A stretch of 64,000 bases of DNA from Henricia sp. BOLD:AAB3569 (Eukaryota; Echinodermata; Asteroidea; Spinulosida; Echinasteridae). Where the stretch lies: positions 1,302,001 through 1,366,000 of the forward strand of contig JBBELK010000164.1 of assembly GCA_037783545.1 (NCBI GenBank), read 5' to 3'. The notes beneath the pieces were generated by a model. The model had not been told where the DNA came from and ran no database searches. It saw nothing but the letters and a program-made list of their open reading frames with translations. Shown here in pieces: positions 1-64,000 of this stretch (positions are counted from its first letter, which is position 1; each line of letters starts with the position of its first letter). Both the position numbers and the translations under genes were made by a program.

Positions 1-102
1 CATCAGATGTGTTTTTCCATGAACATTGTGTTTTGCTGTGAATATCAAACCCCAGTTGTCTCATATATAATGGAAACGAAGTAACGTATATGAATTTACG
101 CC

Positions 103-245
103 GTTTGAAAACGCTTTCGAACGTTTGTACTTTTTATGGGCGTCAACGACAAACGTTCGGCAAACGTTTGTCGAATGTTTCAAATTTGCCATTGCCGACG
201 AGATACCGTTTGAAAACGTTTTCAAACGTTTGTACTTTTTATGGG
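103..245. repeat. Direct repeat pair, 38-bp unit
   Basis: A 38-bp sequence beginning CGTTTGAAAACG and ending TTTTTATGGGCG occurs near 103-139 and again near 208-245 with two or three differences. Between them are further AAACGTTTG motifs, so this looks like a small decayed repeat. No gene is seen in the first 700 bases. Confidence 0.6.
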
Positions 246-718
246 CGATGTGTACAATGTAGGTTGTTAATTCGATTGAACTATGTCCGTAAGTCCGATA
301 ACCAACTATCGGCAAATAGTAGTAATCATATCTGAAGTGGGGAGTTTGCTATGTTAAACAGCGCCCTCTTGTGTCGAGGGTGAACTTGAAAAGTTGTACG
401 TAGTGACGTGCATGTGTAAAGTTTGTGTGCTTGTAGGCCCTATGTAATGTGTAAAAATAGAATGACTCTTTAACTGGTAATATTTGGTCACGGTGCCCAC
501 CTGATAATCTTTTAACACCCGCGGCGCCCGCCTCCGCACCCTCTCACCCCTATTGTATGGGCTGCCATTTGTGTTTTGTATAATCTGTTGTTTTTAAAAC
601 TCAAACTGGGGCCATGTTTGTAACTTTTATACCACATATTTCGTCGTAACTCGGCACTCGCACGTAAAAAGTCTGTAAGTCCGGCAAAGAACTTTACCGG
701 CACTAGGAACTTCGCCAA

Positions 719-1759
719 CCGTCGTCTGCGCACCGCCTACGGTCGTCTACGCACCGCGTACCGTCGTCTGCTCACCGCGTACGGTCGTCTGCTCACCGCG
801 TACGGTCGTCTGCGCACCGCGTACCGTCGTCTGCTCACCGCGTACCGTCGTCTGCTCACCGCGTACCGTCGTCTGCTCACCGCGTACGGTCGTCTGCTCA
901 CCGCCTACGGTCGTCTGCTCACCGCCTACGGTCGTCTGCTCACCGCGTACGGTCGTCTGCTCACCGCCTACGGTCGTCTACGCACCGCGTACCGTCGTCT
1001 GCTCACCGCGTACGGTCGTCTGCTCACCGCGTACGGTCGTCTGCTCACCGCGTACGGTCGTCTGCTCACCGCCTACGGTCGTCTACGCACCGCGTACCGT
1101 CGTCTGCTCACCGCGTACGGTCGTCTGCTCACCGCGTACGGTCGTCTGCTCACCGCGTACCGTCGTCTGCTCACCGCGTACGGTCGTCTGCTCACCGCGT
1201 ACGGTCGTCTGCTCACCGCGTACCGTCTGCGCACCGCGTACGGTCGTCTGCGCACCGCGTACGGTCGTCTGCTCACCGCGTACCGTCGTCTGCTCACCGC
1301 GTACCGTCGTCTGCTCACCGCGTACCGTCGTCTGTTCACCGCGTACCGTCGTCTGCTCACCGCGTACCGTCGTCTGCTCACCGCGTACGGTCGTCTGCTC
1401 ACCGCGTACGGTCGTCTGCTCACCGCCTACGGTCGTCTGCTCACCGCCTACGGTCGTCTGCTCACCGCCTACGGTCGTCTGCTCACCGCGTACGGTCGTC
1501 TGCTCACCGCGTACGGTCGTCTGCTCACCGCGTACGGTCGTCTGCTCACCGCGTACGGTCGTCTGCTCACCGCGTACCGTCGTCTGCTCACCGCGTACCG
1601 TCGTCTGCTCACCGCGTACGGTCGTCTGCTCACCGCCTACGGTCGTCTACGCACCGCGTACCGTCGTCTGCTCACCGCGTACGGTCGTCTGCTCACCGCG
1701 TACGGTCGTCTGCTCACCGCGTACCGTCGTCTGCTCACCGCGTACGGTCGTCTGCTCAC
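719..1759. repeat. 21-bp minisatellite, about 49 copies
   Basis: The unit is CCGCGTACGGTCGTCTGCTCA with a few recurrent variants (GTACG/GTACC, GCTCA/GCGCA/TACGCA, CGCG/CGCC) and one 18-bp unit near 1225. It is GC-rich against an AT-rich surrounding. Because 21 is a multiple of three, all frames repeat every seven codons and stay open for long distances on the minus strand (an apparent SRRPYAV heptad); I read that as an artefact and not as a protein. Confidence 0.95.
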
Positions 1760-2220
1760 AAAAACTTTAAAACATTAGTGTTAAAACCCTGTTAAACATG
1801 CTTACCAATGTTACCAATATATTCTTACCTTCTTGCTTAGTGTACAAGAATGGACCGCGTACCGTCGTCTGCTCACCGCGTACGGTCGTCTGCTCACCGC
1901 GTACGGTCGTCTGTTCACCGCGTACCGTCGTCTACGCACCGCGTACGGTCGCATGTTCAGCCAAGTATAAAATGGTAAGAAATTGTCAATAGGTAAGAGG
2001 TAGAAAGTTATTTGTATTTAAGATTGGTAATAAGGTAAGAATATATCGGTAACATTGGTAAGAATGTTTAACATGGTAACAGGCCAGGCTTCGTCCCAAC
2101 TGGCCGAGGCCAGTTAATTACCAGTTCCATTCTTGTACACTAAGCAAGAAGGTAAGAATATATTGGTAACATTGGTAAGCATGTTTAACAGGGTTTTAAC
2201 ACTAATGTTTTAAAGTTTTT
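1759..2220. repeat. Inverted repeat enclosing five more 21-bp satellite units
   Basis: Arms of about 94 bp (1759-1854 and 2126-2220) are almost perfect reverse complements, from AAAACTTTAAAACATTAG to the TCCATTCTTGTACAC side. The loop carries five copies of the same 21-bp unit as the neighbouring minisatellite (1855-1955) and a third diverged copy of the arm core (2033-2072). The left arm directly abuts the large array, so the array may have grown out of the loop of such an element. Confidence 0.8.
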
Positions 2221-2345
2221 TTCTGCTTTTCGTTGTTGATTTTCTCTTGCTTGTGTTTTTTGTTTGTTTGTTTATTTTTTGGGTGGTGGGGGAGCAGTTT
2301 TTTTTCGGGGGGTGGTTTGTTTTCTCCTTTTTTTTCTTTTACATT

Positions 2346-3700
2346 AGCACAAAGACCTTTTTACCTCCTGACGTGGAAGGACCAAAAAGAAGTGCATCCA
2401 GGAAAGCAACGGGATGAATGGTGCCGGAAGATGAGGGGATCCATCTCAGACCAAGATGCTGTTGGCTTGCAACTGGTGGTGCAAGAAGGGAATCTGATTG
2501 GACGTCACCCAGCAACCCAAGGAGGAAGCCAAATTGGATGTTGGATGGAAACTCTGATGCAAGGTTAGGTCCATAGAGTTATATATAGTAAACTAGAGTG
2601 TGCACTGGCTATTCAAGCCACGTGGGTGGACCGTGCCGATGTGGGCGACGCCATGCTTGCTTAACGCTATGAGTGCAAAGTGGGCAACACAGCTTTGCCC
2701 ACCGAGCACCTTAACGTTAAGCCAAAATGGCGGCGTCCATATCAGCACATAATGTATTGGGAGTGCGCACTCTAGTTTACTATATATAACTCTATTGTTA
2801 GGTCTCGGTTTATTATCTTTACACATGTATTCAAAAAGGGACTCTAGTGTTTGACCGATGCAAAATGCTTCCTGATTTCTGGGAAACGAAATTTTGCATT
2901 TTATTTCATGCATCCGTTCCAGCCCTTTAATTGTCACAATGTCATGGTCATCACCAGAAGCATTTTTCTGGTGTAATCCCCATCACTATGGTGTAATAAA
3001 AAAAGAATATCATTTGTTTCTTTTCTACCAGATGATTTGATTGGACTCTGACGTCACTGTCTTCCAAGACGAGCATCCTTCAGTCAGCGAGGATACCAAT
3101 ACAGGAATGCCCGTGCCTGGGCGGAGACGCTCTGATGCAAGGTTAGGTTTCGATTAATTCACTTGTATAACGCTAGCATCTTCACCCTTATATTAAAAGT
3201 GATTGGCCGAATCTTAACGCCTCCTTATCAGTGTGACATCTACATTATGACATTTGTTTCTTTTCTCCTAGATGATCTTATTTGATTCTGACAAAACGCT
3301 GTTGTCAATGATGAGCACCCTTCAGTCAGTACAGAAACGTCTGTGCCTGGATGGAGACGCCCTGATGCAAGGTTAGGCCGAATCTTAACACCTCCTTATA
3401 GGAAAAGGAAAATTGCACTTTATTTCATGTATTTTATTTCATATACATGTATTTCAGTAGCCCTTTATTTGATCATTACCAACATTTTTAAAGAGTTAAC
3501 ATATTCTTATTTGTTTGTTTTCTTCTAGATAATCATACTCTGACAACGAGGATAACAATACAGAAATGCTTGTGCCTTCCCCTTTGTGATACATCCAAGA
3601 AATGTCTTTGTGCTTCAAAGAGCTCGGACATTGCCACATCAAATATGGACACTCCTCGCATCAAGGAAGCAATATGAACATTATTGTATTCCCTTGATCT
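2346..3700 (+). other. Series of four diverged exon-like modules, function unknown
   Basis: Modules end in GATGCAAG followed by GTTAGG (2563, 3141, 3371). Three start just after a pyrimidine-rich AG (3032, 3272, 3529), each preceded by a TTTGTTT..TTTTCT tract. Module bodies align with one another (shared core CATCCTTCAGTCAG / CACCCTTCAGTCAG). This is what tandemly duplicated exons with flanking splice signals look like. However, in-frame stops occur in at least one module and no conserved domain is recognisable, so this may be a non-coding transcript or a decayed gene. A related first module (about 2346-2563) is open for 70 codons. Confidence 0.35.
2572..2796. mobile_element. TIR element with 8-bp target duplication
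   Basis: The terminal inverted repeat, about 33 bp, begins ATAGAGTTATATATAGTAA and is mirrored at 2763-2795. The 8-bp direct repeat GTTAGGTC flanks it at 2564-2571 and 2797-2804, as expected for a hAT-type non-autonomous element. It has no coding capacity. It inserted right after the first exon-like module, using the GTTAGGTC of its donor-like junction as target. Confidence 0.75.
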
Positions 3701-3861
3701 TTCAAGTCAGATCCTGCTCGTTGCCTTTTCTTGATTACATCTTGTGAAAAGACTTATCATGGGACAGAAAAAAGAGTAGCACGACCAACACAGACTGATC
3801 TTAGATACATTTAAGCCCTCCTTGTGAAGTGATATACGAACACTGTACGGTAGATGAGTCT

Positions 3862-4286
3862 TAAGGCCTGACCGCATTGGACTTTTTTTGGTCAAACTTA
3901 CCGAGACAATGGGTACTTTTCCCATTTTTAATCCAGTGCGGACAGCCTAGGAAGTTTTCCTCTCAGTAACTTTTCCCGAGTCCAGCGGTTACTTTTCCTG
4001 GCCAACTACTGCCCAGGAAAATTGACCGAGTAACTTTTCCCGAGACAATAAGTCTAATGCGGACACATCGAGTCGGTAAAAGCGCTGCTCTGGAAGTGTA
4101 CGTCCGGGCCGTGAAGGTTAACTGCGAAGGGACAATGCACATGCGCTCCCACGTGACGGTCTCGGTAAAATTTTCCCGTGTCAAAAAAGTCCAAATGCGG
4201 ACAGCAGTAAAATTTAGCCATTTTTAACTTTACCGTCGTCTCGGTAAAATCTCCCGAAAAACAAGTCCAATGCGGACACGGCTTTA
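3862..4286. mobile_element. Palindromic element, TIR with GTCCGCATTGGACTT
   Basis: The ends AAGGCCTGACCGCATTGGAC and its mirror (TTGTCCGCATTGG in reverse at 4262-4284) define an element of about 425 bp. Internal motifs such as ACTTTTCCCGAG and TCGGTAAAATTTTCCC recur in both orientations. The last bases of the window (63985-64000) appear to be the start of another copy. Confidence 0.75.
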
Positions 4287-5073
4287 GTGACATTGACATT
4301 GCAAGCTTTGGCCAGTTATTTGAGATGATTTGCAGATGGCTATTTATAAATTTGGCTTTTTGTGATGGTCGGTTTGTGGGTGTATTAATTTTCTGTAACT
4401 TTAAATAACTGTAGATGTTTAATGCAGACTCATTTCAGTAATTTTATGAAATGTACAGCGCATTTGAACATATTTGTATGGAATTTGCGCTATAGAAATG
4501 AATAAATTATTATTATCATACTTAATTCAGTCAAAAACGCTTTTCAGCATAATAACCACTAAAGACTAATTTGTACTTAGCCACACTTTCCTTGCGATCA
4601 ATTGTGATCTTGACATCACAGGTGCCAATCTTGTGAAGTCAATTAACAGACAGAACAAGGCACTAAACTTGTACTGCTGACAAAAAAAATAATAGTAATA
4701 AAATAAAAATTAAAAGCGTCAAGTCCCTTTTGTGGATAAGGCCAGGACGCAATAATGCTAATTTACGGAGTTGTTTAACTTGGTTGCCATCAAAACATGG
4801 AGCCGGAAGGGAATTTTCCCAGCATTCTGTTTTCCTTAAAAAGGTTTTTGTGGGTTTTTCGCCCTTCCCGTAATTAGCATAAAAGTTGAGAGAGTTGCCT
4901 TTTTACTGCCTTTATTAGTATGTCGGATATTAAACAAACACTGAACTATATAGAAACCCATTGTATACTGGTCAGTTTATTTTACTGTATTTTATATTTA
5001 AAAGAATTGTAAAATTTATTTTAAATAATTTGAGGTAGTCATTATAAGATCAAAAGAAATGCGAATAAATACA
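4287..5073. other. No gene seen; SINE/LINE-type tail at 4440-4515
   Basis: GCGCTATAGAAATGAATAAATTATTATTATCAT near 4486-4518 resembles the 3-prime tail common to short interspersed elements of marine invertebrates, including an AATAAA. It could also be a polyadenylation site for the exon-like modules upstream. The rest is AT-rich sequence without a recognisable feature. Confidence 0.4.
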
Positions 5074-5259
5074 ATAAACCCTTTCACGGTTATCGACGCA
5101 ATGTTGTTCAGGGGCCAGTTCAAACATGCGTTGCTGTGTGCGTGCGCGGATCGTATTCGAATGCATTGTGCATTAGCTACGATCCGCGCACGCACACGGC
5201 AACGTGTGTTCGAAGTGCCCCGTGAACAAGATGGCGTCGATAACCGTGAAAGGGTTTAT
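5074..5259. mobile_element. 186-bp palindromic MITE
   Basis: Ends ATAAACCCTTTCACGGTTAT and its reverse complement (5236-5259) are identical over about 24 bp. The interior is a long imperfect hairpin around GCGTGCGCGGATCGTA / TACGATCCGCGCACGC. It is non-coding. Confidence 0.85.
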
Positions 5260-5261
5260 AA

Positions 5262-5672
5262 GGGATTTATTGCTTTCCGGTGACGTACCGGTAACGCCTT
5301 CCATCCACCATTTTGGTTTCCATTTTTAATGACGCACGTGGATCGAGTTATTACTGGCCAAAAAAGCAATAAAAGCGCATTGGTTGCACTTACCTCTGTT
5401 ACGTAACCTTGCTTTATGTTGTTGCGTCATGGCTGTTGTCTTTCTTCAGGCTAAAAATCGTTATCAAGTAAAAACAATTTTGTTTTTACAAGCCGAGTGC
5501 ATGCTCAATCATTTGAACGTATCGCAACGCGCGTGTGCGGCATCTTCGAATGAAAGTACGCTGGTGAGTATTTTTTACGCGTGTTCATGTGTGTCTATTT
5601 GCGCACACGTGTACGTGCATGCCATTGACCACCAAACATTCCCGGATGTTTTACGTCACGGAAAGCAATCAA
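5262..5672. mobile_element. Degenerate inverted-repeat element
   Basis: ATTGCTTTCCGGTGACGTA near 5268 is mirrored by TACGTCACGGAAAGCAAT near 5651. The 143-codon open frame starting at 5384 lies largely inside and has no protein-like features, so I do not call it. Confidence 0.5.
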
Positions 5673-6526
5673 TTGTAGGTGGTTCTCTGTTATTTCACTA
5701 CACGGAAATAATTGAAGCACTCAGCTGTAGCATTAATCATAATCGTGAATACAAGTTTAGCAAAACAATTTATAATACTGGAAAAAACCCGAAATACCAT
5801 AGCCATAATGCATAAGTGAAGTGTCTTATGGAATATAAATTTAACCTCAATCTATCTTTAGACTTAAAGGGGCTTGTTCCAGGTCATATCTTTTACCCTT
5901 CCCAAGCAAACAAAATGTTGTCATACTGCTTAGAATCTTGTACCTCAGTCATCAAACGTGAAATATAGCCATAGTCACATTTACAAAAATTCTTCATTCA
6001 ATAAGTTTCAACGATCATTTGATTGGATTTTCTGATCTGATTGGATGCCTCTTTATAGACGATGTGACGTGTTTACATTTGGGGCGCCCTCTGTTGATTT
6101 GAGACAAAAGTCGACAGGCAAAAAGCCCACCAGTTTACATGAGTAAGTCCATGTTTTTCTACGTAGCTTTGGTTTCAAAGCAAATACCTTTAAAATTGTC
6201 ATTAACACGTTGACTGCCGACTACGAGTTTACTCTTTAGCCAAATAAAGACAGCTTGTGTTTTCCAAGTCAATATAATTTATAGATTTTATGAAGTTTCA
6301 TAGACCAAGCTGTATTATTTTGCCTGCCATTAAACAACAGAGGGCGTGCTAGATAAAACAAATCACGTCACGGGTCACCATGTCTATTCAACGAAAATCA
6401 GAATTTCCTCATTCGATGAAAAAATTGCTGAATTCGACTAAGCAAAATTTGTACACACTGCTCATGTGTGAACAGTGTAGTTAAATGCCACACAGACCAC
6501 TCTGAGAGTCAGACGCACCTCTTTTG

Positions 6527-6797
6527 CAGTGTACAAATTTTCCATATACGTATGTAACGGTGGACAGACAAAATTGTGACATTATTGTCTGTCCGCCGTT
6601 ACATACGGAAATGGAAAATTTTTACACAAGCTTTACAGAAATGTATGTTGTGGCAGCATTTTCTTACCTTTTTGGGCAAAAGTTATCTCCTGAGAACAGT
6701 ACAAGGGAATTTCTTTAAGTTTGAGATAAACTAAGACATCTGAAAGGAATTATTGACTTATTTTTCAAATAGGCTCATTAGCGTGGAAAGACCCAGT
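6527..6797. mobile_element. Half copy of the GGGTCTTTCCACGC palindromic family
   Basis: The central hairpin (GTAACGGTGGACAGACAAAA / ATTGTCTGTCCGCCGTTAC) and the right arm through AATAGGCTCATTAGCGTGG match the complete copy at 28996-29433. The left arm is missing or too diverged here. Confidence 0.75.
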
Positions 6798-6837
6798 TAT
6801 TCCTTTTTCAAACCTTATTATCTATCCCACTGAAATG

Positions 6838-7575
6838 TAGGGCCGAGTCAATTCGAATAATTTACTATTTGAATATTTTCATCAAGTGATCGATCGATTA
6901 TCGAATAATCGTTTAGCCTGATTTATCATATACCATAGAGTAAATTTGAATGCAGTATGATCAATCTAGAAATACAAAATACATACTGCATACATTTGGA
7001 GCACCACAAACGGGAGGCAACAAAAACGTTTTTCCTCGTGACTTTAACATTTGTCTGCATTACCCCAAAACAGAAAACGTTGTTTGCGAAACAAACCTGC
7101 TTGTTTCGCAAAACATGTTTTTATCAAAACAAACGTTTAGGTCTACAGTCTGCGGAACTTGTTTCACTACTGGAGAAACCGATGACCAATCATCGATCGT
7201 ATTCCGGATCACGTGGTGTCAATATATCATGTGACTGTACTGCTTTATTGTCGCCCCTGGCGGCGCTATATCCGTTTCGGTGGCATTTTTGTTTTTTGTG
7301 TGGCATTTCTGCTTTCTATTTGCGGAGTGGATACACTGAAATGCGAAAAGGGGAGTAAACAAATTTGTTTCGCGTTTCATGTTTTTTGCCTCCCGTTTGC
7401 ACCGGGCTTTTGAGAAAATACCACTCCTGTAAAAAAATACATTTCTTTTCTCTCCCAATTTACTGATTAACTCATTACTGATTAACCTTTTTGAATATTC
7501 GAATACAAAAATCATTATTCGAATATTAGATTATCGATCAAATATTCAAATATTCGAATAACTGGAACAGCCCTA
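6838..7575. mobile_element. hAT-type non-autonomous element with nested inner element
   Basis: The element begins TAGGGC and ends GCCCTA, with AATATTCGAAT-rich subterminal inverted repeats. The 8-bp direct repeat CTGAAATG flanks it exactly (6830-6837 and 7576-7583), the hallmark of hAT transposition. Inside lies a second inverted repeat (CACAAACGGGAGGCAA near 7004, TTGCCTCCCGTTTG near 7387), so a different element inserted into it. The open frames in 6926-7515 are products of these repeats. It lies just downstream of the oxidase gene stop codon. Confidence 0.85.
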
Positions 7576-7642
7576 CTGAAATGTGTACCTTATGATGTCT
7601 CGTAGCCTTGCTCACAATCTCAGCTGATGCATGTTTGTCCAG

Positions 7643-7759
7643 CTACAGTTTAGCCATAGGTAGCTCTGCAATGCACTCCCGTACAAGCTCTGTGGCGTCC
7701 AATGCGCAGCCCCAATGTAGCGTAACACCAGAGCCACCATGTCCGTAATTATGAACAAC
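7643..7759 (-). CDS. Oxidase exon 10: signature and peroxisomal signal
   Basis: Encodes [20 protein letters not shown] followed by 18 residues ending MAKL and TAG. HNYGHGG..G.T.HWG is the classical family signature; C-terminal AKL is an accepted SKL variant for peroxisomal import. Confidence 0.95.
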
Positions 7760-10700
7760 CTAGGGGAACGAAAATGACCAGGGGTACATTTTATAAGCTG
7801 TTCAGCAGAAAAATTTGCTTAATACAAAATTGAATTGCTTTGTAAAAAATGGGTTAGAAGTCAAAATCGTTTGTGATGTGTAGTACACTTGACTAATGTT
7901 CTGATACTCTTGCTAAGAACACAAATTGACATATGATTTTGCCTGCTAATCCATTTTTGCAAAGCAAATAAATGTTGTATTTTGGGATTTTTATCAATGA
8001 AATCTATGCTATAAAACCAATAAACTCAGTTACATTCAAAAAAATCCTTTTTGGAGCTTGGGTTGGGGGATTAAAACAAAGGTTTTTAATTTTTATGCTA
8101 ATGAAATATGCATATTCATGACCAAGGTTATGATGTCACAAGAGGCAAACACAGGAAAATCACATTCAACTGTGCACAAAGGATTCAACCCTTTTTCTCA
8201 AACGTCCTGGAACTTTTGTAATCCATAACTGTTTGAGTTTGTTCTACATGTTTCCTGTTGTAAGCCATGACGAAACTGGGGGAGAAAACTGCAGCAATTT
8301 GCCACAAGCCCAACTTGAAGTCTTATGTTTTTTCTTAACTTTTCCGTTCTGTCTTCCTTACGTGATGCACTCCAAACAGCGCCCTCTGTCTGTGGTTTAT
8401 TGTAATGAAATCTTCAAAGTTGAAAAAGGCTACCTTTTTTTGATTTTACATCCAAATGAACAATAGCATGTCTTGCTGAACAAGTAATCCATCAAATGAA
8501 GCAAAGATTAGGCAAAAAGTTGTTTAGCATGTCATGGGCCCTTTAAGCAAATCTTTCCTGCTAATGCTATGTTTACACCGAAGCACGACCAAGTTAGGGT
8601 CGACTTACGAGTTGTAAAATTCTGTATTTCTTGGACTCGTGAGTGGTCATGAAACTTTTGTCAAGGGGCGACCGAGAAAGTTTCCCGACTGTTTTGAACC
8701 GTTCCATACGGTCGGGGAACTTGTGCCGAGCGATGGCGATTCCCCCCCGAGTTATTGCGAGTGTTCAGGAGTAACTTACGACCTTCTGACAAGTAACATA
8801 GGAGGAACTTAAGATCTTGCAGACCAACTCCTGAGGAAATGCCATTTTGACAAATTTTTGTTCGTAAATCACTCTCAAGTCCCTCGGGATTTCGGTGTAA
8901 ACAGGGTATAAACGGCTTTATGAAATTGGCAATCTGTACCAGTATTAAAAGAGTTTGTTCAGATTTTTTTTAGAAAATTGATTTTGTTCTAACCCATGAT
9001 TACCTATAAAATACCTCCCCAAAATACTATCTATGAGAAGAAAACAGGAAATCTGCAATCTCCAATTTGGATGTGGAAGCAAAAAGGTTGGTGTGATCAC
9101 TGCACTGCTTTATGGAACGGATAAATTAGTTTACAAAAAATCTGTGGCAAAATTTCAGAATGGTAATGAGAAAAATGAGACAAATGATATGGTATCAAAA
9201 TCTCAACACCCATGGGAGTCTCAAAAATGTGATCTGGACGCGCCCCTTTAACATGGACAACTCACCTTTTTCTTTTTCCCCGCTATGACCATGTCCTCTC
9301 GCTCGAGCCGGACGGATGAACGGCCAGGCCGTAAACCGGCCCACGTGTCGATAATTTCAGCACTCTAGTAAAAAATCAAATATAAATTAAGTCAAAAAAT
9401 AGTTTCATTTGTAAAATCACAGAGAGTTGCTTTTGCTTTTGTTTGAAATTTTGTCAGTCAAACATGAGACGAGAGAAAAATCATATAGTCCTCGTTGGGA
9501 TTCGAACCCGTAACCTCTGACACACCGGGAAGATGCTGAGCTATGAGGCAGAGTGGTATAGACCATATCGAATAGCTGCCATCTTGTAGGGCATCTTTTG
9601 ATATTTAAATTAGTCAACAATGTAAGGTTTCCCCCAAGAGCTCTGACTTAGCAGCTGAGCTATGAGGCAGTGGTTTACACCCTTAGGTTTTCCCCCAAGA
9701 CTTCTGACTCACTGGGCAGAAGCTCAACCAGCTGAGCTATAAGGCAAAGTGGTATACTCCCTCAGGTTTCCCCAGGACCTCTGACACACCAGGCAGATGC
9801 TTCACCAGCTGAGCTATGAGGCACAGTCGTATACTCCCTCAGGTTTTCCCCCAAGACCTCTGACACACAGGGCAGGTACTCTACCAGCTGAGCTATGAAG
9901 CACAGTGGTATACTCCCTCAGGTTTTCCCCAAAAACCTCCGACACCAGGCAGATGCTCAACTAGCTGAGCTATGAGGCACAGTGGTATACTCCCTCAGTT
10001 CCCCAAAGACCTCTGACACACAGGGCAGGTACTCCACCAGCTGAGCAATGAGGTACAATGGTATATCCCTCAGTTCCCCCAAGACCTCCGACACATTGGG
10101 CAGATGCTCTACCAGCTGAGCTATGAGGCACAGTGGTATACTCCCTCAGTTCCCCAAGACCTCCGACACATTGGGCAGATGCTCTTCCAGCTGAGCTATG
10201 TGGTACAGTGGTATACTCCTTAAGCCTTACCTTTAAACTCGGAACAAGCTTTGTACACCTCTCAATGATGTCCTTAACATCTTCAGGGTTCGATTTATCA
10301 TTCCAGTTGTTCACTTGGGCTGTTCCTCCGCAGTGTAGGTATTCAGTGCTAGTATGAGAATAAAAAGGATGTGTAAAACCCCGTTCTCACTAGGGAAATT
10401 GTTTAATTCGAAGAAGATTAGTTAATCATCGTTAGTTTATGAAGCGTGCATTCACATATCACTTAACGAAGATCGAATGAAGAGCAGTACCGTTCACATT
10501 AAGCGACCGCTAACGAAGATCGAATGAAGCTGTGGGATACCGTACATGCACGTCGCGCATCAAGCGCCGAGCTTCAAGCATTTTCCAGTGGCACGTCAAA
10601 AACAACACTTGCAAGGCGCTTGATGCCCAACGCGCTTGTGCAACAAGGCCTGCCAAATTGCTTCATTGAATGAAGGGAGCATTCCCATTAGAAATTTGCC

Positions 10701-13700
10701 CTGAACCACGGCCTACGCACGAAGTGGTTTTTAGGTGAAGTGGCATTTGGGCGAAGTGGTTTTGGGGTGAAGTGGCTTATGGGTAAAGTGGTTCAGGGTG
10801 AAGTGGTCCAGGCCGAAGTGGATTTGGGGCGAAAATAATTTCCGTTTCATGAGACGAAAATTAATTGTTTTACTTATTTCTCAAAGACTATAGCACTTCA
10901 GACAAAACCATTTCAGAGGAAGTTTTCTACCATAAACATGTTTATATTGTTTAAGTTATGTGTAAATCTGTGAACATTTTCTGATTTTCAAGATCTATAC
11001 CAATCATGTAGCCGTGGCCGAGTGGTTAGGGCCATTGACTCACAATCATGGGTGAAAACTTGGGGTTGCGGGTTCGAATCCGGCTGCGGTACGTGTGCCC
11101 TTGGGCAAGGCACTCAACCACACTTGCTCCATCCTTCGGAAGGGATGTAAAGCTGTTGGTCCAACTGTTGGACCAATGGTAACGCACTTTAAAGATCCCA
11201 GAGCATTCTTTCGTGAAGAGCAAGGGGATTCCCCGGTGTCTCTGGCCATTTCTAATTCTAATTCTTCATGGGTTTCCTCACGCTTACGAGTGACAGTGCA
11301 ATGAGCACTATTGAGGAATCCTTGGTATGAATACCAGAAAGAAATAATAATGTATTCTACCTTCAACTTACCCGGGCAGGAGGTATGTTGCAGCTTCACC
11401 TTCGCCCAGCTCACTACAACAGTTTTTCCAAAGGGTTTTCATCTATTTAAAAAAAGAGGAAGGCTGTTAAAGGCCCATTTTATCATTTGCAATGACCAAA
11501 CATTTTACTTCACGAGTTGACAAGAAAAGTGTTGATAGCAATGGTAACCAAGACAACATGAATTTATTCCTGTCCAAAATGGTTATTTTCTGTCTTCATC
11601 GGGGGCCAATTTCAGAGCCGCTTAAGCACAAGTAGTAACGGCGTGCTTACTGTTTGCAAACAAGTTAAGCGCTATTTGACGGTCGCGGCATGGTTAAGCA
11701 TGCGCGCGAATACCTTACCCAATTATATCATCGAGATAGAGGAGACACATGAGATAATTCTGGTCACCAAGGCATGTCATCATCAGGCGTTGGAAAGTAG
11801 CGGGGGCGTTTACTAAGCCAAATGGCATCCTGTTGCATTCAAACAAACCCATCGGAGTTGTGAAAGCTGTTTTACGTATGTCCGCCTCTTCCATTTGTAC
11901 CTGCCAATAGCCCGATGTAAGGTCAAGTGTGGAGAACAGGTTGGCTTTACCCGGATCACTAAGTTTGGCTCTGCAGTTAAAGACACAGGCTCGTCAGCAA
12001 TGGGCGCGCGCCAAAATTGTGCCACGAAATACGCAGCTCCATGCCTTTGCTAAGGAGCTGCGTATTTTGTGGCATGAATTTGGCATGCTCGCATTGCTAA
12101 TGAGCCTGCCTTTAAGGCATGTTTTCAGTTGCTCACCGTCCCGCTTACCGTTAACCTCTACCTCTTATCTCTATGAAATGGCACGGCACTCGTTAAGAGA
12201 AAATATGCTGTTAAGCAGCTGTATGAAATTGGGCCCAGGATTTGAACCAGAGACCTTTGACTCAATAGGCAGATGAGCTGTGAGGCACAGTGGTATACTC
12301 ACTCAGGGTTTCCCCCCCCCCCCCCCCCCAAGACCTCTGACACACTAGGCAGATGCTCTACCAGCTGAGCTATGAGGCATGCAGTGGTATACCCTCAGGT
12401 TTCCCCAAGACCTCTGACACTCCGAGCATAATGCTCTACCAGCTGAGCTATGAGGCACAGTGGCATACTCCCAAAAAAAACCCGTTTTTTATTTTTAACG
12501 TACCTCTTTTATTGAGAATGGCATTACAATCAATTTTTCGGAAATTACACTTCCATCAAGGATGCTTAAAGAACATGTATTTAAAATCAAACAACTTGAA
12601 TACGTGAAGCATTACAAGCCCTCAATGTCTCTGAAATGTAAATCTGAATTTATGGAATTGCCCTAAATTGGGTGTCAGTTCGTGAAAACACAATGTGATG
12701 TCAATTTCCAACCGAGAGGCGTGGTTAAGTGCCATTGCGTATCAGTTTGTGGTGTCACCAACGAGATGAAGGATTATAAATAGATTAACCTTACCGTAAC
12801 TATTTCTCCTCTTATTGGGTAAACTTCTTTGTCGTTGAGTAGGTGTCGCGCACCGATGCCAGGGCAAACGACGATGACATCGTACAAGTCAGAAATCTTG
12901 AGAGAAACATTTGGGAACATAAACACATACATTTCTTAACCCTCTGTTCGCCCAAGGTGCTTAACTGAGAGGCACTTTTTAATTTTTATTTAATTACAAA
13001 AAACCCAGAGTGCTAATTTTGCTGAAACTAGGTGGCTGCCTTGCCAAGGCACCCAACCCTATCAGCAGTTAGATTGTAGCATTCCCCCTAACAGCTCCCC
13101 AAATATCGCTTGGGTTGACGAGGCAATTGAGATTAAGTGTCTTGCCCACAGACACAAACACGTCGGCACAAGTGGGGCTCGAACCCATAACCCATCGATC
13201 ACGAGCACGGCTGTGTACCCACTAGACCACACGTGCTCTCATAGTCAGGAAACCAGCCTAAATATGACGATGGCATCACACAATTTCTTGTAAGCATGTA
13301 CACAGTTTTTCATTGTTTTCTCAGAATGTACATGGGATACTGTAAAAGCCAATATTTTCGCGTACAGATATTTTCGCGCATTTCAACATCACTGACATTT
13401 TCGCGAGTTGTTATTTTCGCGGATGGAAATTATGTCACCTTAACAGGGATCGCCACAATTGTTGCAAACAATATTTTCGCGGGTTGTTATTTTTGCGGGA
13501 TCTATCTGTTGCACGAAAATAAAACCACCGCGAATATTTCAGCTTTTACAGCACTGAGGTGACTTATGTACAGGCTGGTTATTATCACACACATCCTCAA
13601 TCACACATGGAGGTAAAAAAAAGCAATTTTTAAGAATTTTCCAATCTGTAATCTCCCAAATTCTCCCCTTATTTTATCAAATGCCAATTCTTTCTTACCT

Positions 13701-16525
13701 CACTAAGAGAAGACAGCTTCTGTTTAATAACTCTGCCTCCGATGTTCTTGTATCTATGAAGGAAAATAATGAAAACTTCAGATATTGCCAGAGCAAACAG
13801 AACCATTTTTTAATGAGGGTTTGTTTTTGCCCTTACCCAACGTAATTATTAACACCGTATACTCAGTGCTTTCCCGAGACACTATGAAAAACTTCATAGC
13901 GTGCTCGGGTGGGACTCGAACCCACGACCTCCTGCAAACAAGGCAGATGTCTTAACCACTCGACCACCGAGATAGCCGGTGTTGAATGGCCAGTTCAAAT
14001 CATTTCGCAACGGGGATCGCAATTAATCAGTAATTAATTTAGCTTGCGCCAGGGAGAATAAATATTAATTAGGGTTTGTTTTGCCTTTACCCGACGTAAT
14101 TATTTTTGCCAAAAATTAAACAAATTTATTACAAGAAGCACCACATATTGTAAAGCTCTATAGAGTAGTTACATTTGTCATAGGCGATCACTAACTCTTC
14201 CCTGTTTGTCCTCCACAAGGAGGAAGATAACAATACAATCACCTGCTACACCTGAAACATTTCTGTGGTTTCTACACATGGCTCTATTGTTCTCTCCCTT
14301 CTTCTAGAGACAAACACGGGAAGTTAGAGACCTGTAAAGAATGCAAACAAGTTAAATCATACCTTTGCATAAGCCATGGCAGATACCTCTTACACATACA
14401 GAACATTGCTGAAAAGTGCCAGCCATGCCTACGGAAAAAAAAATTGGTATGGTTATTTTAAGAAAAACTGGCAGTTTCACTATACATTCAGGAGAATGCC
14501 AACATATAGCCCGATAGCTCAGTTGGTAGAGCGCTGGTCGGCAAACCAGAGGTCTTACTATTCAGGGAATGTCAATATTGGACTTTAATTTTTATTTTCT
14601 CTGCTCAATTTGACTTCAGGTAAAAGAAAAGAGGTTAATACTAACTCGTGTCCTGGAAACATCAACTCCAATTCACTTTTTTTCAAGGTGTGAAAGTTGA
14701 ACATCAACTCTTTCCAAAAAGGCTCCTTTAGGTAGAAGGAAAAAAAGTAACATTTTTACAAGGATTGTGAAATATGTTCTGGATTGCACTTAAGGCTTTT
14801 ACAAAATTGTGACGGTCAATTTCTAAATAGTCCAAATTTTTGAACCCCCCAGTGGCTAGCGAATCATGTTAGGTGACTTTACACTTAATTTTGGAATGAC
14901 TTGGCTGTACTTTCGAAGTGTTTTAGATGGAAAAATTGATTATTTTGTTCGGGCGGCCAAGGTTTTTTGTCCGGATGGCTAATTTTTGTAGGGGTGCTAA
15001 CGGTACCTCTGATAATTTTGTCAGGCCGGCGTGCCTGAACAAAACCGGTAGTGGAGACGCTGGAATTTGAGATTGCAAATTTCCTGTTTTCTTCCCATGG
15101 ATAATATTTTGGGGAGGTATTGTATATAATTCCTGGTTTCAAACAAAATATAATTTCTGGATAAATCTGACCAAGCTCCTTTGAACTACCTCTGTATTTT
15201 TATCTCGCATGTACGTGGCGCAGTGCATAGACACTCCCGCTGCGTCCGCCTCCGGGGATCGCAAAATCTTCAGGAGATAGTCTCGTGTGGTCTTGCCCCA
15301 TTTACTGAAATCACAGACAAAGGCCATATAAGGGGGATCAGGTTGGGGTTGCAGTACTTGACTTCTACCTCTGTGGCTCGGGTTCGAATCCTGTCTAGGT
15401 TAATATGTGGATTGGGTTTTTAGTCCTAGCGTTATCCCATGGGTTTCCCCCACTTGTTTGTGGGGTTTTCATCTCACCTCTAAACTGATATTATACAAAT
15501 ATTGACTGAGGGGCATGGTTAAGATTATAGGCCCAAGGTGATCTCGAAGCCATGACTATGCCCCGAGGCGGAAGCCAAAAAAAAAAGGGCAGAAAACTTA
15601 AAATAAACAATTAAATTAAAATGTTGAATTTCGCCGAAAGTGATGCGCGCGGGGATGATAATCTAACAATATTTTTTATGGGGCCTACAGTACATACTTT
15701 GAAATTTTGGTGAATTAGCACCATTGTATTAAATGACGTCAGTCGGTAAGGTATCTACCATTAGCGCTTTTCATTGGCTGCCAGCAATTTTGTTCTCCTC
15801 TACTGGATATTTTTTCAAGATGGCCACGGTGATGGAATGCGAAAATCTCTTATCCTCACTTACAGTATTTTTTTCGTATACATTGAACAAAGATTTGAAT
15901 GAAATTACCTCCTGGAATCAATAGATAATCCAATTTTAAGATATACTTCCCACTTGCACTTCTGTCGGAAATGTTGCATACTGAGATAAATAAATGATAT
16001 TACTGCATATGGAGGTAGGTCTTTTCCTACCTCCATGCATAATGCACAAAATTATGGCACGAGCGGTCTGTGTGTGTAAGCACAACAGAGGGCGCTGCGC
16101 GCGGGCGCGTGAATGGTTATCTTGTGCACTAACTGAATACAATTTGTGAAGGAGAAAATGCAATTTTTCTACAGAAACGCAACATTTGCGACAAAAGTGC
16201 AAGTAGGAAGTATATCTTAAAATTACTATCTGTTGATTCCAAGAAGTAATTTCCTTCAAATCTTTATTCAATGTATACGGAAAAAATACCTAACTTACTG
16301 TTGGGAATTATATTAACAGAAAATACAAACTTACTATATCAATTCCAGAGGTGTTTTTTCAGCCAGATAGGGCATAAACCACCCAGCCGTACCATCAGCT
16401 GTCGTGTTTGGGGAAAATTTATCTGCGATGATCGTCACCTGCGTTTCTGGGATTTTATCCTGAATGTTGAAGGCCGTAGACAGCCCAATCACACCGGCTC
16501 CGACCACGCAAATGCGGTAGACCAT
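7643..16525 (-). CDS. D-amino-acid oxidase family flavoenzyme (D-aspartate/D-amino-acid oxidase), ten coding exons
   Basis: Oxidatively deaminates D-amino acids with FAD, giving a 2-oxo acid, ammonia and hydrogen peroxide, in peroxisomes (family knowledge). Exons on the minus strand: 16335-16525, 15190-15304, 14646-14725, 14363-14428, 13699-13753, 12795-12896, 11372-11409, 10231-10348, 9266-9364, 7643-7759. Phases agree at every junction, giving 326 residues (vertebrate relatives about 340-347). Residues 1-63 carry the FAD-binding [10 protein letters not shown] motif; the last exon has the family signature [12 protein letters not shown] and ends AKL, a type 1 peroxisomal signal. The segment after exon 6 is about ten residues shorter than in vertebrate enzymes; exon 7 (38 bp) is the least certain. 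An AG acceptor 13 bases before the ATG implies a non-coding first exon upstream. Whether the substrate is D-aspartate or neutral D-amino acids cannot be decided by eye. Confidence 0.9.
7760..8040. repeat. Degenerate copy of the GGGGCCAATTTCATAAAGC palindrome (intron 9)
   Basis: TTTTATAAGCTGTTCAGCAG, TTTGCTTTGTAAAAAATGGGTTA and the mirrored half near 7950-7990 match the intact copy at 59041-59281, with large divergence. Confidence 0.5.
8568..8912. mobile_element. Palindromic element, TGTTTACACCGAA ends
   Basis: TATGTTTACACCGAAGCACGACC at the left is mirrored by GGGATTTCGGTGTAAACAGG at the right. Interior motifs (GACTTACGA, AACTTACGACC) are inverted relative to each other. It lies in oxidase intron 9. 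Confidence 0.65.
9266..9364 (-). CDS. Oxidase exon 9
   Basis: Encodes [20 protein letters not shown] and 13 further residues, matching the family segment W.GLRP.R..VRLE, which includes the Arg that binds the substrate carboxylate. It ends in four lysines before a GTGAGT donor, phase 0. Confidence 0.92.
9455..10222 (-). repeat. tRNA-derived SINE with about nine tandem A-box heads
   Basis: On the minus strand the SINE body (TTTTTCTCTCGTCTCATG) and one B box (GGTTCGAATCCC, 9497-9510) are preceded by about nine tandem units of about 77 bp. Each contains the tRNA A-box region ATAGCTCAGCTGGTAGAGCAT and the spacer GTGTCAGAGGTCTTGG. Only the last unit carries the B box and TTCGAAT loop; all others jump from the anticodon-arm region to CCTGAGGGAGTATACCACTGTG and start again. 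The array sits between oxidase exons 8 and 9, ending 9 bases from exon 8. Confidence 0.85.
10231..10348 (-). CDS. Oxidase exon 8
   Basis: Encodes [20 protein letters not shown] then [19 protein letters not shown], matching the family pattern GGT.Q...WN....ED...I..RC..L.PSL. Acceptor TACTAG, donor GTAAGG. The donor abuts a tRNA-head array in the following intron. Confidence 0.92.
10378..10697. mobile_element. Diverged copy of the 9-bp-duplication (MULE-like) palindrome
   Basis: ACCCCGTTCTCACTAGGGAAATTG and GAAGATTAGTTAATCATCGTTAG match the end of the complete copy at 30960-31386, and the CAAGCGCC..GTCAAAAACAACACTTGC interior matches too. The right terminus is damaged. Confidence 0.7.
10715..10835. 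repeat. Short minisatellite, GAAGTGG unit
   Basis: About seven loose repeats of 15-18 bp based on GGGGTGAAGTGGTTT. No other feature is seen to 11010. Confidence 0.7.
11008..11300 (+). repeat. tRNA-derived SINE (Leu/Ser-like head)
   Basis: A box GTGGCCGAGTGGTTAGG and B box GGTTCGAATCC at 11068-11084 are spaced as in a type II tRNA. They are followed by the body CCTTGGGCAAGGCACTCAACC seen also in the copies near 34575 and 47900. The acceptor stem does not pair, so this is not a functional tRNA gene. Confidence 0.75.
11372..11409 (-). CDS. Oxidase exon 7 (short, least certain)
   Basis: The 38-base reading [13 protein letters not shown] ends at a perfect GTAAGT donor in phase 2. It joins in frame to exon 8, whose first base completes the Gly codon; TYLLPG matches the family TYI.PG strand. 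The acceptor chosen (GTGAG) is the only one giving the right phase without a stop but is weak; about ten expected residues are absent here. Confidence 0.65.
11760..11976 (-). pseudogene. Ty3/Gypsy reverse transcriptase fragment
   Basis: Translates to a contiguous RT segment with the motifs [12 protein letters not shown] and [20 protein letters not shown], which are diagnostic for Ty3/Gypsy polymerases (palm region before the catalytic YxDD box). It is truncated on both sides. No LTR, integrase or protease is seen nearby, and the upstream side is cut by the TTAA element at 11977. It lies in oxidase intron 6. Confidence 0.85.
11977..12115. mobile_element. TTAA-flanked palindromic MITE, copy 1
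   Basis: Flanked by TTAA on both sides. Ends AGACACAGGCTCGTCAGCAA and its mirror; an almost complete hairpin around CGTGCCACGAAATACGCAGCT. Two further copies lie at 27112 and 46182. This copy is the most diverged on its right arm. Confidence 0.85.
12290..12475 (-). repeat. Short array of tRNA-SINE A-box units with a poly-C run
   Basis: About three A-box units (AGCTGAGCTATGAGGCA on the plus strand) with the same spacer as at 9.5-10.2 kb and a poly-C run near 12307-12328. It lies in oxidase intron 6. Confidence 0.8.
12795..12896 (-). CDS. Oxidase exon 6
   Basis: Encodes [20 protein letters not shown] then [14 protein letters not shown]. This is the highly conserved DVIVNC.G.GA..L..D..V.P.RG segment that closes the FAD site. 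GTAAGG donor, phase 0 on both sides. Confidence 0.93.
13060..13245 (-). repeat. tRNA-derived SINE
   Basis: The reverse complement of GGGGCTCGAACCCATAACC (B box) and CCACTAGACCACACGTGC (A box) gives a tRNA-like promoter. The CTTGCCCACAGACACAAACACG body follows. It lies in oxidase intron 5. Confidence 0.65.
13338..13553. mobile_element. Palindromic MITE, ACTGTAAAAGC ends
   Basis: TACTGTAAAAGCCAATATTTTCGCG and its mirror CGCGAATATTTCAGCTTTTACAG bound a 215-bp element with repeated ATTTTCGCG motifs. It lies in oxidase intron 5. The 88-codon frame inside is not protein-like. Confidence 0.8.
13699..13753 (-). CDS. Oxidase exon 5
   Basis: A 55-base exon encoding [18 protein letters not shown], matching the family region L...GG.....KV.SL.E. 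Acceptor CTTCATAG, donor GTAAGA; it completes a split Arg codon with exon 4. Confidence 0.88.
13850..13995 (-). repeat. tRNA-derived SINE, copy of the 55.8-kb element
   Basis: GGGACTCGAACCCACGACCT (B box) and CTTAACCACTCGACCACCGA (A box), followed by ATAGTGTCTCGGGAAAGCAC. The inverted copy at 55815-55990 shares the whole unit. It lies in oxidase intron 4. Confidence 0.75.
14363..14428 (-). CDS. Oxidase exon 4
   Basis: Encodes [20 protein letters not shown], equivalent to the conserved G..F(T/S)..... YLPWL strand. Acceptor TTTCCGTAG, donor GTATGA; phases match both neighbours. Confidence 0.88.
14505..14562 (+). repeat. Isolated tRNA-like A-box fragment
   Basis: CCCGATAGCTCAGTTGGTAGAGCGCTGG matches the 5-prime half of a tRNA, but no T arm follows. 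It is a truncated SINE head in oxidase intron 3. Confidence 0.6.
14646..14725 (-). CDS. Oxidase exon 3
   Basis: Encodes [20 protein letters not shown] and a short tail ending FPGH. It corresponds to the family segment PFW.D.V..FR.LT..EL..FP. Acceptor CCTAAAG, donor GTTAGT, phase 0 to phase 2. Confidence 0.85.
15190..15304 (-). CDS. Oxidase exon 2
   Basis: Encodes [19 protein letters not shown] and the following 19 residues, matching the family segment with FNHLF..SPEAGDVGV-like spacing. The acceptor TTTCAG and a weak GTAGTT donor fit phase 2 to phase 0. Confidence 0.85.
15868..16290. mobile_element. Palindromic element with ATACATTGAA ends
   Basis: TTCGTATACATTGAACAAAG..AAATTACCTCCTGGAATCAA is mirrored over about 100 bp at 16165-16285. 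The centre is a GC-rich segment. A second copy is at 62287-62672. It lies in oxidase intron 1, 45 bases from exon 1. Confidence 0.85.
16335..16525 (-). CDS. Oxidase exon 1: start and FAD-binding fold
   Basis: Begins [19 protein letters not shown], the beta-alpha-beta dinucleotide-binding motif of the family. It ends in phase 2 at a GTAAGT donor. A TTTCAG acceptor lies 13 bases upstream of the ATG (16539-16540), so transcription probably starts further up with a non-coding exon. Confidence 0.93.
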
Positions 16526-16688
16526 TTTTAGTGGAATTCTGAAATTTTAAAAACAACCGGTGCATGAATGGGAAAGAATTTACAAGTCAGACGTCACGTC
16601 ACATAAGCATGATAAGGGGGAACAATTGATAGGTGCAATGCATAAACAGTAAACTAAACCTAGGCCTAGCTAAATGTAGCCTATATTA

Positions 16689-17820
16689 GCATTATTATAT
16701 GGAACGCCATAGCTATCTTCGGTAGTACCACAACGCCGCCTTTATCATTTCATCATTTCATTCGCCAATTTCATCATTACATTCGTCAATTTCATCATTT
16801 CATTCGCCAATTTCATCATTTCATTCGCCAATTTCATCATCCCATTCGCCAATTTCATCATCCATTCGCCAATTTCATTATTCCATCCGCCAATTTCATC
16901 ATTCCATCCGCCAATTTCATCATTCCATCCGCCAATTTTATCATTCCATCCGCCAATTTCATCATTACATTCGCAAATTTCATCATTTCATCATTTTATT
17001 CGCTAAATTCATCATTACATTCGCCAATTTCAACGTTACATTCGCCAATTTCACCCTTACATTCGCCAATTTCATCATTGCATTTGTCAATTTCACGTTG
17101 CATTCGCCAATTTTACCCTTCCATTCGCCAATTTTACCCTTCCATTCGCCAATTTCACCCTTACATTCGCCAATTTCACCCATACATTCGCCAATTTCAT
17201 CATTACATTCGCCAATTTCATCATTACATTCACCAATTTCATCGGTTTTACAAGGCGATTTGCCCTTGTTTGCTAGTAATCGATTCAATATTATTGGTTT
17301 TAGGAGTAATCATTGTACGCGACGAGTTCGCCGTTTCATTCTTCAGTTTCATCATGCCATGCGGCAATTTCACCGTTCCATGTGGCAGATGTCTGGTGAA
17401 CCAAAGTAAAGTAGGCCTAGGATTCAGCCTAGTAATTCAGCCTAAGATTCAGCCTAGGATTCGATATCTAAAATACATGCGCCAAAAGATTACAAAAAGT
17501 GTGTTAATAAAAAAACAAGTCAACGAATTTTTAAAACTCCATAAACAAATGCAAACTTTTACCATTGAATAATTCTTCCAAACAATCTACAAGTTCAATA
17601 ATAATATCTATTACGTACGTGGGGGAAAATGTGCAAAAACGTGTTAATTATCAAAAGAAACGATACATTAAAGCCAACCGGTCTTCTTTAAAGAAAAGTG
17701 TATCCTTTGTGTTAACGATTTTCACACCTTTTTTACGATAAACTTTTAGATCATCACTATATCTAAAATAATATTTTGGAACCGGCTGATTCGCAACACT
17801 AATTAGTTCCTAATTAATCA
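16689..17820. repeat. Left arm of a giant inverted repeat, with 21-bp minisatellite
   Basis: Starts ATTATTATATGGAACGCCAT and matches the reverse complement of 21838-22958 along its whole length. About 16741-17245 is a minisatellite of the 21-bp unit CATTCGCCAATTTCATCATTA (about 24 copies). The remainder ends near GGAACCGGCTGATTCGCAAC. It lies about 165 bases upstream of the oxidase start codon, so it is part of that gene's upstream region. Confidence 0.9.
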
Positions 17821-18745
17821 ATAAAACTTACGCGTCATTTCGCCAAACTGACCACTCAAAATGTGACGGCACCAAGCCGACAATGCAAGTTTACCGTTTA
17901 TGTTAACGATTTTAACACCTTTTTCAACAAACGTTTAGATCATTATACCACATCTAAAAAAGATTTTGGAACCGGCAAACATACCTCAAAATACCAGAAT
18001 AGCGCATTGTGCTGTCAAATTGTTTGTTGCCAATTTTCAGCAGGTTCTCAATCTCAGATTCATTAGAATTGGACAATTTCTTAGACTCACTAGAAATTTG
18101 TTTCAGTACGTCTTTTTTTGGTGCTTCGTCTCTATTTCCCGAGAGGAATTTTTTATTACCCAGTGTTTTCAAATTGTCTAAATGTTCGCGGCGAGGTTTC
18201 TATTTCAGGACCTTCTTCAGCGCGTCGCGTTGTGTATTTCGTATACATATCGAGCCTTTCTCTCGTACGTTTCTGTGGTGCTTGACTTTTCCTGTAAATA
18301 TACCACGTTAAAGATACACACCGGCCTACTGTTTACATGATTTAGTGATGTAGCAGCATTGACAATACTTTTTGATGGTCGTTGTGAAAAAAGATCATCA
18401 AAATATCCCGTAATTTACTAATTTAAAAGAAGAAGTGCAAAATTAACAAAAACGGTCAAAAGACGGGTTATACGCTTTACCAGCCGTTGCAACTACGCGC
18501 GAGCCTCACGACTTTGTCACAAACGATTCGCTCTTCTCCTACTCAGGATATCTCAAATTTTCTGCTCACGATTTCACTGGACAGCCCGGACGACCGAATA
18601 GGAATTTCCGTTTTCTTTTGAAGAGTTGGCATCATGTTTTTTCTTCACAAACGTACACCGGAGCAACGCACCCGGCCGTGTGTGCGTTCAGGCTATTTGC
18701 CGTGCTGCGCGGGGCAAATATCCTACACTCTACGGTAGCCTGCCG
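17821..18745. other. Left loop sequence; extra copy of arm end
   Basis: At 17890-17980 the arm's inner motif (GTTAACGATTTTAACACC..TTTTGGAACCGGC) is repeated once more in tandem. Otherwise there is only the weak exon candidate at 17985-18291. Confidence 0.5.
17985..18291 (-). pseudogene. Possible broken coding exon, unknown protein
   Basis: Between a TTTACAG acceptor and a GTATG donor, the minus strand reads 45 lysine/arginine/glutamate-rich codons to a stop. In another frame it then runs on for about 60 codons rich in Ser, Lys and Glu (for example EAPKKDVLKQISSESKKLSN). One frameshift would join them. No domain is recognised; it could equally be chance. Confidence 0.22.
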
Positions 18746-21040
18746 TACACTCTCAGAACGTTGGTTAAAATTTTTAACCAACTTGGTTAAAATTTTAACC
18801 AACCATGTATTACCAGGTGAACATCCCAACAGTTGGTTAAAACCTTAACCAACCCAGGTTGGTTAAATTTTAATACGTGGTTGGTTAAAATGTTTAACCA
18901 ATGACTGGTTAATTAAATTTTAACCAACCTGTTGGTTAATGGTGAGTTGGGCAAATTTTAACCATGCAGTTGGTTATACCAGAATGGTTGGGCAATTTAC
19001 TTAAATGCTGTTCACAGAAATTGGGCAATATTTTACCAACAGTTGGTTAATTTATTATGTTATCAGTTCTTTAAGACACTAAATAAAGGCAAATACTACA
19101 CAATGACCTTGATAATTTGACATTTTATTATTTTGAATATATCATGTACCGTATTTTGATGTACATAATCAGCAGCAGTAGGTCAAATATATCCTGAAAT
19201 TTTCTGAATGAAAGTATTTGGATTCTTTCAAACACATCACACTGTGTTAACATTGAGTTTGATAATGCTTGAGTGCTTTTTGTTTCTTTTGTGGTTTACA
19301 CAGACAAAGAAAAGTTAACTTCGGGTTGCGAAATAACACTAACACAATTTATATTTAGTTGCGATTAGCTTGCAAAGTATGGAATGTTTGTTCTGGATCA
19401 AAAAGTGACCAAAATGCAGTTAGCATACAATCATTACTGTCCACTAAATAAAAAGTTTCCCGTATTCAGGCCTCTCACACCAGATTACTCTAAGGCAGCT
19501 CTAGCTCACAAACAAAATGTCAAACGGCAGATTAGATGATTTAGTTATTATGTCCAGCACACTATATGTCTTCTTGAATGTTAGTGTTTCCATCAGAATG
19601 ATCCACCTCGATCGGCCCTCGCCAGCTTTATCATGAAGACAGTAGCATCAGGGAGTAGCAGTTGTCAAATCAACTATGATGAGTGGTTGTCGCCTTGGCT
19701 TCTCATTACCGTGTTATTAAATTGCTGTATGAATAAACAAAATGAAACAAAGACTAACTTAGTATGCATGACATCTATCGGAAAGAATTTACAAGTCGGA
19801 CATCACATAAGCCCTCATGCACTAAGCCTATAGGACAACTCAGAAAAATTCTAAAAAATTTTTCGAGTAAATTCTTCAGATTTTTCCCCTCCAAATCTTG
19901 GTTCTCTCATTATATTTGCACTTATTCTATTTAATAAATAATTTTAAGGCAAAATTAGTGATGTCCGAGTACTAAATTCTTACCCTTTTTTACTAAAAAA
20001 ATACCAAAAAGACTTCTCTTTAAACGTTTAACACATTTTAGTGGTTATTAAATCACTATAAGGACAATCAGTGCCGACTTGTGGTAATCGAAATTTATTC
20101 CAAATCATGTACCTATCAAACCTAGGTGGCGATTCGTCCACGACGTACGCATAATAGAAATAAAATTTACAGCGCACCTAGAGAAACAAACGTGCACGTT
20201 TTGTCTCCATATGGGCGAGGATTTTGTCATCCAAATTTTCCCCAGGGGCGGGGAATTTATCACACGAAACTTAGTGACAACCCCCACCTCTTAGTCTTAG
20301 GTGGGACAGCCCGGGGGTACGGGTGGGGGACTAGGGAGGAGTGGGAGAAATGAAGACCGTTCGTATAGCGAGTACATGTATACTCCACTATCACTAGCAT
20401 ACACACGGCCTACGTGTACCATGGGTGTACAAAGCCTAGCCCAGTAGCCGTGCGTGTATGTTTTTTTTTAAAAATGGCACGTTCATGTCGGCTTAAACCT
20501 TCGAAAAGGTCTGCCAAATCTTTCTGCTAGCAACCACTAATGTATCCACACAGTCTAACGAAATACCAGATGATTAAACGAGACAGGCTTACCTTCAAAT
20601 AACCGTCATTTCGGCTCAGAAACACCGCTAATCTGACCGTGAACTTTCGCCATTTTGTGTGTGTGTTACTGTGTGCCTGTACGCACACACAACGTTTTTA
20701 CATCGACAACGACGCGTGAAAAAAATGCTGCACTGGCGAATGCTGCCATTCACCAATGGCAGCTTTCGCTGGACACCACGTGACATGGTTGGGCGATTTG
20801 TTTTAACCAACTTCGCTTTTGCGGGGGGTCGACATTATAACCATAGTTGGTTAAAATACAGCCCTCTGATCTTATATTTTACACAACCCGCAGTTTACCC
20901 AACCAGAAAGCAGAATATTTCTTAACCAACCCCTGGTTAAAGAAAAATTTACCCAACTCATAGAATTTAACCAACATTGGGAGGTTTTTAACCAACTTAT
21001 TTTTAACCAGTGATATTTTAACCAGCGTTCTGAGAGTGTA
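18746..21040. mobile_element. 2.3-kb TIR element with arrays of TTGGTTAA motifs
   Basis: Ends TACACTCTCAGAACGTTGG and, mirrored at 21016-21040, the same with one mismatch, flanked by TA. Both subterminal regions (about 18760-19050 and 20790-21025) are packed with TTGGTTAAAATTT / AAATTTTAACCAAC motifs in both orientations, as in transposase-binding subterminal repeats. The 1.7-kb core has no recognisable transposase; open frames are below 90 codons. Confidence 0.75.
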
Positions 21041-21837
21041 GCACGCGCTCGCTCCCGTCTCCGGATTCTCGAAACAACTTAAACATTTATGTTCGAATTT
21101 TCATACCTATGTTCAACTTTGTTTCATACCTGTATAAATAGTCTCTCTTTTGTCAATTACTTTTAAATATTGGGGGAAAATCAGAGTTGAATTTGGCGCA
21201 GTTCTGCAGTAAGAAACTTTCATGCGGCTGGACACAAAACTAACTCGCAAGACCATGTGACTTTTCGCAACAACAAAAACATACAGTTCATTCAGTGGAA
21301 GCCCCCCAGCTATGGCGGATGTACAGGGAAGAAGACCTTATTACCGGATTGGTGTATATAGAGGTTTAGCGTACACATGCAGGAATATTCAAACATAAAA
21401 GAACATATACCACAGTGCATGTCTATAGTTGAAAAAGTGTATGAAAGGTTTCCTCATTAAAAAGTTGAATATTGTTCAGTTGTTGATAATTTGTTAAAGC
21501 TTTTCATAAAATTTCCCAGAGCAGCTTGATTAATTTACTGTGTGTGGCCAGATTATCCAGGTTCAACTGCCATAGGATTGTACACACAGAAATCCTGGTG
21601 CCCTGGCCACTGGCCGCGTTATGGAGGGGGCCTAATATCAAGGTTCCACCTCCATATGTTTGTGTTAAAACTTGTTTGGGACCAAACAAATGTGGCCACT
21701 TTAGACAGGTGGCCTCTTTATAGAGGTGGTCTGAAGAGCACGTTTCACTGTACTTTCTTCAGTCCTCTCACAAACGTATGTATATCCACGTCTTTGGAAA
21801 TGAACTACCTTCTTTTTTGGCCTTTAACTACACCCAT
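21041..21837. other. Right loop; fragments of two MITE families
   Basis: 21265-21362 is the right half of the TATAGAC/CCGGTAACTAAGG family (compare 58694-59033). 21590-21755 is a partial, diverged copy of the ACAGTGAAAC family with GTGGCCTCTTTATAGAGGTGG. The rest is unassigned. Confidence 0.6.
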
Positions 21838-22958
21838 TCATTAATTAGGCACTAATTAGTGGTGCGAATCAGCCGGTTCCAAATTTTTTTTTAGATATGG
21901 TAATGATCTAAAAGTTTATACTAAAAATTTGAAAATCGTAAACACAAAGGGTACACTTTTTCTTTGAAGAAGACCGGTTGGCTTTAATGTGTCCGTTTCT
22001 TTTGATGATTAACATGTTTTTGCACATTTTCCTCACGTACGTAATTGGTAGTATTATTAAACTTGTAGATTGTTTGAAATAATTATTATATTGCAAAAAT
22101 GTGCAAAAATTATTATATTGCAAAAGTTTCAAAAATTCGTTGACTTGTTTTTTATTAACACACTTTTTTTAAAAATCTTTTGGAGTATGTATTTTAGATA
22201 TCGAATTATAGGATAAATCTTAGGCTGAATCCTAGTGCTGAGTTGAAATGGTACATTGCCAAATGGGACGGTGAAATTGCCGCATGGCATGATGAAACTG
22301 AAGAATGAAACGGCGAACTCGTCGCGTGCAATGATTACTCGCAAAAACGAATAATATGGAATCGATTACTAGCAAACAAGGGCAAATCGCCATGTAAAAC
22401 CGATGAAATTGGCGAATGTTATGATGAAATTGGCGAATGTAATGATGAAATTGGCGAATGTAAGGGTGAAATTGGCGAATGGAAGGGTAAAATTGGCGAA
22501 TGGAAGGGTGAAATTGGCGAATGCAACGTGAAATTGACAAATGCAATGATGAAATTGGCGAATGTAATGTTGAAATTGGCGAATGTAATGATGAAATTGG
22601 CGAATGTAATGATGAAATTGGCGAATAAGATGATGAAATTATAAAATTGGCGAATGTAAGGGTGAAATTGACGAATTTAATGATGAAATTGGCGAATGTA
22701 AGGGTGAAATTGGCGAATGGAATGATGAAATTGGCGAATGGAATGATGAAATTGGCGAATGTAATGATGAAATTGGCGAATGGGATGATGAAATTGGCGA
22801 ATGGATGATGAAATTGGCGAATGGAATAATGAAATTGGCGAATGAAATGATAAAATTGGCGAATGAAATGATAAAATTGGCGAATGAAATGATGAAATTT
22901 ATAAAGGCGGCGTTGTGGTACTACCGAAGATAGCTATGGCGTTCCATATTATTAGGGG
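21838..22958. repeat. Right arm of the giant inverted repeat
   Basis: Reverse complement of 16689-17820, including its own 21-bp minisatellite (about 22400-22905, unit TAATGATGAAATTGGCGAATG). The boundary GGCGTTCCATATTATTAG mirrors the left boundary. Arm-to-arm similarity is high outside the satellite. Confidence 0.9.
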
Positions 22959-23068
22959 GACGCAACTTTACGCCTGCTCGCATAAAGGGCTCAACATGCG
23001 AGTGGGCGCTTGTTTTCACAGCGCTCAAGGTCACAGAACTTTCGGTAAAGTTGCGTCCCCCTATTAAT
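22955..23068. mobile_element. MITE with AGGGGGACGCAACTTTAC ends
   Basis: AGGGGGACGCAACTTTAC and GTAAAGTTGCGTCCCCCT are perfect inverted termini 114 bp apart. It sits exactly at the outer edge of the right arm, so it marks or interrupts the boundary. Confidence 0.8.
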
Positions 23069-23679
23069 CATGTACTAGGCCTATATGGGACAACTTCAAA
23101 GGTTTTCTTAGTAAAATTGTAACATTTCCCCTCATAATTTTGTGTCTGTATCATTAAACTAGCATTTTTACATAGTTTATAGGTCACAACAAGGCAAATC
23201 CTGGGTGCCCGTGCGCGTAATTTTTTTTCCCAGGATGGTAAAGGCCAATATTTGCATGTTTGCTTCCGATTGGCTGGATTTTTGACGTATTGATAAATTG
23301 TTCATGTTGGATGTACATTGCGTGCGTACCGTGTACTCAGTCAATAGCAAAACTCCCTTGCAATTGCAAGGTCGTCCTTGGCCGGCTGTGACTAGAAGTC
23401 ACAGAAGACTCGTGTGTATAATTCCATGGTAATTCCAAGACCCAACCACTAAACAAAATGGCCAAGTCTGAAGGCAATTGTCGGTACCATGTGGTTTGCA
23501 GTACTGATTTCGAAGATAGTATACTTTTATATTCCCTTATGTTTTTTAGTTGGCCCATGTGTTTTCTTCCTCCATGGTTGGCCCATGGTTGGCCCAAGGC
23601 CTACAGTAGGCTATAATCACCAAAATATTATATACAGTGGGTGAAAATATAATCGTTTTCTTATAGGCCTCCATCAACT

Positions 23680-24012
23680 TCAAATTAGGATCATTATTAA
23701 TTCAACAATGTAAACAGTTTGGTAAAAAAATAAGTTTGAGTTGGCACATGCACCCTGGTTGCGCAAAACTAGTTTGCAGTACTGGGGAAAAAAATACGGT
23801 AGAATCGAGTGTGAGATTTGTACAGCATGTTCGTGCATGAGCTGTTCAAACTCAAAGGCTTTGGTGAGGTCAATACAGCAATAAATATCATTGGTAACGT
23901 ACGTGATGACATTTGGAATGGAGGTCAAAGTTTGGTTTAGCACTGAAGTGCCTTTCCATGATCCATCACATTGTGAGCGCATATAATTTATGGTGAAAAA
24001 TAGACCATACAA
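23680..24012 (-). pseudogene. Possible LINE reverse transcriptase remnant
   Basis: The minus frame contains LTSIPNVITYVTNDIYCCID and then LTKAFEFEQL, resembling the first RT motif (D L S K A F D) of non-LTR elements. Nothing else of an RT is visible; the assignment is tentative. Confidence 0.25.
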
Positions 24013-24794
24013 GGACTAAACATCTGAAACAAATAACTTGCAACTTTTACGTCACAAAGTCAATGATCATGAATTGATTGAAAACATATATGCTAACGAG
24101 TTAGCCAGAATTTTCAAATATTAAGTATTTTCTTGGAAGATTTTGGTTTTCTTCGGCAAATATCTATGTTTATCATTTAAATAATTTCAGGTTGACATTT
24201 ATTTCTGGCCGGGTTGAATCATGGTTGAATAAAGCGCTGCATAAATTTATATTCGTGTCGTTGTTTTTGTTATGGTTTCAATTTTTCTTCCCATAGACAT
24301 AGAGCAAGGAAACCTTGCTCTAATCCCATATGTTGGAACTTAGAACAATTTCTTAAATTCAAACAAAATATTGTAATGACATCAATCAAGTCATTTTTAT
24401 TACCAAACTGTTCAATTCGACAACATGCATGTACATGTACAAAGAGAGTAATTCTTTGGCAGTAACATATGGGCCTGGATTTCTTGTATTTGTAGTCAAC
24501 GTACTTACTAGGCCACACACTGCACAACCAACCACACTGACAGTACAGTGTGCAGTACAGTACAGTGTGCACTCTGCAGGTATATGACATGTAATAAGCA
24601 AGAACATGAATATGCATAATGATCTGACCAACCAAAGCGAGGTATGCAAATATTGGCCTTTACCATCCTGGGAAAAAAAATTACGCTGCCCGTGCATGGT
24701 AACTATTATATCAATCTTGCTGCATGCTACGCCTACGCGCCCCATTTAAATTTTCACTGCTATATTTGGCCATGGAGGAAGGAAATGATTTGGC

Positions 24795-25394
24795 TTAAAG
24801 CGGGCCTCCCACTGTGCGATTTTTGCCACGAATTCCCCACGATTCGGTACGATTAGCTACGATTTGGTTACGATTGTGTATACCCTGTACACAATCGTAA
24901 CCAAATCGTAGCTAATCGTACCTAATTCATAGCAAAAATCGCACAGTGGGAGGCCTGCTTAAAGCGGGCCTCCCACTGTGCGAATTTGGCCACGAATTAG
25001 GTACGATTAGCTACGATTTGGTACGACTAGACTGTCCATAGACCCTATTGCTGATCGATCGCGATACGCGAATAGCGCGAAGCATTATGGGTAGACAAAG
25101 GGAGCAACAGCATACCGTACTGTGGCGTACGCGCGCGATATGCTCCCTTTCTTTACCCAGCATGCATCAGCGCAACCGATCGACAATAGGGTTTATAGAC
25201 TCTACACACAATCGTAGCTAATCGTACCCAATTCGTGGTAAAAATCGCACAGTGGTGAGTGGGACTGGCGCTTTAGCGGGTACGATTACCAGAGACTGTC
25301 TAGCTATAGACTCTACACACAATCGTACTTGTAGGATTGTAGCTAATCGTAGAAAATTCATGGCAAAAATCGCACAGTGGGAGGCCCGCTTTTT
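24795..25394. mobile_element. Cluster of three head-to-tail palindromic elements, one interrupted
   Basis: Units begin TTAAAGCGGGCCTCCCACTG and mirror at GTGGGAGGCCTGCTT. Interior motifs TTAGCTACGATTTGG / CCAAATCGTAGCTAA form a hairpin. Unit 1 is 24795-24962, unit 2 24958-25277, and unit 3 (partial) 25278-25394. Unit 2 is interrupted by a separate element at 25044-25194 with ACCCTATTG...CAATAGGGTT ends. Confidence 0.8.
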
Positions 25395-25539
25395 CGAGCT
25401 GCTAAAAATATTCACCTTTGACAAAGGTATAGAATTGTGAGCTAACACGTGTTTCAGTTTCACGATGAAAGGAGATATAAATGCTCAACTTACCAATTTC
25501 TTATTTTCTATAAATTCTTCAACGCGTTCCGATCTACTT

Positions 25540-25780
25540 GTACGTCTGTGGTGCGCCCGGCCGGCCGCGCCGCGCCGCGCCCCCGCCACGGCCGGCCGGC
25601 CGGAACGACACGAAAATTTGCTTAGCACAGGATTTATTTGCTTTATAAAATGGATCACAAGCCAAAGTTATACACCAACTTGTGTTCTTCGCAATCCATT
25701 TTTGCAATATAAAGCAAAAAAATCATGTGCTAAGCAAATTTTTGTGCTAAACAACGCCATGAAATTGGCCCCAGATGGTT
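25540..25780. repeat. GC-rich palindrome and partial GGGGCCAATTT-family copy
   Basis: 25555-25612 is almost pure G+C (GGCCGGCCGCGCCGCGCCGC and its near mirror). It is followed by a degenerate copy of the AATTTCATAAAGC family ending ATGAAATTGGCCCC at 25759-25774. Confidence 0.55.
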
Positions 25781-26029
25781 CCACGTAGCGCCCTCTCTTG
25801 GCTAGCCTTGTCCAAGGCTATGTAATGTATGAAATTGTGTGAATCAGTGAAGAAAGTGCGCCATCGCGCGGTGAATTGTAGCCAACTGCAAAATAGTCTG
25901 GTTACCAGAATATCCTGGTCTGAATCCTGACTTCTCGGGCGAGGCTATACCAACGGGGTCCGCCAGCCGACCTCTCTAGTCAGGCCCCGCCTCACCAACC
26001 AGGACCTCCACGCTCAGGCCCCAGCGAGC

Positions 26030-26560
26030 ACGTGTGGCGCTGTGCATGGTTACTATACTGCAGCTGCATTCTATATACAGCGTTGTACGACTTGTATACG
26101 TCAGCAGATACATGTACACTGTACATATGTGTAGAAGCAGTGTAGTTTTGTGACACAAGTCAAGATATTTCTTGTAGTCGCGCACAGTAAGATTAGTCCA
26201 TGTGTGTACGTGTCTGTGTATGTGTATGGGCGGACTGTTGCCATATTTTATGATGCAGCCAAGCACTATTATAGTGTTTTTTTTTCTCTCAAAAGATTTC
26301 ATATTAAGGGCTGCGGTTGGTATTAATTCCGTTTACTGGTCGCTACTGATCTGATACGCCGTGTGATAAGTCTTGTAAGTTGTAGTCGCGCACAGTAGTC
26401 GCGCAAGATAAGTCCATGTGTCTGTGTATGTGTATATATATCCGGACTGTTGGCATATTTTATGATGCAGCCAAGCACTATTATAGTGTTTGTTTTTCTC
26501 AAAAGATTTCATGCGATTGGTATTAATTCCGTTTACTGGTCGCTTCTGAGACGCCGTGTG
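26030..26560. repeat. Direct duplication of a 180-bp AT-rich segment
   Basis: The segment around 26160-26350 (AGTCGCGCACAGTA..TTATGATGCAGCCAAGCACTA..GGTATTAATTCCGTTTACTGGTCGCT) recurs at 26380-26550. The segment 25800-25925 recurs inverted at 26755-26925 (CACCGCGCGATGGCGCAC, AGCCTTGGACAAGGCTA). Together they form a roughly 1.1-kb inverted structure. Confidence 0.7.
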
Positions 26561-27111
26561 ATATTAGTATATGGAACATGGCAGAAAGGAAATTTTGTTA
26601 GTAACAAGTAAATTGTTGAATGTTTTTCACTCCTAGATTCACTTCCCTCTAAAATATTAACACGTTGTGGTGGATATTGAGTTATTATAAGGAGAATGGC
26701 AGCCAGGAGTCATCGGCGCCGACAGGTACGGATACAGCCGATCGATACAGCCTCGCCCGAGAAGTCAGGATTCAGACCAAGATATTTTTGTAACCAGACT
26801 ATTTGGCAGTTGGCTACAATTCACCGCGCGATGGCGCACTTTCGCTGCATAATACAGGCAAATTCTTTACGGATAACACAATTTCATACATTACATAGCC
26901 TTGGACAAGGCTATCTCTTGGCTTGTGAAGTTGTGAAATGCAGGGACTGGTAACTTGTCTATTTCGTCGCGAGCCAAAATAAACAAGTTCCCAGTCCCTA
27001 TATTTCACAGGCAAGGGGGCAGGGAAAACAAAACAGCAGGGGCCAATTTCATAAAGCTGTTTAGCAAAAACATTTGCTTAATCAAAAAATTGTTTGCTTT
27101 ATAAAAATGGG

Positions 27112-27252
27112 TTAAAGGCACAGGCTCGTCAGCAATGCGCGCGCGCGCCAAATTCGTGCCACGAAATACGCAGCTTCATAGTAAAGGCATGGAGCTGCGT
27201 ATTTCGTGGCACGAATTTGGCGGGCGCGCATTGCTGACGAGCCTGTCTTTAA
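27112..27252. mobile_element. TTAA-flanked palindromic MITE, copy 2
   Basis: Flanked by TTAA on each side; hairpin with AGGCACAGGCTCGTCAGCAA ends. The empty site is preserved in the copy at 59041-59281 (ATGGGTTAATAATC), which shows that TTAA is the duplicated target. TTAA duplication is characteristic of the piggyBac superfamily. Confidence 0.92.
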
Positions 27253-27341
27253 TAGTCAAAATTGTAAGTCAACTTGTGTTCTTAACAAGAATAGCAGATA
27301 TTCTTGTGAAGAACACAAGTTGACACGCAATTTCAACTATA

Positions 27342-27483
27342 GACCCTTTGCACGGGCGGCCATGACAGGGGGCAGTCACATTGTCTCCGTGTGTCATGCA
27401 CGAGTAGGCACTTTCTGGATCTATTGTCACCTCATTTAGATATGAAAACCTACCCCCTGTCATGGCCGCCAGTGCAAAAGGTC
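27342..27483. mobile_element. TA-flanked palindromic MITE GACCCTTTGCAC
   Basis: GACCCTTTGCACGGGCGGCC and its mirror GGCCGCCAGTGCAAAAGGTC, flanked by TA, inserted in the right half of the outer palindrome. Confidence 0.85.
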
Positions 27484-27599
27484 TATTAACACATTTTTAT
27501 AAAGCCAACAAATTTTTGATTAAGACAATTTTTCTGCTAAACAGCTTTATGAAAATGGCCCCAGTGTGCAAGACGAGGAAAGAGTATGCGAGCATCCAA

Positions 27600-28036
27600 T
27601 GTCTCGAACCATGTCATATGACGTCACACTTAAGTAAATACAAGATGACGAACAAACAGTCATTTTTATCTTTACTTTATTCCAGTTTTCGCTTCATTTT
27701 CACACAATACATCGAAGAGGTCTCATTTTCATGTATCGATATATTACATTATGTACAGATGATTTCATATAATTAAACTATTTTGAATTATAATTAAATA
27801 ATTTATATAATCTTATAGACTCTGATCTACCAAATCAATATACTGCTTCTATTAGATTCATATACTTTCAACTATATTATTTATAAACACCACTTATCAA
27901 CACCTTCATTTTCCATGGAAAAATACATGTAACATATTATTTTATTTGGTTGTCACACTTGAGTAACATGTACATGTACAGCATTTGTAGAGTAAAAATC
28001 TTCTTAATTTCAAAATGGCTGTAAAATTGTGTCGCC
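27600..28036. other. AT-rich stretch, nothing recognised
   Basis: Simple AT-rich sequence without repeats of the window's families and without protein-like frames. Confidence 0.5.
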
Positions 28037-28395
28037 TTAAAGGAGTGTGACCAGATCACTTTTTTTTACCAATAACTCCCCGGGACTTACTATATGGGTC
28101 ATGAGATTTTTATATCATAACATCCGTTATATTTTTCTGATTACGAAACTGAAACTCCCGCGCTTCTAGGCCGCATATTTCCGAGGATATCGTCGAAAAT
28201 CCACCGATTATTTGTAAACTAATTTTCCAGTATCAACGTTTATCCACTGAAAGCCACTCGATAGTTTTGTTCAATTTTTTACTGGAAATCGCGAATGTTT
28301 TCGGGTTTTTGGGAGGTGTGTATGGGAGTTACTTAATAATATTGGTAAGTTACATCGAAAACTATTTTCCAGAAACTCTGGTCATGCTCCTTTAA
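28037..28395. mobile_element. TTAA-flanked element, AGGAGTGTGACCAGA ends
   Basis: TTAAAGGAGTGTGACCAGA and TCTGGTCATGCTCCTTTAA bound 355 bp, with TTAA at both edges. Solo ends of the same style (CATGCTCCTTTAA) occur at 44117-44129, so the family is dispersed. Confidence 0.85.
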
Positions 28396-28995
28396 ATTGG
28401 CTACGGCTACAATTTACACACAATTAAGCTGATGTTAGTCGGCTAATTTACCTCTAGCCGTAGCCAACGATTTGTACGAAGCCTGATGGGACAATTACAT
28501 TATCGCTGAAAACCATGCTCTTGCGCTGCGCTGGCCGCTTTTATGATCGTCCTGGGACTAAGTCATGAATATGCATATTATGTCGTCATCAGTGACCGTG
28601 TGCGCAGTCCTGAAAAGTCAAGGTAGTATAAAACGGTTCAATGTGGTTCAAATTTGAATTTGCAGCACAGCGTACTGCACTTCGCGTTAGGCTGCTTTTT
28701 TCCGCGATAATGTGAACGTCCTCGAGTCTTTTTACATTTATTTTGTTAAAACCCAGACTGAAATTATCTACAAATCCATGATCTGATTATAAAGTAAAAC
28801 CCGCTTATTGGTCTCTATCATTTGGTTCTTACGAAAACTTCTGCCGATTGTATAAATTCTCACACACTTATATGGCGACAACGACTTTGATTGAGACACA
28901 AATCAGGGTACTTCGGCGGATCATGTGAACATAGTTAGGGGCATTAAAAGGAAACAATTACATCTTGTTGTAGTTGAGTTACACAGAAGTACAAG

Positions 28996-29433
28996 TGGGT
29001 CTTTCCACGCTAAAGGGCCTATTTGAAAAATAAGTCAATAATTCCTTCTTAGATGTCTTCATTTTATCTCAAACTTAAAGAAATTCCCTTGTACTGTTCT
29101 CAGGAGATAACTTTTGCCCAAAGAGTTAAGAAAATGCTGCCACAACATACATTTCTGAAAAGCTTGTGTACAAATTTCCCCTCGGTACATTGTACGTACG
29201 TAACTGGACAGACAAAATTGTGACATTTTTGTCTGTCCAGTGACATACGTATAAGGGGAAATTTGTACACAATTTTTTCAAAAATGTATGTTAATATAAT
29301 TGTGGCAGCATTTTCTTACCCTTTTGGGCAAACGTTATCTCCTGAAAACAGTACAAGGGAATTTCTTTAAGTTTGAGATAAACTGAAGACATCTGAAAGG
29401 AATTATTGACTTATTTTTCAAATAGGCCCTTTA
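28996..29433. mobile_element. Complete palindromic element, GGGTCTTTCCACGC family
   Basis: Arms of about 170 bp mirror each other from TAAAGGGCCTATTTGAAAAA to GGCCCTTTA, with a central CTGGACAGACAAAATTGTGA hairpin. The half copy is at 6527-6797. The long minus-strand frame 29411-29902 runs through this and the next element and is not a gene. Confidence 0.9.
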
Positions 29434-29722
29434 TCGATAAAAAAATCACTTCAGCTAAGTATAGTTGCAAGTATAAATGGTCTTTTCTATAATTAAGCGA
29501 TTCAAATTTTTGAATCAATTCCATTTTTGAATTGATTACAATTCCTTTCGGATTCGATTCCGCTTTCAACATAAAGGTTGCCACAAAAACCCAGAAATGT
29601 TGTAATTCCTGCATATATTGACATTCAGAATTGCCGGGTACTTCCTGGAATTGCCAAGATAATGGAATCAATTCCTCCAAAAGATGGAATCGCGATTTCG
29701 ATACCAACATGGAATCGATTCT

Positions 29723-30213
29723 AAAGGCTCGTCTACACGAGCCAACATTTGTTGACCAACAAGGACCAACATCAAGTTGGAACTTGTTGGATGTGCTCGA
29801 TGGTGCGAACCAACATGTTCTAGCATATCTTGACCGCAGTTGGTTGCTAGCTGCCTTCACGTGCAGGCGTTCTAATCTGCTATTGGCCTGTTTCTCAGAC
29901 AAGTTCTAACAAAGTCGGGCGATAGGAACATATTCATACATGTTCCAACTGGTTGGATGTTCTTGGACGGCCGACATCGTCAGACATGTGTTGGACCTTG
30001 TTAGCAAACAAATGTTGGTTCGTGTAAACAGGCCTTGTTGGATAAACGGGCCAATAGCAGATTAGAACGCCTGCCACGTGAAGGCAGCAACCAACTGCGG
30101 TCAAGATATGCTGGTTCGCACGCACGGTTGAGCACATCCATGTATTGCCCAACAAGTTAACTTTATGTTGGTCCTTGTTGGCCAACAAATGTTGGCTCGT
30201 GTAGACAGGCCTT
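29723..30213. mobile_element. 490-bp palindromic element, AAAGGCTCGTCTACACG ends
   Basis: AAAGGCTCGTCTACACGAGC and GGCTCGTGTAGACAGGCCTTT bound arms rich in CCAACAAGGACCAACAT. The inner halves mirror around GGCGTTCTAATCTGCTATTG and its complement. Confidence 0.88.
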
Positions 30214-30507
30214 TAATCTAATCCAGGGAGGATTTTCTCAAGCCTATACTTTGTAGCACACTATTTTATGGATATTTTTACAGATGGGAAATTTCACACT
30301 TTATATTAAAACCCTCTTTCTTTTAAAACTTTCAAAATTCTCAACAGATGAGTACACTACAGAAATTTATCAAACTAGTTGTTCAAACAATACTGTGCAC
30401 GACATCATTAAATTGTTTTGAATTATTTTGGCAAACAAAAATCCCAAAAATTTTGAAAATTAACTGGATATCTGAGGTCAATGGAATGAAAGATACACTT
30501 AAGTATG

Positions 30508-30703
30508 CAGAGCTGCCAACCCTCCCAGATTTTGGGAAGGACATCTGGGAAAACAGGTTCATTCTGTGACTCCAAACACATCTAAAAATCTCCAAGGTTG
30601 TTAATTGACAATCCAGGAGGGTTTTTATCCATGTCAAGACTCACAAAATTTAGTAATTTTCTGAAGAATCTGTTGCAAAATCTGGGAATGTTGGCAGCCT
30701 TGA
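30508..30703. mobile_element. GCTGCCAACCCTCCC element, copy 1
   Basis: Starts AGAGCTGCCAACCCTCCCAG and ends GGGAATGTTGGCAGC. A second copy at 32740-32920 is about 90 percent identical over 180 bp in the same orientation. Confidence 0.82.
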
Positions 30704-30950
30704 AGTATGGTGTTAAATTTGTTACCAACTTATAAATATATACAAATGAATTAACAGAAACGATAAATTTTAAAATCCATTTGTGGAATAATTTTTTGCA
30801 TATATTTTGGGGAATGTCTTTGGTTTTGGTTTTACACGTAATTTCTTTCGGAAATGAAAATGAAAGAATACAAACGACAGCAATTATTACCCCACACCCA
30901 ACTATAGAGAAAATATAATTTTGTTATTTTAAAACAAAAGTAACTTTGAC

Positions 30951-31395
30951 ATTGTCAAGGACCCCATTCTCACTAGAGAAATCGCTTCGTTCAACGATTA
31001 TTCGACTTAGAGATTTTCTGATGTGAACGCACGCCTCTTCATTCGACGATGATTATAATCACTTCATTCGATGAAGGAAATAGCTTCATTCGACGAAGCA
31101 ATGTGAACGGCTCTCTTCGTTCGATGAAGCGATTTAGCGGGCCTGTTGCACAAGCGTGTTGTTCGTCGAGCGCCTAGCAAGAGTTGTTTTTGACACGCCG
31201 CTGGAAAACCACACAGCTCGTCTAGGCGCTTGATGCGCGACGCACATGTACGACCTCCCACGACTTTATTCAATCTTCGTTAGCGGTCGCTCTTCGTTAA
31301 GTGATATATGAACGCAAGCTTCATTAACAAACGATGATTAACTAATCTTCCTCGAACGAAGCGATTTCTTTAGTGAGAACGGGGTCATTGTCAAG
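30951..31395. mobile_element. MULE-like element with 9-bp target duplication
   Basis: Element 30960-31386 has ends GACCCCATTCTCACTAGAGA and mirror. The 9-bp direct repeat ATTGTCAAG flanks it exactly (30951-30959, 31387-31395), as in Mutator-like transposons. Other copies are at 10378-10697 and 35202-35620. Confidence 0.9.
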
Positions 31396-32500
31396 TTAGA
31401 AGAGAGCTTCTCTTTAGCCGAAAAATCTGACTACATAAACAGCTATGCAATGTCGTAAATGTTATCAAAACAAGATGGAATGGGTCATGTGGAAGTAATT
31501 TTAAATTAGCCATTTGCAAATTTTATCACAAAAGAAAGCACTCAGACCCTTGGTACATGTATCTACAAAAAAACAAATTCCTGGATAACGGATTCAAGAA
31601 TCCTGGATTAAAGTTTGTTTGAAGATAAAATTCATTAAACAAAACAAAAAGGGGAATGGTTTGTGGAGTTTTACCATCAACTAAAACTATCACGGAAAAA
31701 AAACTCTGAAGAAAAAATACTTAGTTAAAGTCAATTTCCAATGTCTTACAGACTGCAGACAAGAAATTTTCAGTCAGTTCTACGGTAAAACGTCCATAAA
31801 TCTACAGATTACTTAAAGCAAATAACTAAGTGTAGTTTAAACTAGGAATACAGACTATAATGTGTCATTTAAAAAAATCTCAGCACATTTACCACACCTG
31901 CATTTCAGTTTGAATTTTTACCACGTTTTTTTCTCCAAAATTCTGAATATTTATTGGAATTTTGGCCAGTTTGTAGTATAATATACATGTATAAGGAGTT
32001 GATCTGAATTGAAAACATACACATAATTTGGCATTATAGATTGGATTTGTTTTATTAGCAGAATACAAAAATCATAAATATTTGAAAATTGTCAAATTAA
32101 ACAATATTCTACACAAGTGCATGGCTTAAATGCTTAATTCGACATCGTTGAACTAGAACAAAATTTAGCAGCATTTTATAATCACACAAATACATACACG
32201 ATCGCAAAAATACAAATAATTGCCGATTTTCACCTAAGAATAGAGTCCCAATTTGTTCCTTTGGCTTAAGCAAGAACAATTTTTTCCTTCTTCGCAAGGT
32301 TCAAATTTTAAATTTTGTAATAGCGAAACATTTTCTTGGCGAGTTTAATTCTTGGCAGGTTGACTTTTCACCACCCGTAGAAATTTCTTTGACGAAAAAA
32401 GAGATAGCAATAAGGCTTTTTACAGGATGTTGGAATGAAAAAGAATTCCCAAGGCATTCAAATATGCATTTCATAAAAAGAAACGCAATTTGTACTCTGA
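31396..32500. other. AT-rich stretch, nothing recognised
   Basis: No repeat family of the window, no tRNA-like promoter and no protein-like open frame seen. Confidence 0.5.
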
Positions 32501-32504
32501 CCGA

Positions 32505-32680
32505 AAGACAACATTAGTCAGAGGTCTCGGGTTCGAATCCCGATAAGGCCCTAAGATTATTCCCCTCATCCCAAGTTTGGTTGTTTCATTTCAATGGTGA
32601 TCAGGCACCACACCAGATGTTGTGTTTGGTCTGTAATGTGTATGAACACCTCTTGTGGCAAGGCTGACTGTAAGAGCCAC
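32505..32680 (+). repeat. tRNA-SINE fragment: B box and body
   Basis: GTCTCGGGTTCGAATCCCGA (B box) is followed by the body CCTCATCCCAAGTTTGGTTGTTTCATTT..GATCAGGCACCACAC, shared with copies at about 9455, 45580 and 56810. The A-box half is missing. Confidence 0.75.
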
Positions 32681-32739
32681 TGAGGCAGGGTGCGCCACTG
32701 CCTCAGCTCATTGCTGTGGGATTCACTTTGTTCAAACAG

Positions 32740-32920
32740 CAGAGCTGCCAACCCTCCCGGATTTTGGAGAAAACAGGTTCATTTCGTGACTCCAAACACA
32801 TCTTCAAATCCCCAAGGTTGTTAATTGACAATCCAGGAGGGTTTTTATCCATGTCAGGACTCACAAAATTAGTCATTTTCCAAAGAATCTGTTGCAAAAT
32901 CTGGGAATGTTGGCAGGTCT
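32740..32920. mobile_element. GCTGCCAACCCTCCC element, copy 2
   Basis: Second copy of the 30508-30703 element with matching GCAGAGCTGCCAACCCTCCC and GGGAATGTTGGCAG ends. Confidence 0.82.
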
Positions 32921-33369
32921 TAAAAAGGTCCTCTTGGACCTGGAGAAAATCACTGAAGTGAAAATCAAGTGATTCCAAAGTGTTATCCACAAGTTGACTA
33001 TAATCAACAAACTTCTCTTCTGATCAATAACATCGTATTTCATTTTTGAACCTTATATTTCAATACAAGAGTGGTAACATTGTACCATAAACTGATCTTA
33101 GAGAAAAATGAATCATTTGAGAGCCAAGAAAAAGTTTTACAATAATTTGTTGGTCTCTGTCAACTAATAACTACTAGGCAAGTGAGGTATTTTATCACGA
33201 AATGAACTAGTGCACTATTTATCAGTAAGAGCTGAATAAAAACGGATGCTGAAAAGCAATGATTAAAAAACGCGTTTTTCCAAACACGACCCCAAAAGTT
33301 GGAAATCGATGCTACCTATCCAAGGTGTCTATTTGCACAACAAATCTAAAATTCGGCCTCTGTTTAGGC

Positions 33370-34056
33370 TCAATTCACACTGACCCTTTTTCCGCTCATT
33401 AACATACGTAAATTTGATGTGCGACGCCTCGGGAAAATGCGGCATTGAGGGAATCACAAAATGCTTGCCGTTGATTCTGTGGTATTCAGAGTAGGGATGG
33501 GACGTTTAACCGGTTAACCGTTTAACCGTAACAAATTGAAAAATCGGTTTTGCCGAATGATTAACCCTTTGCATACCGCATTGATTATTGCCACATGTTT
33601 ATTGTGTACCACACGTATGGGCAAATAAAGTAAACTCGACATTGGTAAGCAAGCATAATGTGTTGTGTGGTCGAGTAAACTCGACATTGGTAAGCAAAGG
33701 GTTAAACGGAACTCAATTTTAAAGAATTTACAATAATTTTCAGAGGGTTATAATTATTTGTAATGACTTCATTAAACTGAAATCAATTTATATAGTAAAA
33801 TTTTGACCAGATAAAGGATCAACGATAAATTTGGGGGCCTAGGTATAAACACCAGCAACAATCTTTAGTGTCGGCCGAACAGTTAACCGGTTAACCACAC
33901 TTGAAAGAATTGCAAACCGATTTCTGAATTAACCGTAAATTCCATCCCTAATTCAGAGTGTCTTTTCACACCAAGTCATGGCACATTTTCTCGAGGCGAT
34001 ATGTGTCAAAATTACAGTATGTATTAACGTGTAAAGAACGATCAGTGTGAATCCAC
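33370..34056. mobile_element. Outer TIR element interrupted by a hAT element
   Basis: CAATTCACACTGACCC with CATTAACATACG at the left mirrors TATGTATTAACGTG with GATCAGTGTGAATCC at the right. The middle is occupied by the insertion at 33492-33950. Confidence 0.7.
33492..33950. mobile_element. hAT-type element, TAGGGATGG ends, 8-bp duplication
   Basis: TAGGGATGGGACGTTTAACC and mirror TTCCATCCCTA. ATTCAGAG flanks both sides (33484-33491, 33951-33958). The interior has AACCGGTTAACCG palindromes and a duplicated AGTAAACTCGACATTGGTAA segment. Confidence 0.9.
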
Positions 34057-34141
34057 TTTTAGCACACAGTAAATCCGTATCACTGGTTTCAGACGGATTA
34101 AAGGAATGCGGTTTATCGCCTTGAACTTACTGTTGTAGTTG

Positions 34142-49294
<15,153 letters not shown>

Positions 49295-49916
49295 TTTGGT
49301 TAGTACTGTTCCTGAGTTTACAAAATGACGGTGCGCTTGCAGACAGCACTCTGGTTTTAACTTGTCCCGAGTTTACGCAATGCCTTTCGAAGACTCGTCA
49401 AGTGCCGACTTCTTGTTTTAGACCTTGGTCGGAGGGAGTGGAAAGATCTCTTACTATCGGTGATTGGTCGATGTCATTTCTGCAAGGTCAAAGGTCAAAT
49501 GATAACACCAATGTCACCCATTGCATAGGAGAACACTTTTCAGCTGGTGCCAAAGTGCAACGGCCCACTTGAAAAAAGCTTAAAAGACAATTGTTCACCT
49601 ACTGTTATCAAGATGACTTTGTTTTCTTAAAAATTTTGCTCAGGGCTTAAAATAGAAACTTTGTTCTATATCTAATAGAGTAATTTGTGAACTGGGAACA
49701 AACATTCTATTACATGTACATGTCAATTGACAAGTCATCCTGACTGAACAGTTTCTGTAAAATACATGTACATGTGTAGTTCTAAACGTGTAAACACTCC
49801 AGTTGTTAAACATGTATTTTCACTTGAAATATAATTGTGCAATCATATTTTCTAGTTACCTACTTAGTTTTACATGTACATGTACATGTAGGTCATATCC
49901 AAAATCAACTACACTA

Positions 49917-50101
49917 TACAGTGAAACCTGCTATTAAGGCCACCTTGATAAACATGCCACCTGCATATAGTGGCCACCCACCTTTGGTCCCAAATGCCAT
50001 GTGTATAATGCTTAAGAAACCTCTATAAAGAGGCCACCTCTTTATAATGACCAGTTTTTTTACGGTCCCGAGGGTGGCCACTATAGACAAGTTTCACTGT
50101 A
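49917..50101. mobile_element. TACAGTGAAAC MITE, copy 2
   Basis: TACAGTGAAACCTGCTATTAAGG to CAAGTTTCACTGTA. A third, overlapping, degenerate copy follows at 50100-50262. Confidence 0.88.
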
Positions 50102-50289
50102 TAAAACTGGCCACTATAAACAGGTGGCATTAACAAAGGTTACATACATTGTAAAGATTAAATACATGTGTACATATGGCATTTGGGACCAAAGATAGCT
50201 GGCCAGTATAAACAGGTGGGCCTCTTTATCAAGGTGGCCTAACAGCAGGCTTGACTGTATTCAATGATGCAATCAAACTGTACATACAT

Positions 50290-50551
50290 GTATGGGTCTT
50301 TCTATAAATTAGGGGTCCAAAAGTGTAACATTTAGTGTCCCCCGTTACACCTAATATGTGTTACACATGTATTTCTCGTACAAAAATCATTAAAATGGCT
50401 TTTAAACCATTTTGTATGAATTGTACTTTATGTACTCACTCTTTGAGATGGAAAGTATTTAAAGAATGTGTCCTGAATTTACAAAAACAAGATGTCCCCC
50501 ATGTAACGGGGGACACCAACACTGGACCCCTAATTTATAGAAAGACCCATG
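50290..50551. mobile_element. ATATGGGTCATTC element, copy 3 (diverged)
   Basis: TATGGGTCTTTCTATAAATT and mirror with matching inner GTCCCCCGTTACA / TGTAACGGGGGAC pair; consistent ATTC-to-TTTC changes on both ends show compensating or gene-converted arms. Confidence 0.85.
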
Positions 50552-50567
50552 TACATGTACCTACATG

Positions 50568-50751
50568 TACAGTGAAACTTGTCTATAGTGGCCACCCTCG
50601 GGACCGTAAAAAACTGGCCACTATAAACAGGTGGCCTCTTTATAGAGGTTTTTAAAGCATTATACACATGGCATTCGGGACCAAAGGTGGGTGGCCACTA
50701 TATGCAGGTGGCCTGTTTATTAAGGTGGCATTAATAGCAGGTTTCACTGTA
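50568..50751. mobile_element. TACAGTGAAAC MITE, copy 4
   Basis: TACAGTGAAACTTGTCTATAGTGG to GCAGGTTTCACTGTA, same interior as 43570-43764. Confidence 0.88.
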
Positions 50752-51369
50752 AAACAGTTTAGTTTAAATTTAAAAAAAAAACCCTTTCATGACACATTTC
50801 GCTGGCAGAAACATCCGAACAATAAACCAGAAAACTTTTCAATTCCCAAGGCAAGCTACATGTAAATTGACCTCCCTGCTCTATAAAAGCCACTTTTCCA
50901 CTCCGAGACAGACCGATGCATTTACAATTGTACGCATCTTGCGACAAGTGGCCTTCTAGCCTTGTTGCGTGAAATGGATAAGGTCCTTGGTTGTCCATAG
51001 AGTTGTCTGACAACCCCATTACATGCAAAATGCCCACGTGCGTGACATTACGAGAACACTAGGCTTGACGCACAGAATTCGTCATTACATAAAGTGGACA
51101 TGTGTGACCTAAAATTGGAAAATGGTTTCTTCACCCTTGAAAGCAGTTTTAAAAAATTGTTTAAAACAGAATGAGATATATTTTGAGTGAAATAAATGGC
51201 CTCACCCAAAAACTGATACAAAACTAAAGCAAATATATGGTTTACCGTACATGTATGTAAAAGTGGACTTTCTGGGACCAAACATTTTCTACTGGAATAT
51301 TTAATTGTAGCACCTCTGTTAGTTAATTATTTTTAATGGTTTCATGTACATCAGGTGTACATGTACTGT

Positions 51370-51480
51370 AGCTTGCAAGATTTGATCCATGGTTGTGAGA
51401 TCTAATCCACAGATGCAAGATCTGATCCACACATGCGAGATCTGATCCAAAGTTGCGAGATCTGATCTGTAAGAACTGAT
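51370..51480. repeat. Minisatellite, about 20-bp unit GCGAGATCTGATCC
   Basis: Five to six units of GATCTGATCCACACATGCGA type, ending in AACTGATCAGATCAG. Confidence 0.8.
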
Positions 51481-51876
51481 CAGATCAGTTTCAAGATTTG
51501 ATCGAAAGTTATTTTAAATTTAAAATTTAACACAAAAGTCGTTTTAAATACGCTCTTTAGTTTTGTCAGGTATATAATACAGCACATGTGTTACAATTTG
51601 AACACTCGACCATCTGTGTAATATCGTTTTGAGGAGCTCGTCTCTGAAAAACACCTTTGGCTCCAGGGGGAGGGAGAACTGTGCCTTTAATGGCTTTTGA
51701 AGTTTGATTGGCTGGCGCGTTTGACGTCATCCTCTGTTGCAAGACCGTTGCGCACTTCCTGGGTTCAGTGCGCGCCAAAATCACTTTTCTTGCAGCGTTG
51801 CCACCGCTAGTTCGACATCACAAAAAATTTAATTTTCTCACCCACTTTCGGTCGGGATTTGGACTGATATTCCCAC

Positions 51877-53439
51877 ATGCCACGCGGGAGAAAACGTAGA
51901 GCCCGTGAGGCGGCGGGGAACGACGATGGAGCGAGAAACGATGGGGTTTTTGCCAGGAAAACACGGGCCCAAACTCGTGCTCTCGATTCCGCTTTGGAGG
52001 AATCATTACGATTTTCGTCGGAGTCACCACAGACAGGACAAGCGCGCCCTCACGCGGTAGGACTGGGCAGCGATCCGATCGACCACAACAACAGTCACGC
52101 ATGTCATGGCGGACAGGGATTTTCCCCCAGGTCTCGGCGAGCTGCACGCTCGACTCGTTCAGCGGAAACGCTTGTTCGGTGCGCAGTTTCCACCCACGAC
52201 AGCCAGGTTCCACGGGCGAGAGCTCGGCCAGTTTCAGCTTCGACGGTTACCGTTGATTTGCCTGACATTCACGGACATGTTAGCGGCCGGCCATCGACAT
52301 GCGAACATGATCATCACGCAGGGACGGCGACATTCGGGGCGGCAACACTTAATCCGCCTCCAGTTCCGGCAACAGTTTGTTTGCCCTTGGATGCTTCTGC
52401 GGCCAACCCAGTCCCTCGGATCCAGGTGTCTATCCCTGGGAATCCCACCACTCTTCAAGGTCAGACAGGCCAGCAAGCTCAATCTGGAGCAGGAATGGGA
52501 ACTTGTTGTTCTCATGCATGCCACACATGCACCCAGCAGAGCCTGAGGCAAAGCACCCAGGCCGTTTCATCAGCTCAAGTTCAGCCACCCCGTTCAGATC
52601 CATCTCAAAGCGTGGGAACTACTAGCAGTCTTTCTCAGGGTGAGTTCGTTCCCGATAGGCATAGGCCTACCTTTCAACCAGTTTCGTCTCCCAGCCTTTT
52701 TGTGTCCCCTGCCCACACCCCAGCACCCATTGTTGCCAGTACCTTTAATAGTACTGACACTTCATTTGGAAGTGCACATGCCTTGCTTTCCATTTGCGAG
52801 CCGTTGGGTGTGTCGATTCCGGCTAAGGTCAGGGAAAAAATTGTTAAAAGTGAATTTTTGGAGCTCGATTCCCTGCTTGAACGGCCAAATTTCAACCCAT
52901 CTTCGCAAAACATGACACTTACCTTGGATAATTCAGGGCAGTTGCTCATTAAGGAGTCCAAACTTAAACCCAACATTTCATCCATCTTGTCTTGGACCGA
53001 TGCATTCTTAGTCTTTGTGTCAGTCTTTGTAGGGGCCCACCCTTCAAGGATGCAGGAGCTTTTAAAGTACATGCACATCATTCGAATGGCTGCTGCCCGA
53101 TTCAATGGCAAAGGATGGCTCGACTATGACCGGCAATTTCGCTTACGGCAACAAGCGCACCCATTGCGGTCTTGGGCTTCTATTGACGGGGAGCTTTGGG
53201 CTCTTTTGGTAACAGCACCAATGACATCCCAGTTCCACTGGAGCGAACAAAAGGGTGCAACCACACAGCAGTCGTCCTTTCGTTCCTCCCAATTCCAAGG
53301 CACTCGTCGCACCGGCGTGTGTTACGCCTTTAACCGCGGGAGTTGTCACAACTCGCAGTGCCGGTACACACATGTGTGTTCCCAGTGCAACTCTTCGGAC
53401 CATGGAGCCTCTAGTTGTAGAAACCAAGTCCAAGAATAG
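51877..53439 (+). CDS. Gag-like protein of an Ngaro-type retroelement
   Basis: 520 residues, starting MPRGRKRRAREAA. A basic, low-complexity, Ser/Thr/Gln-rich first half is followed by a folded-looking region (about 290-430, LGVSIPAKVREKIVKSEFLE ... ELWALLVTAP). It ends with a CCCH-type knuckle, CYAFNRGSCHNSQCRYTHVC, followed by CSQCNSSDHGASSC. This architecture is typical of Gag-like ORF1 in DIRS/Ngaro elements. It is fully open, with no frameshift. Recombinase and hydrolase remnants follow on the same strand; codon use is GC-richer than the surroundings. Confidence 0.75.
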   Translation: MPRGRKRRAREAAGNDDGARNDGVFARKTRAQTRALDSALEESLRFSSESPQTGQARPHAVGLGSDPIDHNNSHACHGGQGFSPRSRRAARSTRSAETLVRCAVSTHDSQVPRARARPVSASTVTVDLPDIHGHVSGRPSTCEHDHHAGTATFGAATLNPPPVPATVCLPLDASAANPVPRIQVSIPGNPTTLQGQTGQQAQSGAGMGTCCSHACHTCTQQSLRQSTQAVSSAQVQPPRSDPSQSVGTTSSLSQGEFVPDRHRPTFQPVSSPSLFVSPAHTPAPIVASTFNSTDTSFGSAHALLSICEPLGVSIPAKVREKIVKSEFLELDSLLERPNFNPSSQNMTLTLDNSGQLLIKESKLKPNISSILSWTDAFLVFVSVFVGAHPSRMQELLKYMHIIRMAAARFNGKGWLDYDRQFRLRQQAHPLRSWASIDGELWALLVTAPMTSQFHWSEQKGATTQQSSFRSSQFQGTRRTGVCYAFNRGSCHNSQCRYTHVCSQCNSSDHGASSCRNQVQE

Positions 53440-53805
53440 TTCGGCCAGTCTTGTCAGACTCGGGTTTTCAAACAGATCAGCGTGGTCAATCCGTGGTTTT
53501 GTGTTCAAACGTTTTGACAATTCCCCCATTTGCCCAGTTCGAGGACTGGCCCAGTACTTAAAGGGACACTCCTGCTCACTTGTTTCATAATCCAGTCATG
53601 TAAAAAAAATAAAAAAATTAAAATGGAAGCGCTTCAGAATTGTACGGGCCTAATTTGAGCCCAAAATTGCCAACCATGCAGGTGTGTCCCTTTAAGCTTG
53701 CGTCCATTTTTGTCCGCTCTAAGCGGGGTGAGTTTGCCACAGATTCAGGCTATGGGTCGCTGGAAGCCGGCGACTGTTTGGCAATGCAGTCGGCCCCATA
53801 GAAGG
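53401..53805 (+). pseudogene. Tyrosine recombinase remnant, split by a MITE
   Basis: One frame reads a segment ending NSPICPVRGLAQYL, a typical DIRS/Ngaro recombinase motif (CPVxALxxYL). After the 138-bp MITE at 53558-53695 the frame resumes and reaches IQAMGRWKPATVWQC, the recombinase C-terminal GRWKS.A motif. Deleting MITE plus one TTAA keeps a single open frame. The catalytic core (Arg..His-x-x-Arg region) is missing, so it is inactive. Confidence 0.72.
53558..53695. mobile_element. TTAA-flanked MITE inside the recombinase remnant
   Basis: TTAAAGGGACACTCCTGC and GCAGGTGTGTCCCTTTAA: inverted termini with one mismatch, TTAA at each edge. The host reading frame is continuous if it is removed. 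Confidence 0.88.
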
Positions 53806-53892
53806 CTTTGCGTAATTCCCTAATCTGGGAGGGGTAATTATTTTGTGCAGTGTCCAGATGCTCCCACATTTTTCTTTTTCTTTTAAATTTCA

Positions 53893-54624
53893 GGTGGACC
53901 TCGATCCTGGGTCCTGGGGGACAGTATTGTCTTCTGGGCTGGTCAATCGCAACCAACTTGCAGGTCAACCCACGGGACAATTTGGTATGGAGTGCGCGGA
54001 GGCAAGTTGCAGGATTTGGTCCCCATGGTCCGGCGGCACATACGCAAGGAACTTGCACCAGACACTATTGTAATCCATCTGGGAACTAACGACTTGTTCT
54101 CCGTGCCAGTGAAGGACATTCGAATTGCCATTTCCGAGGGCTTGCAAACTGTGCGACATTTGCTCCCGCATTCTCGGATTGTGTGGTCTGACATTTTACT
54201 TCGCCTTTTCTATTTTGGCGAAGCTCGGCCGGGTGTAGGCAGGAAGAACACTATTGCCTTGAACAAGTTCGCGCATAAGGTCTGCCGACAGCTGACCAAT
54301 TCTCATGCTATCGTACATTCCACAAATTTCTCTCCTGCTGACATTTCCCTTTTCCGGCGAGATGGTTTGCACCCGTCAGCCTTGGGCCTGGAGAAATTTT
54401 GCGGTAATGTTCTGGGAGCGCTACAACTCTTTGGTCACAACCCGCCTTCAGTTTTCCTTTGTCTCCGCCCTCTTAGTTGCGGTTGCATTTGTCCTTGCCT
54501 TGTGGGGTTTTTCCCGGGGGTTGCACTGTTTGGGGTGTGTGCGGGGGGTGGGGTGGGGGGGGGGGGTTGTTGCAAGTTTCCGCATCGGAAACTTGTTTGG
54601 GGGTTAGGCTCTCACAACTGTTGA
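53893..54624 (+). CDS. SGNH/GDSL hydrolase domain of the Ngaro-type element
   Basis: The frame from 53893 (no ATG at its start; preceded by a strong TTTAAATTTCAG acceptor) contains the SGNH blocks in order: LGDSIVFW (block I nucleophile Ser), IHLGTNDLF (block III), and DGLHPSALG (block V Asp/His). A domain of about 190 residues is followed by a low-complexity Cys/Gly tail to 54624. Ngaro-type retrotransposons are known to carry such an extra hydrolase ORF. It may be translated by splicing from the Gag exon. All catalytic residues are present. Confidence 0.78.
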   Translation, partial: GGPRSWVLGDSIVFWAGQSQPTCRSTHGTIWYGVRGGKLQDLVPMVRRHIRKELAPDTIVIHLGTNDLFSVPVKDIRIAISEGLQTVRHLLPHSRIVWSDILLRLFYFGEARPGVGRKNTIALNKFAHKVCRQLTNSHAIVHSTNFSPADISLFRRDGLHPSALGLEKFCGNVLGALQLFGHNPPSVFLCLRPLSCGCICPCLVGFFPGVALFGVCAGGGVGGGGCCKFPHRKLVWGLGSHNC

Positions 54625-54752
54625 ATCTGGCTCACTTACCCAGCCCCTTGGGGCATTTCTTCCCGGGGGGTCCCTTGTGTGTTTCTTGCGGGGATAGGGG
54701 GTGTGGCAAAAAGCTTCAGTTGTGGGGGTTTGTGTTTTGGTTTGTTTTGGGT

Positions 54753-54948
54753 AACGTCTCTTGTTTACTAAAACGGTTTTGCAGAATCAAATCCTGCTTA
54801 TTGGTGTATTGCTTAACGTGTCTTGTTAACCTAAGTCTGATATTGCGGAATCGGAATTCCGCCTTTTTGTGTATTGCTTAACGTATCTTGTTAATCTGAG
54901 TGATTTGCGGAGTTGGAAGTCCGCCTTTTGTTTAATTTGTTAACGTCC
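54753..54948. repeat. Three 62-65-bp tandem repeats, each with a hairpin, 3-prime of the hydrolase
   Basis: Units begin AACGT.TCTTGTT and contain a stem (GCGGAATCGGAATTCCGC in unit 2, GCGGAGTTGGAAGTCCGC in unit 3, GCAGAATCAAATCCTGC in unit 1) and end GTGTATTGCTT. Differences between units preserve pairing, which suggests a structured 3-prime region of the element. Confidence 0.75.
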
Positions 54949-55800
54949 AGGTTCATTTGAATCAATCATACATGTATGGACGAGTTGTCCGATGTTTTAG
55001 TTAAAAATAACTCTACATGTATGTAACTTGTTACAAGGAAAGAAATGGGACCAGGTGGTACCCCTTTTTGAAAGTTACACTAGTACGTTTAACTCTGGAC
55101 AAGTAGTCCCCTTTTAGTTTGAAGTTTGTGCTTTGTTAAGCCTGTTTGTGAGGCATTAAAACTTGGCGGTGGCAGCCTGGAAGATTATGCCATTCCTTTC
55201 GTCCTGCATCCTTTTGTTTTCCCTCTCTCTGGGGCCAAAGTGTAGGCGTGTACAGGCGTCGGCAATATTCCCTGGGCCCTAAAAATGTTACAGCGTCTCT
55301 AAGTGTTAATTGCTCACTCCTACGAAGTCGCTGCACAGACTCTGATTTCCTTCATCTCATGGTCTTGGGGACAGATCCTGGATATCCGGAGGTATCGGCT
55401 AATGCATAGGATGCGTAGTAGTCTTAAAGGTCAACACTTGAATTTTTTCATGGAATGGACGAGGAAAAAACGAGTGAAGAACAGCATAATGTAAATTTGG
55501 GGTACAATATGTGTGTTCTAAGGTGAAAAAATATTCTGCCAGAGAAAATGCATATTTAGTGTAAATGTACAGTTTGTCCTCTGCTAAATTCTGTGGCGAA
55601 TGAATCCACACAACTAATTTTGAAATCCAAAATAATTTCATTCCACGATAATAATTACTAATAGAACATCAATGCGATTCTGTGCACTGTATGTATATTT
55701 TAAAGTATTTTGTACCTAATTTTTCAAATTGTAAAATAAATATCTGTCCATCCAGCTGGGTCCATCTAATAAAATACTAATTGCAATCCCTGTTGCGAAT
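54949..55800. other. 3-prime flank of the retroelement; no clear end
   Basis: No gene. I searched for split direct repeats expected for Ngaro termini and could not see a convincing pair between here and 51500-51876. Confidence 0.4.
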
Positions 55801-55814
55801 GATTCGAACCGGCC

Positions 55815-55995
55815 ATTCAACACCGGCTAGCTCGGTGGTCGAGTGGTTAAGACGTCTGCCTTGTATGCAGGAAGGAGGTCGTGGGTTCGAGTCCCACACA
55901 AGCACGCTATGAAGTTTTACATAGTGTCTCGGGAAAGCACTGAGTATACAGTGTTAATAATTCTGTTGGGTAAGGGCAAAAAACAACCTTACTTA
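55815..55995 (+). repeat. tRNA-derived SINE, inverted copy of 13850-13995
   Basis: A box TGGTCGAGTGGTTAAGACG, B box GTGGGTTCGAGTCCCAC. Body AGTGTCTCGGGAAAGCACTG and ATACAGTGTTAATAATTCTG. Confidence 0.8.
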
Positions 55996-56029
55996 ACATA
56001 ATAAAATACCGTAAATGTAACCTGGATCT

Positions 56030-56300
56030 GAAGAAAATAGTACATGCACACTAAACGTAGTACATGTAGTGTGTACATGTACATGTGTAGCATTTATCGA
56101 CATGTACGTACATGTACAGTGTACATGTACTTGTACCTGCCCTCACTGATTAATCGAACAAAACTGTCGAGTCATCACATGTCAAACCTTATTAATTCGG
56201 CAATAGGGCAACCATTGGTTATGTAAAAACAATGCTACAGCGTACAATGTACATGCACCACTTCAAAGCCATTATTCATTGTGAATTGACGTCAGATCCC
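56030..56300. repeat. TACATGTACATGTA-rich stretch
   Basis: Dense runs of the self-complementary ACATGTAC motif, also seen at about 49710-49890, 58338-58365 and 58640-58700. Confidence 0.7.
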
Positions 56301-56807
56301 ATAACAATTTTTGCCAATTTTACTAAATTTCCTGTCTTTCCCCAACGGGCATTTTCTTCCCTCGTTTGAGCATAATCTGTTTATGGCGGTGTTCGCGAGC
56401 GGTGAATGCGACCACCGCCAGAGCGTGAACGCAGTGGCTTTTTGCATTATTCATTTCCCACGAGTGAGGCACCGTACGCAGGTCTTCATTTCCCGTGCTA
56501 CTAGCTCGGAGACTCGGAATTTGGTCTCTGACGCGAATGAAAGAGAGAAATATTATCAAATTCTTTCATTTCCGCATTCTAAAGGTTAAGTGCCATCATT
56601 TCAGCTAGAATACTCAGTAGAGCTGATCATTTTTGTTTCCATTTTAAGAAACAGCAAATTCCATTTTAACAATCCTAAATTCCTAACAAACAAAATTTCA
56701 TTTTGGGTTATCTGACAAGGTCAGACTGTTTTTCCTGAAAACACTTCAAAAACCACTGGACTGTATATTAACTTTAACATAAACTGCCACAAACAAAATA
56801 TTTAGTG

Positions 56808-57795
56808 TGGTGCCTAATACCATTTAAATTAAACAACCAAACATGGGATGAGAGAAAAATCACAGGGGCCTCATTAGGATTTGAATCCGAGACCCTTGAC
56901 TCTGGGCAGATGCTCTACCCGCCTAGCTATGAGGCAAACCACCTTTGCAAACCACAAAATCAAAAGTTAGTCATACCGTGACTCTGACCAAAAAGTATTT
57001 TGCGGCAAGTCCCACTATTAAAATGTTAGTCTACCAGCTGCGCCTGCGCCTGCAACTGATATATCCCGACGAGGAGATTGTTGTAGTATTTGACAGATAC
57101 AGTACAGAAGTCTGCCAGGTACTTTGTGGCAAGTGTGCAGGCAGATGCTCTACCAGTTGGGCTATGAAGCACAGTGGTATACTCCCTCAGGTTCTCCCCC
57201 AAGACCTCTGACACACCAGGCCGATGCTCTACCAGCTGAGCTACATGTATGAGGCACAGTGGTATGCTCCTTTAGGATTTGAACCAGAGACCCTCGACTC
57301 TGGGCAGATGCTCTACCAGCCGAGCTATGAGGCAAACCACCTTACATTATGGATAAATGTGACTGAGCAGTCAGATGCTTTACCAGCTGAGCTATGAGGC
57401 ACAGTGGTATACGGTACTCCCTCAGGTTTTCCCTGAGACCTCTGACACACCAGGCCTATGCTCTACCAGCTGAGCTACATGTATGAGACACAGTGGTATA
57501 CTCCTTTAGGTTCCCACCCCTCCCCTCTCCGCCCCCAACCTCCTCCCCGAGACCTCTGACACACCGGGCAGATGCTCTACCAGCCGAGCTATGAGGCACA
57601 GTACTATTGGTATACTCCCTCAGGTTCCCCCCCCCCCCCCCCGAGACATCTGACACACGGGGCAGATGCTCTACCAGCTGAGCTATGAAGCACAGTGGTA
57701 TACTCCCTCAGGTTTCCCCAAGACCTCCGACACACCAGGCGGATGCTCTACCAGCCGAGCTCTGAAGCACAGTGCTAGTGGTATACGCATCAGGT
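56808..57795 (-). repeat. Largest tRNA-SINE A-box array, about eleven units
   Basis: From the SINE body at 56808-56870 (AACAACCAAACATGGGATGA on plus) and a B box (GGATTTGAATCC, 56877-56888) the minus strand runs through about eleven A-box units to 57795. It includes several units with their own degenerate B-box-like GGATTTGAACC (57264-57280), two poly-C runs and a 74-bp non-repeat spacer near 57030-57120. More irregular than the other arrays. Confidence 0.85.
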
Positions 57796-57957
57796 TATAC
57801 GAACCTACATTTGTGTAATTATTGCCACAAAGATGCACAAAATTGTCAGCTTTGAGTAAAGTGCCAACAAATTAATGGGTTAATGGCTCAAATGCTGTAT
57901 GGTTTCTGTAGCAACCAAAAATCCATAGTATGGTTTTTAACCAGGCAATTTTCCAAA

Positions 57958-58114
57958 CACAGTCAAACCTGCTATTAAGGCCACCTTGATAAACAGGCCA
58001 CCTGCTTAAAGTGGCCACCCCTCTTTGTTGCCAAATGCCTTGTGTATAATGCTAAGGCTACCTCTATATTAAGAGGCCACCTGTTTATAGTGGCCACTAT
58101 AGACAAGTTTCACT
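57958..58114. mobile_element. TACAGTGAAAC MITE, diverged copy
   Basis: CACAGTCAAACCTGCTATTAAGGCC to ACAAGTTTCACT with the inner GTGGCCAC repeats. Confidence 0.75.
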
Positions 58115-58693
58115 AAAGTTGCACTGCAAATGAATCCGGGAGAAAAGGGGGTTGTTTGACCGGCAGGCATGTCTAAGTTGTTAACCGCAATTACGGGGCC
58201 AAGTCCCAGGTGCATCCAGATAACTCATGGGCTTCTGTTGATTCAGTTACAAATTTACATATCTTATCATTCTGTCCAGCCGCCACATTTTGCAACTGAT
58301 GGTGGCATGTTGGGCTAGGGAAGAAACCAATTACATGTACATGTACCTACATACATGTATGATGGACTGGATGAGTGAAGCAACCACTTTTGATGTAGTG
58401 CCATTAACTACGAGTGTATACATTTCAAACAAAAACAAATCCTAATTTTTCGAATTAGGATTTTTCAAATAAGTTTTTACGAAAGAGAAAATTATTGGTT
58501 TGACAAAATACCGTACCGTAAGTGTATCTTTTCAAAATCTTTCCAATAGGAATAACATGGACTCCCAGAAAAAACCTGATCATATGGTACCTATATTATT
58601 ACCCCTGATCATAGAGTTCCATTATAAAACTCCATATACATGTACATGTACCCTATCTCAGCTCATTGGGAAGTACATACGTACATGTACATG

Positions 58694-59033
58694 TATAGAC
58701 CAATCCGGTAACTGTGGTCTCCTTCCCTGTATATCCGCCATAGCTGGGGGGCGTCCAGTGCATGGGCTGTGCGTTCTGTGTTGCTGTTAGAACGAAAAGC
58801 GCTCATCCATTACATGCACAAACGCGCCCCCTCCGCATGCACGCGACGCGCCTCCTTTGCGTACACGCGACGCGCCCGCCTTCGCGTACACAACCCTACA
58901 GAGACGCGCAACTTGTTCGAAGTAAACAAATGCAGCTTCAGCAACAGCAAAAACATGCAGTTCATTCAGTGGAAGCCCCCAGCTATGGCGGATGTACAGG
59001 GAAGGAGACCTTAGTTACCGGATTGGTGTATAC
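58694..59033. mobile_element. TATAGACCAATCCGGTAAC element, complete copy
   Basis: TATAGACCAATCCGGTAACT and mirror GTTACCGGATTGGTGTATA; inner pair TATCCGCCATAGCTGGGG / CCCCAGCTATGGCGGATG. GC-rich centre with repeated CGACGCGCC. Confidence 0.88.
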
Positions 59034-59040
59034 TAGCCCT

Positions 59041-59281
59041 GGGGCCAATTTCATAAAGCATGTTAGCAGAAATTTTTGCTTAATCAAAAATTTGTTTGCT
59101 TTATAAAAATGGGTTAATAATCGAAATTGCATGTCAACTTGTGTTTTTCACAAGAATATCTGCTATTCTTGCTAAAAACACAAGTTGAAGTACAATTTTG
59201 TTTATTAACCCATTTTTATAAAGCACACAAATTTTTGATTAAGCAAAAATTTCTGCTAACATGCTTTATGAAATTGGCCCC
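59041..59281. mobile_element. GGGGCCAATTTCATAAAGC element, intact reference copy
   Basis: 241 bp, perfect ends, central AACTTGTGTTTTTCACAAGA hairpin, no insertion. It provides the empty sites for both nested insertions of 27039-27562. Confidence 0.92.
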
Positions 59282-59282
59282 T

Positions 59283-60370
59283 GGTTGCCTATCAGGCGCT
59301 TATTGGCTAATCAAACACATCAACATTCAATACCCTCTCAGGTACCCATTAACTCATGGGTGGACAGAAGCAATGTATGGTACATGTAAAGTGTCTTGCT
59401 CAAGAGCACACGTAGATGACCCATGGATGAATTGAACACCTCAATGTTCCTCCCCTTTTTCAATGCCCCTCCCCCTCCTCAACACCCTGACGACCACCGG
59501 TGACTTCTGCAATTCAAACTTACAATGTACACATGTACAAATGTACTACAAGTTCACATAGAACGGTAAATAAAATCCTTGTAGTACGGTACATGCTTAC
59601 GTACTAGTGTTAAGCCTAGCGGCTGAATCCAATTACAATGTGTCAGTTTTCGTGGCAGGCCCCGACGACAAGATTAAAAGGTTTTATTTTGAGGGTGGCC
59701 GGCCGACAGTTGAGGAGTGAGATTTAGCGAGTGCCTAGGAGCATTTTCTACTTTCCAAGTTGCGTCAATTTGCGCCAGCTGCTTCATCACGAGAGATTTG
59801 TAAGGAATAAAATATTGTCGTGCGTCAGCCCTGTACGCATTTAGCACGACGGCGTGGTTTGGACAGAACATTGTAAAGAGCAAAGTTGCACGGCAAAAAT
59901 GGAAACTTCACAAATCGCCATCAGTAATAAATCATAAATCTTTTTTTTATTTATTAGTTTGAGGCAAAGTGTGACATTTTGATGCATAAATTGGCTTTTC
60001 CAAATACAAAATTGTATGAAGAAATTCTCATGCAATTTCTAAACACACACATAAACAAAATTTAAAATACATGTGATGTACAGTTAGACATGTTTTGTAA
60101 GTTGTTATACATATTCGAGGAAATTGTTTAATGACGTACATGTAGGCAGTGTTCTCCCCTATCGGTTTTGTCTCCGGGAAGCCCCGCCTGGACAAAATCA
60201 TCGCATATTGATGGATAACTGCCATGGCAGTTGCATGCATTCATTTTGAACAGTGTCCTCACGCTGCGAACACTGTTTCACTGCATGAGGGTGCTGCTCA
60301 GCGCGCACGGACAAAATGTTTAACAGTGGAGAACACTGCGTATAGGTAGGGGGTGGGGGGCGGGGGCAGG
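59283..60370. other. No gene recognised
   Basis: Low-complexity and AT-rich sequence. A minus-strand frame at 59674-59883 is open for 69 codons without a recognised domain. Confidence 0.4.
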
Positions 60371-60420
60371 GGGGGCGGGCAGTGGGGCAGGGGGGGGGGG
60401 GGGGGGGCAGGGGGTTTGGG
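60350..60420. repeat. G-rich simple sequence
   Basis: Interrupted poly-G with a run of about 18 G near 60391-60407. A G-quadruplex-forming tract is likely. Confidence 0.85.
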
Positions 60421-61092
60421 TGGGGGAAATCAAGATTATTTCTAGACTTTTCCAACTTTTTTGGACGAGTTCCTTTCTGGGAAAAGGCAGCTGCTTGTTT
60501 TACCCACTCTATAGACCATTCCCAGAACGCCTTCCCTGTACATGTACACGTCCGCCATAGCTGGGACGCAGCTTTTTCCAGTGCATGGACTGTGCATTTT
60601 GCGTTGATATTTATTTTAAAAAAATCAACTCCCTACATGTAAATGTCACAAAGTAAGGGAGCCACTGTGTCCCATATTCACAGAATGACCCATATCCGTG
60701 GCATGATCAAACTAGGTCATACAGACAATCACTATTGTGTGAAAAGCCTGGGGGAAAATGAGGACAGAGTTTGCACGCTCTATTTGAAAAGCTGATAAAT
60801 GTTCTATATCAGATTACAAGACCATGATTTATCCATAACATTGGTATTTTTTTGACAAAGAGGGCAAAAGGCCAAGGGAAATTTTTTTAAAATTAATCAA
60901 AGATGCTTATAAAAGTGGCTACCAATTAATTTTACCATAAATCATTTAACGTAAAAGTACATTGTGCCCGACATCCTTACAATTTTTGTGCCGGTTAATT
61001 TCTTAAATTTGTTGCATGGCCAAAATAAACAAGAAACACATAACTTGTGGCAGATGTTTATGTAATTCACGGACAAGTACAACTGACCAGAA

Positions 61093-61575
61093 AGTCACCC
61101 TGTATATCTTACACCGTGTTTACACTCGAACCGACAAAGGTGGATACAGATGCAGCATTTTTATTGAGACCGCAAAACTGAACGTTTGCCGCGTTTACAC
61201 TACACCTCGATTCGGCTTCAACTCGCCTTCAGAAACCGCAAAAGTCACCACTAGTTGTAACTGCAGCGTGTGCGTGAGCCGTTAGGTGTTATGGCACTAG
61301 TGCCAGATTGGTCAATTAAATCTGCTACACGGCGGGTACCGCCCAAAGGACACTCAAATTACCGAATCTGTATTCGGGTAGCGTTTACACTACAAGCGAC
61401 CTTGACGATTGCAGGGTTCTACCCCGCAATTGCAGGGTTCAACCCTACCCCAAACTTAGGTGACTTGAGAAAGGTGAATCAGACCCGGGTCTGATCCGCC
61501 TTTTTCAATTCACCTTTTGCGTTTACACTTAGTGCCTATACCCGGCTTCAACTCCCCTTTTTGGTATACACGCCT
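61093..61575. repeat. GTTTACACT-rich inverted-repeat element
   Basis: CACCGTGTTTACACTCGAAC, CGTTTACACTACACCTCGATTCGGC and GCGTTTACACTTAGTGCC alternate with TTCAACTC; a palindrome (GATCAGACCCGGGTCTGATC variant) lies at 61477-61498. Probably a decayed TIR transposon. Confidence 0.5.
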
Positions 61576-61584
61576 TTAAAGAAG

Positions 61585-61660
61585 CATCAGGGCCAACTTC
61601 AGCAGGGCATGTTACGCCATTGGCCTTGGTTAATGTCAAGGCCTGCCAATGGGCTTACAA
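61585..61660. repeat. GGCCAACTTCAGCAGGGCATG repeat
   Basis: Related to 44536-44650 and 63555-63690. Confidence 0.5.
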
Positions 61661-62286
61661 AACAACTCCCAGGACCTGTGATAAACATCAATAATGTTGT
61701 TAGAACTTTCATTTTGATCAAGTGAGATTGTTGTGTCAAATTCCTTGTCTTGAGGTCTTGGAGTCTGCTACCCTGGAGCAAAGCACTCAAACGAAATTGC
61801 TTTCTTCTAATGCTGGCGAAAAAAAGTTCATGCCCTTTTTATGGTTGAGGAACCTTGTTCATTTGTCTATTCTGTATGACTAAACGAACAAACCCTAAAA
61901 ACACACACACACACAACAAACAAAAGCTTAAAACTATCTTACAAAAACCTTCCGTCTTGTTTCTGAAATGTGAGCAGCCCATATTCCTCAATTTTGTGTG
62001 AAAACTTGCTTTGCAAATGATTGATGATGTACATCAAGGACATCTCTTGGACACTTCACAATCCTAAAGCTTTTCTTTTTAAGATTTCCGAAGTAGGAAT
62101 ATTAACTAAAATTCTAGCATCTTTTGCAAAATCAAGCCAGTTGCAACTGGTAGCTCCAGAATTTAATTACACAATGTTGCACTGTTTAATGCCTCTGAGA
62201 GAAAAACAAACACTGTGAAAAACATTAAGAGTCTTTCCACAGTAAGAGGTACATGTACGTGTACATTTGGCAGTTAAATGGGTATT

Positions 62287-62672
62287 TTTTTTGTTCAGAT
62301 TGAACAAAAATTGTAGGAAAATTACCTCCTGGAATCAACAGATAATCCAATTCTAGGATATATTTCCTACCGGTACATGTACATGTACTTGCACTTCTGT
62401 CGGAAATGTTGCATTTCTGAGATAATTAATTGATAAGATTACTGCAGAGAGTAATGGACAAAATCACGGCACGGGTGCTCTGTGCGTAAGCGTGACATGC
62501 GCACATCTTGTACACTAACTGAATGCAAGTTTTGAAGGAGAAAATGTCATTTTTATTTAGAAAAGCACCATTTGCGACAAAAGTGCATGTGGAAAGTATA
62601 TAGAATTGGAATATCTGTCGATTCCAGGAGGTAATTTCCTTAAAATCTTTGTTCAATGTGAACGAAAACAAT
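62287..62672. mobile_element. Second copy of the palindrome at 15868-16290
   Basis: AAATTACCTCCTGGAATCAA..CAGATAATCCAATTCTAGGATATA and its mirrored arm 62560-62672. Central GC-rich segment shorter than in copy 1. Confidence 0.85.
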
Positions 62673-62679
62673 ACCGTTA

Positions 62680-63330
62680 AATGTCTCAAATTTGTTCTAG
62701 AAAGGTACATATTACTTAAGCACTCAATGAGTTGTAAAAAGTGACAACGTACCTTTCTAAAATCTTTCTATACAAATTTCCCATGTAACGTATGTAATTA
62801 GGTTACAAAGTGTTCATCTGTAGATACATTGCATGGGAAATGTGTACACGGAAGTTTAAGAAAGATACCGATGCTGTCGCACTATTTGTTATTCTCTTAT
62901 TTTGGAAGGATCATTGCATTTGTATGAATTTACCCTTTCACGACAGAAAGACCATTTTCAGCTGAATACAAAATTAAAACTTACAGGTAAAATCCGAGAT
63001 TAGTAGTCCACACATTTCACAATCCACACTGTTTGAGTGCACATCACTCACTCACATCTGCGTTAGATTATTCCGATTACAGCACCAGATATATATACCC
63101 TGGGTTTGTGTGCATGGAAGCCGGGCAAAAAGACCTCCCATAGCTTTTACCTACTTCGGAGGCCGCAAGGCAAAGTTCAGCAAGGCAGGCGAGGTGGTGC
63201 GTGTTTGCTTAGGAGATATTTATTAAGCTATCAGCTGACATAGAGTCAACAGCAGCCGTTGCGCAGCCTGTGTTTCGAGGGGGACGCCCGTTTTTCAAAC
63301 AATAACGAGATAATGATAACCTAGTAAGCT
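62680..63330. other. No gene recognised
   Basis: Includes a GAAATTTCCCATGTAACGTATG / CATGGGAAATGTGT weak inverted pair (62778-62850). No coding signal. Confidence 0.4.
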
Positions 63331-63339
63331 ATAAGCCCC

Positions 63340-63445
63340 GAGGCTAGGGCTTGGCCTACTAGCTAGGGCTTGGATGACCGGCTAGGGTTTATTTTTGGCC
63401 TACCGACTAGGGCTGGGCCTACTGGCTAGGGCTAAGCCGATTGAG
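63340..63445. repeat. Minisatellite, GGCTAGGGCTTGGCCTACT unit
   Basis: Five to six loose units of 17-25 bp. Confidence 0.75.
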
Positions 63446-63554
63446 AGGAACAAGAAAAAAAATGGGTCATATATGTACATGTATTTCATTTTTTAATGAT
63501 GTACCGTATAATTTACTTGGTTTTTAAAAAAATGTATGTACATGTATGTGTACA

Positions 63555-63690
63555 GTACATAGCCCAAGGCCAATGGCCTCATGCCCTGCTGAGTTGGCCT
63601 CTTGCCCTGCTGAAATGGCCTCATGCCCTGCTGAGTTGGTCCGATGCCCCTTCAAGATTCTGAGGCCAACTTGGCCAGCATGCTCTATAA
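63555..63690. repeat. Tandem TTGGCCTCATGCCCTGCTGAG
   Basis: Three to four units of about 21 bp, related to 44536-44650 in reverse orientation. Confidence 0.7.
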
Positions 63691-63984
63691 CCACTACACA
63701 TTTGGAACAAATTAAGTTACAGTAGCTATGGCACCCCCTTTCACATTTTACAAATTGAATTCAGGGCATAAAAATTAACTTTAAAATGGCCATATTGTAC
63801 ATGTGACTGCCACACGATGTGCACACGCACGTACTATGCGTGGACTTTGTAACGGACACAGAATTAAATAGATCTAATCAACTGTACAGACATGTAAAGG
63901 GAAGCTACAGTACGTTCAATACTTTCATGGTGAGACACAGTGCAGTGCCACATAAGCAGCGCAAGATTGTTAACTCATGACATT

Positions 63985-64000
63985 AAAGCCGCGTCCGCAT
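63985..64000. mobile_element. Start of a TIR element running off the window
   Basis: AAAGCCGCGTCCGCAT matches the right terminus (reverse complement) of the element at 3862-4286. Confidence 0.5.

Follow-up and report, generated by a model that had tools for sequence, protein, structure and literature searches.

A tRNA-derived SINE of the sea star Henricia and its half-promoter minisatellite, which is variable, often internal and apparently of one origin

Introduction

The window analyzed here is a stretch of 64,000 nucleotides from Henricia sp. BOLD:AAB3569 (contig JBBELK010000164.1, positions 1,302,001 to 1,366,000). At five loci in this window, units of about 77 bp carrying only the A-box half of a tRNA-like SINE head are repeated in tandem. 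The question raised is how such arrays of half promoters arise, by separate duplication at each locus, by addition during reverse transcription, or from a common duplication carried along with the SINE. A preliminary description, made from the letters of the window, had named template switching and unequal exchange as possible causes.

Data and Counting Rules

Genome-wide counts refer to the 740.7-Mb assembly (2104 contigs) that contains the window. The first set of arrays was selected by similarity to window array 1 and is biased to long arrays; the set of tails was selected by similarity to the tail of array 4 and is biased to that subfamily. L001 to L008 (except in one early count), L029 and L050 were dropped from later counts because each of them duplicates another locus or the window itself. 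L018, a duplicate of L017, was dropped from the counts of unit distance, position, collinearity, target-site duplications (TSDs), site 64, junctions and 5' domains, and L037 and L044 were further dropped from those of site 64 and junction type.

Anatomy of the SINE and Its Half-Head Unit

The element is composed of a 5' domain (..TTTGCCCAGTTGCGCATCCATGCAACACCGAGAGAAAAGTTGGGTTTTTAGGGAAAACC), a leader, a tRNA-like head with A and B boxes, and a short tail ending near CATGTTTGG, and has a CATCCCATGTTTGG end. In the consensus, the repeat unit of about 77 bp comprises the leader, the A-box half and the anticodon arm of the tRNA-like sequence, with GGAAAACCTGAGGGAGTATACCACTGT as the leader and AGAGGTCTT at its end. 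The final unit continues into the B box GGGTTCGAATCC and then into the tail. The fixed stretch GAGGTCTTGG..CTGAGGGAGTATACCACTGTG and the A-box side, named by the preliminary description as the parts of the unit, are present in it. What had been called a spacer is not foreign; these approximately 28 nt are the element's own leader, which also fronts single heads.

The consensus head was found to be tRNA-like (Thr or His) by ARAGORN, and the same program found no tRNA in two tandem half-head units. By this pair of results, the earlier reading of a tRNA-derived SINE carrying arrays of half tRNAs is right. Rfam matches the last unit of array 4 to tRNA, at 45414-45479 with 30.2 bits. A tRNA-related head with A and B boxes and many dispersed copies, both features of tRNA-derived SINEs, were found, and single-headed copies (monomers) and arrays have head, leader and tail in common. 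The consensus head terminates in GGACCA, so that the CCA end is seemingly encoded.

Copies with a complete first leader are 22 monomers, 27 arrays of at least three units and two two-unit copies; the 5' domain stands ahead of the leader in 18, 11 and one of them, respectively. These 30 of 51 leaders were found with a profile built from 25 of the same 51, and those 25 match by construction. A profile made from four copies matched nothing beyond its four seeds except for a single match at E 0.79, and the domain was not seen in an all-against-all comparison of flanks at 1e-3. The element is thus larger than head and tail together, and in the 11 arrays that keep the 5' domain in front the array is internal to the element and is not a simple addition at its 5' end.

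Arrays in the Window and Their Gene Context

The unit profile detected all five arrays that had been described (Table 1). Tandem Repeats Finder (TRF) gave periods of 75-78 bp at four of them; locus 5 was absent from its list and was visible only as direct repeats. Loci 1 to 5 carry 9, 3, 7, 5 and 9 unit matches, final and partial units included, and the range of 3 to 11 units reported earlier becomes 3 to 9. That only the final unit has a B box is the usual rule, with an exception at locus 5, where the B-box head inside the array is nearly identical by eye to the terminal one (approximately 56876-56940). A tail was found behind the final unit at loci 1, 3, 4 and 5; at locus 2 the tail profile gave no match despite the B-box-like stretch seen by eye. 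The earlier list of features lacked the single-headed copy, which lies tail to tail with array 4, and the isolated tail fragment.

Table 1. Features of the SINE and its arrays in the window.
Feature	Position	Strand	Evidence
Array 1, 8 half-head unit matches, one partial	9649..10228	-	Unit profile; TRF 9652-10219
Array 1, B-box head of the final unit (9513-9567) with SINE tail (9461-9509)	9461..9567	-	Profile matches
Array 2, 3 units, the last entering a B-box-like stretch (approximately 12238-12248)	12238..12473	-	Unit profile; TRF 12326-12468; B-box-like stretch by eye
SINE tail fragment	32529..32578	+	Tail profile
Array 3, B box and tail	35806..35853	-	Tail profile
Array 3, 7 unit matches, between two exons of a kinase gene	35856..36379	-	Unit profile; TRF 35856-36379; translations of flanking exons
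Array 4, 5' domain of the element ahead of first unit	44993..45064	+	5'-domain profile, 6.9e-16, this copy being one of the four seeds of the profile
Array 4, 5 units, the last being the tRNA-like head	45066..45460	+	Unit profile; TRF 45066-45463; Rfam tRNA
Array 4, B box and tail	45461..45510	+	Profile matches
Single-headed SINE copy, head 45658-45732, tail 45607-45656	45607..45732	-	Profile
Array 5, B-box head at the end of the array (56890-56936), followed by the tail (56839-56888)	56839..56936	-	Profile matches
Array 5, 8 unit matches, one being a second B-box head (approximately 57274-57340) inside the array	57138..57796	-	Unit profile

By eye, arrays 1 and 3 are both flanked by exons. 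The start of array 1 coincides with a GTAAGG splice donor or is only a few nucleotides away from it, and this donor follows 20 residues of translated sequence. Array 3 is placed by the translations of both flanking exons, read by eye, inside an intron of a kinase gene, presumably SGK-like; the array and its tail (35806-36379) make up most of this short intron by eye. In a search for another haplotype of the region that includes array 4, the unique flanks had no counterpart among the matches listed. Other tandem repeats in the window are about 50 copies of a 21-bp unit at 721-1759 (94% matches) and two arrays of 21-bp units at 16747-17243 and 22402-22899, which are mutual reverse complements about 5 kb apart.

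Abundance in the Genome and Number of Units

The junction between successive units is GTCTTGGG followed directly by GAAAACC. Over the whole genome, its 36-nt form has 1331 exact matches, its 27-nt form with Y at the diagnostic site has 3178, and the B-box head has 1675, and each reversed control pattern has 0, which rules out an origin by chance. Exact junctions in viral contigs numbered 0. Among the matches listed, 100 junctions are held by 43 separate places on contigs C1 to C7.

The number of units ranges from 1 to 105 over the 71 unit clusters read, in which weak single matches and one duplicate locus are included. In L020 (G000:C607:277500-287300), the longest array read, 105 units extend across about 8.2 kb, and the best lag, which is weak, is 2 units. 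By eye, the arrays read have a longer terminal unit reaching the SINE end, with at least L012, L016, L023 and L025 lacking it. From 100 B-box places among the matches listed, 20 were sampled (10 of the 12 of CTT type and 10 of CTC type spread along the list), and six of these were arrays, five of CTT type and one of CTC type.

The Junction and the Diagnostic Sites

The junction joins two similar short stretches, ..CTTGGG of the head and ..TTAGGG of the leader. All 285 junctions fitting the common pattern at 33 loci are of CTT type, junctions inside one array being not independent of each other. Genome-wide, 99 of 100 junctions are CTT against only 12 of 100 B-box heads, both counts resting on the first places (for junctions, the first contigs) among the matches listed. 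Because of this disparity, the duplication probably arose once. Longer junctions, which would indicate an intermediate step, numbered 0.

Interior and final units are distinct also at site 64, which was counted in 30 arrays of at least two units, elements with a tail match starting beyond model position 10 being left out. Interior units have T in 310, A in 12 and an unreadable site in 27 cases; for final units the numbers are 18, 10 and 2. Fisher's test gives p 7e-7, a value that is too small, related units within an array being treated as independent. In the ten arrays with A in the final unit, the interior units have T 170, A 3 and 10 unreadable (one of these arrays, L027, was read across a deletion), so that interior and final units disagree at this site in 10 of the 28 arrays that could be read. 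Since an array made at its own locus would match its own head, and these do not, they point to a half-unit lineage that is common to the loci.

Local Change of the Arrays

Two pairs of similar places differ by whole units. L043 and L044 have 1 and 8 units, with a gap of 536 columns equal to seven units and 91-100% identity in 200-column windows. L037 and L038 have 3 and 7 units, and their flank identity of about 90-94% by BLAST makes a duplication more likely than alleles. In both pairs the difference may be growth or loss, and an assembly error in repeats is conceivable. No difference was found between L017 and L018 (11 units each, identical flanks) or between L053 and L055 (1 unit each, 97.6% identical).

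Nearest neighbors were compared for 512 units drawn from 34 arrays, L020 alone contributing 105. The neighbor belongs strictly to the unit's own array in 273 cases, is tied in 94 and lies in another array in 145; with permuted labels the numbers are 12, 99 and 400. Uniformity rises with array length (Spearman -0.62, p 8e-5, 34 arrays), and the distance within an array is smaller than that between arrays in 25 of 34. In the other nine, diversity inside the array equals or exceeds that between loci; eight of the nine, including three of the four window arrays tested, have 5-8 full units, a size class of 13 arrays. These exceptions are not described by recent local growth and are old or were made at insertion, a result that fits template switching better. 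In L057 a multi-unit duplication was found, with a best lag of 9 units and a distance of 0.013.

No signal of position was seen among interior units (of 300 nulls, 158 and 182 were at or below the observed value), and no collinearity was found between arrays (15 of 60). When first and last units were included, a small positional signal appeared (1 and 0 of 200 nulls), which is taken as an edge effect; a positional order of interior units, considered as a candidate, is absent once these units are omitted. The preliminary description had proposed that clustering of units by position suggests spread as multimers and clustering by locus suggests local amplification, and the outcome is mixed. Final and interior units form distinct classes across loci, interior units are in neither positional nor collinear order, and clustering by locus is found in long arrays but is missing from 8 of the 13 arrays that have 5-8 full units.

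Target-Site Duplications and Arrangement of Copies

Perfect direct repeats of TSD type were found at L076 (15 bp), L047 and L072 (12 bp each), L071 (10 bp) and the three-unit copy L065 (10 bp); taken alone, the last could be chance. TSDs are rare; in a scan of 86 elements, nine score at least 10, where about 1.2 are expected. In two of the nine (L045 and L052) one SINE tail matches another, and the two arms of a single inverted pair (L069) account for two more, leaving six places. The 11-bp repeat of L037/L038 has one mismatch and a score of 8, and it is no evidence by itself because 9% of random pairs score as high.

Inverted pairs of SINEs, head to head with tails outward, were seen at L043/L044, L047, L051, L069 and L078, and also at L045/L050, L049 and L058. 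Outside both tails, L051 has direct repeats of 17 bp and L069 of 13 bp, with one mismatch each, where random pairs reach a score of at least 10 in 0.17% of 2968 trials; no such repeats were found at L043, L044, L047, L049 and L078. This suggests that some inverted pairs were inserted as one unit, perhaps primed from both target ends. The head-to-head pairs might suggest a DNA element whose ends are inverted; this reading was dropped in view of the 10-15 bp TSDs and the 5' truncation of some single copies. Head-to-tail tandems are present at L010, L040, L052, L062 and L063, where the body of one SINE meets the 5' domain of the next. Among the matches listed, pairs of B boxes are 228 and 231 bp apart (C8 and C4) and 166 bp apart (C3).

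Origin of the Arrays

It is probable, in our judgment, that the arrays go back to one founder duplication, which spread with the SINE and was followed by local growth or loss through unequal exchange or slippage. A CTTGGG-type copy would have undergone, probably once, a duplication reaching from its leader to its variable loop, and exchange at microhomology would have made the joint, giving a two-headed form with one B box. We infer that this form moved at the RNA level and was dispersed with the SINE to many places. At each place, unequal exchange or replication slippage may have moved the number of interior units up or down and homogenized the long arrays. The suggestion in the preliminary description that arrays change locally by unequal exchange gains support (slippage would serve equally) from the two pairs differing by whole units and from the homogenization of long arrays within a locus. 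Its further suggestion of growth at each locus fits as regards local change in length and seems to fail as regards a separate start, since junction and interior type are common across loci and unlike many of the attached heads.

Growth entirely at the RNA level is possible but, on balance, unlikely. A reverse transcriptase at the leader would slip back to CTTGGG in the same or another SINE RNA, and several half-heads would be made per insertion. The junction does unite two short similar stretches, interior units are often unlike the final-unit type, as switching to another RNA would yield, and the 8 of 13 arrays of 5-8 full units that vary inside at least as much as between arrays look as if made at or before insertion. 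However, the junction is nearly uniform (285 of 285; 99 of 100 among the matches listed), although the commoner CTC heads should also serve as templates, and the two place pairs with unequal unit numbers, the local homogenization of long arrays and the multi-unit duplication in L057 also speak against it. Template switching may have acted in the founding duplication or in the making of short arrays, and it is most conceivable for the latter. Quite improbable is that a few multimeric source genes gave rise, by retroposition, to long multimers copied whole. The interior class and junction common across arrays and the perfect 10-bp direct repeat around L065, which may be due to chance, would agree with such copying. 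Against it, arrays share no unit order or collinearity, and an array of 105 units is unlikely to be one pol III transcript.

Independent duplication of each array from its own head at its own locus would account for the clustering of long arrays by locus. We regard it as very improbable in view of the single junction type and of an interior class that often mismatches the final unit of the same locus. For a trivial satellite confined to the window, nothing was found in favor, and the 3178 exact junctions in the genome refute it.

Comparison with Known Systems

The Twin SINE of Culex pipiens is said to contain two tRNA-related regions with a short spacer, as a fixed dimer. More than one tRNA-related region in one SINE would be common to both systems; in contrast to a fixed dimer, the head number here is not constant (1 to 105 units) and upstream units have no B box. 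PMC9191728 describes dimeric SINEs as widespread.

The closest known kind is the SINE-derived satellites of squamates. In PMC10702118, the repeats of sSat1-3 are about 70-290 nt long and derive from a portion of a tRNA-SINE; the terminal unit is longer and extends to the SINE end. The number of units goes from a few up to hundreds and beyond, uniformity increases with array length, and orthologous loci differ in unit number. The tandem unit from a SINE part that also exists as monomers, the longer terminal unit and the homogeneity rising with length are the same here. Minor satellite units of geckos are from the 5' or tRNA part of a SINE, and arrays with both SINE ends are reported as uncommon, so that the present anatomy is not without precedent (PMC10702118). 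Differences are that the unit of snake sSat3 contains the B box, whereas the main unit here is the leader and A-box half without it; that an internal array behind a 5' domain is common here (11 of 27); and that squamate arrays prefer subtelomeric regions, whereas two of five window arrays sit between exons by eye, on contigs that are unplaced on chromosomes. Whether SINE-derived satellites are limited to squamates is given there as uncertain (PMC10702118).

In the Haber and Louis model, as given in PMC6947457 with Alu and B1 as examples, minisatellites originate when exchange or slippage takes place between short repeats flanking the motif. The junction between CTTGGG and TTAGGG is compatible with this model of minisatellite birth, short repeats bracketing a motif that then grows in tandem; a difference is that one unit type accompanies the SINE at many places here. 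Mobile elements with an internal (central) tandem array are also known in the DINE (Helitron) group (PMC9659126). They belong to class II, whereas TSDs of 10-15 bp on some copies, 5' truncation and the tRNA-like head point to retroposition here. Among the open-access papers listed in literature searches, we recognized none that describes A-box half-head arrays.

Meaning of the Finding

The Henricia element appears to be a SINE with an often internal and variable half-promoter minisatellite, which apparently had a single origin, has spread with the element and has been reshaped locally. A more general reading, which we hold tentatively and at somewhat less than even confidence, is that of a self-carrying minisatellite, in which the SINE spreads the half-promoter repeat by retroposition and each landing seeds a locally growing array. 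If this is true, the birth of satellites would be driven by transposition and not by repeated independent duplication, and introns would receive arrays of A boxes without B boxes. SINE-derived satellites are here at many places, with an apparently single founding joint and with stages from one head to 105 units, and therefore the order of duplication, spread and local growth may be tested from the diagnostic sites.
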